A stretch of DNA of 64,000 bases from Geobacteraceae bacterium (GCA_021286935.1 JAJTBI010000005.1:1-64000), one strand, 5' to 3'; positions 1 through 64,000 are shown, numbered from the stretch's first letter. Made by a program: numbers and translations. The notes: a model not told the origin generated them from the sequence alone.

Positions 1-1
1 G

Positions 2-199
2 TTCAACGAGCTGATGTCCGTTGACCGGGATGTCTGGCAGAAAGAGGTTATCTCCCATGAGGAGCTGTTCGTTAAGATGTACGACAAGCTACCCAAGGAG
101 TTCCTGCATATACGTGAACTGATCCTTTCATCACTCTGGCGTTCACCGGAGCATTGGGAGCAGATCGGTGAGGTGCATCCTGAAGGCTGGAATGAGTAG
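2..199 (+). CDS. C-terminal end of probable GTP-dependent phosphoenolpyruvate carboxykinase (partial)
   Basis: The window opens inside a reading frame whose last 65 codons are visible and which ends at TAG. The tail reads [13 protein letters not shown], then a segment around [11 protein letters not shown]. This resembles the C-terminal helices of GTP-type PEP carboxykinases (pattern SVDxxxWxxE...GDxLPxxL), which convert oxaloacetate to PEP in gluconeogenesis. The catalytic core lies outside the window, so the assignment rests on this tail alone. About 20 residues after the LPKEF helix ([18 protein letters not shown]) are not typical of the family. A palindromic element and then a terminator follow the stop codon. 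Confidence 0.45.
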
Positions 200-213
200 A
201 TCGAGTTCCAGCT

Positions 214-280
214 CAAGGCGCTAGCTTCGTTGGCTTCGTCGTCGGCTCCTCGCCGCCTTGCTATCATCCTTGATCTAAAA
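214..280. repeat. Palindromic intergenic element family A, short copy
   Basis: The stretch from CAAGGCGCTAGC to ATCCTTG matches the elements near 19.4 kb and 45.1 kb. It lacks about 38 bp of their centre. The missing part is bounded in the full copies by TCCTCG direct repeats, so it looks like a deletion between them. Outer arms CAAGG/CCTTG are complementary. It lies between the stop codon of the upstream gene and its terminator, so it should be transcribed. Confidence 0.75.
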
Positions 281-303
281 TTCGAAATTTAAGATGCAAT
301 AAG

Positions 304-338
304 AAAAGGGCTGGTCCGGTAACGGGTCAGCCCTTTTT
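304..338. terminator. Bidirectional rho-independent terminator
   Basis: AAAAGGGCTG pairs with CAGCCCTTTT around a loop of about 14 nt, with A-run and T-run on either side. It can end transcription of the carboxykinase gene on the plus strand and of hypA on the minus strand. The hypA stop codon lies inside the T-run. Confidence 0.85.
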
Positions 339-672
339 AGTCATCCACTTCTATTTCCACCACCCGCATCTCTTCGCCACTGAGTATCTCCAGGGTGTAG
401 CTGCCACAGTGCCGACAGGGGTCATAGAGACGTTCAACCGGCTGTAGGGTGGAGCAGTCAAGGCAGCGTCCCTGCGCCTCTAGCCGCCTGATTTCAAGCC
501 GGGCCGATTCAGCCAGGGTATCACTTCTGCAGGCAGCAAAGCAAAATTCGACCGCCTCCGGTACAACACCGGACAATGTCCCGATCTCAATGACAACGGC
601 AGTAATCCGCTGGCCAGCGCTATGCTGCAGACAGATATCAACGATTCCCTGGGTAAGTGCCATTTCATGCAT
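337..672 (-). CDS. hypA: Hydrogenase/urease nickel incorporation protein HypA
   Basis: A 111-residue protein of normal HypA length. It begins MHEMAL, supplying the N-terminal Met/His2 nickel site. It carries the structural zinc site as two CxxC pairs, C70xxC73 and C86xxC89. HypA delivers Ni2+ together with HypB during [NiFe]-hydrogenase maturation in the cytoplasm. No other hyp or hydrogenase gene is within the window, so it stands alone between two terminators. The start is well fixed because the mature protein must begin with MH. Confidence 0.95.
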   Translation of the reverse strand: MHEMALTQGIVDICLQHSAGQRITAVVIEIGTLSGVVPEAVEFCFAACRSDTLAESARLEIRRLEAQGRCLDCSTLQPVERLYDPCRHCGSYTLEILSGEEMRVVEIEVDD

Positions 673-690
673 GGGCAGTACTCCTGAAAC

Positions 691-724
691 AAAAAAAGCC
701 TGCCAGGTTACCCTGACAGGCTTT
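691..724 (-). terminator. Rho-independent terminator of the small lipoprotein gene
   Basis: Read on the minus strand, AAAGCCTGTCAGG pairs with CCTGGCAGGCTTT with one mismatch, followed by a run of seven T. It sits just downstream of the Ala-rich lipoprotein gene and upstream of hypA, separating the two transcripts. Confidence 0.85.
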
Positions 725-744
725 GATGATCAAAAAATCGAGAA

Positions 745-978
745 TCAGTGCTTCTTCTCTTCTTTTTTGGGCTCTGCAGCAGGAGCAGCAGGTGCAGCAG
801 CAGGAGCGGCAGCAGCAGGAGCAGCTTTTACAGAAGACATAGGCTTCTGAGCTTCGGGAGCCTTAGGAGCTTCTGCAGCAGGAGCAGCAGGAGCAGCAGC
901 TTCTTCTTTCTTCTTGCAGCCAGCAGCAACGCCGAGGGCCAGAGCCAGTACCAGGGACAGGGAGAGCATTTTTTTCAT
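745..978 (-). CDS. Small Ala/Pro/Lys-rich lipoprotein
   Basis: A 77-residue protein. Residues 1-20 form a signal peptide (MKKMLSLSL...) ending in the lipobox LGVAAGC, with C21 as the lipidated residue. The mature part is of very low complexity: runs of Ala and Pro with Lys/Glu, ending EPKKEEKKH. The length and composition suggest an extended, flexible envelope lipoprotein, loosely like small Lys-rich cell-wall linkers, but no family is recognised. It has its own sigma70-like promoter and terminator, so it is a single-gene transcript. AAGAGGTG lies about 8 bases before the ATG. Confidence 0.8.
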   Translation of the reverse strand: MKKMLSLSLVLALALGVAAGCKKKEEAAAPAAPAAEAPKAPEAQKPMSSVKAAPAAAAPAAAPAAPAAEPKKEEKKH

Positions 979-1041
979 GTGATTTCACCTCTTGGGTTAT
1001 TTAACCCTGTTACAACAGGGCAGTGTAAGCAACAAAGGGAA

Positions 1042-1069
1042 ACTATACTCAGTGCTAAAATAATGTCAA
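1042..1069 (-). promoter_or_regulatory. Sigma70-like promoter for the Ala-rich lipoprotein gene
   Basis: On the minus strand a perfect -35 TTGACA and a -10 TATAGT are separated by 16 bp. They lie about 60-90 bp upstream of the lipoprotein start codon. The near-consensus match suggests strong constitutive expression. Confidence 0.7.
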
Positions 1070-1077
1070 TATTTTTT

Positions 1078-1419
1078 TTACTGGCCGTGGTGGAACTTGC
1101 CTTTGCGTTCTTTATGGGCCGGAGTTGGTGCATTATGGCAATCAAAACAGCGTGAATCTTCAGACTTGCGCAGCTCCAAAGGAGAAGATGGCTGGTTTTT
1201 TCTGATCGGGGTATTTTGCTGAGGGGTCTGGAATGCCAGTTGGCCGCGTTCATCAGCGACGGTTGCGGCCTGATAGGCAACCCGCCAATTGGCAGAAAGC
1301 TCTGTTGAGTGGCATTGGTCGCAGCCGCCAGGGGGAGGAATACTCTTCCAGGCGGTGAACATACTGCAGCCGGGCAGGGCCAGAATCAGCAGCAAGATGG
1401 CAGGTAGAAACTGTTTCAT
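1078..1419 (-). CDS. Di-haem c-type cytochrome lipoprotein
   Basis: A 113-residue protein with a lipoprotein signal peptide ending LALPGC (C18). It has two haem c attachment motifs, C33-DQ-C36-H37 and C91-FD-C94-H95, so it should be a membrane-anchored periplasmic or outer-membrane di-haem cytochrome for electron transfer. The ~55 residues between haems are Gln/Ser/Pro-rich and no known domain is recognised. The C-terminus is basic and His-rich (KGKFHHGQ). AAAGGAG lies 6 bases before the ATG. It starts 55 bp downstream of tatD on the same strand and may be co-transcribed with it. Such small haem lipoproteins are typical of Geobacter-like metal-reducing bacteria. Confidence 0.85.
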   Translation of the reverse strand: MKQFLPAILLLILALPGCSMFTAWKSIPPPGGCDQCHSTELSANWRVAYQAATVADERGQLAFQTPQQNTPIRKNQPSSPLELRKSEDSRCFDCHNAPTPAHKERKGKFHHGQ

Positions 1420-1474
1420 GGCGATCTCCTTTGTGGCACTGTACCACGCAGTGGTGTGATGGACAAGACCCGTT

Positions 1475-2230
1475 TCAGAGTTTGGGAATTACCTGCTGGG
1501 CTGTAGCGGTGGTCTCTCGGGCTATCTCAGTGATGGACATTCCCTTAATCGCTGCCAGTTTGCACGCTGTTTCGTGTAACCAGGCCGGTCGGTTAAAACA
1601 TCCCTGATGATCAGAGGGTGGCAGATCTGGTGCATCGGTTTCAAGTACCAGCTGATTAAGCGGCAGCTGACCTGCAAGTAGTGGCGGGCGTATCGCATTA
1701 CTTCTGGTCAGGGTCGCGCTGAGAGAGATGACAAAGCCGAGTCTGATACACTCGCGGGCTGATTCCAGCGATCCTGAAAAGGCGTGCATGATGCCGCCCA
1801 TCTGATCAGCCCGCTCTTCGTGCAGAATTGCCAACGTGCGCCCGATCGCCCTACGGCAATGGATCAGCACCGGAAGACCGTGCTGTCGCGCAATTCTTAG
1901 CTGTTCACGAAACAGCGCTTCCTGTTTATCAAGGTTGCCATAGGTCGTATCCAGCCCGATCTCACCGATAGCAACGCCTTCTGGTGCCAGTTGTTTCAGC
2001 TGCTGCAACTGTTCAGCAGTGGCGTTAGCGGTGTGCAGAGGATGAATGCCATAGGCTGGCCGCAGGTCAGGATGCTGTTTGGCCAGCTCAGAAATATGCT
2101 GCCAACCATCAGGATGAACGGCCGGTACAACCCATTTGGTGATGCCGGCAGCGCGAGCCTCAGCCAGCAGCTGATCAAGCTGGTCAACCAGTGGTGGCAG
2201 ATCAAGGTGGCAATGGGTGTCGATCAGCAT
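1475..2230 (-). CDS. tatD: TatD family metal-dependent deoxyribonuclease
   Basis: A 251-residue TIM-barrel hydrolase. The metal-site residues of the family are all visible: H6-C-H8 at the N-terminus, E90 in GEIGLD, H124 in IHCR, H149 in HAFSG, and D199 in ETDAP. TatD enzymes are cytoplasmic 3'-5' exonucleases linked to DNA repair and nucleic-acid turnover. An in-frame start 14 codons earlier would overlap the upstream gene. The ATG chosen starts directly before the conserved IDTHCHLD and leaves a 4-bp gap. No strong Shine-Dalgarno site is seen, which fits translational coupling to the upstream phospholipase D-type gene. Confidence 0.9.
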   Translation of the reverse strand: MLIDTHCHLDLPPLVDQLDQLLAEARAAGITKWVVPAVHPDGWQHISELAKQHPDLRPAYGIHPLHTANATAEQLQQLKQLAPEGVAIGEIGLDTTYGNLDKQEALFREQLRIARQHGLPVLIHCRRAIGRTLAILHEERADQMGGIMHAFSGSLESARECIRLGFVISLSATLTRSNAIRPPLLAGQLPLNQLVLETDAPDLPPSDHQGCFNRPAWLHETACKLAAIKGMSITEIARETTATAQQVIPKL

Positions 2231-2234
2231 GCTA

Positions 2235-3413
2235 TCAAAGAAACCAGTTGATCGGTCTGAGCAGCAGCTCAAGCAGTCGCAGCCCTAAACCACGACGGGC
2301 ATGTTCGTCAAGGGTGATACGACGGGAACCGGTAAAATCCTGCTCAAACAGGCGATGAACCTGGCTGCCGAAAGAGTTGCTGCGTACAATGGCGTTAATC
2401 TCAAAGTTGCGGTGAAAGCTGCGCTGATCGAGGTTGGCTGAGCCGATGACAGTCTGTTCCCCGTCAATCAGCATCAGTTTGGCATGCAGCAGTTCCCGTT
2501 CCAGCTCATAGATCTCAATACCAGCCTTAAGCAGCACCTCGTAATAGCTGCGGCTGACCACCCGTACCACCGGCACGTCATTGCGGGCTGGTAGGAGCAG
2601 CTTGACCTGCACCCCGCGTTTGGCGGCACGCAACAGAGAACGTAGTATCCGTGGACCAGGTACAAAATAGGGGTTGGCAATCAAAAGTTCGTGGTAAGAC
2701 GAAGCCATGGCAACCCGAAAGGCGGTGCGGATGGCTGAGCGGCGTTGGTGCGGGCCGCCATTGATCAGGGTCACTTCGGTGTCATCGGGAGTAGGGCTGG
2801 AACTGCTCAGTGCCGGCAGGTCAGGCTGTTTGCCTGATACCATTGCCCAGGTGTCGGCAAACAGTTGCCGTAGACTGACGAGGGCAGCACCACCAAGGCT
2901 GAAGCCGACATCGCGGAACCGCAGCTGTTCATCGGTCAGCCCGGCATAGGCGTCACTGATGTTCAGGCCGCCCAGATAGGCCACCCGGTTATCAATCAGT
3001 GCCAGCTTGCGATGATTGCGGCGATCAAACCAGTGAATGCGGCTCAGAGACAGGGGATTAAATGCCAGGCAGGAGACGCCGGCGGTCTGCAGTCGTTCAA
3101 AGTAGCTGTCCGGCGTGACATGGCAACCGATGGCGTCATAGATCAGAAAGACCTTGACTCCCCGCGCGGCAGCTTCAATCAGCAGATCGGCAAAACGTTG
3201 TCCGGTTATGTCGGCCCGGATGCGGTAATATTCAAGACAGATGAGCTGTTTGGCATTCTTGAGGTCGTTAAACAGCGCTTCAAAGAAGTGGGGCCCATCC
3301 GGCAGTAACGTTACCTGGCCTGCTCCAACCGGCAGCGGCAGCAAGGCAGTGCCATGGTGGCGCAGATGCCGTATCAGGCGCGGAAACCGTTCCTGATGAC
3401 GACGGGGTGACAT
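2235..3413 (-). CDS. Cardiolipin synthase-like phospholipase D family protein
   Basis: A 392-residue protein with two HKD motifs, H134-R-K136...D141 and H310-A-K312...D317, the signature of bacterial cardiolipin synthases and related phosphatidyltransferases. It has no N-terminal transmembrane pair, so it resembles ClsB-type soluble or peripheral enzymes more than ClsA. The predicted role is transfer of a phosphatidyl group between glycerophospholipids at the inner membrane. It lies between mtgA (2-bp gap) and tatD (4-bp gap) in one minus-strand operon, pairing an envelope-lipid enzyme with a peptidoglycan enzyme. The exact donor and acceptor cannot be read from sequence. Confidence 0.85.
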   Translation of the reverse strand: MSPRRHQERFPRLIRHLRHHGTALLPLPVGAGQVTLLPDGPHFFEALFNDLKNAKQLICLEYYRIRADITGQRFADLLIEAAARGVKVFLIYDAIGCHVTPDSYFERLQTAGVSCLAFNPLSLSRIHWFDRRNHRKLALIDNRVAYLGGLNISDAYAGLTDEQLRFRDVGFSLGGAALVSLRQLFADTWAMVSGKQPDLPALSSSSPTPDDTEVTLINGGPHQRRSAIRTAFRVAMASSYHELLIANPYFVPGPRILRSLLRAAKRGVQVKLLLPARNDVPVVRVVSRSYYEVLLKAGIEIYELERELLHAKLMLIDGEQTVIGSANLDQRSFHRNFEINAIVRSNSFGSQVHRLFEQDFTGSRRITLDEHARRGLGLRLLELLLRPINWFL

Positions 3414-3415
3414 GG

Positions 3416-4339
3416 TCAGGGCTTTCCTTCAGCTGCCGGAGCTGTTGGTTGCTCTTGGGGTGCTGGCTCGGTTTTTGGGGCAGCGGTCTCAGGCTCTGCG
3501 GGCTCCTGCGGTACAGCAGGTGTAGTAGGTACCACGGTCGAGGAGGTCGGTTTCATGATCGCTTCCTGCTGGATCGCGGTATCCACCTTTCGCTGCAGAC
3601 CAGCAATGTTGGGGGATGTTGCCAGGGCCACCTGCAGTTCATCAGAGCTGATGACCCCTTTACTGCGCAGCTTGCGCAGGATCATGTTGGAGCGGCTTAA
3701 GACCTTGCCCAGATTGCGGTAGGGGTTGTAAGCCACGCGGGGGCCGGGCAACATGGCTGCCAGAAAGGCACATTCCCGCGGGGTCATGGCAGAGGCCGGT
3801 TTGCCGAAATAGTATTGGGAACCGTGGCCGATACCGTAGACCATCGGTCCCAGCTCAACCACATTCAGGTACAGCTCAAGGATGCGTCCCTTGGTCAGCT
3901 CCTGTTCCATCCGCCAGGCCAGGTAGACCTCTTTCAGCTTGCGGGTAATGGTCTTTTCACGGGATAGAAAGACGTTCTTTGCCACCTGTTGGGTGATGGT
4001 GGAGGCACCACGGGCCATACTCTGCTTTTCCAGGTCGTACTTGATTGCTTCCTTAATCGCCTTGACGTCGACTCCATCATGCTTATAAAAGTTACTGTCT
4101 TCAGCCAGGATCACCGCCCACTTCATTTCAGGCGGTATCCGGCTGGTAGGGGTCCAGCGCCGGTTTTTGGGACCAAGCAAAAAAGGGTGTTCGTTACCTT
4201 GCCAGTCGCGTACGTCGATGTTCAGGTTCAGTTTTTTGTCGGCAAGGCTTTTCACTGGCGGCAGCAGGGCCAATGAGACAACCACATAGCCCAGATACAG
4301 TATGATAGTAATGCCGATTCCCAACAGAAACTTCTTCAC
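3416..4339 (-). CDS. mtgA: Monofunctional biosynthetic peptidoglycan transglycosylase
   Basis: A 307-residue GT51 glycosyltransferase that polymerises lipid II into glycan strands without a transpeptidase domain. One transmembrane helix lies at residues 3-25. The GT51 motifs follow: EDSNFYKHDGV with catalytic E80, GASTITQQVAKN at 111-122, and RKLKE with E137. The last ~45 residues form a Pro/Ala/Glu-rich tail that is not part of the enzyme fold. The GTG start is preferred over an ATG nine codons upstream because GGAGG lies 5 bases before it. This is the first gene of the mtgA-cls-tatD run. Confidence 0.92.
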   Translation of the reverse strand: MKKFLLGIGITIILYLGYVVVSLALLPPVKSLADKKLNLNIDVRDWQGNEHPFLLGPKNRRWTPTSRIPPEMKWAVILAEDSNFYKHDGVDVKAIKEAIKYDLEKQSMARGASTITQQVAKNVFLSREKTITRKLKEVYLAWRMEQELTKGRILELYLNVVELGPMVYGIGHGSQYYFGKPASAMTPRECAFLAAMLPGPRVAYNPYRNLGKVLSRSNMILRKLRSKGVISSDELQVALATSPNIAGLQRKVDTAIQQEAIMKPTSSTVVPTTPAVPQEPAEPETAAPKTEPAPQEQPTAPAAEGKP

Positions 4340-4415
4340 AGGATCCTCCAACCGACGCTGATGCAATTTTGAGCAATGTATAGCATGAAAATCGATACTA
4401 CGGAAACAGCCAAGT

Positions 4416-4438
4416 AAAAAGGCCGGAAGGACCGGCCT
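4416..4438 (-). terminator. Rho-independent terminator of the cytidylate kinase-like gene
   Basis: AGGCCGG pairs with CCGGCCT around a 5-nt loop, followed on the minus strand by a run of five T. It separates the kinase-like gene from the mtgA operon. Confidence 0.85.
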
Positions 4439-4472
4439 CGTTACGTGACTGGGAGGATTTGAGTAGTGCCGA

Positions 4473-5168
4473 CTAGGGGTACAGCAGGTAGTCCAGAATC
4501 GTCTGGGCTATCTTGGCGGCACTGTTACGGTCATTATTAAAGGCCAGATGATAGACACTCAGGTCGTAGGGATCATGATCCAGAAAGTCCCGGATAAAGC
4601 GGTCCCGTTCTTTCTGGCGGCGCTCTACCAGTGTCCGGGCCTCCCCCTCATCAAGACCCAACCGTTTGGCTATGGAGGCTATTTTAAAGGTTTCAGAAGC
4701 GTACATCCTGAAATGAAAGCAGTTCTTCATTTTGCGGGTGACGATCGGTGCGCCCCGGCCCACCAGGATCACGTTGCCCTGTTCCGCCAGGGCGATAATC
4801 TGGCGCGACAGTAGTCGGTAGTAGTCTTTGTCGCTTTTCCAGCGATTGGAAAAGGTGGAGAGAAAATCATCCAGAAAGCGGTTCTTATCACCCAGATTGT
4901 GTAAGACCTGATCGGAAAGACTGTGATTTTTGGCGACCTCATCCAGCAGCGCCTTGTCCATTAAGCTCCAGGCTTCTTTTGTCTGCTTTTCCAGCTGCTG
5001 ACGGAGCAGTTCAGCCATCGGGTAGGCCTCACAGCCGAACTCCCGGGAGATGGTAATGGTCGGTTTCTGCTGATTTTCTTCAGGGCGGAGGGCGCTCTGG
5101 CGTCGTGATACCTCCAGCAGGGCTCCTAAACGGTTGTCAATGGACGGAATGAGTCTGGATTCTGACAT
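4473..5168 (-). CDS. Cytidylate kinase-like family protein
   Basis: A 231-residue protein. The middle begins TITISREFGCEAYPMAE and continues to VILVGRGAPIV, the two hallmarks of the cytidylate kinase-like family (Pfam Cytidylate_kin2). This family has a P-loop kinase fold but no demonstrated physiological substrate. The glycine loop is SREFGC rather than a classical GxxGxGKS, so nucleotide kinase activity is only inferred. The start chosen has GGAGG 7 bases upstream. Longer in-frame extensions upstream look non-coding. It ends at its own terminator and appears monocistronic. Confidence 0.8.
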   Translation of the reverse strand: MSESRLIPSIDNRLGALLEVSRRQSALRPEENQQKPTITISREFGCEAYPMAELLRQQLEKQTKEAWSLMDKALLDEVAKNHSLSDQVLHNLGDKNRFLDDFLSTFSNRWKSDKDYYRLLSRQIIALAEQGNVILVGRGAPIVTRKMKNCFHFRMYASETFKIASIAKRLGLDEGEARTLVERRQKERDRFIRDFLDHDPYDLSVYHLAFNNDRNSAAKIAQTILDYLLYP

Positions 5169-5296
5169 GGCAGCACCTCCAGGATGAGTTCGACGGCCAC
5201 AGGCCATAGGGAATAAAATAACTGTACCACCTATTTTGCAACTCTCAAGGGGACTGGTTGACAGAAACAGTTGAGTCGCGGTATCTGAACAGAACA

Positions 5297-5326
5297 TGAG
5301 CCTCATGACATTTTGCAAGAGGCTCA
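5297..5326. promoter_or_regulatory. Inverted repeat upstream of the Dabb gene
   Basis: TGAGCCTC and GAGGCTCA form a perfect 8-bp inverted repeat with a 14-bp spacer, ending about 23 bp before the start codon. It could be an operator or a leader hairpin. It has no T-run, so it is not a terminator. Confidence 0.4.
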
Positions 5327-5349
5327 AACGAATGCTAAGGAGGAACACC

Positions 5350-5640
5350 ATGGTAACCCATATCGTCTTTTTTAAGCTGGCCGAGCAGACCCCGGAGAAG
5401 ATCGCTGCAGTGCGGGACAAACTGCTGTCCATGGAAGGGAAGATTGCGGAATTACGTCATCTTGAGGCAGGGATTGATGTGATCCGTTCTGAGCGGTCCT
5501 ACGACGTAGCCCTGATTACCAAGTTTGATTCGCTGGCTGATCTGCAGAGCTACCAGGTTCACCCCTATCATGCCGGTGAGGTGGTGCCGTTCATGAAGGC
5601 TAACTGCAGTTCAATTGTGGCGGTGGATTATAACAACTGA
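5350..5640 (+). CDS. Dabb (stress-responsive alpha/beta barrel) family protein
   Basis: A 96-residue protein starting MVTHIVFFKLAEQT. It shows the dimeric alpha/beta-barrel pattern: N-terminal HIVFFKL strand, mid-protein LEAGIDVIRSERSYDVALIT, and the HPYHAGEVVPF helix. Dabb proteins are small dimeric ferredoxin-like barrels; bacterial members are mostly uncharacterised. AAGGAGG lies 6 bases before the ATG and fixes the start. It is flanked upstream by an inverted repeat and downstream by a palindromic element. No partner gene indicates a pathway. Confidence 0.85.
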   Translation: MVTHIVFFKLAEQTPEKIAAVRDKLLSMEGKIAELRHLEAGIDVIRSERSYDVALITKFDSLADLQSYQVHPYHAGEVVPFMKANCSSIVAVDYNN

Positions 5641-5644
5641 CGCC

Positions 5645-5770
5645 TGCTGAAAACGTGCGAGGAAGGCCGGATACAAGGCGCATGGAGCGCAGCGACCGAG
5701 ACATGCCTGTGACTGGGTGGCGGAAGCGAGCACCACGTAACACAGTAGACGGCCTCCGCAGCCGTTTTAA
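5645..5770. repeat. Palindromic intergenic element type B (about 125 bp)
   Basis: The ends are complementary: AAAACG at 5650-5655 pairs with CGTTTT at 5763-5768, and GGAAGGCCG pairs with CGGCCTCC, giving an imperfect long hairpin. The interior is G/A-rich and codes for nothing recognisable. The right arm contains the stop codon of sfsA. Only one copy is in the window, so its repeat nature is inferred from architecture. Confidence 0.5.
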
Positions 5771-6462
5771 AGGAGGACTGCCAGCCGCTCGGTCAGCCGG
5801 ATCTGCTCCGGCTGCACCTCGGCCCGGTAGGCCAATGCCTCCACACCGTTTGCAACCGCCTCACGCAGTAACTTTCCGTACTCGGGATCTATCCGGTCAG
5901 CCGGAGCAACAGCGTTGCCATCGCCTCGCTGTACGGTAAACAGCAACACCCCGCGATCTCCGCTTCTGACCATCTCCATCAGCTCACGCAGATGTTTCTG
6001 CCCCCGTGTGGTGACGGCATCAGGAAAGAGGGCCAGCCCGTCTTCCACCAGGGTGACATTCTTTACCTCAACGTAGCAGCGCCTGGCATCTCCCTCCAGC
6101 AGGATGTCGATCCGGCTGCGCTCACTGCCGTAGGCAACTTCCCGTCGCAGGTTTGGATACCCCTGCAGCTCAACAATGGTTCCGTCCTGAATCGCCTCTT
6201 CAGCAAGCCGGTTGGGCAGCATGGTGTTCAACCCCACCCAGAAGCCATCAACCTGCAGCAGTTCCCAGGTATAGGCCAGTTTGCGGTTGGGGTTCGGGCT
6301 GAGAGAAAGCAGCACCGGGCTGCCGGGCAGGTTACAGCCCAGCATGCTGCCGGAGTTGGGGCAGTGGGCCGTGACCACGGAGCCGTCCTCCAGCTCGATA
6401 TCAGCCAGAAAACGTTTGTAACGTTTGATCAGTCTGCCGGGGATCAGCGGTGGGAGGATCAT
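5767..6462 (-). CDS. sfsA: DNA/RNA nuclease family protein SfsA
   Basis: A 231-residue protein matching SfsA in length and motifs. It has an N-terminal OB-like part with RFLADIELEDGS and CPNSGSMLG, and a C-terminal nuclease-like part with RIDILLEGD, CYVEVKNVTLV and the FPDAVTTRGQKHL block. In E. coli SfsA was described as a sugar fermentation stimulation factor; its DNA-binding and nuclease-like fold is known, but its role in this organism is not. It overlaps pdxA by 4 bp (ATGA), indicating translational coupling. The stop codon lies within the adjoining palindromic element. Confidence 0.93.
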   Translation of the reverse strand: MILPPLIPGRLIKRYKRFLADIELEDGSVVTAHCPNSGSMLGCNLPGSPVLLSLSPNPNRKLAYTWELLQVDGFWVGLNTMLPNRLAEEAIQDGTIVELQGYPNLRREVAYGSERSRIDILLEGDARRCYVEVKNVTLVEDGLALFPDAVTTRGQKHLRELMEMVRSGDRGVLLFTVQRGDGNAVAPADRIDPEYGKLLREAVANGVEALAYRAEVQPEQIRLTERLAVLL

Positions 6463-7463
6463 CGGCCTACCGCCAGTTTTGCGGCAATCCTGATGGATGC
6501 CTTCATGCTGGTAGCCGAAGCCGTACCGCGGCCTGCCAGATTATAGGCGGTGCCGTGGTCAACCGAGGTGCGGATGATCGGCAGACCCAGGGTAATGTTG
6601 ATGCCATCATCAAAGTGCCGCATCTTGAGCGGGATCAGACCCTGGTCATGGTACATGGCCACCACCGCATCATAGGGGGCTGGCTCCTGCACGGCAAAGT
6701 GGAAGAAGGTATCAGCCGAGAACGGGCCTGCAACATCCAGCCCTTCGGCCTTTGCTGCTGTAATCGCCGGGATGATGGCGTCTTCCTCTTCAGTGCCGAA
6801 CATGCCACCTTCGCCGCAGTGGGGATTCAGTGCCAGCACAGCGATTCGGGGAGAACCGTTACCACAGAGCGGGGCAACCCCCTTGGCCGTCACCCGGATG
6901 GTCTTCAACACCTGTTCCGTGCTGATCAGGCCGGGGACATGAGCAATCGCCTCGTGGATGGTGACCAGCGCCACCCGCAGGAGATCGCCGGCCAACATCA
7001 TCACAAACTCATCACAACGGCACAGCTCAGCCAGCAACTCGGTATGGCCCGGATAGTGGTGACCAGCCCGGTGCATCGCCTCTTTGCAGATCGGCGCCGT
7101 GGCCATGGCTGCCACCTCGTTGGTCAGGCACAGCTCGGCTGCACGGCGGATATAACGATAGACTGCATCCCCGGCCAATTCTGAAGGTTTGCCGTAGGCG
7201 ATATCAGTCTCAGTCAGACGGGACAATTCCAGCAGGGGAATGACGTTGTCCGGCAGATTGGCTGCTTCAGCCGGACAAGTAACCGTGACCAGTTCCATCG
7301 TGCTCTTGCAGACGGTCAGGGCCCGCTGCATGGCCAGACGGTCGCCCAGCACCAGCGGCTTGCAGAGGCTGCGGATGGCCGGATCGGTCAGGGCGGCAAC
7401 GATAATTTCCGGTCCGACCCCGCACGGGTCCCCCATGGTGATGGCAATGAGTGGTTTGTTCAT
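6459..7463 (-). CDS. pdxA: 4-hydroxythreonine-4-phosphate dehydrogenase PdxA
   Basis: A 334-residue enzyme of pyridoxal 5'-phosphate synthesis (DXP-dependent route). It oxidises 4-phosphohydroxy-L-threonine with NAD+. Family motifs are present: ITMGDPCGVGPEI at the N-terminus, ATAPICKEA, HYPGHTELLAE with a metal-ligand His, NPHCGEGG, and MYHDQGLIPLK. Length is normal. It lies in a minus-strand set ygbA-pdxA-sfsA, with a 27-bp gap before it and a 4-bp overlap after it. No other PLP biosynthesis gene is nearby. Confidence 0.95.
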   Translation of the reverse strand: MNKPLIAITMGDPCGVGPEIIVAALTDPAIRSLCKPLVLGDRLAMQRALTVCKSTMELVTVTCPAEAANLPDNVIPLLELSRLTETDIAYGKPSELAGDAVYRYIRRAAELCLTNEVAAMATAPICKEAMHRAGHHYPGHTELLAELCRCDEFVMMLAGDLLRVALVTIHEAIAHVPGLISTEQVLKTIRVTAKGVAPLCGNGSPRIAVLALNPHCGEGGMFGTEEEDAIIPAITAAKAEGLDVAGPFSADTFFHFAVQEPAPYDAVVAMYHDQGLIPLKMRHFDDGINITLGLPIIRTSVDHGTAYNLAGRGTASATSMKASIRIAAKLAVGR

Positions 7464-7490
7464 GCTACGGTATGTACCACAAAGCGGCGA

Positions 7491-7835
7491 CTAAAAGAAA
7501 TAGTGCCAGAGGTAATCCAGCCGTCCCCGCATAATCATCCGCTTGCCTGACCAGGCCATGATCTGTTTGACCAAGGCCCGTTGTTGGGGTGCATAGCAAT
7601 GAATCCGGCAACGTCGGCAGGTCGGTTTTTCTGCTTCAAGCGGGCAGCAGAGCCGTTTTTTAACGGCGTACTGTAAAAAAGCAGTGCAGTCAGGACAGAG
7701 CTTCAACGGCTGCAGCTCTGGGTGGGCGGTTACCGGCTTCTGACCGCTATGCTGCTGCCCTGCACACCAGACTTCCGTAAATTTGGCGATAACCTTGATA
7801 TCCTTTGCCTGCTGTGCAGTCGGTTCGTTTTGCAT
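7491..7835 (-). CDS. YgbA-type nitric/nitrous-oxide-responsive Cys-rich protein
   Basis: A 114-residue protein matching the YgbA_NO family (nitrous oxide-stimulated promoter). It shows the family's conserved cysteines: C24, LCPDC (C47, C50), CCP (C63-C64), and CRRCRIHCY (C73, C76, C80), followed by the basic RMIMRGRLDYLWHY end. E. coli ygbA is induced by NO. The cysteine pattern suggests metal binding, though the biochemical role is unknown. The ATG is preferred over an in-frame TTG 14 codons upstream because it has a usable AGGCAGGA site and fits the family length. A CRP/FNR-like palindrome lies just upstream. Confidence 0.85.
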   Translation of the reverse strand: MQNEPTAQQAKDIKVIAKFTEVWCAGQQHSGQKPVTAHPELQPLKLCPDCTAFLQYAVKKRLCCPLEAEKPTCRRCRIHCYAPQQRALVKQIMAWSGKRMIMRGRLDYLWHYFF

Positions 7836-7870
7836 GAATTCTATCCTGCCTTGTATCGTGCGGCGGTAGC

Positions 7871-7884
7871 ATGACAACGGTCAA
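7871..7884 (-). promoter_or_regulatory. Putative CRP/FNR-superfamily (DNR/NnrR/HcpR-like) operator
   Basis: ATGAC-N4-GTCAA is a one-mismatch match to the TTGAC-N4-GTCAA type palindrome of NO-sensing CRP/FNR regulators. It lies about 36 bp upstream of ygbA, whose homologues are NO-induced. The short distance leaves little room for a class II promoter before the ATG, so a repressor role or a leaderless transcript would be needed. Confidence 0.4.
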
Positions 7885-7909
7885 AATAAATGAAAAAAGA
7901 GACTAATCC

Positions 7910-7937
7910 TTGAGTTGCCCCGGAAAGATGGTATTCT
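7910..7937 (+). promoter_or_regulatory. Sigma70-like promoter of the HDOD/hybrid kinase operon
   Basis: TTGAGT and TATTCT are separated by 16 bp and end 35 bp before the first gene of the operon. Confidence 0.45.
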
Positions 7938-7972
7938 AATAAAACTTCAGAGAACAGGGTAGGCCAAAAAGC

Positions 7973-8308
7973 ATGGGACTGGTGGCGCTTGATAATCTTG
8001 AGATCGGGATGGTACTGGCAAGCGATGTGCTTGACCGTAACGGTCGTATGCTATTGGGAGCCGGGGCCGAGCTGAATCAGAAGCATCTGACCATCTTCCG
8101 TACCTGGGGTGTGGCAGAGGCAGACATCGCCGGTATTGACTATGTGGATAACGAGCCCCAGATGCCAGCCGAGCTTGATCCGGCTGCAGTGATGGCTGCT
8201 GAAGAAGCCCTGCTACCGCACTTCAAACATTCAGGCACCGAGCATCCCGCACTTAGGGAGTTGCTGCGGCTGGCCGCCATCAGGAAGGTACTCCATGGCC
8301 TTTGCTGA
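7973..8308 (+). CDS. Small protein preceding an HDOD signalling protein
   Basis: A 111-residue soluble protein starting MGLVALDNLEIGMVLASDV. The pattern L-x2-GMVLA-x-DV...G-x-LL-x2-G-x2-L (residues 9-36) resembles the N-terminal module found in front of HD-GYP and HDOD domains, here as a separate polypeptide. The rest is helical and Ala/Leu-rich. It overlaps the HDOD gene by 14 bp and is the first gene of a three-gene signalling operon, so it is probably a regulatory partner of that protein. No enzymatic motif is seen. Confidence 0.7.
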   Translation: MGLVALDNLEIGMVLASDVLDRNGRMLLGAGAELNQKHLTIFRTWGVAEADIAGIDYVDNEPQMPAELDPAAVMAAEEALLPHFKHSGTEHPALRELLRLAAIRKVLHGLC

Positions 8309-9164
8309 TGCGCCCACCTATACGGTTCAGTGGCTGATAGACCGTACCAGTACCGTCTATTCCCTGCCGCTGTTCTATGATCGACTCAATGAGGCGATCA
8401 ACCATCCCCGTACTTCCATTGATGACATTGCCAAGATCATTACCGAAGACCAGGGATTAACGGCCCGTCTGCTGCGGCTGGCCAACAGCCCGATGTTCGG
8501 CTATTTCGGCAAGGTGGATTCCATCAGCAAGGCGGTTACCATCATCGGTACCCAGCAGTTGCGTGACCTGGCCCTGGCCGCTTCGGTGATGGGTATCTTC
8601 AAGGGGATACCCGAAGAGCTGATGAGCATGGCCACCTTCTGGCGACACTCCATCGCCTGCGGCATCATTGCCCGGGCCTTGGCTACCTGGCGCCGGGAAG
8701 CCAATGTGGAGCGGTTCTTTGTGGCCGGTATGCTGCACGATGTCGGGCAGCTGATTATGGCCACGGCGCTGGGTGACCTGGTACGCCAGATGATTGAGGA
8801 GACCCAGACAGAAGGGGCGCTTTATTTTGATGTTGAGCTGAAACGGGTCGGGTTTGATCATGCCGAGGCGGGTGGAGCCCTGCTGAAAGAGTGGAAGATT
8901 CCGGCCAATATTGCTGATCCGGTTGCCTTTCACCACCGTCCGTCACGGGCAGAGCAGTTCCCGCTGGAAACATCATTGATTCATATTGCTGATATTATTT
9001 GCCAGGCCTTTGAGCTGGGCCAGAGCTGCGAACGATTCGTTCCACCCCTTGATGGTGCAGCCTGGGATCGGCTGGGGATGACCCCCAATCAGCTGGGGGC
9101 GGTCATGAAACAGGCAGAGTCGCAGGTTGAAGAGACCTTTACCATTCTTTCGGAAACGCCATGA
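8295..9164 (+). CDS. HDOD domain signalling protein
   Basis: A 289-residue protein with an HDOD domain over roughly residues 20-215. Family landmarks include [13 protein letters not shown], a [13 protein letters not shown] helix, [10 protein letters not shown], a FWRHS helix, and [10 protein letters not shown], in which an HD pair is retained. HDOD proteins act as non-catalytic signalling scaffolds and often sit beside kinases and c-di-GMP proteins. The start overlaps the preceding gene, with a GGAAGG ribosome site. The downstream hybrid kinase overlaps by 4 bp, so the two are probably made in fixed ratio and work together. Confidence 0.88.
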
Positions 9165-11320
9165 CCGCATCTGAAGACACCACAACAGTCCCGCTTTTTT
9201 TGCAAGAACGGGTTGAGTATCTGGAGGAGGCTAACCGCCGCTACGTTGACATCCTTGAAATGTTGGCCTCCAGTGGCGATTTTCAGGCGGATCTGGCACG
9301 TGCTGAAGGTTTGCACGATATTTTTCAGGCCACGCTGGCGCAGGTCCGACGTCTGATTCCGTTTGCCCTGGCTGGCATCATGGAGGTGATGGATGACGGC
9401 AGTTTTGAACTGACCTCCTGTGACGGTGACGTCTGTACAAACAAGCTGCAGGAGTCCTGTGATGCCGCCATTATGGATGGTGGGTTTGCCTGGGCCCTGA
9501 ATCGTAATCAGGCGGTGATGGTGCCGGCCCAGGGAGGCGGTACCCTGCTGTTGCAGAGTATTACTACCCGATCCCGTATCCACGGGATGTTTGTCGGCCA
9601 GGTGCCGGAAGAATCTGTCACCTTTGATGCCCCTTCCCTGAACGCCCTTTCCATTTTATTGAATGCCGCTGCCTATGCCCTGGAAAGTACCACCCTGCGC
9701 GGTTTGCTGAAGGAGCATATGGCGACACTGGAACAGCGGGTAGAGGAACGGACCCGCGAACTGGCAGTGGCCCGGGAAAAAGCCGAGGCAGCCAGTCAGG
9801 CCAAGAGTGAATTTCTGGCCAACATGTCACACGAGATCCGTACCCCGATGAACGGGGTGATGGGGATGACGGAGTTGCTGCTGGAAGGTGGCTTTACTCC
9901 TGAACAGCAGCGCAAACAACTGCTGGCAATCCGGGATTCGGCTGACAACCTGATGGTGATCATCAATGATATTCTTGACTTTTCCAAGATTGAGGCCGGT
10001 AAGCTTGAGTTGGCCAATGCACCATTCCTGCTGAGAAAAAGTCTGGAACAGGGGTTGTATGCACTGGGGCTGAAGGCAGAACAAAAAGGGCTGCAGCTGG
10101 TTGTGCAGGTCGATGAGGAACTGCCTGACCGTCTGGATGGTGACAGCTGTAAACTGCGCCAGATCCTGGTCAATCTGGTGGGTAATGCGCTGAAATTCAG
10201 TGAAAAGGGTGTAATCACCGTCTCTGCACAGCTTGAAAAACAGCTGGATACCGGGGTGTTGGTGCGGTTCTGCGTGGCGGATCAGGGGATCGGCATTCCT
10301 GTTGAGGCCCAGTCTCGTATCTTTGAGACCTTTGAACAGGCTGATGTGACCACCACCAAGAAATTTGGCGGTACTGGGCTGGGACTGACGATCTGCCGTC
10401 GTCTGGCAGAGCTGATGGGCGGCCGGATCTGGGTAGAAAGCGAACCTGGCCAAGGAAGCAGATTCATTTTCACGGTTGTGCTGGCACCGGTTGGCGAGGA
10501 TGTGGTGATTGAAGGGGAGGGAACATCGGTTGCCCAGTCCCTTGAGCCACCCAAAGGGCTGGCCATACTGTTGGCTGATGACGTCGAGGTTAACCGGGAG
10601 CTTGCCAAGGCGGTGCTGGGGCGTTATCAACACCGCATTACGGAAGCAACCAATGGTCAGGAGGCATATGATGCCTTTGCTGGTGGACAGTTTGATATTG
10701 TGCTGATGGATGTGCAGATGCCGGAGATGGATGGTCTGCAGGCGGCAACCGCCATCAGGAGGCTGGAGCAGGAACGGGGTGCCGGGCGGACACCGATTGT
10801 GGCTATGACCGCCTATGCCGCTAAGGAAGATCGTGATAAATGTCTGACTGCCGGCATGGATGACTATCTCTCCAAGCCGGTTAAACCAGCGCAGATGTTG
10901 GAGATGCTGCAACGCTACTGTGGCGCTGTTGTTACCGGGCAGCAGCCGGAAGCTGTTGCTGCGCCAGCTCCTGCAGTTGCTGTTGAAGATGAAATTCCGG
11001 TCTATGCCAAGGCGGATCTGCTGGAACGGCTGGGGGGAGCTGAGGCGCTGATCCCCCGCTTCATGGGGCTTTTCTTTAAAGGGGTCGAACCGAATATGGC
11101 CGCCCTGGAAGAGGCGATTGCAGAAGGGAACACGGATAAGGTGCGGACCAGTTCCCACGCCATAAAAGGATCGTCGGCCAATATCGGCGCCATGCAGATG
11201 CGGGAGACCGCCGCTGCCATTGAGGCCGATGCCAAGACCGGTGATATCAGCGGTGCCCCGGCAGGTCTTGCAAAGCTGAAGCAGCAGCTGGAAGAGTTTA
11301 AGGCAGCAACGGGGAATTAA
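9161..11320 (+). CDS. Hybrid sensor histidine kinase with receiver and Hpt domains
   Basis: A 719-residue soluble multidomain kinase. Residues 1-~185 form a sensory region (GAF-like in pattern), followed by a coiled coil. The HisKA helix carries the phospho-acceptor H224 in [11 protein letters not shown]. The ATPase domain (about 330-450) has N, G1 and G2 boxes such as DQGIGIP and GTGLGL. The receiver (about 465-590) has phospho-acceptor D517 in [10 protein letters not shown]. The C-terminal Hpt domain carries H666 in [12 protein letters not shown]. It can therefore run a full His-Asp-His phosphorelay within one chain. No membrane segment or DNA-binding output is present, so a further receiver protein elsewhere is expected. 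It overlaps the HDOD gene by 4 bp. Confidence 0.93.
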
Positions 11321-11335
11321 GCCTAAAGGCAATAG

Positions 11336-11431
11336 AACGCGGATCAAATCTGATTTTGGCAGATTTACGCTGATTTTGCTAAACTGCCTAAGATCTGCGT
11401 ACATCCGCTCAATCCGCGTCATCCGCGGTCG
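11336..11431. repeat. Palindromic GCGGAT-rich intergenic element type C
   Basis: The left arm (ACGCGGAT...GGCAGATTTACGCTGAT) and right arm, read as its complement (CCGCGGATGACGCGGAT...CGGATGTACGCAGAT), are imperfect inverted repeats with GCGGAT units. Total length is about 96 bp. It fills the gap between the convergent kinase and uvrB genes. Only one copy is in the window. Confidence 0.55.
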
Positions 11432-11457
11432 ATTATCATGGATTTTCATCAACTACT

Positions 11458-13455
11458 TTAGCGTAGTTTCAGTTCCGCTTCTTCCAACTGCTTGATCCGG
11501 TCCCGCAGTTCTGCCGCCTTTTCAAAATCCAGTTCCTTGGCTGCTGCCAGCATCTCCTTACGCATCTTCTTGATCAGCTTGGGAATCTCTTTCAGCTCTA
11601 CCCCGTAGGTTTCCCCAAGATCCGCCACCACCGGCGGGGTGACATAATCCTTCTCCGCAATGGATTCAAGTATGCTGCGCATTCCCTTCTTAACGGTCTC
11701 CGGGGTGATGCCATGTTCAGCGTTGTAAGCCAGCTGTTTGGTCCGGCGGCGTTCGGTTTCGTCAATGCAGGCCTGCATGGAGCGGGTCACCTGGTCGGCA
11801 TACATCAAGACCCTGCCCTCCACGTTCCGGGCTGCCCGGCCGCAGGTCTGGATCAAGGAACGGGCAGAGCGCAGGAACCCTTCCTTGTCTGCATCCAGGA
11901 TTGCCACCAGTGAGACCTCCGGCAGATCCAGTCCCTCCCGCAGCAGGTTGATCCCCACCAGTACGTCAAATTCACCCAGACGGAGTGAACGCAGGATCTG
12001 CATCCGCTCAATAGTATCAATATCGGAGTGCAGGTAGCGCACCCGTACTCCCAGTTCCTGATAGTAGTTGGTCAGCTCCTCGGCCATCCGTTTGGTCAGG
12101 GTGGTGACCAGGACACGGTCCCCTTTGGCCACGGTTAGCCGTACTTCATGCAGCAGGTCATCCACCTGGCCCTGTGCCGGTCTGATGGTAATCGGCGGGT
12201 CTACCAGACCGGTGGGGCGGATCACCTGCTCCACAAAGACGCCGTCTGCCTGCTGCAGCTCATAATCTGCCGGGGTGGCGGAGACATGCACCACCTGATT
12301 GATCCTGGCTTCGTACTCCTGAAAGTTGAGCGGCCGGTTGTCCAGGGCTGCCGGTAGCCGGAAGCCGTACTCCACCAGGGTTTCCTTGCGGGAACGGTCC
12401 CCCCGGTACATCCCTCCCACCTGGGAGTTGGTGATGTGGGATTCATCCACAAACAGCAGGAAATTCTTGGGGAAGTAGTCGATCAGGGTGAACGGCGCTT
12501 CTCCCGGCTGGCGATTGTCCAGGTAGCGGGAGTAGTTCTCGATCCCCTGGCAGAAGCCCATTTCTTCCATCATCTCGATATCATAGTAGGTGCGCTGCTC
12601 AATCCGCTGTGCCTCCAGCAGCTTGTTCTGGTCTCTGAAGTGGCGAATCCGCTCTTCAAGATCAAGCCTGATCTGTGCCACCGCCCGTTCAAGATTCTCC
12701 TTGCTGGAAACATAGTGTGAGGCCGGGAAGATTGAGCATTTGGACAGTTTCTGCAGCACCACACCCCGCAGTGGATCGATCTGCGAGATCGCCTCCACCT
12801 CATCACCAAAGAACTCAATCCGCAGCGCCCGTTCACTGTCGTAGGCCGGAAAGATCTCGATCACATCTCCCCGCACCCGGAAGGTGCCGCGGTGGAAGTC
12901 GGTATCGTTGCGTTCATACTGGATCTCCACCAGCTTCTTCAGCAGGGTGTCGCGGCCAAAGTCATCCCCTTGGTGGAAGAAGATATGCATGGCCTGATAG
13001 GCCTCGGGTGAGCCGATGCCATAGATGCAGGAGACCGAGGCCACGATGATCACATCAGAACGAGTCAGCAACGACATGGTGGCGGAGTGGCGCAGCTTGT
13101 CGATCTCGTCGTTGATTGAGGAGTCCTTCTCAATGAAGGTGTCGGTGTTGGGCAGGTAGGCCTCAGGCTGGTAATAGTCGTAGTAGGAGACAAAGTATTC
13201 CACGGCGTTGTCCGGGAAGAGTTCCTTAAACTCGCCGTAGAGCTGGGCTGCCAGGGTCTTGTTGGGGGCCAGCACCAGGGCCGGCCGGCCGGTACGGGCG
13301 ATGACATTGGCTACCGTAAAGGTCTTGCCGGAGCCGGTGACCCCCAGCAGTACCTGATGCTTATCGCCGCGCTCGATCCCGGCCACCAGTTCGTCAATTG
13401 CCTGGGGCTGGTCTCCGCTGGGGGTATAGGAAGTGGTGAGCTTGAAATCTGACAT
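11458..13455 (-). CDS. uvrB: Excinuclease ABC subunit B
   Basis: A 665-residue UvrB. It has Walker [12 protein letters not shown] near residue 38 (K44), the beta-hairpin segment [13 protein letters not shown] used to clamp DNA around residue 95, DEAD-type Walker B DESHIT near 340, helicase motif [10 protein letters not shown], and the C-terminal UVR domain ending [16 protein letters not shown]. UvrB verifies damage with UvrA and recruits UvrC in nucleotide excision repair. Length and order are standard. The start codon lies 18 bp from an 8-bp inverted repeat. I do not see a convincing LexA site upstream. Confidence 0.97.
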
Positions 13456-13473
13456 AACTGATATATCCTGTAG

Positions 13474-13496
13474 GACGAGACACCAAGAGTCTCGTC
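13474..13496. promoter_or_regulatory. Inverted repeat upstream of uvrB
   Basis: GACGAGAC and GTCTCGTC form a perfect 8-bp inverted repeat with a 7-bp spacer, between the divergent uvrB and phnD-like genes. It has no T-run. It may be an operator for either gene or a 5' leader hairpin of uvrB. Confidence 0.4.
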
Positions 13497-13501
13497 GGTG
13501 A

Positions 13502-13528
13502 TTGACTGAATGATAAATATGATATAAA
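13502..13528 (+). promoter_or_regulatory. Sigma70-like promoter of the phnD-like/diguanylate cyclase pair
   Basis: TTGACT and TATAAA are separated by 15 bp in an AT-rich stretch, about 40 bp before the phnD-like start codon. Confidence 0.45.
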
Positions 13529-13569
13529 AAGTCCTGTTTTACAATGGTCTGATTTTATTGGGGCAATAT

Positions 13570-14400
13570 ATGGTAAAAATAAAAAAATGCGTAGTACTTT
13601 GGGTGCTCAGCACCTCCATAGCCTGCTTGGCTATGCAGGCCAGACCTGCTGTAGCCCGTGAACTGGTCTATACGCCGCTACCCATTGAACAGCCTGAAAC
13701 CGTAATTGCTGCCAGCCGTCCGTTCGTTTCCTATCTTTCAAAGCAGCTTAAAACCCCTGTTACCATTCGGTATGAAAAAGATTATGAAGAAATTTTACGA
13801 CTTTTTCAGCAGGGTAAGATAGACATCGTTCATTTGGGGCCGTTGCCTTATGTTATCCTGAAAAAAAGCTATGCTCAGGCAGAACCGGTGGTTGCTATCA
13901 ATGAACCAGACGGGAAGGCTAGTTATGTCTGTGTCATGGCAACCGCTTTTGATGGACCGACCTCGGTCAGGCAGGTGCGCCGTTCAATCGCTCTTTCGCA
14001 GCCGCTTTCGACCTGCGGGCATCTGACGGCAGGCTACCTTTTGGATAAATACGGTATTAAACTCGACAGTTTACATCATGAGTATCTTGGCAATCAGGAT
14101 CAAGTCGCTCTGGCAGTCGTTAAAGGGAACTACGAAGTTGGGACCATGAAAGCTGCTGTTGCAAAAAAATATTCGAACCTTACCCTGAGGATTATTGAGG
14201 AAACTCCTAGTTTCCCCGGTTTTTTACTGGTTGCAAATAAGACGACGGTGACGCCGGAACAGATCGCTAAAATAAGAAGCATTCTGCTGTCAGCGACGCC
14301 AAAGGATTCAGCTGGTCTGGTCCTGGGACGCTATGGTTTCTCCCCTGTTGTTGATAGCAGTTATGATCTGATTCGTCAAAATCTCAGGTTTTTTCGGTAA
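13570..14400 (+). CDS. PhnD-like periplasmic substrate-binding protein
   Basis: A 276-residue periplasmic binding protein of the phosphate/phosphite/phosphonate (PhnD) type. Residues 1-~30 are a signal peptide ending near ARA/VARE. The first lobe follows with YTPLPIEQPETVIAASRPFVSYLSK, then the family's GKIDIVHLGPLPYVI and the GKASYVCV strand. No ABC permease or ATPase lies nearby. It is followed after 6 bp by a membrane diguanylate cyclase, so it probably acts as a ligand sensor for that enzyme rather than in uptake. The first ATG is preferred to a TTG four codons upstream; no strong Shine-Dalgarno is present for either. Confidence 0.85.
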   Translation: MVKIKKCVVLWVLSTSIACLAMQARPAVARELVYTPLPIEQPETVIAASRPFVSYLSKQLKTPVTIRYEKDYEEILRLFQQGKIDIVHLGPLPYVILKKSYAQAEPVVAINEPDGKASYVCVMATAFDGPTSVRQVRRSIALSQPLSTCGHLTAGYLLDKYGIKLDSLHHEYLGNQDQVALAVVKGNYEVGTMKAAVAKKYSNLTLRIIEETPSFPGFLLVANKTTVTPEQIAKIRSILLSATPKDSAGLVLGRYGFSPVVDSSYDLIRQNLRFFR

Positions 14401-14406
14401 TACAGC

Positions 14407-16347
14407 ATGTTCTTGACGCGCATACGGCATAAACGTACCTTCTCAGCGGTCTGGCTCCTGTCTCTGGTGTTCTGGCTCTGCGGTGTTGCCTACCTGCGCC
14501 ATGAACGTTCTACTCAGGAACGACTACAGCTTGCCGGGCAGATCCATGCCCAGGAAGTTGCGTGGCAGGCGGTTACCACGGCACACCGTACAGCTATGCA
14601 GGCCTATTTTGACAGCTACATTATGCAGCCTGACGTTGCAGCAATTCTGCAGGCAGCTCAAGTGGATAATCGAGAGCGGCAGAATATTGAAAGGGTTCGG
14701 CTGTATCGCAGGCTTGCTCCAGTTTATGAGCAGCTTCGTCAACGTGATGTGCGACAGCTACACTTTCATACCCCGGGTAATCGCTCTTTTCTCCGTTTTC
14801 ACTCCCCTCATAACTCTGGCGACTCACTGGTCGCCAGTCGCCCGTCTGTGGTGGAGGTAAACCGGACTCGTAAACCGGTCTTCGGTTTTGAAACCGGTCG
14901 CGTGATTATCGGGTTCCGCAATGTCTTGCCGATTATCTGGCAAGGTCAGCATCTGGGTAGCGTCGAACTGTCCCAACCCTTTGAGGCGGTTCGTAAAGGG
15001 TTGCATGATCTCGATCCTGCCAAGGATTATTTATTGCTTCTCAAGGCATCAATCCTTTTGCCCAAGCTGTTTGATGAGCACAAGAAACATTATGCACCAT
15101 CGCTGTTCAGCCAGGAATGGCTGGTGGAAGATCCGCGACGGGAGTTGCCTGACTCCTCACCGCCCCTTTCGCCAGCCTCCCAAAAAGTGTATCAGCGAAT
15201 CAAGGATGATAAAACGTTTAGCAGGCTCCTGGCAGCAGGGAACCCAGGAGCTGTTGCAATCAGCCTTGATGGGCGGATGTATCAGGTCAGCCTGATTCCG
15301 TTACATGACACGGATGGCGTTTCCAGTGCGGTAATGCTAACTTTTTCCCAGGCTCCTGAGCTTGAAGGGCTTTACTCAAGCTACCGGGCTAACCTGCTGC
15401 TCTTTAGCATGATGGTCCTGTTTGGCGGTACCGCACTGTATCTGTTTTTGAGCAGTATGCAGACGGTGTTGGAACAGGAACAACGACTTGCACTAATTAC
15501 CTCAAATATTGCTGACGGCGTGTATGTCATGGATAAAGAAGGCCGGATTACCTTTTCCAACCATCGCGCAACGGAGATTTTGGGCTTTACCCAGCAAGAA
15601 CTGAGCGGGACCATAGCCCATGATCTGTTCCATCGTCATGACGGTGCTAACCATACCCTGCTGGAAGAGTGCCCGATTTATCAGGTGATTCAAACCAGAG
15701 GTCGCTATGAGGGGGAAGAGCAGTTCATTAATAAGGCGGGTAGCTTGTTGACGGTGCAGGTTGCCAGCCAGCCAATGCTGAAGGGTGGACGGGTGGTTGG
15801 TTCGGTAACGGTCTTTCGCGATATTACTGAACAGAAACTGTTGGAGGAACAATTACGGCTTATGTCCGTTACCGATCCGCTGACCGGCGTGTACAACCGC
15901 CGCTTTTTGCAGGAAACCTTATTAAAAGAACTGTATCGGGCCGAGCGTCATGGTGATCCTTTCAGTTTGATCATGTTAGATCTTGATCATTTTAAGCGGA
16001 TTAATGACAGCTATGGGCATGAGGCTGGCGACCGGGTTTTGCGCCATGTAGTGACTTTGATTCAGAAGCGGATTCGAAGCTCGGATTGTCTGGCCCGGTG
16101 GGGTGGCGAAGAATTTATGCTGCTCCTGCCCCATACGCCGTTGGCGGCGGCAAATGCGCTTGCAGAGACTCTGCTTCTGGATTTACGTGAAGCGGAGGTA
16201 AGCGGTATCGGCAGGGTTTCTGCCAGCTTCGGTGTTACAACAGGTCAGCCGGGAGATACGGTTGAACGTTTGGAACAGCGGGCAGATGCCCTGATGTATG
16301 CGGCTAAACAGGCCGGTCGTAACTGCGTGAGGAGCGGTGCTGCATAG
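14407..16347 (+). CDS. Membrane-bound PAS/GGDEF diguanylate cyclase
   Basis: A 646-residue protein. A transmembrane helix at about residues 13-29 is followed by a ~300-residue periplasmic sensor region of Cache-like size and a second transmembrane helix near 330-350. A PAS domain (about 360-475: NIADGVYVMDKEGRITFSN) leads to a GGDEF domain with an intact active site GGEEF at 566-570. An RxxD inhibitory site (RSSD) lies five residues before it, so c-di-GMP synthesis with product inhibition is expected. The PhnD-like gene immediately upstream probably supplies a periplasmic ligand-sensing partner. Confidence 0.93.
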   Translation: MFLTRIRHKRTFSAVWLLSLVFWLCGVAYLRHERSTQERLQLAGQIHAQEVAWQAVTTAHRTAMQAYFDSYIMQPDVAAILQAAQVDNRERQNIERVRLYRRLAPVYEQLRQRDVRQLHFHTPGNRSFLRFHSPHNSGDSLVASRPSVVEVNRTRKPVFGFETGRVIIGFRNVLPIIWQGQHLGSVELSQPFEAVRKGLHDLDPAKDYLLLLKASILLPKLFDEHKKHYAPSLFSQEWLVEDPRRELPDSSPPLSPASQKVYQRIKDDKTFSRLLAAGNPGAVAISLDGRMYQVSLIPLHDTDGVSSAVMLTFSQAPELEGLYSSYRANLLLFSMMVLFGGTALYLFLSSMQTVLEQEQRLALITSNIADGVYVMDKEGRITFSNHRATEILGFTQQELSGTIAHDLFHRHDGANHTLLEECPIYQVIQTRGRYEGEEQFINKAGSLLTVQVASQPMLKGGRVVGSVTVFRDITEQKLLEEQLRLMSVTDPLTGVYNRRFLQETLLKELYRAERHGDPFSLIMLDLDHFKRINDSYGHEAGDRVLRHVVTLIQKRIRSSDCLARWGGEEFMLLLPHTPLAAANALAETLLLDLREAEVSGIGRVSASFGVTTGQPGDTVERLEQRADALMYAAKQAGRNCVRSGAA

Positions 16348-16518
16348 TTTGTCCGCAGTTTGATGCTACCGGGCGGTTGAGATATATGTGCCGCACGTGG
16401 CATTAAGAAGTATTAAGATAAAAAATATTTTTTTGGTCCGCTTGAACATTTGAAAAAATATGTTAGACAAGAAGTATCAGGTTTTAGAGCCGATTTTCAG
16501 AAACGAAAGGAGCAGGAG

Positions 16519-16848
16519 ATGGGTGCGATTATAAGTCTTTTGTATCTGGTAATGATTGTAGCGGCTATTGCAGGCATGTGGAAGGTGTATGAAAAGGCTG
16601 GTCAACCAGGCTGGGCCGCAATTATACCGATTTACAACCTGGTTGTCTTGCTGCAGATCGTTAACAAGCCCATCTGGTGGATTGTGTTACTGCTGATCCC
16701 GCTGATCAACATCGTCATTCTGATTATGGTCTCAATCGCTTTGGCTGAAAAATTCGGCAAAGGCGGTGGTTTTGCCGTTGGTATGGTTTTCCTTCCCTTT
16801 GTGTTTTATCCCCTGCTTGGTTTTGGAGATGAGCGCTTCCAAGGCTAA
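16519..16848 (+). CDS. DUF5684-like small membrane protein
   Basis: A 109-residue membrane protein with about three hydrophobic segments (residues 3-20, 33-70, 85-102). The conserved-looking stretch AGQPGWAAIIPIYNLVVLL, with KPIWW after it, is typical of the DUF5684 / signal peptidase I-associated membrane family. The function is unknown. AAAGGAG lies 8 bases before the ATG, which is preferred over a TTG 23 codons upstream. It ends just before a strong terminator and is followed by the zinc-ribbon/pilin-like gene. The 170 bp upstream are AT-rich, with no recognisable gene. Confidence 0.75.
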   Translation: MGAIISLLYLVMIVAAIAGMWKVYEKAGQPGWAAIIPIYNLVVLLQIVNKPIWWIVLLLIPLINIVILIMVSIALAEKFGKGGGFAVGMVFLPFVFYPLLGFGDERFQG

Positions 16849-16878
16849 CCCCATGGCTTCGTTTTCTGTACACAAAGG

Positions 16879-16900
16879 ACGGGCTTGATGCCCGTTTTTT
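16879..16900 (+). terminator. Rho-independent terminator
   Basis: ACGGGC-TTGAT-GCCCGT is followed by TTTTT. It lies 30 bp downstream of the DUF5684-like gene. Confidence 0.88.
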
Positions 16901-16948
16901 GTGTTTCAACCGTTGTGGCTCTATTTCTTGGTAGGTGGAGAAGACCAT

Positions 16949-17452
16949 ATGTACTGCACCAAATGTGGTAAGGAAATTCCTGATGTAGAAGGGGCGCTGT
17001 ACTGTCCGCAGTGTGGCATTGCCCAGCTGACCGGTGGCAGCAGGCCTGGTTCGCCTGCCAAAAAAACATCGGTAGGTATCATTCTGGTGATTGTGCTGGT
17101 GGTCGGCAGTATCCCGGTGATCGGTATTTTGGCGGCCATTGCCATTCCGCAGTACCATGTGTACCAGGTCAAGGGGTCGAACAGTATCGCTGCTGCCGAT
17201 ATCCGCAATGCAAAGGCAAGCTGTGAATCGTATTTTGCCAGCAACCAGTTTTATCCAGACAACCTAGAACAGGCCGGGTTTAAGCCTGCGCAGGATGTTT
17301 CTGTCAGCTACGAACGTGCTTCGGATCGTAAATCATATGTCATGACTTTCCTGCATAAGAAGGGCGACCGCGTATTTGCCGCTAATTCTGAGAAGACTGA
17401 AGTTTTCTTCAGGCTTAAATCGGAAACAGATGATGCCTATCGTCCGCTGTAG
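16949..17452 (+). CDS. Zinc-ribbon protein fused to a type IV pilin-like domain
   Basis: A 167-residue protein. Residues 2-27 form a zinc ribbon with CTKCG and CPQCG. After a basic linker, a hydrophobic helix at about 41-68 ends GILAAIAIPQY, the same end as type IV pilin N-terminal helices. The C-terminal ~95 residues (IAAADIRNAKASCESYFASNQ...YPDNLEQAG) match the globular start of minor pilin/pseudopilin-like proteins. The prepilin cleavage motif G/FTLIE is absent; the zinc ribbon takes its place. It is therefore likely an inner-membrane protein with a cytoplasmic zinc ribbon and a periplasmic pilin-like domain. The start is supported by GGTGGAG 9 bases upstream. Confidence 0.8.
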   Translation: MYCTKCGKEIPDVEGALYCPQCGIAQLTGGSRPGSPAKKTSVGIILVIVLVVGSIPVIGILAAIAIPQYHVYQVKGSNSIAAADIRNAKASCESYFASNQFYPDNLEQAGFKPAQDVSVSYERASDRKSYVMTFLHKKGDRVFAANSEKTEVFFRLKSETDDAYRPL

Positions 17453-17509
17453 GCTATTTCCATAAACCCCTTGCCTAAATATTGAAATTCTGTAATAAGT
17501 GTACTGCAT

Positions 17510-17540
17510 CGGACGGGCTTCATGCCCGTCCGTTTATTTT
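17510..17540 (+). terminator. Rho-independent terminator before typA
   Basis: CGGACGGGC-TTCAT-GCCCGTCCG is followed by TTTATTTTT. It closely resembles the terminator 600 bp upstream (ACGGGC-TTGAT-GCCCGT). It ends the pilin-like transcript only 20 bp before the typA start, so typA may be read by leak-through or from a promoter overlapping this site. Confidence 0.85.
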
Positions 17541-17559
17541 TGTTCGAGGAGAACACCCC

Positions 17560-19362
17560 ATGCAGGAACGAATTCGTAATATCGCCATTATCGCCCACGT
17601 TGACCACGGCAAGACCACCCTGGTTGACGCCATGTTAAAGCACGCCGGTGTCTACCGGGAACATGAAGCCATTACCGAGCGGGTCATGGACAGCAACGAC
17701 CTTGAGAAAGAGCGTGGCATTACCATTCTGGCCAAGAACCTCTCAATCCATCACGGCCAGTATAAGATCAACATCGTGGATACTCCGGGCCACGCCGACT
17801 TTGGCGGCGAGGTGGAGCGGGTCTTGAAGATGGTTGACTCGGTGCTGCTGCTGGTGGATGCCCTGGACGGCCCGATGCCCCAGACCCGTTTCGTGTTGAA
17901 GAAGTCTCTTGATCTGGGCTTGAAGCCGATCGTGGTCATCAACAAGATTGACCGTCCCGGTTCACGGCCTGATGAGGTCCTGAACATGGTCTTTGACCTG
18001 TTTTGTGAACTGGAGGCCAGTGACGAGCAGCTTGATTTTCCGGTGGTTTACACCAGCGCCAAGATGGGCTATGCCAAGCTGGATGTAAACGTTGAGTCCA
18101 ACAGCATGGAGCCTCTGTTTGCCGTGGTTGAGTCCAATGTCCGTCCTCCCAAGGGAGATGCCAACGCTCCGTTCCAGATGCTGATCGCCAACATCGACTA
18201 TAACGAGTATATCGGCCGGATCGCCACTGGCCGGATCTTTAACGGTCAGGTCAAGGCCGGTGAGACCGTGGCTATGATCAAACAGGACGGTACGGTCAGC
18301 CGTAGCCGGATTACCAAGCTGCTGGGGTATGAAGGTCTGAAGCAGGTGGAGATCCAGGAGGCCGGTACCGGCGATATCGTTACCGTGGCCGGTTTTGATG
18401 ATGTCAGCATCGGCGAGACCCTGGCCTCGGCTGAAAATCCAGTGGCAGTGCCCTACGTTTCAATTGATGAGCCGACCCTGGCCATGAACTTCATCGTCAA
18501 CACCTCCCCCTTTGCCGGTCGTGAAGGGAAGTGGGTCACTTCCCGTAACATTCGTGAGCGTCTGACCAAAGAGCTGCGTACCAACGTATCGTTGCGGGTT
18601 GAAGATACCGATTCGCCTGATACCTTCAAGATCTCAGGCCGGGGTGAGCTGCATCTCTCGATCCTGATCGAGAATATGCGTCGTGAAGGATTTGAACTGG
18701 CCGTCTCCAAGCCAGAGGTGATTGTCCGTGAAAAAGATGGCGTCAAGATGGAGCCAATGGAATATCTGGTGGTTGACGTGGCTTCCGAGTTCCAGGGCGC
18801 AATCATCGAGAAGATGGGTCCCCGTAAGGGTGAAATGGTGGCCATGCATCCAATGGGTGAGATGGTCCGTCTGGAGTTTATTGTGCCTGCCCGTGGTCTG
18901 ATCGGCCTGCGGGGTGAGGTGCTGACCGATACCCGTGGTACGGCGGTCATGACCCATACCTTCCACGAGTATGCACCCTACAAGGGGGATATTCCCGGCC
19001 GTAAAAACGGCGTATTGATCGCCATGGAGCATGGTGAAACCACCGCCTATTCGCTGGATGCCCTGCAACCCCGTGGCACACTGTTCATCGGCGCCGGTGT
19101 TGAGGTGTACGGCGGCATGATCATTGGCGAGCATGCCCGTGACAACGACCTGGAGGTTAACTCCTGCAGAGGCAAGAAGCTGACCAACGTGCGGGCCTCA
19201 GGCTCAGACGATGCCATCAAGCTGACCCCGCCACGCAGCATGACCCTGGAGCAGGCGCTTGAATTTATTGATGATGATGAACTGGTGGAGGTAACCCCCA
19301 CCTCGGTCCGCCTGCGTAAGAAGGAACTTGATCCGAACCAGAGGAAAAAGAAAAACAAGTAA
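17560..19362 (+). CDS. typA: Ribosome-associated translational GTPase TypA/BipA
   Basis: A 600-residue translational GTPase. The GTPase motifs are in order: G1 AHVDHGKTT near residue 11, G2 EKERGITI, G3 [14 protein letters not shown], and G4 NKIDRPGS. Domain II and the EF-G-like domains follow, and the BipA-specific C-terminal domain contains [12 protein letters not shown] and [10 protein letters not shown]. BipA binds the ribosome, assists 50S assembly and is needed under stress and cold. The start with GAGGAG 9 bases upstream is chosen over an in-frame extension that runs into the terminator. A palindromic element and then a terminator follow the stop codon. Confidence 0.97.
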
Positions 19363-19371
19363 TTCCAATTC

Positions 19372-19480
19372 TACCTCAAGCCCCTATCTTCGTTGGCTCG
19401 TCATTGGCTCCTCAGCGTACTGCGTGTACGCCTGCGTCGCCAATCTCCTCGCCGCCTTGATAGCATCCTTGGTCTGGAAT
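19372..19480. repeat. Palindromic intergenic element family A, full copy
   Basis: CAAG...CTATC at the left and GATAG...CCTTG at the right are complementary. The centre (GCGTACTGCGTGTACGCCTGCGTCGCC) matches the copy at 45.1 kb. The CTATC/GATAG pair replaces CTAGC/GCTAG of the 45-kb copy, a compensatory change. It lies between typA and its terminator. Confidence 0.8.
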
Positions 19481-19506
19481 CGGAGTAATGTATAATAGAG
19501 TAGCTG

Positions 19507-19533
19507 AAAAGGCCGGGGAAACCCGGCCTTTTG
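19507..19533 (+). terminator. Rho-independent terminator of typA
   Basis: AAAAGGCCGGG pairs with CCCGGCCTTTT around a 4-nt loop. It lies about 145 bp after the typA stop, beyond the palindromic element. Confidence 0.87.
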
Positions 19534-19777
19534 TCGTCTTTAGAAAGTGTGGATGTTTATCCAATGATCAGTCAGACCGGCAGCAAAATTACCTGTTGCA
19601 TAATCACGGGGTGGACAGGCTCTGCTACTTGAGTGCCCTGATGCAATTTGGTTGCGCTTCGATATGGATTCAAATATTTTGATTGCTCTCCTGCAGAACG
19701 GGTAGTCTGCTTCAATTACAGGGAATGTGTCGGGCTGTTTTCTGAGTTTTAGACAGAATAGACAAGGGAATACATAC
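19534..19777 (+). other. Intergenic stretch before the second diguanylate cyclase
   Basis: About 245 bp between the typA terminator and the next gene. A weak promoter-like pair, TTGATT at 19679 and TAGTCT at 19703 (18-bp spacing), is the only signal seen. A 64-codon open frame crosses the terminator and has no protein-like features. I see no riboswitch or RNA gene. Confidence 0.3.
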
Positions 19778-21451
19778 GTGAAAAACAGGTATATGACAGA
19801 TGCAGTAGGCTCTGCCTATTCTTTACCACAAAGGACTTACGCTAAAAATTTTTTGAAGGTTTTTATTCCTTTGCTTCTTCTGCTTGCCATAGTTATCGGC
19901 CTGCTTTGGTTAATTGATGTGCGTAGTCAAAAGGCCATTTTGTATAGCAGTGAAAAGAATCTGACAAAGCTGGTCAGCCAGACTGTCCGGGATGAATTAC
20001 AGAATGTCAGCTCTGATCTGTTCTATCTGGCTAACCTTCCTCAGCTACAGGAATATCTGACGACAGGAGGACCCCCGCCTGCCAGCCTGACTGAAAATAT
20101 GCTTCTTTTTTCTAAACACCGTAAAGCATATGACCAGATACGGTATCTTGACCGTTCAGGGATGGAGGTCATCAGAATCAATTTTGATGGAAGAACTGCC
20201 GTTAGGGTTCCCTCTGATCAGCTGCAATCCAAAGCCAAGCGCTACTACTTTGAAGACACACTCAGGCTGGAACGGGGAGATGTGTATGTCTCTCCACTTG
20301 ACCTTAACATTGAAGGTAGCAAGATTGAACGCCCTTTGAAGCCGATGATTCGATTCGGTACCCCCGTTTTTGATAAAAACGGGCAAAAACGTGGTGTTAT
20401 TGTGCTTAATTATTTGGGCAACCAACTGCTGACAACTTTGGACAAATATTCCAGTAAAAACGGTTCCCAACTTACGCTGCTTAACTCCGAAGGTTACTGG
20501 CTGAAGGGGTTACGTGCTGAGGATGAATGGGGTTTCATGCTTCCTGAACGGAAGGAGGCAAACATTGGCAAACAATTCCCCGTAGCATGGCTGGAATGCT
20601 CGCAAAATCAGGATGGTCAGATTCTAACTGACAAAGGCCTGTTTACTTTTTCAACCATCTACCCTTTGCAGACGGGGCAACTCTCAAGTACAGGAAACAC
20701 TGCAGCAAGCGGCAGAAGCATGGCGCAGGTGCCGTCAGACAGATATTTTTGGAAAATGGTCAGTTTTGTATCTCCTGAGGTTGTCCGGACAAAATTGTAC
20801 GGTTTTGCAAAGATCTTGTTGCTTATTTCATCTGTTTTGATTGTGCTTTTGGCTTTTCTTGCCCGGCAAATTGTGCTTAATGCCGTGCAGAGGGAGGAAA
20901 CAGCCGCATTGGTCCACGCCATGGCATTCAAGGATACGTTAACCGGCCTGCCTAACAGGCGGCTACTTGAAGACCGTCTGGACCAGTCCATTGCTTCTGC
21001 TGACAGGGCTGATGGCAAAATTGCAGTATTATTTCTGGACCTGGATCATTTCAAAGCGGTTAACGATACCCTTGGGCATGAGGCCGGAGACCAGCTGTTG
21101 AAGCAGGTTTCAGGTCGGCTACAAGAGGCAGTGCGGAAATCTGATACGGTTGCGAGACTTGGTGGTGATGAATTCATCCTGCTTTTGAAAAACATTGCCG
21201 GCCATCAGGATGTGGATTCAGTAGCAAGCAAGGTGATTCAGGCTATTTCGACCCCATTTATAATTGGCGGGCAGCAGGTTCAGGTCGGTACCAGCATCGG
21301 AATTGTGCTCTATCCTGAAGATTGTGCCGACCCTGCGAGTTTGGTCGCATCGGCTGATAAAGCTCTCTACAAAGCCAAGCAATCTGGACGCAATCGGTCT
21401 GTCCGGTTTGCTGATATTGTTGATAAAGGTGCAGATGGGACAGAAGGGTAA
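19778..21451 (+). CDS. Membrane-bound Cache/GGDEF diguanylate cyclase
   Basis: A 557-residue protein (GTG start). The first transmembrane helix (FLKVFIPLLLLLAIVIGLLW) is near residues 25-47. The long periplasmic region has Cache-like strands, for example YDQIRYLDRSGMEVIRI. A second transmembrane helix near 345-365 is followed by a GGDEF domain with an intact GGDEF at 462-466. An RKSD inhibitory site lies five residues before it. c-di-GMP synthesis under control of an extracytoplasmic ligand is expected. GTG with AAGGGAA upstream is preferred; an ATG five codons later is possible. It ends at a terminator shared with the convergent alcohol dehydrogenase gene. Confidence 0.9.
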   Translation: MKNRYMTDAVGSAYSLPQRTYAKNFLKVFIPLLLLLAIVIGLLWLIDVRSQKAILYSSEKNLTKLVSQTVRDELQNVSSDLFYLANLPQLQEYLTTGGPPPASLTENMLLFSKHRKAYDQIRYLDRSGMEVIRINFDGRTAVRVPSDQLQSKAKRYYFEDTLRLERGDVYVSPLDLNIEGSKIERPLKPMIRFGTPVFDKNGQKRGVIVLNYLGNQLLTTLDKYSSKNGSQLTLLNSEGYWLKGLRAEDEWGFMLPERKEANIGKQFPVAWLECSQNQDGQILTDKGLFTFSTIYPLQTGQLSSTGNTAASGRSMAQVPSDRYFWKMVSFVSPEVVRTKLYGFAKILLLISSVLIVLLAFLARQIVLNAVQREETAALVHAMAFKDTLTGLPNRRLLEDRLDQSIASADRADGKIAVLFLDLDHFKAVNDTLGHEAGDQLLKQVSGRLQEAVRKSDTVARLGGDEFILLLKNIAGHQDVDSVASKVIQAISTPFIIGGQQVQVGTSIGIVLYPEDCADPASLVASADKALYKAKQSGRNRSVRFADIVDKGADGTEG

Positions 21452-21481
21452 TCTCGACAAAACAGTACTGCTATAATTGAA

Positions 21482-21509
21482 GAAAGGCGGCCGATTGGCC
21501 GCCTTTCTT
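21482..21509. terminator. Bidirectional rho-independent terminator
   Basis: GAAAGGCGGCC-GATT-GGCCGCCTTTC is an 11-bp perfect stem. It lies between the convergent diguanylate cyclase and alcohol dehydrogenase genes and can serve both. Confidence 0.9.
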
Positions 21510-21541
21510 CGGCGTAGTTGCAACTATTCAATTTCTGGTGT

Positions 21542-22729
21542 TTAAAACGCTGCACGCATAATCTGCAGCACCTCGTCCTTGCCAAGCAAACTCAGTATCC
21601 CCAGCTTGCCGTTTTCTACCGCCTTTTCTGCCATGGCCTCCAGATCAGCTTGCTTGACCCCGGCCTCACGCAGGTTTGCAGGCATCTTGATGCTGGCATA
21701 GAACGCCTCCAGCGCCTTAATGCCTGCTTCTGCAGCTTTAAGGTCGTCCTGCTCGCGGATCTCCATGACATTACGGGCGAACCTTGCAAAGACCGGCAGG
21801 TGGTGTGGAGCAGTCTGCATAGTGTGACGCATCCAGGCTGGAGTCAGCAGTGCCAGGGTGACACCGTGGGTCATGTCATACTTGCTGGAGAGCTCGTGCC
21901 CCATGCCGTGCAGCGGGAATGCAAATCCCGGCTTGCCCAGTAGAAACTGGAATCCGGCCAAGGCCATGGAGCTGGCCCACATGATGTTGGCGCGGGCATT
22001 ATAATCCCTCGGGTTATCAAGAAGCTTCGGGGCATTGTCCAGCACCGCCTTCATGACCCCTTCATTCATCCGGTCCTGTACGTCGGCTCCGGTTTCAGGG
22101 GTGAAATACTGTTCCATCAAATGACAGAGGATGTCAGCCACACCGGCCATGGAGTGATGTTCCGGCACCGTGTAGGTATACTCCGGGTCCAGAATGGAGA
22201 AGCGAGGATTGACCAGCGGGTGTAGAAGTACTTTTTTCTTGTGATCCTCACCCACCGTGATAACCGCTCCCATGTCCAGCTCTGAGCCGGTTCCTGCCAT
22301 GGTCAGGATGGTTGCCAGTGGGGCTGCCGCACTTATTTTGGAGGAGATGCCTGATTCGTCAACAAACAGATCGTTGACCGGACCAGCATATTTCACCCCG
22401 GCAGCAATGGCCTTGCAGGCGTCCAAGGTGGAACCGCCTCCTACTGCCAAGATGAAATCACAACCGTTTTTACGATAGAGCTCGATACCCTCCTCGACAC
22501 TTTCAACACGCGGGTTGGGCTGAATGTCACTTAATTCTACATACCCAAGACCGGCTTGATCAAGTTGTTCAACGGTTTCTTCATAGATGCCGTTCTGTTT
22601 GATACTGCCTCCACCATAGGCCAACAGCACCTTAGAACCGCCATGGCTCTTGATGGTCTCACCGAGAACCTTGATCTGTCCCTTGCCGAAGTAAGCAGTT
22701 GTTGGAATACTGAAAACAAAATTGGTCAT
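21542..22729 (-). CDS. YqhD/BdhA-type iron-containing alcohol dehydrogenase
   Basis: A 395-residue group III alcohol dehydrogenase. The nucleotide-binding GGGS lies at 97-100. The metal ligands are D199, H203, H274 and H288, with the same spacing as E. coli YqhD (the two distal histidines are 14 residues apart in both). These enzymes reduce short-chain and toxic aldehydes to alcohols, usually with NADPH. It is 60 bp downstream of an aldo-keto reductase on the same strand. With the divergent AraC regulator, this forms a locus like E. coli yqhC-yqhD-dkgA, pointing to aldehyde detoxification rather than fermentation. The cofactor preference is inferred. Confidence 0.9.
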   Translation of the reverse strand: MTNFVFSIPTTAYFGKGQIKVLGETIKSHGGSKVLLAYGGGSIKQNGIYEETVEQLDQAGLGYVELSDIQPNPRVESVEEGIELYRKNGCDFILAVGGGSTLDACKAIAAGVKYAGPVNDLFVDESGISSKISAAAPLATILTMAGTGSELDMGAVITVGEDHKKKVLLHPLVNPRFSILDPEYTYTVPEHHSMAGVADILCHLMEQYFTPETGADVQDRMNEGVMKAVLDNAPKLLDNPRDYNARANIMWASSMALAGFQFLLGKPGFAFPLHGMGHELSSKYDMTHGVTLALLTPAWMRHTMQTAPHHLPVFARFARNVMEIREQDDLKAAEAGIKALEAFYASIKMPANLREAGVKQADLEAMAEKAVENGKLGILSLLGKDEVLQIMRAAF

Positions 22730-22788
22730 GTCTATTCTCCTGTAAAATCAAGTTTATTTAAATGGTTATCATGCTGGTCGCAATCAGA

Positions 22789-23910
<1,122 letters not shown>

Positions 23911-23969
23911 TCATGCATGCGGGCTAGGTAGTATTTATACAGAGGGAATGAACATTAAATGAGGTGGTT

Positions 23970-24884
23970 ATGCAGAATATTGAGAATGTCGAAAACGGTG
24001 GTGTGCTTGATGGTTTGAGAGAAAGCATTGCCCGATTAACCGAAACTGGCGAGCTCCATACAACCGCAATCCAGGGGCTGGCACTATTCCGGCGGACTGA
24101 GCCGACCGAGCCGATTACGGGCGTGTACGAACCGAGTGTCTGCTTAGTTGCACAAGGGGCCAAGCGTGTCATGCTGGGAGATGACACCTTTGTGTATGAC
24201 GCTCACCATTATCTGATCACCTCTGTACATCTACCCACCGTTGTGCAGATTATTGAAGCAAGCCCTGAAAAACCGTATCTGGGGCTCAGATTGATGCTTG
24301 ATCTGCGCGAAATTTCACAGCTGATGGTGGACAGCAATCTGCCCCAGCCACGTGTACAGCAATCAAGCCGGGGCATGGCCACCGGTGAGATAACACTGCC
24401 ATTGCTGACCGCTTTTCAGCGCCTGATTGACCTGCTTGAAAGTCAGCAGGATATTCCGATCCTTGCGCCGATCATCCAACGTGAAATCACTTATCGGCTG
24501 TTGGTGGGGGATCAGGGTGAGCGTTTGCGGCAGATTGCGTCGGCCGGAAGCCAAAGCCACCAGATAGCACGGGTAATTGATTGGTTGAAGAACAACTTCA
24601 CACAGCCATTAAGTATTGATGAGCTTGCAGCACAGGCCAGTATGAGCAGCTCAACCTTTCATCATCACTTCCGTTCCATGACCGCCTTAAGTCCCCTGCA
24701 GTACCAGAAACAGCTACGCCTGCAGGAGGCCCGGCGCCTGATGCTGGCAGAACGGCTCGATGCAGCTAACGCGGCGTTTCAGGTTGGCTATGAGAGCCCC
24801 TCACAGTTCAGTCGTGAGTACAATCGGATGTTTGGGGCACCACCGCTGCGGGATATCACCAATCTACGACAACGTGCCTCGTAA
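23970..24884 (+). CDS. AraC family transcriptional regulator (YqhC-like)
   Basis: A 304-residue regulator. The N-terminal half has the AraC_N pattern found in YqhC-type regulators: TGVYEPSVCLVAQGAKRVMLGD and PYLGLRLMLD. The C-terminal ~100 residues hold two helix-turn-helix motifs, LSIDELAAQASMSSSTFHHHF and VGYESPSQFSREYNRMFG. It is transcribed divergently from the aldo/keto reductase and YqhD-type genes, so it probably activates them in response to aldehydes, as YqhC does in E. coli. GAGG 5 bases upstream supports the ATG over an in-frame GTG two codons earlier. Confidence 0.9.
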   Translation: MQNIENVENGGVLDGLRESIARLTETGELHTTAIQGLALFRRTEPTEPITGVYEPSVCLVAQGAKRVMLGDDTFVYDAHHYLITSVHLPTVVQIIEASPEKPYLGLRLMLDLREISQLMVDSNLPQPRVQQSSRGMATGEITLPLLTAFQRLIDLLESQQDIPILAPIIQREITYRLLVGDQGERLRQIASAGSQSHQIARVIDWLKNNFTQPLSIDELAAQASMSSSTFHHHFRSMTALSPLQYQKQLRLQEARRLMLAERLDAANAAFQVGYESPSQFSREYNRMFGAPPLRDITNLRQRAS

Positions 24885-24914
24885 GATGGAGTCGGATCGA
24901 TACCTGTCTGGCTC

Positions 24915-25757
24915 TTAGTGGTGGTTGATAGTTTCCGGCTTCGCCTCGCCACCTGATGCCTCTGCAGACAGCACCACAATATCGACCCGTCGGTTCTTTG
25001 CCCGTTGCTCAGGTGTATCGTTGGGTACCAGCGGCTGAAATTCCCCATAGCCAACAGCAGATAATGTTTCAGGTGCAAAGCCTGCTGAATTGATCAGAAA
25101 GTGGATTACACTGGTGGCGCGGGCCGTGGAAAGTTCCCAGTTAGAGTGGAATTGTGATGAATGGATCGGCTGCGAATCAGTATGACCTTCTATACGGAAC
25201 CGGTTGGTGTACTGCTGCAGCCCGGTGGCGATCCCCCGTAATGTCGTTATGGCATCCTGTTTCAGCTTGGCACTGCCTGAATCAAAGAAGCCAGCCTCTT
25301 TCAGGCTGATCACCAGTCCCCGCTGCGTTACCGAGAGTGCCACCTTGTCCTGAAAGCCCTGCTTGATCAGATAGGCTTCAATCGCTGAGGCCATCTCACG
25401 AAATTCCTTTTCTCCTGCCATCTGTTTTGAACCTGCGTCACCACCGATGTTGCCTTGCCGCGGGCCTGCCGGAGGCATCTTGGCCGTAACTGGAATTATT
25501 GCCATTTCCGGCTTGATGGCCGGTATCGGCTTGATGTCCTGTGACTGCAACACGCCCTTCTGGCCTGCAGAGGCGCGGGTGGAATAGCCGAAGGATTCCC
25601 GTAGGGATTGCGTAAGTTCTTCAGCCTTTTTCTTGTCGGTCTGTCCCATGGCATACATGGCGACAAACACGGCAAACAGCAGGGTTAGAAAATCGCCATA
25701 GGAGACCAGCCAGCGTTCATGGTTGGCATGTTTTTCCGGCTCTCTTTTGATTGCCAT
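24915..25757 (-). CDS. motB: Flagellar motor stator-like protein MotB
   Basis: A 280-residue protein with one N-terminal transmembrane helix preceded by HERWLVSYGDFLTLLFAVF. D22 matches the proton-carrying Asp of MotB. A Pro/Gly-rich linker leads to a C-terminal OmpA-like peptidoglycan-binding domain with IEGHTDSQPIHS and NRRVDIVVL. MotB pairs with MotA as the ion-driven stator of the flagellar motor. No motA lies next to it; the neighbours are an AraC regulator and a TetR gene. MotA may be encoded elsewhere. ExbD/TolR are excluded by the OmpA domain. Confidence 0.88.
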   Translation of the reverse strand: MAIKREPEKHANHERWLVSYGDFLTLLFAVFVAMYAMGQTDKKKAEELTQSLRESFGYSTRASAGQKGVLQSQDIKPIPAIKPEMAIIPVTAKMPPAGPRQGNIGGDAGSKQMAGEKEFREMASAIEAYLIKQGFQDKVALSVTQRGLVISLKEAGFFDSGSAKLKQDAITTLRGIATGLQQYTNRFRIEGHTDSQPIHSSQFHSNWELSTARATSVIHFLINSAGFAPETLSAVGYGEFQPLVPNDTPEQRAKNRRVDIVVLSAEASGGEAKPETINHH

Positions 25758-25807
25758 GCATCCACCTTTTAATATGACCAGTCGTCTTAATAAATGAACA
25801 AAAAAAT

Positions 25808-26404
25808 TTACGGTTTCAAAATGGAGCCAAACATCAGTTCAACCAGTTGGTTAAGAGGCTCTACCGAGTCGTGCATTTTCATCCGCTGCATTGCCCCCAG
25901 CCAGGCATCCCAGAACAGGGTGGCCAACTGGAGGGCATCAATATCCTGTCGTATGGTTCCAGCCTGTTGGGCTTGTCGAATTACCACGGCCAGATTTTCT
26001 GACCACTCATGTACTACGGCGCTCATGGTGGAACGACAGATTTCACTGCTTTCGCAGATTTCACCAGCCAGATGAACGACCACGCTGCAGGTGTTAACCG
26101 CACAGCACAGATGTTCTGTCAACATGAGGTTAAAACAGTTGCGCAGTGCGGTGAGTGGGTCGGGCTGCGTTGCATCAATACTGTCATGCCATTTTTGCCA
26201 GAACTCTTCAGAATGGCGCAGCACGATTGCCAGACCGAACTCTTCTTTGCTTTTAAAGTAGTTGTAGAATGAGCCTTTGGGTATCTGGGCGGTATCCACA
26301 ATCTCTTTAATGCCGGTACCGTGGTAGCCTCGTTTGGCAAAGGCGGCTAGTCCGGCATCCAGCAGGCGTGAACGGATCATATCAGGGTTTTTAGGGCGAC
26401 TCAT
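25808..26404 (-). CDS. TetR/AcrR family transcriptional repressor
   Basis: A 198-residue regulator. The N-terminal helix-turn-helix reads AFAKRGYHGTGIKEIVDTAQIPKGSFYNYFKSKEE (residues 21-55). The ligand-binding part has several cysteines (EHLCCAVNTCSVVVHLAGEICESSEIC), unusual for the family and suggestive of thiol- or electrophile-sensing, but this is inference. It is divergent from a second TetR gene heading the efflux operon. An operator-like palindrome lies 14 bp upstream of its start. It is a different subfamily from the other two TetR proteins here. Confidence 0.9.
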   Translation of the reverse strand: MSRPKNPDMIRSRLLDAGLAAFAKRGYHGTGIKEIVDTAQIPKGSFYNYFKSKEEFGLAIVLRHSEEFWQKWHDSIDATQPDPLTALRNCFNLMLTEHLCCAVNTCSVVVHLAGEICESSEICRSTMSAVVHEWSENLAVVIRQAQQAGTIRQDIDALQLATLFWDAWLGAMQRMKMHDSVEPLNQLVELMFGSILKP

Positions 26405-26417
26405 GCTATAAGTATAC

Positions 26418-26442
26418 GACCGGTCATTTAAAATGACAAGTC
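26418..26442. promoter_or_regulatory. Operator-like palindrome of the Cys-rich TetR gene
   Basis: GAC-CG-GTCATTT and AAATGAC-AA-GTC are inverted arms around a single central base (25 bp). The palindrome lies 14 bp upstream of the TetR start codon, as expected for an autoregulatory TetR operator. Confidence 0.6.
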
Positions 26443-26478
26443 AGAAAAATCTGCTTGACGAAATTTAGAAATTCATGC

Positions 26479-26502
26479 AAATGAATGAACGGTCATTCAT
26501 TT
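26479..26502. promoter_or_regulatory. Operator-like palindrome of the efflux-operon TetR gene
   Basis: AAATGAATGA-ACGG-TCATTCATTT is a perfect 10-bp inverted repeat. It ends 13 bp before the start codon, overlapping where the promoter and ribosome site should be. Its AATGA/TCATT half-sites recur in the palindrome before the paralogous TetR gene at 34.1 kb. Confidence 0.65.
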
Positions 26503-26515
26503 TTGAGGTGAGATT

Positions 26516-27100
26516 ATGGCAAGAGATGATAAACGTGAGCTATTGCTGCAGGCAACGCTGGAGCTGGTTGCCAAACAAGGCTTTCACGGTGCGCCCTGTG
26601 CTGCGATTGCCGAACAGGCCGGGGTGGCAGCGGGTACCATTTACCGTTACTTTGAAAACAAAGATGTGCTGATCAATGAGTTGTACCTTTCTCTGGAAAA
26701 TCGAATTCATGTCGCACTGTTGGAGGGCTATTCAGTGGAAATGCCCTTTCGCGAGCGATTTCTGCATGTTGTCCGTGGTCTGTTGAAGTTCTTTATTACG
26801 TCTCCTCTTGAGTTCAAATACATTGAGCAATTTCATCACTCTCCGTACGGTGTGGCATTCCGCCGCGACCGGATGTTGGGTCAGACAGAGTCAGAAGGCT
26901 GTTGCACTATTTATAGTGAACTTTTTACGCAGGGGGTGGCACAGCAGGTAATCAAGGATCTACCTCGGGTGGTGTTGTTTGATCTTGCCTTTGGTCCGAT
27001 TATCTCGGTTGCTCGTAACCATATCCTTGGCTTTATCCAGCTTGATGAGGCCTTAATCGAGCAGATTGCCGAGGCCTGCTGGGATTCCTTAAAACGCTAA
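26516..27100 (+). CDS. TetR/AcrR family regulator of the RND efflux operon
   Basis: A 194-residue regulator. The DNA-binding domain has KQGFHGAPCAAIAEQAGV followed by the typical AAGTIYRYFENKD. The C-terminal domain contains EQFHHSPYGVAFRRDRMLG, which is almost the same in the TetR encoded after the phospholipase gene, so the two are paralogues. It is the first gene of the efflux operon, 60 bp before the membrane fusion protein. It probably represses its own operon through the palindrome just upstream. GAGGTG lies 6 bases before the ATG. Confidence 0.9.
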   Translation: MARDDKRELLLQATLELVAKQGFHGAPCAAIAEQAGVAAGTIYRYFENKDVLINELYLSLENRIHVALLEGYSVEMPFRERFLHVVRGLLKFFITSPLEFKYIEQFHHSPYGVAFRRDRMLGQTESEGCCTIYSELFTQGVAQQVIKDLPRVVLFDLAFGPIISVARNHILGFIQLDEALIEQIAEACWDSLKR

Positions 27101-27160
27101 TCTATGACCATTTTGAATAGTTGTTCATTTTTGAGAGTTACTAACGGCGAGGTGCAAACA

Positions 27161-28360
27161 ATGCAACAAACAACCTATGTTCGCGTGATGGCAGCCACAG
27201 TGCTGCTGGCAGTGGGACTTACAACAACGGCCTGCGGCAAAAAACAGGCTGCCATGCCGCCTTCAGGGCCACCGGAGGTCGGTGTCATTACGGTGCAGAC
27301 CCAGCGGGTGGCGTTGACCACTGAGCTGTCCGGTCGTACCGCTCCGCACCTGATTGCCGAGGTTCGGCCCCAGGTGGGTGGCATTATCAAAAAGCGCCTG
27401 TTTACTGAGGGCAGCGACGTCAAGGCAGGCCAGGTGTTGTATCAGATTGATCCGGCCAGTTACGAGGCCTCACTGGCCAGCGCACGGGCATCCCAGGCAC
27501 GGGCAGAGGCCACTTTGGGCTCAACCCGTTTGAAGGCGGAACGGTATCAGGACCTGGTCAAGATCAAGGCGGTCAGCCAGCAGGATAATGATGATGCCCA
27601 GGCTAGCCTGAAGCAGGCCGAGGCTGACCTTGCGTCTGCAAAGGCGGCAGTTGAAACGGCACGAATCAACCTGGCCTATACCAGAATCGTTGCCCCGATT
27701 TCCGGGCGGATCGGTCGTTCTACCGTTACTGACGGTGCTTTGGTAACCGCCAGTCAGGCGGCAGCGCTTGCCACTATTCAGCAGCTTAGCAGTATGTATG
27801 TGGATGTGACCCAGTCCAGTGCAGAGCTGCTCCGTCTGAAACAGAGCCTGGCCAGCGGCGTGATGAAGAAAGACAGCGCAAGCAGTCAGGCCAGGGTTAA
27901 GTTGTTGTTGGAAGACGGTTCTGTCTATCCGCAGCCAGGTGCCCTGAAATTTTCAGAGGTGACGGTTGACCAGAGTACCGGCTCCATCACCCTGCGGGCA
28001 GTCTTTCCCAACCCGAACCAGACCCTGTTGCCCGGTATGTTTGTGCGGGCAGTGCTGGAGGAAGGGGTCAATGAGCAGGCGATGCTGGTACCGCAACGTG
28101 GTGTGACCCGCAACCCCAAAGGGGATGCCATGGTGATGGTGGTGGGTGCTGAGGAGAAGGTTGAATCGCGGGTGATTCAGGTGGTTCGCACGGTTGGTGA
28201 AAACTGGCTGGTATCCGGCGGTTTAAAACCGGGTGATCGGGTTATTCTGGAAGGGCTGCAGAAGGCCCGTCCCGGTACACCGGTCAAGGCGGTGCCGTTT
28301 GGCGCAAAACCGGTAGCAGCCCCTGGCCAGCAACAGCAACCTGCAGCAGCTAAAAAGTAA
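27161..28360 (+). CDS. RND efflux membrane fusion protein (AcrA/MexA family)
   Basis: A 399-residue periplasmic adaptor. The signal peptide ends LTTTAC with lipidated C25. The lipoyl-like halves are visible at about 65-90 (VRPQVGGIIKKRLFTEGSDVK) and 175-200 (IVAPISGRIGRS), joined by an alpha-helical hairpin rich in Ala and Gln. Beta-barrel and membrane-proximal domains follow (TLLPGMFVRAVLEEG). It joins the pump to the outer-membrane channel. GAGGTG lies 8 bases before the ATG chosen; an earlier in-frame ATG gives an unlikely 19-residue extension. It is followed by the pump gene after 12 bp. Confidence 0.94.
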   Translation: MQQTTYVRVMAATVLLAVGLTTTACGKKQAAMPPSGPPEVGVITVQTQRVALTTELSGRTAPHLIAEVRPQVGGIIKKRLFTEGSDVKAGQVLYQIDPASYEASLASARASQARAEATLGSTRLKAERYQDLVKIKAVSQQDNDDAQASLKQAEADLASAKAAVETARINLAYTRIVAPISGRIGRSTVTDGALVTASQAAALATIQQLSSMYVDVTQSSAELLRLKQSLASGVMKKDSASSQARVKLLLEDGSVYPQPGALKFSEVTVDQSTGSITLRAVFPNPNQTLLPGMFVRAVLEEGVNEQAMLVPQRGVTRNPKGDAMVMVVGAEEKVESRVIQVVRTVGENWLVSGGLKPGDRVILEGLQKARPGTPVKAVPFGAKPVAAPGQQQQPAAAKK

Positions 28361-28372
28361 AGGAGCCTTTTC

Positions 28373-31300
28373 ATGGCCAGGTTTTTTATAGACAGACCGA
28401 TTTTTGCCTGGGTCATTGCCATTTTGGTGATGCTGGCTGGCCTGCTGGCGATTAAGACGTTGCCGGTTTCGCAATATCCGCCAATCGCACCACCCCAGAT
28501 TACCATTAACGCTGTCTATCCGGGGGCATCGGCCCAGACCGTACAGGATACGGTCACCCAGGTGATCGAACAGAAGCTGAACGGCATTGACAACCTGATC
28601 TATATGTCCTCCACCAGCGATTCTGCCGGTGCGGTGTCGATCAACCTGACCTTTAAGGCCGGTACTGATCCCAATATCGCCCAGGTACAGGTGCAGAACA
28701 AGTTGCAGCTGGCCACGCCACTGTTGCCGCAGGTGGTGCAGAAGCAAGGAATTCAGGTGGTTAAGTCCACCAAAAACTTCCTTTTGATCGTCGGCCTGAT
28801 CTCTGAAGATGGCACGTTGGATCGTCACCAGCTGACCGACTACATGGTTTCAAACCTGCAGGATATTGTCAGCCGGGTGGAAGGGGTGGGCGAGCTGCAG
28901 CAGTTTGGTACCCAGAACGCCATGCGGATCTGGCTGAATCCCGCAAAGCTGAACAGTTTTGGCCTGACCAGCAGCGATGTAATCACCGCCCTGCAGGCCC
29001 AGAACGCCCAGGTCTCAGCCGGTCAGTTCGGTGGTACGCCGGCCAATATCGGGCAGCAGCTGAATGCCACCATTACGGCCCGGACGTTACTGCAGACAGC
29101 AGAACAGTTTGATGCGGTTATCCTGCGTACGAATCCCGATGGCTCCACCGTGCGGCTGAAGGATGTGGCCACCAGCAAGATCGGTACGGAAAACTACGAT
29201 ATCGTGGCCCGCTACAAAGGTAAACCGTTGGCCGGTATGGCGATCCGTCTGGCAGCCGGGGCTAATGCCCTGGATACCGCCAACCGGGTCAAGACCAAGA
29301 TGGCAGAGCTGTCCAAGTTTTTCCCGGCTGGTGTGCAGGTGGTCTATCCCTACGACACCACCCCCTTTGTCAAGATCTCCATTGAAGAGGTGGTGCATAC
29401 CCTGGTGGAGGCGGTGCTGCTGGTCTTCATCATTATGTTCCTGTTCCTGCAGAATATCCGCGCCACCCTGATCCCCACCATTGCAGTACCGGTGGTTCTG
29501 TTGGGCACCATGGGGGTGTTGTCAGCTGCCGGATTCTCCATCAATACCCTGACCATGTTTGCCCTGGTAATCGTGATCGGTCTGTTGGTGGACGATGCCA
29601 TCGTGGTGGTGGAAAACGTGGAACGGATCATGTCTGAAGAGGGGCTATCCCCCCATGATGCCACCATTAAATCCATGGGCCAGATCACCAGTGCCCTGGT
29701 GGGTATTGCCACCGTGTTGTCGGCGGTCTTCCTGCCCATGGCCTTCTTTGGCGGCTCCACCGGCGTAATCTATCGCCAGTTTTCCATCACCATCATCTCG
29801 GCCATGATCCTGTCGGTGCTGGTGGCGTTGATTCTGACCCCGGCCCTCTGCTCAACCCTGCTGAAACCGGTTGAAAAGGGACATGAACCGGGTGAGTGCG
29901 GTCCTTTCTGCAAGTTCTTCCGTTGGTTTAACCGTAAGTTTGACTGGGCCAGGGAAAAGTATGAGGGGATTGTCGGGCGTTCATTCAACAAGCCGATCCG
30001 TTATCTGGTGGTCTACGGCAGTATCGTCGCCGCCATGGTGGTCTTCTTCCACCGTCTCCCCACCGCTTTTTTGCCGGATGAAGACCAGGGTTTTATCATC
30101 TGCCAGGTGCAGTTGCCTGCCGGTGCTACCCAGGAGCGGACCCTGAAGGTGATTGAACAGCTTGAACAGCATTTTATGGAGCGGGAAAACAAGACGGTTG
30201 ATGCTATTATTACCGTTGCCGGATTCAGCTTTGCCGGTCGTGGTCAGAATATGGGCCTGGCCTTTGTCAAGCTGAAGGACTGGAAGCTGCGTCCCACCAA
30301 GGATCTGAAAGCGCCGGCCGTTGCAGGCAGGGCCATGGGTGCCTTCTCCAAGATCAAGGATGGTTTGGCCTTTGCCTTTTCGCCACCGGCGGTGGTTGAG
30401 CTGGGGCAGGCCAACGGCTTTGATTTCCAGTTACAGGACCGTGGCGGTCTCGGTCATGACAAGCTGATGGAAGCCCGAAATATGATGCTGGGGATGGCCA
30501 TGCAGAACAAGAAGCTGATTGCCGTGCGTCCCAACGGTCAGGATGATTCGCCCCAGTTCAAGCTGGATATTGATGATGTCCGGGCCGGAGCCCTGGGGGT
30601 CTCGCTTGCCAGCATCAATGAGGTCTTGGCTACCGCCTGGGGTAGTTCCTATGTCAATGATTTTATCGAAAATGGCCGGGTCAAGAAGGTCTACCTGCAG
30701 GCAGATGCACAATACCGGATGCTGCCGGAGGATGTCGGCAAGTGGTATGTCCGCAACAGCAAGGGGGATATGGTACCGTTTTCGGCCTTTGCCACGGCCC
30801 GCTGGCAGTACGGTTCGCCCCGGCTGGAACGTTACAATGGTATTCCATCGGTAGAGATCATGGGGCAGGCTGCACCGGGTGTCAGTACCGGTGAGGCGAT
30901 GAAGGAGATGGAGCAGATGGCTGCCAAACTGCCCCCCGGTATCGGCTATGAATGGACCGGTCTCTCCTATGAGGAAAAAAATGCCGGGGCACAGGCACCG
31001 GCACTATACGCTATCTCGCTTTTGGTGGTGTTCCTGGCGGTGGCAGCGCTGTACGAAAGCTGGACCATTCCGTTTGTGAACCTGCTGATGCTGCCGCTTG
31101 GTCTGGTGGGGGCGGTTACAGCAGTAACCTTGCGTTTTCTACCCAATGACGTCTATCTGCAGATCGGTCTGTTGACCACGGTTGGTCTCTCCACCAAGAA
31201 CGCCATCTTGATCATTCAGTTCATCAAGGAGCAGATGCATCAGGGGCATGAGCTGGTGGAGGCCACCCTGGCAGCAGTCAAGATCCGGTTGCGTCCGGTT

Positions 31301-31540
31301 ATCATGACCTCGCTGGCCTTTTTCTTCGGTACCCTGCCGCTGGCGTTGACCAAAGGGGCTGGCGCAGCGGCCCAGAATGCCATCGGTACGGCAGTAACCG
31401 GCGGTCTGCTTTCTGCCACCTTTATTGACCTAATCTTCATTCCGTTTTTCTTTGTCATGATTTCACGACTGTTTGGGCGGAAAAAGTACAAGAAGCATGA
31501 TGGCGAACCTACTGTTGCCACTGTTGCGGAGGGGCATTGA
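28373..31540 (+). CDS. RND multidrug efflux pump inner-membrane subunit (AcrB/HAE1 family)
   Basis: A 1055-residue pump of normal HAE1 length. It begins [17 protein letters not shown]. The proton-relay pair D407-D408 falls in [18 protein letters not shown], the same numbers as in E. coli AcrB. The internal duplication of six helices plus large periplasmic loops is evident, and a second family motif, [13 protein letters not shown], lies in the C-terminal half. It exports hydrophobic toxicants, dyes or drugs by proton antiport. AAAGGAG lies 7 bases before the ATG. It is flanked by its adaptor and outer-membrane channel genes. Substrates cannot be read from sequence. Confidence 0.97.
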
Positions 31541-31541
31541 T

Positions 31542-33125
31542 ATGAATGTCAAAAACAGTTTTAACGCAGAGGGAAAGATCGAGGGGCAGAGGTGCAGAGA
31601 AAAGTTGTCTGGAAGAGAAACTATGCTGACTCCGATGAATACCTTAAGTTCAATTGTTTTTTTTGATTTTACCCATAAAAAAATGTTGTCTCCCTCTGTG
31701 TCTCTGCGCCTCTGCGTTAAAAATGCAGTTATGGCAGGTGCGCTCATGCTATTTGTATCCGGTTGCACCATGGCCCCTAGCTACACCCGCCCTGATGCGC
31801 CGGTGGCAGCCACCTGGCCCAGCGGTGGGGCCTACAAGGCCGAGGCTGGCAAGCCTGACCAGAAGCCGCTGTCTGAGGTGCCCTGGCGGGAATTTTTTAT
31901 AGAGCCCCGTCTGCAAAAAGTGATTGAGCTGGCTCTGGACAACAACCGCGATCTGCGGGTAGCTGCCCTGACCATTGACAAGACCCGTGCTCAGTACCAG
32001 ATTCAGCGGGCTGACCTGTTGCCAACGGTTAACGGCACTGCCGGTGCTATGATTCAACGGGTACCGGGGGATTTGAACAGTTCCGGCCATGCGGTGATAA
32101 ATCGGCAGTACAACGTCGGTCTTGGGGTCAGTAATTATGAGCTGGACCTGTTTGGACGGGTGCAAAGCTTGAAAGATCAGGCCCTGCAGCAGTATCTGGC
32201 AACGGAACAGGCCCGCAACAGCATCCAGATCAGTCTGGTGGCCGAGACTGCCAATGCTTGGCTGACCCTGGCAGCTGACCGTGAACGGCTGAAGATTGCC
32301 CGCGATACCCTGGCAAGCCAGCAGGAATACTACCAGATCATGAAGCATCGTTTTGATGCCGGAATTACCACTGCCCTTGACCTCTATCAGGCCCAGACCG
32401 CGGTTGATACGGCCAGGCTGGACAGTGCCCGCTACACCACACTGGTGGCCCAGGATCAGAACGCCCTTGCCCTGCTGGTGGGGAGGGCAGTGCCAGCTGA
32501 GCTGCTGCCAACGGAGCTGGGTACAATAACGGCGTTGCAGGAAGTCCCAACAGGCCTGCCGTCTGAGGTGCTGTTAAAACGCCCTGATGTCCTGGCTGCA
32601 GAACTTCGTCTGAAAGGGGCCAACGCCAACATTGGCGCGGCCCGGGCCGCCTTTTTCCCCCGGATTGGCCTGAGTGCCAGTTTTGGCACGGCCAGCGCCA
32701 AGCTGACCGACCTGTTTCAGCCCGGTTCTGTGGCCTGGAACTTCATGCCGCAGGTCAGTGTGCCGCTGTTCGATACCGGTCGGAACATTGCCGGTCTGGA
32801 TGTCAGCAAGGCAGATCGTGATATCGCCGTAGCCCAATATGAAAAGACGATCCAGACCGCCTTCCGTGAGGTGGCTGATGCCTTGGCCCAGCGTGGCACC
32901 ATCAATGATCAGTTGGCAGCCCAACAGTCGCTGACCGATGCCACGGCTGAAAGCCATCGTCTTTCCCAGGCACGTTACGACAGAGGAGTAGATAGCTATC
33001 TGACGGTGATTGTTGCGCAACGCGCCCTGTATGCTGCCCAGCAGAATCTGATCACGGTCCGGCTGGCCAGGCTGGCCAACCAGACTACAACCTACAAGGT
33101 GCTGGGGGGTGGGGCTGCCAAGTGA
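31542..33125 (+). CDS. RND outer-membrane factor lipoprotein (OprM/NodT family) with in-frame 5' insertion
   Basis: A 527-residue TolC-like channel subunit. The mature region starts after the lipobox FVSGC, followed by TMAPSYTRPDAPV as in OprM, and carries two repeats of the outer-membrane efflux domain (for example VGLGVSNYELDLFGRV and LLKRPDVLAAELRL). The first ~60 codons contain a palindromic element that stays open. Removing 168 bp between two AAAAA runs restores a short signal peptide, MNVKNAVMAGALMLFVSGC. The ATG one base after the pump stop is the likely original start. Translation may instead begin at internal ATGs (residues 28, 48 or 64), of which the last would leave a very short signal peptide. 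Confidence 0.9.
   Translation: MNVKNSFNAEGKIEGQRCREKLSGRETMLTPMNTLSSIVFFDFTHKKMLSPSVSLRLCVKNAVMAGALMLFVSGCTMAPSYTRPDAPVAATWPSGGAYKAEAGKPDQKPLSEVPWREFFIEPRLQKVIELALDNNRDLRVAALTIDKTRAQYQIQRADLLPTVNGTAGAMIQRVPGDLNSSGHAVINRQYNVGLGVSNYELDLFGRVQSLKDQALQQYLATEQARNSIQISLVAETANAWLTLAADRERLKIARDTLASQQEYYQIMKHRFDAGITTALDLYQAQTAVDTARLDSARYTTLVAQDQNALALLVGRAVPAELLPTELGTITALQEVPTGLPSEVLLKRPDVLAAELRLKGANANIGAARAAFFPRIGLSASFGTASAKLTDLFQPGSVAWNFMPQVSVPLFDTGRNIAGLDVSKADRDIAVAQYEKTIQTAFREVADALAQRGTINDQLAAQQSLTDATAESHRLSQARYDRGVDSYLTVIVAQRALYAAQQNLITVRLARLANQTTTYKVLGGGAAK
31559..31722. repeat. Palindromic element type D (TTTTAACGCAGAGG ends) inside a coding region
   Basis: Perfect 14-bp terminal inverted repeats, TTTTAACGCAGAGG at the left and CCTCTGCGTTAAAA at the right, bound a 164-bp unit. 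Further inner complementarity exists between GGGGCAGAGGTGCAGAGA and TCTCTGCGCCTCTG-type sequence. There is no transposase, so it looks like a non-autonomous, hairpin-forming element. It lies within the signal-peptide region of the outer-membrane factor gene. Confidence 0.75.
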
Positions 33126-34057
33126 AACCTTTACCTCGTTTGAGATTGATGATGGGGATTCTCTTGTTTGCAGCACTGCAAACGGGGCAGGTGGATTGTG
33201 CAGATCTGGGCTCCCAGGCTAGGTTTCCGTTGTCACCGGAATGGGAACTCCCCTCTGCTACAACCGCTTTGGATAAACGGATGCAACAGGAACAGCAGGC
33301 CTCCGGCCTGCTGTTTTCTATTTTACCTCACAAATCCAATTACCTGCTGCCGGTTACCTATAATGCATCCCCGAACAATAACGTTTATAAGGGGTTAACA
33401 GATAGTAATGAGTCGCTAGACAACCTTGAGGTTAAATTTCAGTTAAGTATCAAAACTCCGCTCTGGGAAAATATCTTTGGCAATAACGGCACTCTGTATG
33501 TGGCCTACAGTCAACTTGCGTTCTGGCAGGCCTATAACAGTAAAATTTCGGCTCCGTTCAGGGAGATTAACTTTGAGCCGGAGATATTTTTGGCCTTCAA
33601 TACCGGCTATGAAGTTTACGGTGTAACCAGCCAGGTGATGTCGATTGCTTTCAACCATCAGTCCAATGGGCGTTCAAAGCCACTTTCCCGTAGTTGGAAC
33701 CGGATTGTGGCCAACCTTCCGTTCAGCAGGGGGGATACCTATTTTGCGCTCAGGCCGTGGTTCCGCATCCCTGAAGCGGCGCAGGACGATGATAACCCCG
33801 CCATGGAAAGATATTTCGGATATGGAGAACTGCAATTGTTACAAAAAATTAGGGAGCACACTCTGACACTTATGCTGCGCAACAACCTGCGTACCTCAGG
33901 GAACAAAGGGGCAGTGCAATTGGATTGGAGTTTTCCACTGCACAAGAAGCTGAAGGGGTATGTCCAGTATTTTAACGGCTATGGTGAAAGTTTGGTGGAT
34001 TATAATCACACCATCAACCGGGTCGGCATCGGTGTAATGCTAACGGATTGGTTGTAG
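33122..34057 (+). CDS. Outer-membrane phospholipase A (OMPLA/PldA family)
   Basis: A 311-residue protein starting at GTG, which overlaps the outer-membrane factor stop by 4 bp. A signal peptide covers residues 1-~26. The active-site triad H179, S181 and N193 falls in FNHQSNGRSKPLSRSWNR, with exactly the spacing of E. coli PldA (H142, S144, N156). The rest has alternating beta-barrel strands. It hydrolyses phospholipids mislocalised to the outer leaflet. Its place as the last gene of an efflux operon is unusual and suggests a joint response to membrane-damaging compounds. Confidence 0.9.
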   Translation: MKPLPRLRLMMGILLFAALQTGQVDCADLGSQARFPLSPEWELPSATTALDKRMQQEQQASGLLFSILPHKSNYLLPVTYNASPNNNVYKGLTDSNESLDNLEVKFQLSIKTPLWENIFGNNGTLYVAYSQLAFWQAYNSKISAPFREINFEPEIFLAFNTGYEVYGVTSQVMSIAFNHQSNGRSKPLSRSWNRIVANLPFSRGDTYFALRPWFRIPEAAQDDDNPAMERYFGYGELQLLQKIREHTLTLMLRNNLRTSGNKGAVQLDWSFPLHKKLKGYVQYFNGYGESLVDYNHTINRVGIGVMLTDWL

Positions 34058-34128
34058 CGATTACTCGTGGATCAATAGCTTTTGCCGCAGTACTTGACAG
34101 TGGGATTTTTTTTGATAGTCTTTTGATT

Positions 34129-34140
34129 GAATGATCATTC
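34129..34140. promoter_or_regulatory. Operator-like palindrome before the second paralogous TetR gene
   Basis: GAATGATCATTC is a perfect 12-bp palindrome 21 bp before the start codon and about 30 bp after a TTGACA -35-like hexamer at 34094. Its AATGA/TCATT half-sites match those of the operator at 26.48 kb, but with no spacer. Confidence 0.5.
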
Positions 34141-34161
34141 GGTATTTGAAGGATGTGACCT

Positions 34162-34731
34162 ATGGAGAGTACTGACAAGCGAATTGCAGTGATACAGGCA
34201 ACCATCGAGTTGGTGGCGGAATATGGGTTTCACGGTTCTCCCATGTCTCAGGTTGCTAAACGGGCAGGTGTAGCAGCAGGCACTATATATCATTATTTTG
34301 AGAGTAAAGACGCGCTCATAGAGAGCTCCTATGCCCATCTGGAAGAAGAATTGATTGCGTCCATCAAGCAGGGGTATTGCGAAGAAGGTCCTGTGCAGGA
34401 GCGCTTCATGCATATCGGGCGAGCGTTGGTTGACAATTTCATCGCGTTTCCTATGAAATTTTGCTTTATCGAACAATTTCATAACTCTCCCTATGGGGTA
34501 GCCAGTAGACGGGAAAAGATGTTGGGTAAAAAGAACGACCTTATCTCTTCTGTTTTTGAAGATGCACGGCAACAGGGTCTTATCAAGGAATTACCTTTGC
34601 TAGTAATTTTCGCTTTGGCGTTCGGTCCGTTACTGATCATAATTCGTGATCATATCTTTGGGCTTGTACAACTTGATAGCTTTCTGATTGAGGAAACAGT
34701 CAGGGCCTGCTGGGATGCGCTAAAAAGTTGA
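34162..34731 (+). CDS. TetR/AcrR family regulator, paralogue of the efflux-operon regulator
   Basis: A 189-residue regulator whose DNA-binding domain (EYGFHGSPMSQVAKRAGV, then AAGTIYHYFESKD) and ligand-domain motif EQFHNSPYGVASRREKMLG closely parallel the TetR protein at the head of the efflux operon. It follows the phospholipase gene after 104 bp with a probable promoter and operator of its own. The two regulators bracket the efflux/phospholipase genes and may cross-regulate through similar half-sites. The gene looks more AT-rich than its neighbours, which may mean separate acquisition. Confidence 0.9.
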   Translation: MESTDKRIAVIQATIELVAEYGFHGSPMSQVAKRAGVAAGTIYHYFESKDALIESSYAHLEEELIASIKQGYCEEGPVQERFMHIGRALVDNFIAFPMKFCFIEQFHNSPYGVASRREKMLGKKNDLISSVFEDARQQGLIKELPLLVIFALAFGPLLIIIRDHIFGLVQLDSFLIEETVRACWDALKS

Positions 34732-34938
34732 TAGTGTGGCCTGCAGAAATTAACACCTCTTTATCGAATGAATATTCAATCTGTACGTTTCGTCGTTAAT
34801 GTGGAAGCAATAGAGCCGGTAGCACGATACGTCTTTGCTGTGGCATGTAACTGCCGATTTCACCCTTAACCCAACTAAATAGGTCTCATGGATTTGACCG
34901 GTGATACATGCAGGCACGTGGAAGGCGAGGTCGCGGGT
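34732..34938. other. Intergenic stretch between TetR and the SRAP-like gene
   Basis: About 207 bp with no gene-like frame. A 10-bp palindrome TGAATATTCA at 34769-34778 resembles the nearby TetR half-sites (GAATGAATATTC) and could be a further site. Nothing else is recognised. Confidence 0.3.
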
Positions 34939-35511
34939 ATGCAACTTCAACTAATTATACGGGGTGCTACCGCATGTTTGCAAAAAACATTCGGTATTCA
35001 ACTGCCTTTGGATTGGGTGGCAGACTCGTGCTGCACTTATGGTCAATCAGGGCTCGTGATACGTCAAGGCGTGCAGGGCGAGCGCCAGGCATCTCTGGCT
35101 CGTTTTTGGAGCGTTGCAGATGCATGGACCATTAACGAAAGTAGACTGGGATTATCGCACTACACAGTTCAGCGCTGCATTATGCCGGTAAGCTGCTTCC
35201 GCATCATGAAAGACGGCAAATGGTATGAAGTTTTGTTGAATGATGGCTCATACATGAGTTGCGCCGGTATCTGGGAGGCTTGGCAGAATGCCGCTGGATT
35301 ACAGCAAGAGGGCGTTGTGCTCATTACAACCATGGCAAATGTACTGTTGACTCCGTTTCAAAAGATGATGCCGTTTCTCCTGCATCACTCTGAACTTGCT
35401 GACTGGCTACAAAGTGAAAGGCCACTCAAACAGGATCTACAACGACTTGCAAGTCCGTATCCTTCGGAATTGATGAACGTAACACCCCTGTTCTCTCCTG
35501 AAGATCAATAG
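34939..35511 (+). CDS. SRAP/YedK (HMCES) family protein lacking most catalytic residues
   Basis: A 190-residue protein that aligns along its length with SRAP-domain proteins, which crosslink to abasic sites in single-stranded DNA. Landmarks: TFGIQLPLDW near 17-26, RFWSVADAWTINESR at 55-69, RCIMPVSCF at 79-87, YMSCAGIWEAW, VLITTMAN, and the MPFLL end. The start codon is set so that the distance to FG equals that of true SRAP proteins. Position 2 is then Gln instead of the catalytic Cys. The active-site Glu and His positions are Arg88 and Gln141; only Asn66 is kept. It is probably a pseudoenzyme or a decaying copy. Confidence in the family is good, in function low. Confidence 0.7.
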   Translation: MQLQLIIRGATACLQKTFGIQLPLDWVADSCCTYGQSGLVIRQGVQGERQASLARFWSVADAWTINESRLGLSHYTVQRCIMPVSCFRIMKDGKWYEVLLNDGSYMSCAGIWEAWQNAAGLQQEGVVLITTMANVLLTPFQKMMPFLLHHSELADWLQSERPLKQDLQRLASPYPSELMNVTPLFSPEDQ

Positions 35512-35578
35512 ACACACCGCTACCTGCAATAGTGGTCTACAGAAGAGGAGCAAACGGAGCAAAGGAGACGCAGACAGC

Positions 35579-35811
<233 letters not shown>

Positions 35812-35814
35812 GCC

Positions 35815-35970
35815 ATGACAAACAAAAATGAAGAAACACCCACAAAAAAACCTAGATTTATTATGTACTTTTGCTTGGCCCTGATTGTAGCAGGCGTGGC
35901 ACTGTATGTTCTTGCTCAGGAGCCGGCGCCTGGGTGGCCCATAAATCTTATTAATCTACTTTTTAAATGA
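35815..35970 (+). CDS. Small single-span membrane protein
   Basis: A 51-residue open frame starting 4 bp after the fabI remnant. It begins MTNKNEETPTKKPRF, a polar, positively charged N-terminus, followed by one hydrophobic segment (IMYFCLALIVAGVALYVLA). The polar tail QEPAPGWPINLINLLFK comes last. The composition is credible for a small inner-membrane protein. The ribosome site is weak (GGGG) and no family is recognised. It precedes the PAS/HD-GYP gene by 12 bp, so the two may be co-transcribed. Confidence 0.45.
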   Translation: MTNKNEETPTKKPRFIMYFCLALIVAGVALYVLAQEPAPGWPINLINLLFK

Positions 35971-35982
35971 TGAGAGCACATA

Positions 35983-37038
35983 ATGATGATTTTAGAATCA
36001 CCCGAATCAGAAACATGGGCAACTGATATAGGCTTAAACGCTAAGATTTTGCGCGGACTCGTCATGTCGTCGCCGCTAGGCATACTGGCAGTTGACACAA
36101 AGGGTATTATCCGTTTGTGGAATAAGGCGGCTGAAAAGGTATCAGGCTGGCGGGAAGATGAAGTGATTGGGCAACCAATCAGAGTGCTTTCTGAAAAAGG
36201 AGGGAAAAAGTATGAAGAACTTCGAGAAAGGACACAAAAACTTGAGGTTTTTACCTCGCTTCCTATGCAGGCAACCAAAAAGGATGGCACTGCAATTCTG
36301 ATTAGTTACTCAACAGCACCGGTGCTCAATGCGGATGGGCGTGTTATTGGAGCCGTGGCAATTCTGTATGACATTACGGAAAAGATGGAGCTTGAAAACA
36401 ATTTAAAAATGCAGCTTGAGAAGCAGGCCAGGATCATTGATGAAACCGTGCATGCTTTGGCAACGGCAATTGAAAAGCGAGATCCCTACACGTTCGGACA
36501 TCAGCAGCGTGTTGCCCAGTTAGCCGGCGCAATTGCCATGGAAATGGGATGTTTTGACGAAGCAAGTATCAAGGGCATAATAACTGCTGCCAGTATTCAT
36601 GACATTGGCAAATTGTATGTGCCTGCAGAAATTTTAACTCGGCCGGGTAGGCTGACAAATATCGAGTTTGAGCTGATCAAGACGCATCCTCAGGCAGGAT
36701 ATGAGATCCTTCAGCAGATTGAATTTCCCTGGCCTATTGCCAGAATGGTTCAGCAACACCACGAACGTTTGGATGGTAGTGGTTATCCTGGCCAATTGGC
36801 TGGTGATGATATTCTTCTGGAGGCACGAATTATCGGTGTAGCCGATATGGTTGAGGCCATGTCGTCCCACCGTCCGTATCGTCCAGGAAAAGGACAGGAG
36901 CTTGCTCTAAGAGAAATCAAGCGTGCCAGCGGGAGTGCTTTTGATCCTCACATTGTCAATGCCTGCCTTGAAGTTTTCAGAAAGGGGTTTATGCTGAAAA
37001 ATAGTGATATTGTACCCTGCGGGACAGACAACGCTTAA
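35983..37038 (+). CDS. PAS/HD-GYP domain protein (probable c-di-GMP phosphodiesterase)
   Basis: A 351-residue soluble protein. A PAS domain (about 20-140: LVMSSPLGILAVDTKGIIRLWNKAAE) is followed by a short coiled coil and an HD-GYP domain. The domain has FGHQQRVAQLA, metal-site HDIGK near residue 207, and the defining HHERLDGSGYP near 265. HD-GYP enzymes hydrolyse c-di-GMP to GMP; the GYP motif is intact here. Together with the two diguanylate cyclases earlier in the window it adds to c-di-GMP signalling, but the genes are not adjacent. An ATG at the second codon is an equally possible start. Confidence 0.92.
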   Translation: MMILESPESETWATDIGLNAKILRGLVMSSPLGILAVDTKGIIRLWNKAAEKVSGWREDEVIGQPIRVLSEKGGKKYEELRERTQKLEVFTSLPMQATKKDGTAILISYSTAPVLNADGRVIGAVAILYDITEKMELENNLKMQLEKQARIIDETVHALATAIEKRDPYTFGHQQRVAQLAGAIAMEMGCFDEASIKGIITAASIHDIGKLYVPAEILTRPGRLTNIEFELIKTHPQAGYEILQQIEFPWPIARMVQQHHERLDGSGYPGQLAGDDILLEARIIGVADMVEAMSSHRPYRPGKGQELALREIKRASGSAFDPHIVNACLEVFRKGFMLKNSDIVPCGTDNA

Positions 37039-37073
37039 CAGAGCCCCTGCCTGTCACATAAAAGAGGAAACTC

Positions 37074-38147
37074 ATGACCGGACAACAGAAAAAATGGCTG
37101 CTGAGAGCTGCCGTACTCCTTGGGCTGACCGTAGCAGGCATTGTCGCCTGGCAGAAGATTGGCGGTAACGGCAAAGATCCCGGCATTGTCAGCGGTAACG
37201 GCCGCATTGAGGCGGTTGAGATCGATGTGAGTACCAAAGTAGCCGGACGGGTCAAGGATATCTTGGTCAGCGAAGGGGCGTTTGTCACCGCAGGTCAGGT
37301 TGTGGCGGTCATGGATACCGAGACCCTGGAGGCCCAATTATGGCAGGCCCGGGCGCAGTTGCAGCAGGCCCGGAGCGCGGTTGCCACGAACCAGAGCCAG
37401 CTTGCTCAGCGCCAAAGTGAAAAGGCGGCAGCCCTGGCTATGGTCAGCCAGCGGGAGGTTGAACTGGTCAAGGCCCGCCAGCATGCGCGTCGTTCTGCAG
37501 AACTGGTACAGGACCGGGCAATTGCAAAGCAGGATGCCGATGACGATGCAGCACTGCTGCGAAGTACTGAGGCGACGCTCCATGCGGCCCAGGCCCAGAG
37601 CGCAGCCGTTGATTCAACCATCACGGCAGCCAGAACCCAGATTGGTGGAGCACAATCAGCGGTGGAAGCCGCCCGGGCCAATGTCGAGCGGATTCAGGCC
37701 GAGCTGCGTGACAGTACCTTGAAGTCCCCACGCGACGGCCGGGTGCAGTACAAGGTGGCCCAGCTCGGTGAAGTGGTGGCGGCAGGCGGGCGTGTTTTAA
37801 GTCTGGTTGACTTAAGCGATGTCTATATGACCTTTTTCCTGCCCACCACCGAGGCAGGCAAGCTGGCTATGGGCAGCGAGGTGCGGCTGGTGCTGGATGC
37901 TGCTCCGCAGTATGTGATTCCGGCCAGGGTGTCGTTTGTTGCTGATGTGGCCCAGTTTACCCCCAAGACGGTGGAAACCGCCAGCGAGCGTGAGAAGCTG
38001 ATGTTCCGGGTGCGTGCCCGGATTCCGCCAGAGCTGCTGAAGAAACATATCACCCGGGTCAAGACCGGCCTGCCCGGCGTGGCCTGGGTACGGCTTGATG
38101 CCACCAAACCCTGGCCTGCCCGTCTGCAGATCAAACTGCCACAATGA
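37074..38147 (+). CDS. HlyD-family membrane fusion protein of an ABC exporter (YhiI-like)
   Basis: A 357-residue adaptor with one N-terminal membrane anchor (residues 8-25). The first lipoyl-like half is near 46-80 ([20 protein letters not shown]). A long Ala/Gln-rich coiled-coil hairpin follows, with the second lipoyl half at [17 protein letters not shown]. It overlaps the ABC gene by 4 bp (ATGA). The order matches E. coli yhiI-rbbA-yhhJ, so it is the periplasmic adaptor of that exporter type. An AGAGGAA ribosome site lies 5 bases before the ATG. Confidence 0.9.
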
Positions 38148-40933
38148 GCGGAGCTGCCACACCAAGCAGGCATCTGCCTTTGCCGCCTGTAGCACGCCTG
38201 CAGGGGATCAGTCTGCGCTACGGCAAGACCGTGGCGTTGACAGAGATCAGCCTTGAACTGCCTGCCGGCTGTATGGTCGGTGTGATCGGTCCGGACGGCG
38301 TGGGTAAGTCCAGCCTCTTCTCTCTGATTGCCGGTTCACGGGCCATCCAGACCGGCCAGGCTGAGGTGCTGGGCGGCAGCATGGCTGACCGGCGGCACCG
38401 CCGGGAGATCTGCCCCCGGATCGCCTTTATGCCGCAGGGGTTGGGTAAAAACCTCTATCCAACCCTCTCCGTATTTGAAAATGTGGAGTTCTTTGCCCGG
38501 CTGTTCGGCCATGACCGCCGGGAGCGTGAACGTCGTATTGCCGAACTGCTGCAGGCCACCGGGCTGGCACCCTTTGCCAGCCGACCGGCCGGTAAGCTTT
38601 CTGGAGGGATGAAGCAGAAACTGGGGCTTTGTTGCGCCCTGATCCATGATCCCGACCTCTTGATCCTGGATGAACCCACCACCGGTGTTGATCCCCTGTC
38701 GCGCCGCCAGTTCTGGGAGCTGATTGACCGGATTCGAGCCGGTCGCAGCAGCATGAGTGTGCTGATTGCTACGGCCTACATGGAGGAGGCGGCCCGTTTT
38801 GACTGGCTGGTGGCCATGAATGCCGGACAGCTGCTTGCCACCGGCACACCACGGGAGCTGTTGGCCCAGACCAGCACCACAACGCTGGAAGAGGCGTTTA
38901 TTGCCCTGCTACCCCAGGTGCAGCGTGAGGGGTACCGGCCGGTCAGCATCCCGCCCCGGGAAGCGGGCAGTGACGGTAAGACCGCCATTGAGGCCCAGGG
39001 CCTGACGATGCGTTTTGGTGACTTTACCGCCGTTGACCAGGTCAGTTTTCGCATCGGCCAGGGCGAGATTTTTGGCTTTTTAGGTTCCAACGGCTGTGGC
39101 AAGACCACCACCATGAAGATGTTGACCGGACTGTTGCAGGCCAGCGCAGGCGAGGCATGGCTCTTTGGCCGTCCGGTGGACCCTCGTGATATTGAGACAC
39201 GCCGTCGGGTTGGTTACATGACCCAGTCCTTCTCGCTCTACAGTGAGCTGACGGTGCGTCAGAACCTGGTGCTGCACGCACGCCTCTTCAGCATGCCGGA
39301 AGCGGCGATTCCTGCCCGTGTTGCCGAGATGGCAGAGCGCTTTGGCCTGAATAGCGTGATGGAGAGCCTGCCAGACTCCCTGCCGCTGGGGCAGCGTCAA
39401 CGTCTTTCCCTGGCAGTGGCCGTGATCCATGGGCCTGAAATGCTGATCCTCGATGAACCGACCTCGGGGGTTGATCCCGTGGCCCGGGATGCCTTCTGGC
39501 AGATCATGATTGATCTGGCGCGCAGGGATAAGGTCACTATCTTCATCTCGACCCACTTCATGAACGAGGCAGCACGCTGTGACCGGATCTCACTGATGCA
39601 CGCCGGCCGGGTGCTGGTCAGTGACGCCCCGGCAGCACTGATCGCAGCACGCAAAACAGATACACTGGAAGAAGCGTTCATCAGTTATCTGGAAGAGGCA
39701 ACTGATATGGCAGCAACTGTCCCTGTCCAAGCCGTTGCTGAACCGCTTAATGTTGCTCCGCCAACCAGTTCTTCTCTCCCTGCTGTCCCAACAGCCCCCC
39801 CCAGCTTCTTCAGCCTGCAGCGCCTGCTCAGTTATGGCCGGCGTGAGGCGCTGGAACTTGTCCGCGATCCGATTCGCCTGACCCTGGCCCTGCTGGGGAG
39901 CGTGATCCTGATGTTTGTGATTGGCTATGGCATGACCATGGATGTCGAGAACCTGACCTTTGCAGGTCTTGACCGGGATCAGACGCCGCTCAGCCGGGAC
40001 TACCTGCTCAGTCTTGCCGGTTCGCGCTATTTTCGTGAGCGCCCAGCCCTTAAGGATTATGCCGAGCTGGATCAACGGATGCGATCCGGCGAGATCAGCC
40101 TTGCAATTGAAATTCCGCATGGTTTTGCCCGCGATCTACACCGCGGTTCTCCGGTTGCTATTGGTGCCTGGATTGACGGCGCAATGCCCCAGCGGGCCGA
40201 AACGATCCGTGGCTATGTGCTGGGAATGCATGCCCAGTGGCTGGCAGCCCTGGCCCGGGAAAAGCTCAACGCGTCGGCCACGGCCTCTGCAGCTGAGATC
40301 GCGATCCGCTATCGTTACAATCCTGATGTCAAGAGCCTGGTGGCCATGGTACCGGCGGTCATTCCGCTGCTTTTAATGCTGATTCCGGCCATGTTGAGTG
40401 CACTTTCGGTGGTGCGGGAGAAGGAGCTGGGCTCTATTGTCAATCTCTATGTTACGCCGGTCACCAAGCTGGAATTTCTGTTGGGCAAACAGCTTCCTTA
40501 TCTGGCGCTGGCCATGCTTAGCTTTCTGATGCTGACCCTGCAGGCGGTTTGTATCTTCGGAGTACCGCTTAAAGGGAGTTTTGCAGCACTGACAGCCGGT
40601 GCACTTTTGTATGTGATTGTGGCTACCGCCTTTGGCCTGGTTGTCTCCACCTTCATGCGCAGTCAGATAGCCGCCCTGTTTGGTACCGCCATCCTGACCC
40701 TCCTGCCGGCAGTACAGTTCTCCGGCCTGGTTCATCCCGTCTCCTCACTGGAAGGGGTTGGAGCAGTGATCGGCAGGTTTTATCCGACAACCTATTTTCT
40801 GATTATCGCACGGGGCACCTTTTCCAAGGGGCTTGGTTTTGCTGATCTCCAGGCGTCGTTTGTACCGCTGGCCTTGGCGGCACCCCTGTTGTTGGCCCTG
40901 GCCACAGCCTTACTCAGGAAGCAGGACCGCTAA
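38144..40933 (+). CDS. RbbA/YhiH-like tandem ABC ATPase fused to an ABC-2 permease
   Basis: A 929-residue fusion. The first ATPase (about 15-245) has GPDGVGKSS, signature LSGGMKQK and Walker [14 protein letters not shown]. The second (about 280-510) has GSNGCGKTT and [13 protein letters not shown], but a weaker signature, LPLGQRQRL. After a Pro/Ala-rich linker, residues ~555-929 form an ABC-2 permease with six membrane segments. This domain order is that of RbbA (named for ribosome association) and YhiH exporters. With the HlyD protein and a second permease it probably forms a tripartite drug or envelope-compound exporter. A ribosomal role cannot be judged from sequence. Confidence 0.92.
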
Positions 40934-40934
40934 A

Positions 40935-42056
40935 ATGCGAGTTGCCAATATTCTACAGCTTGGTATCAAAGAACTGCGCAGTCTGCTGAGTGACCCCATT
41001 CTGTTGCTGTTGATCGTGTATGCCTTCAGCTTCGAGGTCTATTCCGCTGCCAAGGCCATGCCTGAAACCCTGCACAGGGCACCGATCGCCATTGTTGACG
41101 AGGATCGTTCGCAACTTTCGACCCGCATTGCCGATGCCTTTATTGCCCCGCATTTTGTCCCACCGTCCATGATCACGCGCACTGAAATGGACAGACGGAT
41201 GGATAGCGGTCTTGATACCTTTGCCATCAATATTCCTCCTAACTTTCAGCGGGATGTCCTGGCCGGACGCACACCCACTATTCAACTGAATGTGGATGCC
41301 ACCCGGATGAGCCAGGCCTTCACCGGCAGCGGTTATATCCAGTCTATCATCACCACTGAAACAAGCGCCTTTCTGCAAGGCTATCGAGCCGACACCGGCG
41401 CGACGGTTACGCTGAACCTGCGGGCACGCTTTAACCCGGAATTAAATCAATTTTGGTTTGGATCGGTCATGCAGGTTATCAACAGTGTCACCATGCTCTC
41501 CATTATTCTCACCGGCGCGGCCCTGATCCGCGAGCGGGAGCATGGCACAGTGGAACATCTGCTGGTAATGCCGGTTACCCCCTTTGAGATCATGGCCGGC
41601 AAGGTCTGGGCCATGGCACTGGTCGTGCTGACGACCACTGCCTGCTCACTGACCCTAGTTGTCCAGGGGCTGATCAGGGTGCCTATCGAAGGCTCTGTTG
41701 CGCTCTTTCTGGTTGGCACTGCCCTGCACCTGTTCGCCACCACCTCCCTTGGTATCTTTCTCGGCACGATCGCGCGCTCCATGCCGCAGTTCGGTCTGCT
41801 AATGATGCTGGTGCTGCTGCCGTTGCAAATCCTTTCAGGCAGCACCACGCCGCGAGAAAGCATGCCTGACGCTGTCCAGTGGATCATGCTGGCTGCACCG
41901 AACACCCATTTTGTGATGCTGGCCCAGGCCATCCTCTACCGTGGTGCAGGGATTACGGTGGTCTGGCCCCAGTTTGTCGCCCTGGGTTTGATCGGGGCCG
42001 TACTGTTTGTTCTCTCGCTGGCACGATTCCGCAAAACCATCACCACCATGGTCTAG
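40935..42056 (+). CDS. ABC-2 type permease (YhhJ-like)
   Basis: A 373-residue membrane protein with an N-terminal helix (DPILLLLIVYAFSFEVYSAA), a ~150-residue periplasmic loop, and five C-terminal helices. The permease hallmark EREHGTVEHLLVMPVTPFEIM is between the second and third helices. It pairs with the permease half of the RbbA-like protein. Its start is one base after the stop of that gene, with AGGA upstream. An in-frame upstream extension is a frame shadow of the preceding gene and is excluded. Last gene of the three-gene exporter operon. Confidence 0.92.
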   Translation: MRVANILQLGIKELRSLLSDPILLLLIVYAFSFEVYSAAKAMPETLHRAPIAIVDEDRSQLSTRIADAFIAPHFVPPSMITRTEMDRRMDSGLDTFAINIPPNFQRDVLAGRTPTIQLNVDATRMSQAFTGSGYIQSIITTETSAFLQGYRADTGATVTLNLRARFNPELNQFWFGSVMQVINSVTMLSIILTGAALIREREHGTVEHLLVMPVTPFEIMAGKVWAMALVVLTTTACSLTLVVQGLIRVPIEGSVALFLVGTALHLFATTSLGIFLGTIARSMPQFGLLMMLVLLPLQILSGSTTPRESMPDAVQWIMLAAPNTHFVMLAQAILYRGAGITVVWPQFVALGLIGAVLFVLSLARFRKTITTMV

Positions 42057-42092
42057 ACTGCTGCCCATCCTTCCCTTTTCTTGAATCTCCGT

Positions 42093-42121
42093 TTGCCGCC
42101 TGCCGAAAGATGCACTATACT
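42093..42121 (+). promoter_or_regulatory. Sigma70-like promoter of the CbiE/CbiT gene
   Basis: TTGCCG and TATACT are separated by 17 bp, about 35 bp before the start codon. No cobalamin riboswitch-like structure is present in the ~100-bp gap. Confidence 0.6.
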
Positions 42122-42156
42122 GCGCTCCACAGCAGGATAGTACGGGAGGAACAGCC

Positions 42157-43374
42157 ATGGCACAGAACACCATCTATCTGATCGGGGCCGGTATTGCCGG
42201 ATGCGAAGGTTTGAGCGCCAAGGCGCTGGAGGCAGTGGCATCGGCTGAAGTGCTGGTAGGGCGGCAACGTCACCTGGACCGGTTCCCTGATTTTCCAGGC
42301 CAGAAGATGGTGCTGGGTGAGCTGCCGCCGCTGCTGGCCTTTCTACAGTCCACCGACAAGCGGGTGGCGGTACTGGCATCTGGTGATCCCAACTTCTTTG
42401 GTACCGGACGCTTTCTGTTGCGCAACCTGCCTAAAGAGCGGCTTGAGATCTTTGCCAATGTCACCAGCATGCAGTACGCCTTTGCCCGGATCAAAGAGCC
42501 CTGGGATGATGCCATCTTCCTTTCACTGCAGGGGCGTGGCATGGGTGCCTCGATTGACAAGATTGTGGCAGCGGAAAAGGCCTGTATCCTGACTGATGAG
42601 GTGAATACACCGGCTGCCATCGCACGTGGGCTGTTGAATCGTGGCGCTGAAGGGTACGAGGCCTGGGTCTGTGAAGATCTGGGGATGCCTGGCGAGAAGT
42701 TTACCCGCACCGATGTGAAAGGGTTGCTGTCTCTCAAACATTCAGACCTGAATATCCTGATTCTGATCCGTACCTGGGAGCCAAACCTGGCCCAGTATCC
42801 GTTGATCGGCATTGATGATGATGAATTTGCCTCCTTTAAGAAGCTATTTACCCGCCAGGAGGTCCGTGCGGTAACCCTGGCCAAACTGAAGTTGCAGAAT
42901 GATCTGGTCTTGTGGGATATCGGTGCCGGTTCCGGCTCGGTTTCCATTGAGGCATCCAACCTGATTCCTAACGGCAAGCTGTTTGCGATAGAAAAAAACA
43001 GCCAGTACATCGCCTTCCTGAAGCAGAATCTGGACAAGTTCTGCGCCCGCAATGTCAAATTGGTGGAGGCCTACGCGCCGGACGGTCTGGATGATCTGCC
43101 TGATCCTGACCGGGTTTTTATCGGCGGAGCCGGTGGCAATCTCGAAGAGATCATCGAACAGGTTGACCGGCGGCTAAAGGGGGACGGACTGATCGTGATC
43201 AACGCCGTGACCCTGGATACCCTGACCAAGAGCATTGAGGCGCTTGAATACCACGGCTATCAGATTGAGGTGGTCTGTATCAACGTCTCCCGTACCAAAC
43301 CGCTGACTGAATTTAAACTGTTTGAAGCCCAGAATCCGGTGTACGTCATAAGTGCCTGGAAGCAGGCTGAATAA
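42157..43374 (+). CDS. cobL: Fused precorrin-6B/cobalt-precorrin C5,15-methyltransferase CbiE-CbiT
   Basis: A 405-residue bifunctional enzyme of corrin-ring synthesis. Residues 1-~205 are the CbiE methyltransferase (YLIGAGIAGCEGLS, ASGDPNFFGTG, TSMQYAFARI). Residues ~220-405 are the CbiT part, with the SAM-binding LWDIGAGSGSVSIEASN and VFIGGAGGNLEEI. The fusion adds methyl groups at C5 and C15 and decarboxylates the side chain on ring C. No other cobalamin gene is nearby and it has its own promoter, so it is separated from the main cob/cbi genes in this window. GGGAGGA lies 6 bases before the ATG. Confidence 0.93.
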   Translation: MAQNTIYLIGAGIAGCEGLSAKALEAVASAEVLVGRQRHLDRFPDFPGQKMVLGELPPLLAFLQSTDKRVAVLASGDPNFFGTGRFLLRNLPKERLEIFANVTSMQYAFARIKEPWDDAIFLSLQGRGMGASIDKIVAAEKACILTDEVNTPAAIARGLLNRGAEGYEAWVCEDLGMPGEKFTRTDVKGLLSLKHSDLNILILIRTWEPNLAQYPLIGIDDDEFASFKKLFTRQEVRAVTLAKLKLQNDLVLWDIGAGSGSVSIEASNLIPNGKLFAIEKNSQYIAFLKQNLDKFCARNVKLVEAYAPDGLDDLPDPDRVFIGGAGGNLEEIIEQVDRRLKGDGLIVINAVTLDTLTKSIEALEYHGYQIEVVCINVSRTKPLTEFKLFEAQNPVYVISAWKQAE

Positions 43375-43394
43375 ATCTATTGCTGGAGTTTTGC

Positions 43395-45032
43395 ATGCCT
43401 GACGCCTTGATTTCCCGTACTCCTTCTGCCTACGACTACCCGCTTTTGATCAAAAATCTGCTGTTCTGTCCAGTGGTTGATGCCCCTGACCAGGAGATTG
43501 TCTACCGCGGCCATCGTTTTACCTACCGCGATCTGCGGCAGCGGGTGGCCCGTCTGGCCAATGCTCTGACTGATCTTGGCGTCAAGCGCGGCGATACGGT
43601 GGCCGTAATGGACTGGGATTCCCATCGTTACCTGGAATGCTTCTTTGCCGTGCCGATGATCGGTGCGGTGCTGCACACCATCAATGTCAGGCTGTCACCG
43701 GAGCAGGTCCTCTATACCATTGACCATGCCGAAGATGACGTGCTGCTGGTCAACAGCGAGTTCCTGCCTATTCTGGAGCAGATCCGGGGCCGCATGGATA
43801 CGGTCAAAAACTTTGTGCTGCTGAACGATGAACCGGTTGTGCCTGAAAGCCATATTCCCTTTAGTGGTGAGTATGAGGCGTTGCTGGCAGCAGCCTCAGA
43901 TCAGTTTAACTTTGCTGATTTTGATGAAAATACACGTGCCACCACCTTCTATACCACCGGCACCACCGGCATGCCCAAAGGGGTCTACTTCAGCCATCGC
44001 CAACTGGTGCTGCACACCATGGGGGTGATGAGTGTACTGGCCAGCTCGGTTGACCACGGCGGTTTTCATCGGCAGGATGTCTATATGCCGATTACCCCGA
44101 TGTTCCACGTCCATGCCTGGGGCCTTCCCTACGTGGCGACCATGCTGGGGGTCAAGCAGGTCTATCCGGGACGTTATCTGCCGGACACTTTGCTGGAGCT
44201 GGTGGAAAAAGAGAAGGTTACCTTTTCCCACTGTGTCCCCACCATCCTGCATATGCTGCTGAAACATCCCCATGCCGGGCGGATGGACCTGTCCGGCTGG
44301 AAGGTGATCATCGGCGGCGCAGCCATGTCGCGGGCGTTGTGTCTTGATGCCCTGCAGCGGGGGATTGACCTCTTTACCGGCTACGGCATGTCCGAGACCT
44401 GCCCGATCCTGACCATCTCGCACCTGACGCCGGAGATGCTGGAGCTTTCTGCTGAAGAGCAGGCGGTTATCCGCTGCAAGACCGGTCGTTCCCTGCCGCT
44501 GGTGGATCTGAAGATTGTGGACAGTAGTCGTCAGGAACAGCCCTGCGACGGTAAGAGCGCAGGCGAGATCGTGGTGCGGGCTCCCTGGTTGAGCCAGGGC
44601 TACCTGAAGGATCACAAGGCTTCGGAGCGGCTTTGGGAGGGTGGCTACCTACACACCGGTGATGTTGCCGTGCGGGATGAGCTGGGCTATGTCAAGATTA
44701 CCGACCGGACCAAGGATGTGCTGAAGGTATCCGGCGAATGGGTCTCGTCACTGGAGCTGGAGGATATCATTGCCCATCATCCCGGCGTGGCCGAGGTGGC
44801 GGTGATCGGCCAGCCGGATGAAAAATGGGGTGAACGTCCCCTGGCCCTGGTGGTGGCCAAGCCGGAGGCGACAGTGACAGAGAAGGAACTGACCCATCTG
44901 GTGCGGGAATATGCCGACAAAGGGGTGGTTACCAAGCAGGTGGTGCTGCTGAAGGTCAAGCTGGTGGAGGCGATTGACAAGACCAGTGTGGGGAAGGTTA
45001 ACAAGGTGGCGCTGCGGGAGAAGTATTTGTAG
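43395..45032 (+). CDS. AMP-dependent fatty acyl-CoA synthetase
   Basis: A 545-residue ANL-superfamily ligase. It has the P-loop YTTGTTGMPKG at 186-196, the acyl pocket and A5 motif GYGMSETCP, the hinge motif HTGDVAVRDELGYVKITDR, and C-terminal catalytic lysine in TSVGKVNKVAL. Such enzymes activate medium- or long-chain fatty acids to CoA thioesters via an acyl-AMP; the chain length is not resolved. GGAG lies 8 bases before the ATG chosen. It follows the CbiE/CbiT gene after 20 bp, though the functions are unrelated. A full palindromic element begins about 15 bp after its stop. Confidence 0.92.
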   Translation: MPDALISRTPSAYDYPLLIKNLLFCPVVDAPDQEIVYRGHRFTYRDLRQRVARLANALTDLGVKRGDTVAVMDWDSHRYLECFFAVPMIGAVLHTINVRLSPEQVLYTIDHAEDDVLLVNSEFLPILEQIRGRMDTVKNFVLLNDEPVVPESHIPFSGEYEALLAAASDQFNFADFDENTRATTFYTTGTTGMPKGVYFSHRQLVLHTMGVMSVLASSVDHGGFHRQDVYMPITPMFHVHAWGLPYVATMLGVKQVYPGRYLPDTLLELVEKEKVTFSHCVPTILHMLLKHPHAGRMDLSGWKVIIGGAAMSRALCLDALQRGIDLFTGYGMSETCPILTISHLTPEMLELSAEEQAVIRCKTGRSLPLVDLKIVDSSRQEQPCDGKSAGEIVVRAPWLSQGYLKDHKASERLWEGGYLHTGDVAVRDELGYVKITDRTKDVLKVSGEWVSSLELEDIIAHHPGVAEVAVIGQPDEKWGERPLALVVAKPEATVTEKELTHLVREYADKGVVTKQVVLLKVKLVEAIDKTSVGKVNKVALREKYL

Positions 45033-45042
45033 TGCCGTTTCC

Positions 45043-45155
45043 ATTTCAGGGCGCTAGCTTCGTTGGCTCGTCTTCGGCTCCTCGACGTACTGCCGTGTAC
45101 GCCTGCGTCGCCGAATTCCTCGCCGCCTTGCTAGCATCCCTGAACTAAAACCGGA
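45043..45155. repeat. Palindromic intergenic element family A, full copy
   Basis: The outer arms TTCAGGG-GCTAGC and GCTAGC-AT-CCCTGAA are complementary. The central CGACGTACTGCCGTGTACGC forms the hairpin tip. It matches the element after typA and the short copy at the window start. One frame through it is open and reads AFVGSSS-like peptide, which is probably incidental. Confidence 0.85.
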
Positions 45156-45215
45156 CTGAAGGGACAATTGCGGTACACCTTCTTTTGTGGTAAGAGCGGT
45201 GTCAGGAGAGCAACC

Positions 45216-45542
45216 ATGGCTCACATATCCATCAGCGACATACAGCAATTTGCAACAGCCATGGGACGGGAGTTCGCACCTGAAAAGGTTATTCTGTTTG
45301 GCTCCTATGCCACTGGCAAGGCCAGTGCAGAGTCAGATGTTGATCTGCTGGTGATTATGCCGGGAGAGGTGTCCGGTGCGCGGGTTGCCGCTGACATCAT
45401 TACCCGCCTGAAGCCAACCTTGCCGGTTGAGCTGATTGTCCGTTCATCACGTCAGATGCGAGAACGTTTGGCCATGAATGACTTCTTTCTGCGTGAGATT
45501 GTTGCAACCGGGAAAGAGTTGTATGCAGCCCCTCACCTCTGA
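45216..45542 (+). CDS. MNT-type nucleotidyltransferase (putative antitoxin)
   Basis: A 108-residue minimal nucleotidyltransferase. The core motif GSYATGKASAESDVDLLV has G29-S30 and metal-binding D41 and D43. MNT proteins paired with HEPN partners act as antitoxins that adenylylate the HEPN toxin in characterised systems. CAGGAG lies 7 bases before the ATG; an upstream in-frame start is less likely. It overlaps the HEPN gene by 20 bp. A third catalytic Asp is not obvious in the expected strand (VELIVRSS has Glu). Confidence 0.88.
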   Translation: MAHISISDIQQFATAMGREFAPEKVILFGSYATGKASAESDVDLLVIMPGEVSGARVAADIITRLKPTLPVELIVRSSRQMRERLAMNDFFLREIVATGKELYAAPHL

Positions 45543-45897
45543 GTGGATTCAAAAGGCAGAGGGCGATCTGGCCACTGCCCGCCGTGAACTGCGGGCACGA
45601 ACTGCTCCCAACTATGATGCTGCCTGCTTTCATGCACAACAATGTGCAGAAAAGTATTTGAAGGCCCTACTGCAGGAAGCGGTAACCCCTTTTGGCAAGA
45701 CCCACAACCTTTCCCTCTTGCTTGATCTGCTTAAAGATCAGTATCCGGCCCTTGAATTGATCCGTCCGACACTGGCTATGCTCAGTGCCTATGCTGTTGA
45801 GTATCGTTATCCCGGTGAATCAGCGGATAAAACGGTGGCACGGCAGGCCGTAAAAATGGCAGAAGAGGTTAAACAGCTGGTTGCGGGATTTTTGTAG
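45523..45897 (+). CDS. HEPN domain protein (putative toxin or partner of MNT)
   Basis: A 124-residue all-helical protein. The HEPN core is recognisable in WIQKAEGDLATARREL, the central FHAQQCAEKYLKALL, and the KTHNLSLLLDLL helix. Members with RNase activity carry an R-x4-6-H motif; I cannot find one here (the late helices read RPTLAMLSAYAVEYRYPGE). Nuclease activity is thus doubtful and the protein may be a nucleic-acid-binding partner instead. It overlaps the nucleotidyltransferase gene and is convergent with rnj, with only 18 bp between the stops. Confidence 0.87.
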   Translation: MQPLTSEWIQKAEGDLATARRELRARTAPNYDAACFHAQQCAEKYLKALLQEAVTPFGKTHNLSLLLDLLKDQYPALELIRPTLAMLSAYAVEYRYPGESADKTVARQAVKMAEEVKQLVAGFL

Positions 45898-45915
45898 ATC
45901 TGAATTGAGTTACAC

Positions 45916-47610
45916 CTACATCTCCAGGATCACCGGCAGCACCATTGGGCGGCGTTCAATGCTCTTCTTGAAAAACCGCTTCAGGGTCTGGCGTACAATC
46001 TGGCGTACCTCATCCCGGTCTGCCAGGAATTCAATGCTCAACTCACCCAGTGCTTCTTTAACCATTTCTCTGGCAGTCTGCAGGTATTCCCTGCTTTCGT
46101 CTTCAAACACAAAGCCCCGTGAGACAATCTCCGGGCCGTAGATGCATTCGCCGGTATGCTGGTTGACGCCGATAATCACCAGCACCATGCCGTCTTCCGA
46201 CAGGTGGCGGCGGTCCTTCAGCACCACCTCACCCACATCGCCTACCCCTTTGCCATCCACAAAGACCCGGCCGGTTTCCACGGTTTCTTCAATGCAGGCA
46301 GTTTCATTGTAGAAACTGACCACTTCACCGTTGACCGCCAGCAGGCAGCGTTCCTCCGGTATCCCCACCTTCATGGCCAGGCGGCGATGCAGCACCAGAT
46401 GGCGGTATTCACCATGGATCGGCAGGAAAAAACGGGGCCGGGTGATGTTCATCATCAGCTTCAGTTCTTCCTGGGAGGCATGGCCGGAGACATGCACTTC
46501 CGAGACCTTTTCGTGGTGGACGTCGGCGCCACGGCGGTAGAGATGGTTGATCAGCTCTGAGATGGTGCGCTCATTGCCGGGGATGTAGCGGGAGGAGAGG
46601 ATGACGGTGTCCCCCTTTTCCAGCTTGATCTGTTTGTGGTCATCCATGGCGATCCGGGAAAGGGCGGAAAGCGGTTCTCCCTGGCTGCCGGTGGTGATCA
46701 TGCAGACCTGTTCACGGGGTATATGGGGTAGCTCGCGGATGTCCATCAGCAGATCGTCACTGATCTTCAGGTAGCCCAGTTGGCGGGCGATTCTTACGTT
46801 GGCGATCATGGAACGGCCATTCAACAGAACCTTGCGACCGCTGGCAGCAGCCACATCGGCCACCTGCTGGACGCGGTGGATGTTGCTGGAAAAGGCCGCC
46901 ACAATGATCCTGCCCTTGCATTTGGGGAATAGATCCCCCAACGCTTCGCCTACATAGCGTTCCGAGATGGTGTAGCCTTCCCGCTCCACATTGGTGGAGT
47001 CGGACAGCAGCGCCAGTACCCCTTGATCGCCGTAGCGGGCAAAGGTGGCCAGGTCGGTCACCTCGCCATCCACCGGGGTCTGGTCCAGCTTGAAGTCGCC
47101 GGTGTGGATGACCACCCCTTCCGGGCTGCGGATCGCCAGGGCACAGCCATCCACCACCGAGTGAGCCACCCGGATGAACTCAATGCTGAAACAGCCTAGC
47201 TCGACGATATCCCGGGGCTGTACCGGGTTGAGGTCAGCCGCTACTTTGTATTCTTCCAGCTTGCCTTCAAGAATGCCGAGGGTCAGCGAGGTGCCGTAGA
47301 TCGGGGCCGGAAACTCGCGCAGCAGAAACGGCAAGGCGCCGATATGATCTTCATGGCCGTGGGTCAGCAGGATGCCACGCAGTTTGTGGGCCCGTTCTCG
47401 CAGCCAGGAAAAGTCGGGGATGACGTAATCGACACCCGGCATGTCGGCATCGGGAAACATCAGTCCGGCATCCACCAGGATCAGATCATCGCCATATTCA
47501 TAGGCCATGCAGTTGATGCCGATTTCACCTAAACCGCCTAGCGCAACGATGCGCAGTGGGAAATCTTCGCCCGAACAGACCACTGCTGTTTCTTTACTAT
47601 CAGAATTCAT
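45916..47610 (-). CDS. rnj: Ribonuclease J
   Basis: A 564-residue metallo-beta-lactamase/beta-CASP ribonuclease. The metal site HGHEDHIG (H84, H86, D88, H89) follows DAGLMFPD. The beta-CASP motifs include DSTNVEREG and the later SGHASQEEL and FLPIHGEYRH. RNase J has 5'-3' exonuclease and endonuclease activity and matures or degrades RNA. It is common in Gram-positives and present in some deltaproteobacteria. It is the last gene of a minus-strand operon with plsC and two small membrane-associated proteins, overlapping the preceding gene by 4 bp. Confidence 0.95.
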   Translation of the reverse strand: MNSDSKETAVVCSGEDFPLRIVALGGLGEIGINCMAYEYGDDLILVDAGLMFPDADMPGVDYVIPDFSWLRERAHKLRGILLTHGHEDHIGALPFLLREFPAPIYGTSLTLGILEGKLEEYKVAADLNPVQPRDIVELGCFSIEFIRVAHSVVDGCALAIRSPEGVVIHTGDFKLDQTPVDGEVTDLATFARYGDQGVLALLSDSTNVEREGYTISERYVGEALGDLFPKCKGRIIVAAFSSNIHRVQQVADVAAASGRKVLLNGRSMIANVRIARQLGYLKISDDLLMDIRELPHIPREQVCMITTGSQGEPLSALSRIAMDDHKQIKLEKGDTVILSSRYIPGNERTISELINHLYRRGADVHHEKVSEVHVSGHASQEELKLMMNITRPRFFLPIHGEYRHLVLHRRLAMKVGIPEERCLLAVNGEVVSFYNETACIEETVETGRVFVDGKGVGDVGEVVLKDRRHLSEDGMVLVIIGVNQHTGECIYGPEIVSRGFVFEDESREYLQTAREMVKEALGELSIEFLADRDEVRQIVRQTLKRFFKKSIERRPMVLPVILEM

Positions 47611-48002
47611 GGTTGATTTCCTTTGCGCAGCAGCACCAGTGCCGCAATCTTTTTGTCGCAGCGGCTGATCCAGTCTGCACCGGGCTGGCGCAGCCAGCGG
47701 GTGCCGTAGAAGGCGCTGCGCAATGAACGGTAGGCTGCCAGTGCCTGATCAGTATCGCCGCGGCGCTCGGCAGCCTCGCCCAGGGCCCAGATACGTGCCG
47801 CAGATGTTTCAACGCGGGATGAGAAGGGAAGGTACATCCTGATGGCTGATTCATAGCCGGTCAGGGCCACCATGAAGTCGCCTGCTTTTTCACCCTTAAC
47901 CCCCTCAAAATACTGGGTCTTCTGGCGTTGATGGACATTGATCGTCAGCATTGCGAGGCTTATCAACAGAGCCGTCAGAATGGTTGTCAGGGTACGGGCC
48001 AT
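47607..48002 (-). CDS. Membrane-anchored hypothetical protein with a TPR-like segment
   Basis: A 131-residue protein with an N-terminal membrane helix (TTILTALLISLAMLTINV) followed by a soluble helical region. The stretch DFMVALTGYESAIRMYLPFSSRVETSAARIWALGEAAERRGDTDQALAAYRSLRSAFYG has TPR-like periodicity. It sits between a 61-residue membrane protein and rnj (4-bp overlap), so it may anchor or accompany the envelope genes of this operon. No known function. Confidence 0.75.
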   Translation of the reverse strand: MARTLTTILTALLISLAMLTINVHQRQKTQYFEGVKGEKAGDFMVALTGYESAIRMYLPFSSRVETSAARIWALGEAAERRGDTDQALAAYRSLRSAFYGTRWLRQPGADWISRCDKKIAALVLLRKGNQP

Positions 48003-48005
48003 TGG

Positions 48006-48191
48006 TTACTCCTGGAAGAAGTGGGGCAGGAAGGTGAGCAGCGCCCCCAGCAGCAGCATGACAATACCCAACAGTGCCACCAGGCTAGGCAGCAGGTTGC
48101 GGGGGGATGGCCAGCGGTGGGCGGTGGGGAAGCCCCAGCCGAGAGCCACCAGGCCAGCAAGAATCAGTAACAGGTACTGTGGCCCCTTCAT
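48006..48191 (-). CDS. Small two-helix membrane protein
   Basis: A 61-residue protein with two hydrophobic segments (QYLLLILAGLVALGWGF and LLPSLVALLGIVMLLLGALL) joined by a short polar turn, and a cytoplasmic-type tail LPHFFQE. It overlaps plsC by 4 bp and precedes the TPR-like gene by 3 bp, which supports translation. No family is recognised. Confidence 0.7.
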   Translation of the reverse strand: MKGPQYLLLILAGLVALGWGFPTAHRWPSPRNLLPSLVALLGIVMLLLGALLTFLPHFFQE

Positions 48192-48892
48192 GTCAGGCCG
48201 CCTGCTATGGCGGCATGTACCAGCTGCATCAACATATCCTCCGCCTCCGCCCGTTTCAGTCCGGTCGGCAGTACGATCGGTGCATGTATCTTTATCTCTA
48301 CCGGTCTGCCCAGGTTCAGCCCCAGGCTGCCGCCGGGGTTGATGGCAAAGCTGCCTGCAATACTGACCGGCACCACCGGTACGCCGGCTTTCACAGCCAG
48401 CAGGAAACCACCCCGTTTGAACGGCAGCAACTGACCATCTCTGGTGCGGGTTCCTTCGGGGAAGATGATTACGCTGGTACCGGCCTTGATCTGTTGTGCG
48501 GCTTCTTCCATGCTTTTCAGTGCCTTGCGTCCATCACCGCGATCCAGGGCAATATACCCCCCCCTCCGCATGGACCAGCCAAAGACCGGAATTTTGAACA
48601 GCTCTTTTTTGGCAATCCAGGACAGCGGACGGGGGAAATAGCCCTGCATGGCCAGGATATCAAAATTGCTGGCATGGTTGCTCATTACAATGATCGGACC
48701 ATCGGGAATCAGTTTACTGCCGCTGACACGAACCTTGATGCCGGCCATAGCAATACCAAGCCGTCCCCAAAAACGTGCAAACCAGCCGTAATAACGGCGA
48801 TCAATCAGCGTTGAGAGAATTGCAGTCGCAGCAATCGGGAAGGTAAGCGGGAAAAAAATCGCCATATAGAGCAGACCACGGATAAGGGCCAC
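48188..48892 (-). CDS. plsC: 1-acyl-sn-glycerol-3-phosphate acyltransferase
   Basis: A 234-residue membrane acyltransferase. It has the catalytic NHASNFD (72-78, NHx4D motif), the [15 protein letters not shown] substrate loop, and [10 protein letters not shown] at 144-153. It transfers a second acyl chain to lysophosphatidate in phospholipid synthesis. The GTG start, with AGGAG 7 bases upstream, is preferred over an ATG 19 codons earlier that has no site. It is the first gene of a four-gene minus-strand operon ending in rnj and is divergent from ssb. Confidence 0.92.
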
Positions 48893-49031
48893 AGTGAAAC
48901 TCCTGGAAAAAATCTGCGGAAGTGTAGCTATTTTAAGCGGTAAGGTCAAGCAACGCCCTCTTTGCTTGCGCCTCTTTCATGGCGATGCTATAACGTGCTT
49001 CCACACAGACCAAGAAATCAGGAGGAATCCT

Positions 49032-49475
49032 ATGGCCAGTTTAAATAAGGTGATGTTGATCGGAAATTTGGGAAAAGACCCAGAGGTGCGCTACACCACT
49101 TCAGGTCAGGCAGTGGCAAGTTTCAACCTTGCCACCAGTGAAAAATTCAAAAACAAGAGCGGTGACTGGGAAGAGCGGACTGAATGGCACCGGGTGACTC
49201 TCTGGGGTAAACTGGCTGAAATTGCTGGAGAATATCTTGCCAAGGGCAAGACCGTGTATATTGAAGGACGCTTGCAGACCCGCAAGTGGACCGACCGGGA
49301 CGGTAATGACAAATATACCACCGAGATTGTCGGCGATAAGATGCAGATGCTGGGTGGTAAGGGGGATGGCGGCAGCGGAGGTGGCGGTGCCCGTCGTCCG
49401 GCTGCAGGTGGCGTGTCAGACACCACGGTTAGCTATGATGAGCCGCCCTTTCAGGACGACGACATTCCGTTCTGA
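49032..49475 (+). CDS. ssb: Single-stranded DNA-binding protein
   Basis: A 147-residue SSB. Residues 1-~106 form the OB-fold ([20 protein letters not shown], then [14 protein letters not shown]). A Gly-rich linker follows, and the conserved acidic tip DDDIPF ends the chain and recruits replication and repair partners. AGGAGGA lies 5 bases before the ATG. Transcription ends at a nearby hairpin. It is divergent from plsC, with ~140 bp between the starts. Confidence 0.97.
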
Positions 49476-49505
49476 GGTAATCAGGCCTGAAATGCAGCTG
49501 ATAAC

Positions 49506-49537
49506 AGAGCATAAGACCCCGGTTTTATGCTCTTTGT
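49506..49537 (+). terminator. Rho-independent terminator of ssb
   Basis: AGAGCATAA pairs with TTATGCTCT around a 10-nt loop, followed by TTGTCTTT. The stem is moderate and the T-tract interrupted. Confidence 0.65.
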
Positions 49538-49621
49538 CTTTACAGAGAGTTCTTGCGTGCTATGCTGTAAAAGGAAAATTTACCAGTCTGGTGAAATCAC
49601 TAATCTGAATGAGGATTTGTC

Positions 49622-50644
49622 ATGAGTGACCAGAATGATACACAGCCGTCTGTATCAGAACCATCTGCAGTAGCGCATGAAGAGGCCGAAGAATCAATTG
49701 TGGCAGCTGCGGAAGCAGCGCTACCTCCTGTTGAGTCAGCTGGCACGGAGTCGTCTGTTGTTGCATCTGATCTGCAGGAGGAACCGGTTGTAGATGACGA
49801 CGAGGACGGTGATGAACTGCCGCTGGGGGTAACTGGTGAGGGAATTCAATCTCTGTCCGAGCGTTTCAACGCCAGAGCCGAGATCGAGGACGATCTGCAA
49901 CGGGCAGAAAACGAGATGAGTTACCTCCGGGAACAGGTCCGGCAGGATCCGACAGTGCTGGCTGCTGTTCAGGAGCAGCAAAGCAAGCTGGAATATATTG
50001 CTAATACCTCCTTTGATCTGAGTGAAAAGGTTGCGGAACTGTCTAAAACAGTGGCTGTTTTGTCCGTACAACTGCAGAAGGTGTCTGAAGAGACCGAACA
50101 GACCGCAGCCTGGTCAGCGTCAACAAAACTGGTAAGTCCGCTTTCAAAGACCTTTCTGGTACTTGCAATTGTAGTGCTCGTTGTCTTGCTGGCCGGAGTG
50201 GGCTATCTGGCAACCAATCAGATGCAGTTGCAGCAACGGCAGGACAAGCTGACGAGCGTCGCTATGCATTCAGTTGAAGCCCAGGAAAAGCGGATGGCGG
50301 CATTTGATCAGCATTTTGCTGATCTTGTCGGTACAGAGATCAAGCATGAACGGGAGTCAATCAGTAAGGAGTCAATCCAGAGTAAACTCAATCATCTCCG
50401 TGGTGGCGCTGTTGAACAGCGTCTGCTGCGAAAAAGCAATGGTGATTGGCTGCTTCCCAAGGGTAAAACAGAAGAACTGATTACTGACCATGATCTGATT
50501 GAACAGCTTAATCAGATGTTTGAAAAATCAGGTAGATCACTGACAACCCATCCCTCTTTGCCACCCCATAAAGTGGTTTCGATTCTGAAACCAAACGGTA
50601 AGGGTGGGACTGATCTGATGGTGACCAAAGAGACCGTACCATAA
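49622..50644 (+). CDS. Acidic coiled-coil membrane protein of unknown function
   Basis: A 340-residue protein. Residues 1-~75 are acidic and low-complexity (EEAEESIVAAAEAALPP, VDDDEDGDELPLG). A coiled coil follows at about 80-160 (RAEIEDDLQRAENEMSYLREQ and SEKVAELSKTVAVLSVQLQ). One transmembrane helix lies near 175-197 (TFLVLAIVVLVVLLAGVGYL). A periplasmic, helical C-terminal part of ~140 residues completes it. The topology is inside-to-outside. No catalytic motif or family is recognised. It precedes the ABC exporter gene by 19 bp. Confidence 0.8.
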   Translation: MSDQNDTQPSVSEPSAVAHEEAEESIVAAAEAALPPVESAGTESSVVASDLQEEPVVDDDEDGDELPLGVTGEGIQSLSERFNARAEIEDDLQRAENEMSYLREQVRQDPTVLAAVQEQQSKLEYIANTSFDLSEKVAELSKTVAVLSVQLQKVSEETEQTAAWSASTKLVSPLSKTFLVLAIVVLVVLLAGVGYLATNQMQLQQRQDKLTSVAMHSVEAQEKRMAAFDQHFADLVGTEIKHERESISKESIQSKLNHLRGGAVEQRLLRKSNGDWLLPKGKTEELITDHDLIEQLNQMFEKSGRSLTTHPSLPPHKVVSILKPNGKGGTDLMVTKETVP

Positions 50645-50663
50645 TGGGCTGCTGCGTGCCGGT

Positions 50664-52394
50664 ATGGCTGCTTTAAAAACACTGCTCCCTTTTCTGCAGG
50701 GGCTCCGCTGGCGGTATGCGTGCGGAGCCTTTCTGCTGGTTATTACCAATGCCTGCGCCCTGTTGATCCCCTGGTTGCTGAAGCTGGTGATTGATGGTCT
50801 GCAGCACCCGGAACAGGCATCATTGTCAGCGGGCAGGGTTGCTCTGCTTATCGGGCTGGTTGCAGCCGGGTATGCCGTAGTGCGCATTTTTTCCCGGACC
50901 ATGATCCTGAATGCAGCGCGGCTGCTTGAGTTCCAAATCCGCGAAGCGCTGTTTGCCCGTCTGATGACCCTTGATCTGGGCTATTTCTCCCGCGAACGGA
51001 GCGGGGATATCCTCTCCCGTTTTGCCAATGACCTGACTAACGTACGGATGCTGACCGGTTTCGGGGTGATGAGTCTCCTGAACACAGCGGTGATCTATCT
51101 GGCCGGGCTATGGCTGATGATACGGATCAATCCCTGGCTGACTGTGGCGGCTGTGGCGCCCTTGCCGTTGATGGTGCTGGCGGTGCGGATGATGAGCAGC
51201 AGGATTTTTTCTGTTTCGCGGCAGGCTCAGGATGAACTTGCCCGGCTTTCCAGCCTGGCGGAAGAGTCGGTCGGCGCTATTCGTTTGATCAAGAGCTATT
51301 GCCGGGAAACCTATGTGGCAGGTCAATTTGATGCGGTTGCTGGGCAGTGTCTTGCCAGAAATCTCGAGCTGGCCCGTTTGCGTGGTCTGGTCATGCCGAT
51401 TATGGCGCTGGCAACCGGGGCAGGAACGCTGGCGGTATTGTATTTGGGGGGGCGGCTGGTGATTGGCAGCCAGATCAGTTTAGGTCAGTTTGTGGCGTTT
51501 TCCGGCTATCTGGCCCTGTTGGCCTGGCCCACAGCAGTATTGGGTTGGATCTTGACCCTGGCCCAGCGTGGGGCCGCCTCTATGGAGCGGCTGAATGAGC
51601 TGCTGCAAAGCAGTCCGGCGGTTGTGGAACGTGCTGATGCACAACCTGTTGTCGACCTTGGGCAGGGGCTTGAGGCTCGTCAGCTCAGCTTTAGGTATGG
51701 TGATCGACCTGTATTGCAGGATATCTCGTTCTATATTCGACCCGGCGAAAGAGTAGGCATTACCGGGCCGGTGGGCTGCGGTAAATCAACTTTGCTACGC
51801 CTGATACCGCGTTTATTGCCACTGTCTGATGGTATGCTGTTTATAAACGGTCAGGATGTAAATGGGTTGGAACTGGCTTCATTACGGCGCTTAATGGGCT
51901 ACCTGCCGCAGGAAACAACGCTTTTCTCACGCAGTATTGCGGAGAACGTTGCCTATGGCGGTGATGGCATATTGGAATTGGCAGTTCAGCGGGCGGGACT
52001 TGACTCAGATCTGCAAGAATTTAGTGCAGGTCTGACAACCGTGGTAGGTGAACGGGGGGTGACGCTTTCTGGAGGCCAGCGTCAGCGGGTTGCCTTGGCA
52101 CGGGCGTTGGTGCGGGAACCGGAGCTGTTGTTGCTGGATGATCCGTTAGCCTCCGTAGATGCCGGCCGGGAAGACGAAATTCTGGGGGCGCTGGCTGAAA
52201 GCTGGCAGGGCAAAACCGTGCTGTTAGTCTCACAACGTCTGTCAGCCTTTCGGGATTGCCAGCGAATATTGGTGCTTGATGAAGGCAGGATTGTGGAACA
52301 GGGCACGCCGGAAGAGCTGTTGCAGCTGGGTGGGCGGTATGCCGAGCTGGCCAGGATGCAGGGAGGGCTGGTAAGAGTGAAGAGTGAAGAGTGA
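50664..52394 (+). CDS. ABC exporter with fused membrane and ATPase domains (MsbA-like)
   Basis: A 576-residue half-transporter. Six membrane helices cover residues ~15-300. The ATPase domain has Walker A GPVGCGKSTL near 370, Q-loop YLPQETTLF, signature LSGGQRQRVALARAL and Walker B LLLLDDPLASVDAG. The B-site reads DDP rather than DEP, so the catalytic Glu is replaced by Asp. The exported substrate is unknown; lipid or peptide are both possible. There is no strong ribosome site, so it may be coupled to the upstream gene. The end carries three tandem AAGAGTG heptamers. It is convergent with the D15-type gene, 2 bp apart. Confidence 0.88.
   Translation: MAALKTLLPFLQGLRWRYACGAFLLVITNACALLIPWLLKLVIDGLQHPEQASLSAGRVALLIGLVAAGYAVVRIFSRTMILNAARLLEFQIREALFARLMTLDLGYFSRERSGDILSRFANDLTNVRMLTGFGVMSLLNTAVIYLAGLWLMIRINPWLTVAAVAPLPLMVLAVRMMSSRIFSVSRQAQDELARLSSLAEESVGAIRLIKSYCRETYVAGQFDAVAGQCLARNLELARLRGLVMPIMALATGAGTLAVLYLGGRLVIGSQISLGQFVAFSGYLALLAWPTAVLGWILTLAQRGAASMERLNELLQSSPAVVERADAQPVVDLGQGLEARQLSFRYGDRPVLQDISFYIRPGERVGITGPVGCGKSTLLRLIPRLLPLSDGMLFINGQDVNGLELASLRRLMGYLPQETTLFSRSIAENVAYGGDGILELAVQRAGLDSDLQEFSAGLTTVVGERGVTLSGGQRQRVALARALVREPELLLLDDPLASVDAGREDEILGALAESWQGKTVLLVSQRLSAFRDCQRILVLDEGRIVEQGTPEELLQLGGRYAELARMQGGLVRVKSEE
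52373..52393. repeat. Three tandem AAGAGTG heptamers
   Basis: Three exact 7-bp units run to the stop of the ABC exporter gene, encoding the tail VKSEE. Because 7 is not a multiple of 3, loss or gain of a unit would alter the tail and stop position. Confidence 0.7.
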
Positions 52395-52396
52395 AG

Positions 52397-53689
52397 TTAG
52401 AAAGGGTATCCTAAACCCACGTACACTGCCGGTCCGTCCTTGCCTACTCCCACATCAACACGGCCAACAATATTGGGGCGCACTGTGGCTCTGAAACCGA
52501 TACCGGGGTTAAACTCAAAATTTTTAGAGCTGGCCTTATCAAAACTTTCCATGACGGCACCCAGGTCAACAAAGGGGGCCAGTTCCCAATCTGCGGTTAC
52601 ATTAAAGATCTCCCAGCGAAACAACCGGATACGTTCCTCCAGATTCAAGAGCAGAAAGCTGTTGTCGATAAAACGGTTCCTGCCATAACCCCGCAAGGTA
52701 TTTTCGCCGCCCAGAATACTCTGTTCAAGAAACGGCACTTTACTGTTGTCCGTGTCCCCCAAGGTTTGATTATACATCAATCTGAAGACCGAAATAAATC
52801 GCTTGCTCTCGTCATGGGGTACGTACCCCTTTAACTCCACTTCATAGTGGCGATAGTCCTCTGCGCCACCTAACGCCTTGATGGTGGGCTCAAAGGTGAT
52901 CCGGGCATAGCCGCCGTAGGTGGGCAGGGTCTTGCTGTCATAGCTGCTGTAAATCAGTGAGATGCGCGGGGCATGGGTAGTGAAGCCTTCTACCCCCGGC
53001 ACGTCCTGCTGTGAAAATTTGTCGGTAATGAACGGCACTGATTTGATGGCACCCTGGCTGATGGAGACCGAGCGGAAGCGGTGCCCCAGTTCCAGATAGT
53101 AGCGCCGTCCCAGGAACCAGGTGGCAGACAGGTTGTAGGTGATCTCACGGTTGGTATAGTTGGTCTCAAGCTCATTGGGGGTGCGGGCATGAAAACCAAA
53201 AAAGCGGGAAGAACCATCGGCAAACCAGCCCAGAAAACCTTTCAGTTCAAGATTGCCGTTCATCAGACTAACGTCACGAATCCTGGCTTCGTAGTCAAAG
53301 TTTTTCTTCTGTGATTGCGATAGGTTGAATTCGATATTCTGCTCTGCAGTGGGGTTTACGGAACCGTACAGGGTGCCGGTAAAACCAAAGTTTTTGTTGT
53401 GGTTAATCTGGGGGGCCAGCAGCGAAAAGACTTCATCCTTTTGATTGTGGATCAGGAAGGCAGACAGTGCACCGGCAGTAATTCCTTCATTGGGTGAGGT
53501 GGCAATGACCGGCAGAGGAACGGTGACAACCTTGACCTGCTCTCCGCAGGATTCGTTGGTAATCAAGGGCAGATCGGCACGGGGGATAACCGTGGTGCAA
53601 CCGCTTAAAACGATAAGAAGTGCAAGTGTATAAAGCAACCAGGAAAACCGGTTCCAAGTTTTTCTGCTGTCAGATAGTAGAGTTTTCAT
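52397..53689 (-). CDS. BamA/D15-type outer-membrane beta-barrel with lipoprotein signal
   Basis: A 430-residue protein. The N-terminal hydrophobic segment ends LLIVLSGC, a lipobox with C31 in this numbering. No POTRA repeats are seen. From about residue 65 to the end it is a surface-antigen (D15) type beta-barrel: TSPNEGITAGALS, GYARITFEPTI, the LRGY motif in GGENTLRGYGRNRF, and the C-terminal outer-membrane signature ending VGLGYPF. It may insert or anchor proteins or lipids at the outer membrane. A lipobox on such a barrel is unusual. The ribosome site is weak and an earlier in-frame ATG exists. Confidence 0.8.
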   Translation of the reverse strand: MKTLLSDSRKTWNRFSWLLYTLALLIVLSGCTTVIPRADLPLITNESCGEQVKVVTVPLPVIATSPNEGITAGALSAFLIHNQKDEVFSLLAPQINHNKNFGFTGTLYGSVNPTAEQNIEFNLSQSQKKNFDYEARIRDVSLMNGNLELKGFLGWFADGSSRFFGFHARTPNELETNYTNREITYNLSATWFLGRRYYLELGHRFRSVSISQGAIKSVPFITDKFSQQDVPGVEGFTTHAPRISLIYSSYDSKTLPTYGGYARITFEPTIKALGGAEDYRHYEVELKGYVPHDESKRFISVFRLMYNQTLGDTDNSKVPFLEQSILGGENTLRGYGRNRFIDNSFLLLNLEERIRLFRWEIFNVTADWELAPFVDLGAVMESFDKASSKNFEFNPGIGFRATVRPNIVGRVDVGVGKDGPAVYVGLGYPF

Positions 53690-53811
53690 CGTGGAGGTTC
53701 TACACCGCCTGCAGGAGGGTGTCAATATTTTCAGAGTTCAGATGGTTCCCTTGCAAGAGCAGGGGTTTGCTGGTACTCTGACACCACCTTTTTCCTGGTC
53801 GGAGTTGCCTG

Positions 53812-55233
53812 ATGAACCTGAATACCCGCCTGGTCCTGATCATGATATCGCTGCTGGTATTGGCGGGGATGACGCTCTTTACCCTTAACCAGTTCTCTCA
53901 GACCGCTTTGGTACATGAAATTCAGGAGAGTTCCCGGGAAATTTCTAAGGCGGTGCAGCTCAGTATTGCTGATCTGACCTCTGAAACTGAAACATCAAGA
54001 CTTTCAGAGTATTTTGAGGGTGCCCGTCAAAAAGGGATTAATGAGATCAATATCATCAACAGTGAAGGGGAGATTATTGATTCCACCAATCCTGAAAAAA
54101 TCGGCAAGCTAAAGGACCTGAAGAAACTGGAAAAGGGGGTCAGATCGGCTCCCCGTAAAGCAGAGGGCGGGACAATCCTCTCCCAAAAACCGTATGATGT
54201 GGTGGTGCCGGTTATAGTTGGTGATGAACATCTGGGCTATGTGCAGGTCAATATGCTGTTGGATAACATTCAGAGTATCCAGCACTCCAATTTTATCAAG
54301 CGTTTGGCGGCAACCGGTATGGTGTTTACCGTTGGCATCGCCTTTTCAATCTATCTCTCCCGGCGTTATACTGATCCGATCCATCGGCTGGTGCAGGACT
54401 TCAAGAAGGTTTCCAGCGGCGATCTGTCGGTTACCATCCCCGTTGAAAGCGCCGACGAAGTTGGCGAGCTTGCCAAAGGCTTCAACGAAATGGTGGAAAA
54501 ATTGCGGGAGCGGGAAACCCTGGAGAAACGTCTGTATGAAGCAGAACACCTTTCCCGGGTAGGACAATTAGCTTCAGGTATAGCCCATGAAATACGTAAC
54601 CCGCTCAACTATATCAGTCTTGCCATTGATCATCTACGGAATGAGGTGGTAGAGCAATGTCCTGACCGGGCTGATGAGGTAACGGCGCTGGCGGAAAAGA
54701 TACGGGAAGAGGTTCGACGCGCCAACTACATGGTGATCAATTTCATGAATTATGGACGGCCTCTTAAGTTGCGCAAGAGTGAGATAACCTACGCGGAGCT
54801 GCTTGAGCGTACCCTATCAGTCTTGCATGATCGTTTAGCGGAACAGCGGGTGACAGTTGAAGAACATATTTCAGGCGATTTACCGGCATTGTCGCTTGAT
54901 CCTGAGTTGATGCGTAACTGTATTACCAACTTCATTACCAATGCAGCTCAGGCTATGGCTGATGGCGGTACGATTATACTGGGAGCAGAGCTTGATCAAG
55001 AGTCTGGCTGGGTGCGGCTTAGTTTTAAGGATCAGGGCTGCGGTATTGCTGCAGAAGACCTGGAAAAGGTCTTCCAGCCCTACTTTACCACTAAAGATGT
55101 GGGGATCGGCCTGGGGCTGGCCATTACCGAGCGGATTGTAAAGGCCCATGGTGGTGAGATACTGGTGGCCAGCAGGCCTGGTGAGGGAACCACCTTTACC
55201 GTGCGCTTGCCGATGGAGGAAGTAAAAGGATGA
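53812..55233 (+). CDS. NtrB-type membrane sensor histidine kinase
   Basis: A 473-residue kinase. A membrane helix at about 8-26 and another near 165-182 flank a periplasmic sensor domain (about 30-160). HAMP follows near 185-235 (RRYTDPIHRLVQDFKKV). The HisKA region carries phospho-acceptor H259 in GIAHEIRNPLNYI. The ATPase domain has an N box (NFITNAAQAM), DQGCGI and GIGLGLAI. It overlaps its response regulator by 4 bp. GGAG lies 7 bases before the ATG. The pair probably senses an envelope or periplasmic signal and controls sigma-54 genes. Confidence 0.93.
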   Translation: MNLNTRLVLIMISLLVLAGMTLFTLNQFSQTALVHEIQESSREISKAVQLSIADLTSETETSRLSEYFEGARQKGINEINIINSEGEIIDSTNPEKIGKLKDLKKLEKGVRSAPRKAEGGTILSQKPYDVVVPVIVGDEHLGYVQVNMLLDNIQSIQHSNFIKRLAATGMVFTVGIAFSIYLSRRYTDPIHRLVQDFKKVSSGDLSVTIPVESADEVGELAKGFNEMVEKLRERETLEKRLYEAEHLSRVGQLASGIAHEIRNPLNYISLAIDHLRNEVVEQCPDRADEVTALAEKIREEVRRANYMVINFMNYGRPLKLRKSEITYAELLERTLSVLHDRLAEQRVTVEEHISGDLPALSLDPELMRNCITNFITNAAQAMADGGTIILGAELDQESGWVRLSFKDQGCGIAAEDLEKVFQPYFTTKDVGIGLGLAITERIVKAHGGEILVASRPGEGTTFTVRLPMEEVKG

Positions 55234-56603
55234 GCGGAAGCATTTTGATCGTTGATGATGAAAAGGGGCAGCGTGAGATCCTGACCATGATTCTGCAGGG
55301 GGTCGGGTATGACACTGCCGAGGCTGCGGGTGTACAGGAGGCGCTGGCCTTGCTGGGCAAGCGGGAGTTTGATCTTGTTCTGACTGACCTGAAAATGCAG
55401 GGACAATCCGGGCTGGACCTGCTGGAGCAGGTTATGGCGGATGATCCCCAGCAGTGTGTGATCATGATGACCGCCCATGGGACGGTGGATTCTGCGGTAG
55501 GTGCCATGAAACGTGGTGCCTTTGATTATCTTGAAAAACCGTTGGAGCGGGAAAACCTGCTGCTGACTCTGAAGCGGGCCTTTGAACGGATTACCCTGGT
55601 ACGGGAAAACCGGGTGCTGCAGAAGCGGGTCGCTGAGATAGAACGGATCTCTTCCATCATTGGCGAGCATCCCAAGATGAAAGAGGTGTATCGGATTGTC
55701 ACAAAGATTGCCGCCACCTCATCAACGGTACTGGTTTATGGTGAATCCGGTACCGGCAAAGAGCTGGTGGCTCGTGCCGTGCATGATCGCTCTCCTCGCA
55801 AGGAGCAGCCGTTTATGGCCATTAACTGTGCCGCTATCCCTGAAACCCTGATTGAAAGTGAACTGTTTGGTCATGAAAAAGGGAGCTTCACCGGGGCCAA
55901 TGCCCGGGAGATCGGTATTCTTGAAGCTGCCAACGGCGGGACGGTTTTTTTGGACGAAATTGGTGAAATGAACGTCTCCATGCAAGCCAAGCTACTGCGG
56001 GCTATTCAGGAAAAAGAGATCCGTCGCGTGGGGGGCAAAATTAACCTGCCACTTGATGTACGCATTATCTCTGCCACCAACCGTGACCTGGAACAGGAAA
56101 TAAAAAAGGGAACCTTCCGCGAAGACCTCTACTATCGCCTGAACGTCATTCGGATCAACCTGCCGCCACTGCGGGAGCGGGGCAGCGATATCGCCACCCT
56201 GGCAAACTTCTTTGTAAAAAAATACCGTGAGGCGTCAGGTATTGCCGTTGAAGGGATATCCAAGCCAGCCCTTAAGCAGCTGATGAACTACACCTGGCCC
56301 GGCAACGTGCGCCAGCTGGAGTCAGTCATTGAGCGGGCCGTGCTGATGGCAGAAGGCAGCATCATCCAGCCGGAGGACTTGCCGACTGAAATCAGCAGCC
56401 TGAGCGAGGGGGTTATGGTCCCCTTTGAACTGCCGCCGGAGGGGATCAATTTTGAGGAGCTGGAAAAGGCGCTGATCCTTAAGGCGATGGAACGTGCCGA
56501 TTGGGTAATCGGCAAGGCTGCACCGATTCTGGGGCTCAGTTATAAAACGTTGCAATATCGGATCGACAAACATGGGATTGAGAAGCCGGAGAAACGGCGA
56601 TAG
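55230..56603 (+). CDS. Sigma-54 dependent response regulator (NtrC family)
   Basis: A 457-residue activator. The receiver domain (1-120) has phospho-acceptor D53 in LTDLKMQG. The AAA+ domain has Walker A GESGTGKE, the sigma54-contacting GSFTGA loop at 218-223, and Walker B-like GGTVFLDEIGEM. The C-terminal Fis-type helix-turn-helix (GKAAPILGLSYKTLQYRIDK) binds enhancers. It is encoded with its kinase, immediately upstream of the TPR/radical SAM gene run, which it may regulate. I found no clear TGGCAC-N5-TTGC promoter in the short gap downstream. Confidence 0.95.
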   Translation: MSGSILIVDDEKGQREILTMILQGVGYDTAEAAGVQEALALLGKREFDLVLTDLKMQGQSGLDLLEQVMADDPQQCVIMMTAHGTVDSAVGAMKRGAFDYLEKPLERENLLLTLKRAFERITLVRENRVLQKRVAEIERISSIIGEHPKMKEVYRIVTKIAATSSTVLVYGESGTGKELVARAVHDRSPRKEQPFMAINCAAIPETLIESELFGHEKGSFTGANAREIGILEAANGGTVFLDEIGEMNVSMQAKLLRAIQEKEIRRVGGKINLPLDVRIISATNRDLEQEIKKGTFREDLYYRLNVIRINLPPLRERGSDIATLANFFVKKYREASGIAVEGISKPALKQLMNYTWPGNVRQLESVIERAVLMAEGSIIQPEDLPTEISSLSEGVMVPFELPPEGINFEELEKALILKAMERADWVIGKAAPILGLSYKTLQYRIDKHGIEKPEKRR

Positions 56604-56668
56604 AGTTTAACTAAACAAGAGCAACTGCCGAAAAGTATACTGCACCCTATTGGAAGGAGGGTACTGCC

Positions 56669-57850
56669 ATGAGTTCATTCTTTGACCAATCTTCAGATGC
56701 TATATTTGCTGGAGCGCTGGCTGCCCAGAGCCAAAGGGCGAACCTTGCCAATTACGCTATTCAGCAAGCTGCACGTTATCTGCAAAATAACAATCAGGAT
56801 GCTGCATTAAAAGAGTTCAAAAAGGCGTTGGCCTTTGACAGTGAGAACTACACGGCTCACCAGTACATTGGCAACATATATCTTTCTCAAGGTAAGACTA
56901 AGGAAGCGATCAAGGAGTTTAAGGAGAATGTCAGGCTTCAGCCACTCTCTGTCAATTCGCTGGTGGATCTTGGTAACGCCTATATTCAGGATAAAAACTA
57001 TACTGAAGCTGAAAAAAGCTTGAAGAAAGCTGCCCGCATGGATCCACTGAATCCGGTTGCGGACTATACATTGGGGCATTTATATCTGAATACGGATCGC
57101 CTTAACGAAGCTGAAGCTGAGTTTAAAAAAGCGCAGAAGGTTTCTCCTAAGGATGGGAACGTCTACTACAGCCTGGGGATGCTCTATAATAAACAAGGTA
57201 AGTATGAAGATGCGGCGAAAAACCTTGAAAAATCGCTTGAACTCAAAAAGAAATTCCCAAGCGCAAATTATGAGCTTGGGGTGGCGTATAATGGAATGGG
57301 AGAAACAGAAAAAGCTCAGGCACAATTAAGTCTTTTGAATAGTTCAGATTATAGCTTGGCTCAAGACCTGAAGTATGTGATCAATAAGCCTAAAATAGTA
57401 ACAATGGATACTTCAAAAAGCGGCGGTTTCAGCGAACTGATGGGGGCGGGGACTCCGCTCTGGGCATTGGACCCGAGTCTTGTTGCACCGAACAGCTCAA
57501 AGGAATTTTCTGCAACGTTCACATTTTCGGAAAAAATGGATATCGCGTCGGTTACAAACCCTCTTAACTGGTCCATAACTCGCGCTAAAGGTGGAGTGGG
57601 CGGTTATTATAACAACACCATGCCCTATACGTCACGCGATGCGGCACCTCCTTCCATACCGTTGTCGGTTGTGTACAATGACCTGACACAAGAGGCGACC
57701 ATTAAGTTCAGAGTTGCACAAAATGAGGAAGGGAATGCTACTATTGACCCTTCTCACCTCGTCTTCGGTTTTAAAGGCAAAGATGCCTCTGGTCGGTCAA
57801 TGGATACAAGTGCAAATGAATATGATGGCTTTGCACTGAAAGCTTTTTAG
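56669..57850 (+). CDS. TPR protein with a C-terminal Ig-like domain
   Basis: A 393-residue protein. About six tetratricopeptide repeats span residues ~30-240 (for example DAALKEFKKALAFDSENYTAH and NYTEAEKSLKKAARMDPLN). The last ~130 residues form a separate beta-rich domain with FSATFTFSEKMDIASVTN and a PLNWSIT strand, like bacterial Ig-like (SbsA/Big_5-type) folds. There is no clear signal peptide. It is probably a scaffold that binds a protein partner. AGGAGGG lies 9 bases before the ATG. It starts 65 bp after the NtrC-type gene and is followed by a second TPR gene after 32 bp. Confidence 0.8.
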   Translation: MSSFFDQSSDAIFAGALAAQSQRANLANYAIQQAARYLQNNNQDAALKEFKKALAFDSENYTAHQYIGNIYLSQGKTKEAIKEFKENVRLQPLSVNSLVDLGNAYIQDKNYTEAEKSLKKAARMDPLNPVADYTLGHLYLNTDRLNEAEAEFKKAQKVSPKDGNVYYSLGMLYNKQGKYEDAAKNLEKSLELKKKFPSANYELGVAYNGMGETEKAQAQLSLLNSSDYSLAQDLKYVINKPKIVTMDTSKSGGFSELMGAGTPLWALDPSLVAPNSSKEFSATFTFSEKMDIASVTNPLNWSITRAKGGVGGYYNNTMPYTSRDAAPPSIPLSVVYNDLTQEATIKFRVAQNEEGNATIDPSHLVFGFKGKDASGRSMDTSANEYDGFALKAF

Positions 57851-57882
57851 TAAACTCGAAGTCCAATCCAAAGGAGTGTGAT

Positions 57883-59301
57883 GTGACAAGTGCTATGCTG
57901 ATGGAAACTACGGTACATGACGAAGGGGCGGTCTATGATCGGTTGAGTGCCTCATTGCAGGGTCTAACACCTGAAGAGGCCATCAGAAGAATCAAGGAGT
58001 TTCTTGCAACATTTCCTTCTTTTGCATTGGCCCATAATGACCTTGGTGTGTTGTATCATCAAGCTGGAAATTCCACACTTGCTTTGGCCTACCATGAAAA
58101 AGCGGCTCGATTGCAGCCAGAAAATACGCTGTTCAAAAAGAATTTGGCGGATTTTTATGCAGTTGAGTTGGGCTGGCTTGAAGAAGCGGTTGATATTTAT
58201 CTGGAAGTAGTGAAGCGCAATCCGAGAGATACCGAAGCTCTGATTGCTTTGGGGCAACTGGGGGCTGCACTGGCCGGTTCACGCATCTTGGAATCCTCAC
58301 CAGAAAGGATACAATTAGAGCCACATGCAGCGTCTTTAGCGGTAGAAATAGCGCCTGAAAATGAAGCAGAACTGTACCAAAAGGCCCAAAATATGACAGC
58401 CGAGGGGCAACTTTCGGAGTCTGCAGCCATACTGGAGGAGCTGATAAAGCGCCAACCTTCCCAGGCACTGTATTGCAACGACCTTGGAGTTGTCAGGTAC
58501 AGATCCGGCGATCTTGCCGGTTCTCAGGCATGCTATGAGAAAGCGGTCCAGTTAGAGCCTGGCAATACCCTGTATGCAAGAAATTTGGCAGATCTCTACT
58601 TTGCTGAGATGAATCGAGCTGATGATGCGATCCGTATTTACCTTGATCTTCATAGAGAAAAACCACGTGATGTTGAAACCCTGATCAGTCTTGGCCATAT
58701 CTGCGGGGCAGTTGACCGTCCGGATGAAGCCAAAATATTCTACCGCCGCGTCTTAGAGCTGGAACCTTGGAACAAGGAAGCGAGGCAGGCCCTTGCGTTG
58801 CAGCAGACGGGGCCGACCTCTGTGCCTTCACCGTCGCCGCATCCTGCCAAGTCAACCGAGCAACTGGTTGGAGAGGCACGGGAGTTGATGCTGCAAAATC
58901 AGGCTACTGAAGCCCGGAAGCTTCTGGAGCAGGCTATTGAACTTAATCCTCGTTCTGCTATGGCTCACAACGACCTCGGGGTGGTAGCCTATAGTCTTGG
59001 AGATGTTACTGCTGCACAGGCTGCTTACGAACAGGCCGTCAGACTTGAACCGGGCAATCTTAATTTCACCATGAATCTTGCTGATTTTTATTTTGTTGCC
59101 GCCAGTCGGGCGGATGATGCCATCCAGATGTATCTTGAACTTTTCCGGCAATTCCCACGTAACGTCGAAGTACTTACCGCCTTGGGGCGAATCTGCCAAG
59201 CTGTTGATCGACCTGATGAAGCTAAAATGTTCTATCGACGGGTATTGGAGATTGAGCCATGGAACAGTGAGGTGCGGGAAGCGTTGCAACGATCCACTTA
59301 G
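57883..59301 (+). CDS. TPR-repeat protein built of three homologous modules
   Basis: A 472-residue protein with a GTG start (AAAGGAG 6 bases upstream). It contains three ~130-residue modules beginning near residues 45, 190 and 350. Each has the order AHNDLGV..., YEKAVQLEPGNTLYARNLADLYF, DDAIRIYLDLHREKPRDVETL and DEAKIFYRRVLELEPWN. Modules 2 and 3 are most alike, so the third probably arose by tandem duplication. TPR arrays of this kind recruit modifying enzymes such as glycosyltransferases to substrates. It lies between the first TPR gene and the radical SAM genes. Confidence 0.85.
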   Translation: MTSAMLMETTVHDEGAVYDRLSASLQGLTPEEAIRRIKEFLATFPSFALAHNDLGVLYHQAGNSTLALAYHEKAARLQPENTLFKKNLADFYAVELGWLEEAVDIYLEVVKRNPRDTEALIALGQLGAALAGSRILESSPERIQLEPHAASLAVEIAPENEAELYQKAQNMTAEGQLSESAAILEELIKRQPSQALYCNDLGVVRYRSGDLAGSQACYEKAVQLEPGNTLYARNLADLYFAEMNRADDAIRIYLDLHREKPRDVETLISLGHICGAVDRPDEAKIFYRRVLELEPWNKEARQALALQQTGPTSVPSPSPHPAKSTEQLVGEARELMLQNQATEARKLLEQAIELNPRSAMAHNDLGVVAYSLGDVTAAQAAYEQAVRLEPGNLNFTMNLADFYFVAASRADDAIQMYLELFRQFPRNVEVLTALGRICQAVDRPDEAKMFYRRVLEIEPWNSEVREALQRST

Positions 59302-59385
59302 CAGTACATTACCTAGGTGACTGGTACAAACGCCGTTTTTTCACACCATCTGTTTTGATGTTGAATGTTTTACATGCGAGGAGCA

Positions 59386-59586
59386 ATGAATATTTTGGTG
59401 CTTTGCGTTTCAGGCGTGCTTGGCCACACACTTTTTATGTACTTATTCATTTTTGAACGGCATTTTGCATGGGCGGTAGATCGTAATTTATTGCCATTTA
59501 ACCCCTTTTTTTTGCTAGTGCAGTATCAGCGTATATTAAGTAGTGGTGTCGATGTAGGTAAATTAGGCTTTGTGATGGACAGATGA
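59386..59586 (+). CDS. Small membrane protein coupled to a radical SAM gene
   Basis: A 66-residue protein starting at ATG with GAGGAG 5 bases upstream. The N-terminal half is strongly hydrophobic (ILVLCVSGVLGHTLFMYLFIF), followed by an amphipathic aromatic-rich stretch (ERHFAWAVDRNLLPFNPFF) and a short polar end GKLGFVMDR. It overlaps the radical SAM start by 4 bp (ATGA). It could anchor a complex at the membrane or, less likely, be a modified peptide. No family is recognised. Confidence 0.65.
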   Translation: MNILVLCVSGVLGHTLFMYLFIFERHFAWAVDRNLLPFNPFFLLVQYQRILSSGVDVGKLGFVMDR

Positions 59587-60470
59587 CAGCTCTGCCCCCA
59601 ATAACTCCCAAAGAACACCATAATTATGTCGCTTTCTTCCTGACGTTGGCCTGTAACCTCGCCTGTCCTTACTGTATCAACTTACACAACAGCAATAATC
59701 GTTTTAATCAGGCTGATCGGCGAGCTCTGGATGTAGGAGACTGGATCAGGTCAGCCAACCGGCTTCTGTTGCGGGCTGATCTCCCTTTAACGCTCCAAGG
59801 TGGAGAACCGACGCTTTATCCAGGTTTTTACCGTTTCGTGAATGAGGTCAAGCCTGAACTGAAGATGGACCTTATGACCAACCTCATGTTTGATGTTAAT
59901 GTGTTCATTAAGAATGTTCCACTCTGGCGCTTCACTCGCGAGGCACCTTACGCCGCTATCCGGGTCAGTTATCATCCAGGTCAAAATGACATCGATGACC
60001 TGATTGTTAAAACCATAAAACTTCGTGATGCCGGCTTTCGGGTCGGGCTGTACGGTATTGAACACCCCGATCCGCAGCTTCGCATGCATATTCAGGAAAC
60101 GCAACGACGTTGCCTTGAGTTAGGACTTGATTTCAGGATGAAGGAGTTTCTGGGAGAGTATGGTGGGAAAATGTTCGGAACATTCAAATATGACAATTGT
60201 GCTACTGGGCAAACGATGCGTACCTGCGTATGTCGCACAACTGAAATCATTGTTGATCCAGCAGGATATGTATATAAATGCCACGCCGATCTGTACAACG
60301 GAAGAGATCCGATAGCACATATCCTTGATCCTGATTTCAACGAGAATTCCATTGACAAATTTAGGAGTTGTTCAAGTTTTGGAAGCTGCAACCCTTGTGA
60401 TGTTAAGATCAAGACCAACCGCTTTCAGGTCTTCGGACATACCAGCGTGGAAATACGGGATATACGATGA
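59583..60470 (+). CDS. Radical SAM protein with Cys-rich C-terminal region (1)
   Basis: A 295-residue enzyme. The [4Fe-4S]-SAM motif is C24-NLA-C28-PY-C31. A glycine-rich LQGGEPTLYPGF strand typical of the family follows near residue 73. The C-terminal part has clustered cysteines (TCVCRTTEIIV, YKCHADLY, CSSFGSCNPC), suggesting auxiliary cluster(s) as in SPASM/twitch enzymes. It therefore probably modifies a peptide, protein or small molecule by radical chemistry. It overlaps the genes on both sides by 4 bp. The substrate is unknown. Confidence 0.88.
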   Translation: MTALPPITPKEHHNYVAFFLTLACNLACPYCINLHNSNNRFNQADRRALDVGDWIRSANRLLLRADLPLTLQGGEPTLYPGFYRFVNEVKPELKMDLMTNLMFDVNVFIKNVPLWRFTREAPYAAIRVSYHPGQNDIDDLIVKTIKLRDAGFRVGLYGIEHPDPQLRMHIQETQRRCLELGLDFRMKEFLGEYGGKMFGTFKYDNCATGQTMRTCVCRTTEIIVDPAGYVYKCHADLYNGRDPIAHILDPDFNENSIDKFRSCSSFGSCNPCDVKIKTNRFQVFGHTSVEIRDIR

Positions 60471-61531
60471 AAAGTTTCAGTTTTGAGGGGCACAAGCTGA
60501 TGTACCATCTGGACAGGGTTCAGGAGTACATGACCAAAGGAGACTGTTTTCCGCTCTATATTGAAGTCAGTCCTGTAGGTAGCTGTAACCACAGGTGTGT
60601 ATTCTGTGCCTATGATTATATTGGATACCCTAACCGCAAACTTGAAACAGTCAGGATGCTGGAGCTGATTGATGAGCTTGCGGAGTGCGGTTTGAGGAGT
60701 ATGTTGTTTGCGGGCGAAGGTGAACCGCTGCTGCATCCGGATATTGTGCCGTTTGTTGCAAGGGCCAAGGAAAAGGGGATTGATGTCGGTCTGTTCACCA
60801 ATGGACAATTACTTGATGCCCAAATGGCAGAGCAGCTTTTGCCGCTGTTGACATTTGTCCGTTTCAGCTTCAATGGCGGAGGCCGCGAAAATTATGCTGC
60901 TGTGCATTCGGTAAAAGCGGATGTGCATGACAAGGTGGTGAATAATATCACAAAAGCGGTGGAACTGCGCAATTCCAATCGCTGGGCGGTTGATATTGGC
61001 AGCCAGTTTGTACTGTTACCGGAAAATATCGCATTTCTTGAAACTGCAACGGAAATTCTCAAATGTTGCGGTGTTGACTATCTGTGCATAAAGCCTTTCA
61101 TGCAGCGTGTATCACAGACATATCAACTGAATAATCAATTTCAACTGCAGGAAATAGACGCCACACTGGCCAAGGCAGAAAGGCGTTCCGACAGCACCTT
61201 CTCTGTGCTTGCAAGACGCAACACTTTTCAGAACTACGGCAAGCGCAGTTATGACCACTGCTTCGGAACTAGTTTCATTACAGTACTTAATTCGGCAGGT
61301 GTCATCAGTAGCTGCCTGCCTTACTGGGAGCTTGAGGATTTCGCCTATGGCTCGATTTATCTGCATAGTTTTCGTGAAATCTGGAACTCTGAAAAACGCA
61401 TAAAGATAAAGGACTTTCTTGAAAACAGAATTGATGTGCATGCATGTCCTGCCAGTTGCCGCCCTGATGCAACTAATAGTTTCTTGTGCGATATCAGGCA
61501 CCCGCAAGTCAAGCATATCAATTTTATATGA
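60467..61531 (+). CDS. Radical SAM/SPASM protein (2)
   Basis: A 354-residue enzyme. The CxxxCxxC motif is C40-NHR-C44-VF-C47. A GEGEPLLHPD strand motif follows. The C-terminal SPASM-like region holds further cysteines (SSCLPYWE and HACPASC). The order resembles enzymes that mature peptides or act on carbohydrates such as KDN or heptose derivatives. It overlaps the first radical SAM gene by 4 bp (ATGA), and the next gene starts after 27 bp. The two proteins are not close copies of each other, so they probably perform different steps. Confidence 0.9.
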   Translation: MKSFSFEGHKLMYHLDRVQEYMTKGDCFPLYIEVSPVGSCNHRCVFCAYDYIGYPNRKLETVRMLELIDELAECGLRSMLFAGEGEPLLHPDIVPFVARAKEKGIDVGLFTNGQLLDAQMAEQLLPLLTFVRFSFNGGGRENYAAVHSVKADVHDKVVNNITKAVELRNSNRWAVDIGSQFVLLPENIAFLETATEILKCCGVDYLCIKPFMQRVSQTYQLNNQFQLQEIDATLAKAERRSDSTFSVLARRNTFQNYGKRSYDHCFGTSFITVLNSAGVISSCLPYWELEDFAYGSIYLHSFREIWNSEKRIKIKDFLENRIDVHACPASCRPDATNSFLCDIRHPQVKHINFI

Positions 61532-61558
61532 TTTAATTCTGGAAAGATCGGCGGGGGA

Positions 61559-63043
61559 ATGTCTAAGATCCTGTTCATAGAGTCCGACTTGCGTAATGAA
61601 AAACTGGGCATCATGTACCTGTCGGCCTCGCTGCTGAATGCAGGGCATGAAACCAGGCTCTGCTGGCTGGAGAGAGAATCTATTGATGAAGTTATTGCTG
61701 ATTTCAGGCCGGATTATCTGGCCGTAAGTCTGGTAACAGGCGCTCACCGTTCCATACTGTCTCTTACAGAAAACTTAAAGAAACAATATCATCTCAAGGT
61801 TATTGCCGGCGGCCCCCATGCGACCTTTTTTGCTGACAGCATCCCGCTTGAGACTGCTGACTATATTGTGGTCGGACCGGGAGAACAGGCCATTGTTGAT
61901 ATTGTTGAAGGCAGGACTGGCGAGCGCGTCATGAGATATCCACTGGCGGACCTTGAAAAGCTTGTCTTCCCGGATCGGGCGTTGTTCTATCGCTATCCAG
62001 AATTCCGCGACAATCCGATGAAAAATATCATTACTTGCCGTGATTGCCCCTACTCCTGCAGCTACTGTTATAATCATACCTGGAAGCAGATGTTCAGCGG
62101 CCAGCCGCATTTTCTTCAGAAGCTCAGTGTTGATCGTGTATTGGAAGAAATAGCGAAGCTGCGAAGTGTATATCCGCTTCGGCAGGTGCTGTTCATAGAT
62201 GACAATTTTCTGTTTGACCGTGGCTGGATTGAGGGGTTCTGCAAACGTTATACGACTGAAATCGGCCTGCCGTTTCTCTGCAGTTTTAGCCTCAATCTGC
62301 TCGATGAAGGAATTGTCGTGCTGCTAAAAGAGGCAGGCTTGTTCATGGTCAATTTTGCTTTAGAATCAGCGGATCCGGCTGTACAGTGTGAGATACTGAA
62401 TCGCGGACATGTGAGAAATGACCAGGTCATAGCCGGAATAGAGCTGATGCGGAAATACGGGATCAAATGCCGCATGCAGAACATGATCGGCCTGCCGGTC
62501 AGGGACTCTCTGGCTGACGCCTTGAATACGCTGGAGTTCAACAGGCTGAACAGGGTGGATGACAGCTGGGTATCCATCTTCCAGCCCTACCCGAACACAC
62601 GTATGGCAGAGTACTGCGCCAGGAACGGATTTATCCCTGATGACGGTGAGTCATATGCGGACAGCTTTTTTGCTAAATCCTGCCTTCAGATTGATCATGC
62701 TGATGAAATAGCCAGGTTGCAGAAGTGGTGGTATTTTGTGATCAGGTACAATCTGCCCGAATATACAATTCATAAGCTTCTTAAAATCAGGCTGACAGAG
62801 GCACAGGGAGAGGCACTTCAAAAACTGCGGTTCGAGTATTCTCGTTGCTACCTGTATGGGCTGGATATTGACAATCCACTACTGATACATGACTTCCGAC
62901 AGCTGTCCGCACAACATGGGGAAAAAGCCGTTTTCAAAAGACTTGAAGGATTTGTCCGGCGATTTGGTATCGGGGCTGGGCTTGTTGATATAATGCTCGG
63001 ACTGGAGTTGCCGGATTCGATCAATGGATTGGACAATCTATGA
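61559..63043 (+). CDS. B12-binding-fold radical SAM protein
   Basis: A 494-residue class B-type radical SAM enzyme. Residues 1-~120 form a cobalamin-binding-like Rossmann domain (PDYLAVSLVTGAHRSI, VIAGGPHATFF, DYIVVGPGE) but lack the DxHxxG cobalt-ligand motif. The radical SAM motif is C163-PYS-C167-SY-C170, with an additional C160. Later motifs include VLFIDDNFLFDRG and NMIGLPV. Such enzymes often methylate unactivated carbons or rearrange rings, but this one has no assigned substrate. It overlaps the glycosyltransferase gene by 4 bp. Confidence 0.9.
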   Translation: MSKILFIESDLRNEKLGIMYLSASLLNAGHETRLCWLERESIDEVIADFRPDYLAVSLVTGAHRSILSLTENLKKQYHLKVIAGGPHATFFADSIPLETADYIVVGPGEQAIVDIVEGRTGERVMRYPLADLEKLVFPDRALFYRYPEFRDNPMKNIITCRDCPYSCSYCYNHTWKQMFSGQPHFLQKLSVDRVLEEIAKLRSVYPLRQVLFIDDNFLFDRGWIEGFCKRYTTEIGLPFLCSFSLNLLDEGIVVLLKEAGLFMVNFALESADPAVQCEILNRGHVRNDQVIAGIELMRKYGIKCRMQNMIGLPVRDSLADALNTLEFNRLNRVDDSWVSIFQPYPNTRMAEYCARNGFIPDDGESYADSFFAKSCLQIDHADEIARLQKWWYFVIRYNLPEYTIHKLLKIRLTEAQGEALQKLRFEYSRCYLYGLDIDNPLLIHDFRQLSAQHGEKAVFKRLEGFVRRFGIGAGLVDIMLGLELPDSINGLDNL

Positions 63044-63981
63044 AAACCAAAGTTCTGATCATCAAGATGGGGTACTCTGAAACATTGGACCAGGAGATCG
63101 GCAAAGTACCGAGCCTGGGTGATGTGCTGCGCACAACGCCTATATTGTGGGGACTCAGGGAAAAATTCCCGGAGTGCCATGTTACCTGGCTGACGTCGGA
63201 ACAGTCAGAACCGCTCTTGAGAGGCAATGGCTTGATTGACAGAATTCTGGTATGGGACGAGTTTGTGCCATTTCAGCTTATGCGTGAAAAATTTGATGTG
63301 CTTGTCAACCTTGAAAAAGTGCCAGGGGTTGCGGCGCTGGCAGACATGATCGATGCCTGGACCCGCTACGGTTTTCGTTTTGATAGTACGGAGGGTTCCT
63401 ATCATTGCTATGAGCGAGGCATGAGCTTCATAAGTTATATCAACGACAAAAAGGACGGGAAAAAAACTGGAGAACTGTGGCAGAAGATGTTGATCGAGAT
63501 GATCGGTGTGGAGTGGAAGTCACAGGAGTATATTCTTGGATACCGCCCCTGTAATGAGGAGTGCTTTGATGTTGGCCTGAACTACATGGCCGGTTCCAAG
63601 TGGCCGACTAAAATGATGTCGAAGCAGAAATGGGACCAGCTTGCAGAACTGTTGAAGCGGCAGGGGTACAAGGTTTCTTTTCAACAGGGACTTCAGGATT
63701 TGCATGAATACATTGACTGGATCAATTCGTGCAAAATTATCATCTCTCAGGATAGTCTTGGAGTACATCTGGCCCTGGCCCTGGACAAGAACCTTGTCGG
63801 GCTTTATGGTCCGACAGACCCCACGGAAATCTTTCTTTACAGGCGTGGGAAGCATGTGATAGCCGGCACGAAGTGCCCCCACATGCCATGTTACAGCCCA
63901 AGCTGTTTGAACGGAATGGATTGCATGGAGAATCTCGACCTGTCTTGCATTGTAGAGGCGTGCGTGGCGTTGCATGGCTAG
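63040..63981 (+). CDS. Family 9 glycosyltransferase (heptosyltransferase-like)
   Basis: A 313-residue glycosyltransferase of the ADP-heptose:LPS heptosyltransferase type. It starts MKTKVLIIKMGYSETLDQ, with LGDVLRTTPILWGLREKFPE (N-terminal donor fold) and, near the end, DSLGVHLALALDKNLVGLYGPTDP, the family's acceptor/nucleotide region. Two extra CxxC-like cysteines lie in the tail (TKCPHMPCYSPSC). It probably adds a sugar to a surface glycan or to the product of the adjoining radical SAM proteins. It overlaps the preceding gene by 4 bp and the next by 8. Confidence 0.88.
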   Translation: MKTKVLIIKMGYSETLDQEIGKVPSLGDVLRTTPILWGLREKFPECHVTWLTSEQSEPLLRGNGLIDRILVWDEFVPFQLMREKFDVLVNLEKVPGVAALADMIDAWTRYGFRFDSTEGSYHCYERGMSFISYINDKKDGKKTGELWQKMLIEMIGVEWKSQEYILGYRPCNEECFDVGLNYMAGSKWPTKMMSKQKWDQLAELLKRQGYKVSFQQGLQDLHEYIDWINSCKIIISQDSLGVHLALALDKNLVGLYGPTDPTEIFLYRRGKHVIAGTKCPHMPCYSPSCLNGMDCMENLDLSCIVEACVALHG

Positions 63982-64000
63982 CGCTAACAATTCATTCAAG
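63974..64000 (+). CDS. Start of a further gene in the operon (partial)
   Basis: An ATG overlapping the glycosyltransferase stop by 8 bp opens MASANNSFK and runs off the window. The overlap fits the coupling seen through the operon, but nine codons do not identify a product. Confidence 0.3.

Follow-up and report, generated by a model that had tools for sequence, protein, structure and literature searches.

I propose that a flagellin glycosylation island of about 50 kb begins with the genes at the 3' end of the window (the whole 64,000-nt stretch of DNA that was analysed), and I hold this reading with considerable confidence. It rests on the flagellar links of the pair of TPR proteins that head the genes, on the glycan genes behind them, and on glycosyltransferase genes that reach up to flagellin. 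Such an island probably builds an unusual sugar coat on the flagellar filament. The argument draws on these features:

53812 to 55233, + strand: NtrB-type sensor histidine kinase, with HAMP, HisKA and HATPase_c domains
55230 to 56603, + strand: NtrC-type sigma-54 response regulator, overlapping the kinase by 4 bp
56608 to 56634, + strand: FliA (sigma-28)-like promoter element, 34 bp in front of TPR1: TAAC-N15-GCCGAAAA
56669 to 57850, + strand: TPR1, TPR superhelix with a C-terminal beta domain (Pfam TPR)
57883 to 59301, + strand: TPR2, an all-TPR protein (Pfam TPR)
59386 to 59586, + strand: doubtful 66-aa hydrophobic ORF, GAGGAG upstream, overlapping rSAM1 by 4 bp
59583 to 60470, + strand: rSAM1, radical SAM protein with a SPASM/twitch-type C-terminal Cys set
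60467 to 61531, + strand: rSAM2, radical SAM/SPASM protein (Pfam Radical_SAM and SPASM)
61559 to 63043, + strand: B12rSAM, B12-fold radical SAM protein (Pfam B12-binding and Radical_SAM)
63040 to 63981, + strand: GT9, heptosyltransferase-type glycosyltransferase (Pfam Glyco_transf_9, PF01075)

The seven open reading frames from TPR1 to GT9 lie on one strand, in the order given by an earlier, sequence-only reading of this DNA and, as it said, directly downstream of an NtrB/NtrC-type pair. Pfam backs the identities it gave to the two TPR proteins, rSAM2, B12rSAM and GT9. Its spacing needs some correction: the 27-bp gap between rSAM2 and B12rSAM (61532 to 61558) is real, and the overlaps, put at 4 to 8 bp, come down to three, each of 4 bp. 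The supposed 66-residue membrane protein fares worse. The ORF exists, with a GC content of 39%; it has no domain in Pfam or NCBIfam, and 26 other rSAM1 regions yielded nothing that is convincingly homologous to it (best E = 0.36). Being unconserved across those loci, it is ruled out as a RiPP precursor or a conserved partner, and it is the sole small ORF present, so that no small conserved precursor peptide, as sought for a RiPP cluster, accompanies the radical SAM genes. None of the run's proteins reaches an NCBIfam equivalog cut-off.

It was also claimed that the seven genes form a single system, with the TPR proteins as scaffolds, and that orthologues occurring independently of each other would speak against this. 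They do occur apart. TPR1 is found in 60 of the 76 genomes of the host family and rSAM1 in 14, Citrifermentans bremense and Geotalea toluenoxydans among them. A genome of the same genus (G073) keeps kinase, regulator, TPR1 and TPR2 at 94, 97, 83 and 64% identity and then carries a different cassette, and in other families the radical cassette is found with no TPR1, for the most part next to type IV pilin. The run is two modules: a conserved flagellar pair, TPR1-TPR2, and an exchangeable cassette, rSAM1-rSAM2-B12rSAM-GT9.

Consider the pair first. TPR1 is present in 58 of 67 genomes with flagellin, versus two of nine without (Fisher p=1.5e-4), and where the two genes share a contig, 39 of 40 pairs are no more than 60 kb apart. 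In one genome (G029) flagellin lies just 189 bp beyond TPR1, followed by FlbT and FlaF. TPR2 comes after TPR1 in several genomes, with 64-66% identity in those of the same genus and 32-35% in other genera. Judged by the distribution of its gene, then, TPR1 is a flagellar protein, conserved and flagellin-linked in the host family. The predicted model of TPR1 consists of a TPR superhelix (residues 8-238) and a C-terminal beta domain, and its last residue, Phe, is invariant in an alignment of orthologues. A sequence search of the PDB with the C-terminal region gave no match, and the Foldseek matches listed are all generic TPR superhelices, OGT included, which says nothing specific. The most likely role of TPR1 and TPR2 would be to present flagellin to modifying enzymes, or else to keep those enzymes together.

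The DNA in front of TPR1 points the same way. The 150 bp upstream of the gene were searched for the consensus TAAA-N14/15/16-GCCGATAA, and up to two mismatches were counted as a site. A site was found in 22 of 25 TPR1 orthologues (non-independent samples), with a mean of 1.7 mismatches versus 4.0 in dinucleotide shuffles, and in 4.3% of 439 control ORFs from the same loci. The element is kept across genera, and TPR1-TPR2 are probably transcribed from it as a late-flagellar promoter of the sigma-28 type. This bears on a quite different view, that the run is a metabolic operon regulated by nitrogen through NtrBC and has no tie to filaments. The two-component pair has syntenic copies not only in G073 but also in G012 (kinase 69%, regulator 76% identical), and its regulator scores 446 bits against the NCBIfam ntrC equivalog, short of the cut-off of 559. 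It is true that this pair, of sigma-54 type, lies directly upstream. Yet the sigma-28-like site is present and conserved, TPR1 tracks flagellin, and in another genome (G047) TPR1 has no such pair upstream. Nor does a sigma-54 promoter serve as evidence: the window holds 49 consensus matches where chance predicts 49.6, none of them within 150 bp upstream of TPR1. I consider a nitrogen-regulated operon very improbable.

If the run belongs to a flagellin glycosylation island, then what follows it should matter. The window takes up the first 64 kb of contig C148, which is 85.8 kb long, and downstream of position 64000 the same-strand run goes on for 22 kb, to the contig end at 85821. Past GT9 come, in order, genes for a protein that I take to be CgeB-like (it has no Pfam match), GNAT/FemAB, DegT, B12-rSAM, SPASM rSAM, formyltransferase, methyltransferase, DegT, methyltransferase, a 965-aa radical SAM fusion (SPASM rSAM joined to a glycosyltransferase and a methyltransferase), methyltransferase, epimerase, DegT, GT2, GT2-TPR, and GT41, a protein glycosyltransferase, within whose gene the contig breaks off. 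A second contig, C122, opens in the tail of a GT41 gene (18 shared residues, the last of the C-terminus), and the gene behind it is another GT41 that has this C-terminus too, so the assembly seems to have been interrupted here by tandem GT41 copies. C122 carries further glycosyl- and methyltransferase-like genes, running up to flagellin, and terminates in the 5' half of the flagellin gene. The 3' half opens a third contig, C35, followed by a short gene, presumably FlaG-like, and FlaF. C148 and C122, unjoined in the assembly, would thus be neighbours. From the GT41 ends and the split flagellin, the gene order kinase-regulator-TPR1-TPR2-glycan genes-flagellin-FlaF is therefore likely. What one expects of such an island is here: genes for sugar biosynthesis and glycosyl transfer, a place at a flagellin gene (given that C148 adjoins C122, as it appears to), and conserved flanks around variable content, as the different cassette of G073 illustrates. 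The sequence-only reading had no flagellar context at all, missing the sigma-28-like promoter, flagellin, FlaF and GT41.

The other module, the radical cassette, has a history of its own. That radical SAM enzymes and GT9 recur together, as had been supposed, is borne out across rSAM1 loci: among 27 rSAM1 regions, which are non-independent samples, 23 have GT9 within 11 kb of rSAM1 (the other four have no GT9 nearby), 23 have a homologue of rSAM2 (at least 33% identity), and 22 have a two-subunit TPP enzyme of the transketolase or E1 type. The TPP enzyme, common elsewhere, was not found in this island; a search of this genome for E1-alpha gave no match, an empty answer that is weak. The exact order rSAM1-rSAM2-B12rSAM-GT9 is repeated in G032, at 72, 62, 60 and 75% identity. 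The rSAM1 tree has two supported clades (100/96), the first made up of Geobacter-type loci and the second of loci from other families together with some from the Geobacter family. In the first clade, flagellin lies 16-38 kb from rSAM1 in all four relatives with long enough contigs (G012, G047, G061 and G032).

Within the second clade, in another family of the same phylum, f62, the cassette keeps different company. Of 20 rSAM1 loci there, 15 have a gene for type IV pilin no more than 5.3 kb away, and for the remaining five the same contig yielded no pilin. PilS, PilR and PilC-type genes are neighbours in f62, and flagellin is far off. These loci resemble the present one in having homologues of rSAM1, GT9, B12-rSAM and rSAM2 on one strand, with a sigma-54 two-component pair nearby; they differ in lying beside PilA, PilS and PilR, with TPR membrane proteins and a two-subunit TPP enzyme. 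Given how often pilin is near rSAM1 in f62, the cassette looks like a portable module for filament glycans.

It is harder to say what the enzymes do. rSAM1 scores 27.4 bits against the Pfam radical SAM profile, slightly below the gathering score of 29.5, and in an alignment of 15 homologues its C24xxxC28xxC31 motif and C217, C233, C263, C269 and C272 are invariant. Its predicted model (pLDDT 86.5) matches SPASM/twitch enzymes in a fold search; the nearest include SuiB and anSME, which are peptide or protein maturases, and SpeY, an aminocyclitol dehydrogenase. The solved structures nearest to rSAM2 and B12rSAM belong mainly to radical enzymes that act on sugars: DesII and BlsE (nucleotide sugars) for rSAM2, and AprD4 (an aminoglycoside sugar) for B12rSAM. 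Searches of Pfam, NCBIfam and the PDB named no equivalog for the radical SAM proteins. The best NCBIfam model for rSAM2 is a tungsten-cofactor maturase (TIGR04317), at 82.7 bits far below its cut-off of 380, with the DesII equivalog ranking behind it (55 bits, cut-off 450); B12rSAM scores 52.9 bits against the AprD4 equivalog, whose cut-off is 500. GT9, whose nearest solved structures are heptosyltransferases, scores 53.1, 48.3 and 46.0 bits against LPS heptosyltransferases I, II and III (cut-offs 185, 135 and 170) and 26-53 bits against the LPS equivalogs overall (cut-offs 134-569).

One might suppose from the folds nearest to rSAM1, and from the TPR proteins that adjoin it here, that one or more of the radical SAM enzymes act on the filament protein itself, by chemistry of the peptide type, while the TPR proteins hold the substrate. 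It would then be odd that homologues sit by both flagellin and pilin, which are unrelated filament proteins, and at pilin without TPR1, that GT9 and TPP enzymes recur with rSAM1, and that the island contains a sister SPASM radical SAM protein with a glycosyltransferase fused to it. There is no conserved precursor peptide either. With the cassette present at both kinds of locus, a building block for glycans is a better fit than a modification specific to one protein, and I regard direct modification of the filament protein as improbable.

Only slightly less improbable is the view that the cassette makes a sugar of the O-antigen or another surface polysaccharide and that its flagellar neighbourhood is incidental. 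The relatives of GT9 are LPS heptosyltransferases, the sugar genes are of the O-antigen type, and in part of the host family no flagellin or pilin was seen near rSAM1: in six genomes (G029, G010, G041, G011, G026 and G019) it is on contigs showing neither, and the Geobacter-family members of the second rSAM1 clade show neither filament gene in the stretches covered. Incidental neighbourhood is nonetheless hard to square with how often rSAM1 lies near flagellin (in one clade) or near type IV pilin (in another family), with a GT41 protein glycosyltransferase inside the island, with a GT9 so far under the LPS equivalog cut-offs, and with the sigma-28-like promoter that heads the run.

The best reading of the cassette is the one already offered from the sequence, sugar modification before glycosyl transfer, and the island can be modelled on it. 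The sugar-acting solved relatives, the fusion of a radical SAM protein to a glycosyltransferase and the two filament types lead me to infer radical sugar tailoring, assembly by GT9 and GT2 and transfer by GT41. The conserved TPR pair would head the island, with the exchangeable glycan cassette next. The 4,6-dehydratase-type epimerase, the DegT aminotransferases and the formyl-, acetyl- and methyltransferases would provide amino and deoxy sugars, and the radical steps, on the sugar or its nucleotide form, would fall to rSAM1, rSAM2 and B12rSAM: deoxygenation, oxidation, epimerisation or C-branching. GT9 and the other glycosyltransferases, of the GT2 type, would join the residues, and cytoplasmic GT41-type enzymes would put the glycan on flagellin before export.

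A broader idea, which I offer tentatively and would not quite bet on, is that rSAM1, GT9, more radical SAM enzymes and usually the two-subunit TPP enzyme make up a portable pathway, reserved for protein filaments, to a sugar built by radical chemistry. Flagellin would have recruited it in Geobacter relatives and type IV pilin in f62, giving a filament glycan chemistry undescribed so far. The sugar, so read, would be branched, deoxygenated or C-methylated. The cassette recurs next to flagellin in one lineage and next to type IV pilin in a second, which suggests that some filament glycans form a class of their own, produced through radical chemistry, and TPR1, widespread in the Geobacter family, gains a testable function. 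Work on electron transfer by Geobacter pili and filaments lends practical interest to the glycans they carry. In the open-access literature no paper was found in which radical SAM enzymes are connected with glycans on flagellin or pilin, nor, in titles and abstracts, any study of Geobacter flagellin glycans.

How does the island compare with what is known? Sugar-acting radical SAM enzymes are known mainly from antibiotic pathways. Among solved structures, rSAM2 comes closest to DesII and BlsE and B12rSAM to AprD4, and SpeY is a fold match of rSAM1; all are distant, and they make antibiotics, not filament glycans. GT9 has the fold family PF01075 in common with LPS heptosyltransferases and differs from them in its low equivalog scores. 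The closest parallel is the flagellin glycosylation islands surveyed in Enterobacteriaceae (De Maayer & Cowan 2016, PMC4875605), for which GT41/SPINDLY, GT2, DegT, and formyl- and methyltransferases were reported. Those islands share with this one a variable block of sugar-biosynthesis and glycosyltransferase genes at the flagellin locus between conserved flanks, the enzyme families just named, and glycosyltransferase-methyltransferase fusions (PMC4875605). The words "radical SAM" appear nowhere in the main text of that survey (PMC4875605). The kind of locus is already known (PMC4875605), and it is for the radical SAM sugar-tailoring cassette that no description was found. Unlike the enterobacterial islands, the one described here has at least five radical SAM genes, GT9 and the conserved TPR1/TPR2 pair.

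The sigma-28 sites 5' of the gene for TPR1, the flagellin-linked TPR protein, are near-perfect (0-2 mismatches) at loci L034, L033, L039 and L046, while the rest of the upstream sequence has diverged among them, and these sites are helpful in defining the FliA motif of the Geobacter family. Elsewhere in the genome (G000) are:

G000:C94:19742-20935 (L069:10742-11935), second TPR1 paralogue, 39% identity
G000:C148:74185-77082 (L008:18185 to L009:1082), radical SAM/SPASM, glycosyltransferase (Glyco_trans_1_2) and methyltransferase in one ORF, 965 aa

The paralogue adjoins a gene for an EF-hand-like protein, apart from the flagellin contigs. The 965-aa ORF, beyond the window, is an unusual three-part enzyme fusion.

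Geobacter-family loci in the second rSAM1 clade (L059, L077, L079, L083) carry the same radical SAM cassette, together with PMT/TPR-type membrane proteins; no flagellin or pilin was seen on these stretches. Across cassette loci L042, L047, L070, L098 and L099, a transketolase of two subunits seems to take the place of a TPP enzyme of the E1 alpha/beta type, or the reverse, and this apparent interchange hints that the sugar receives alternative carbon units.
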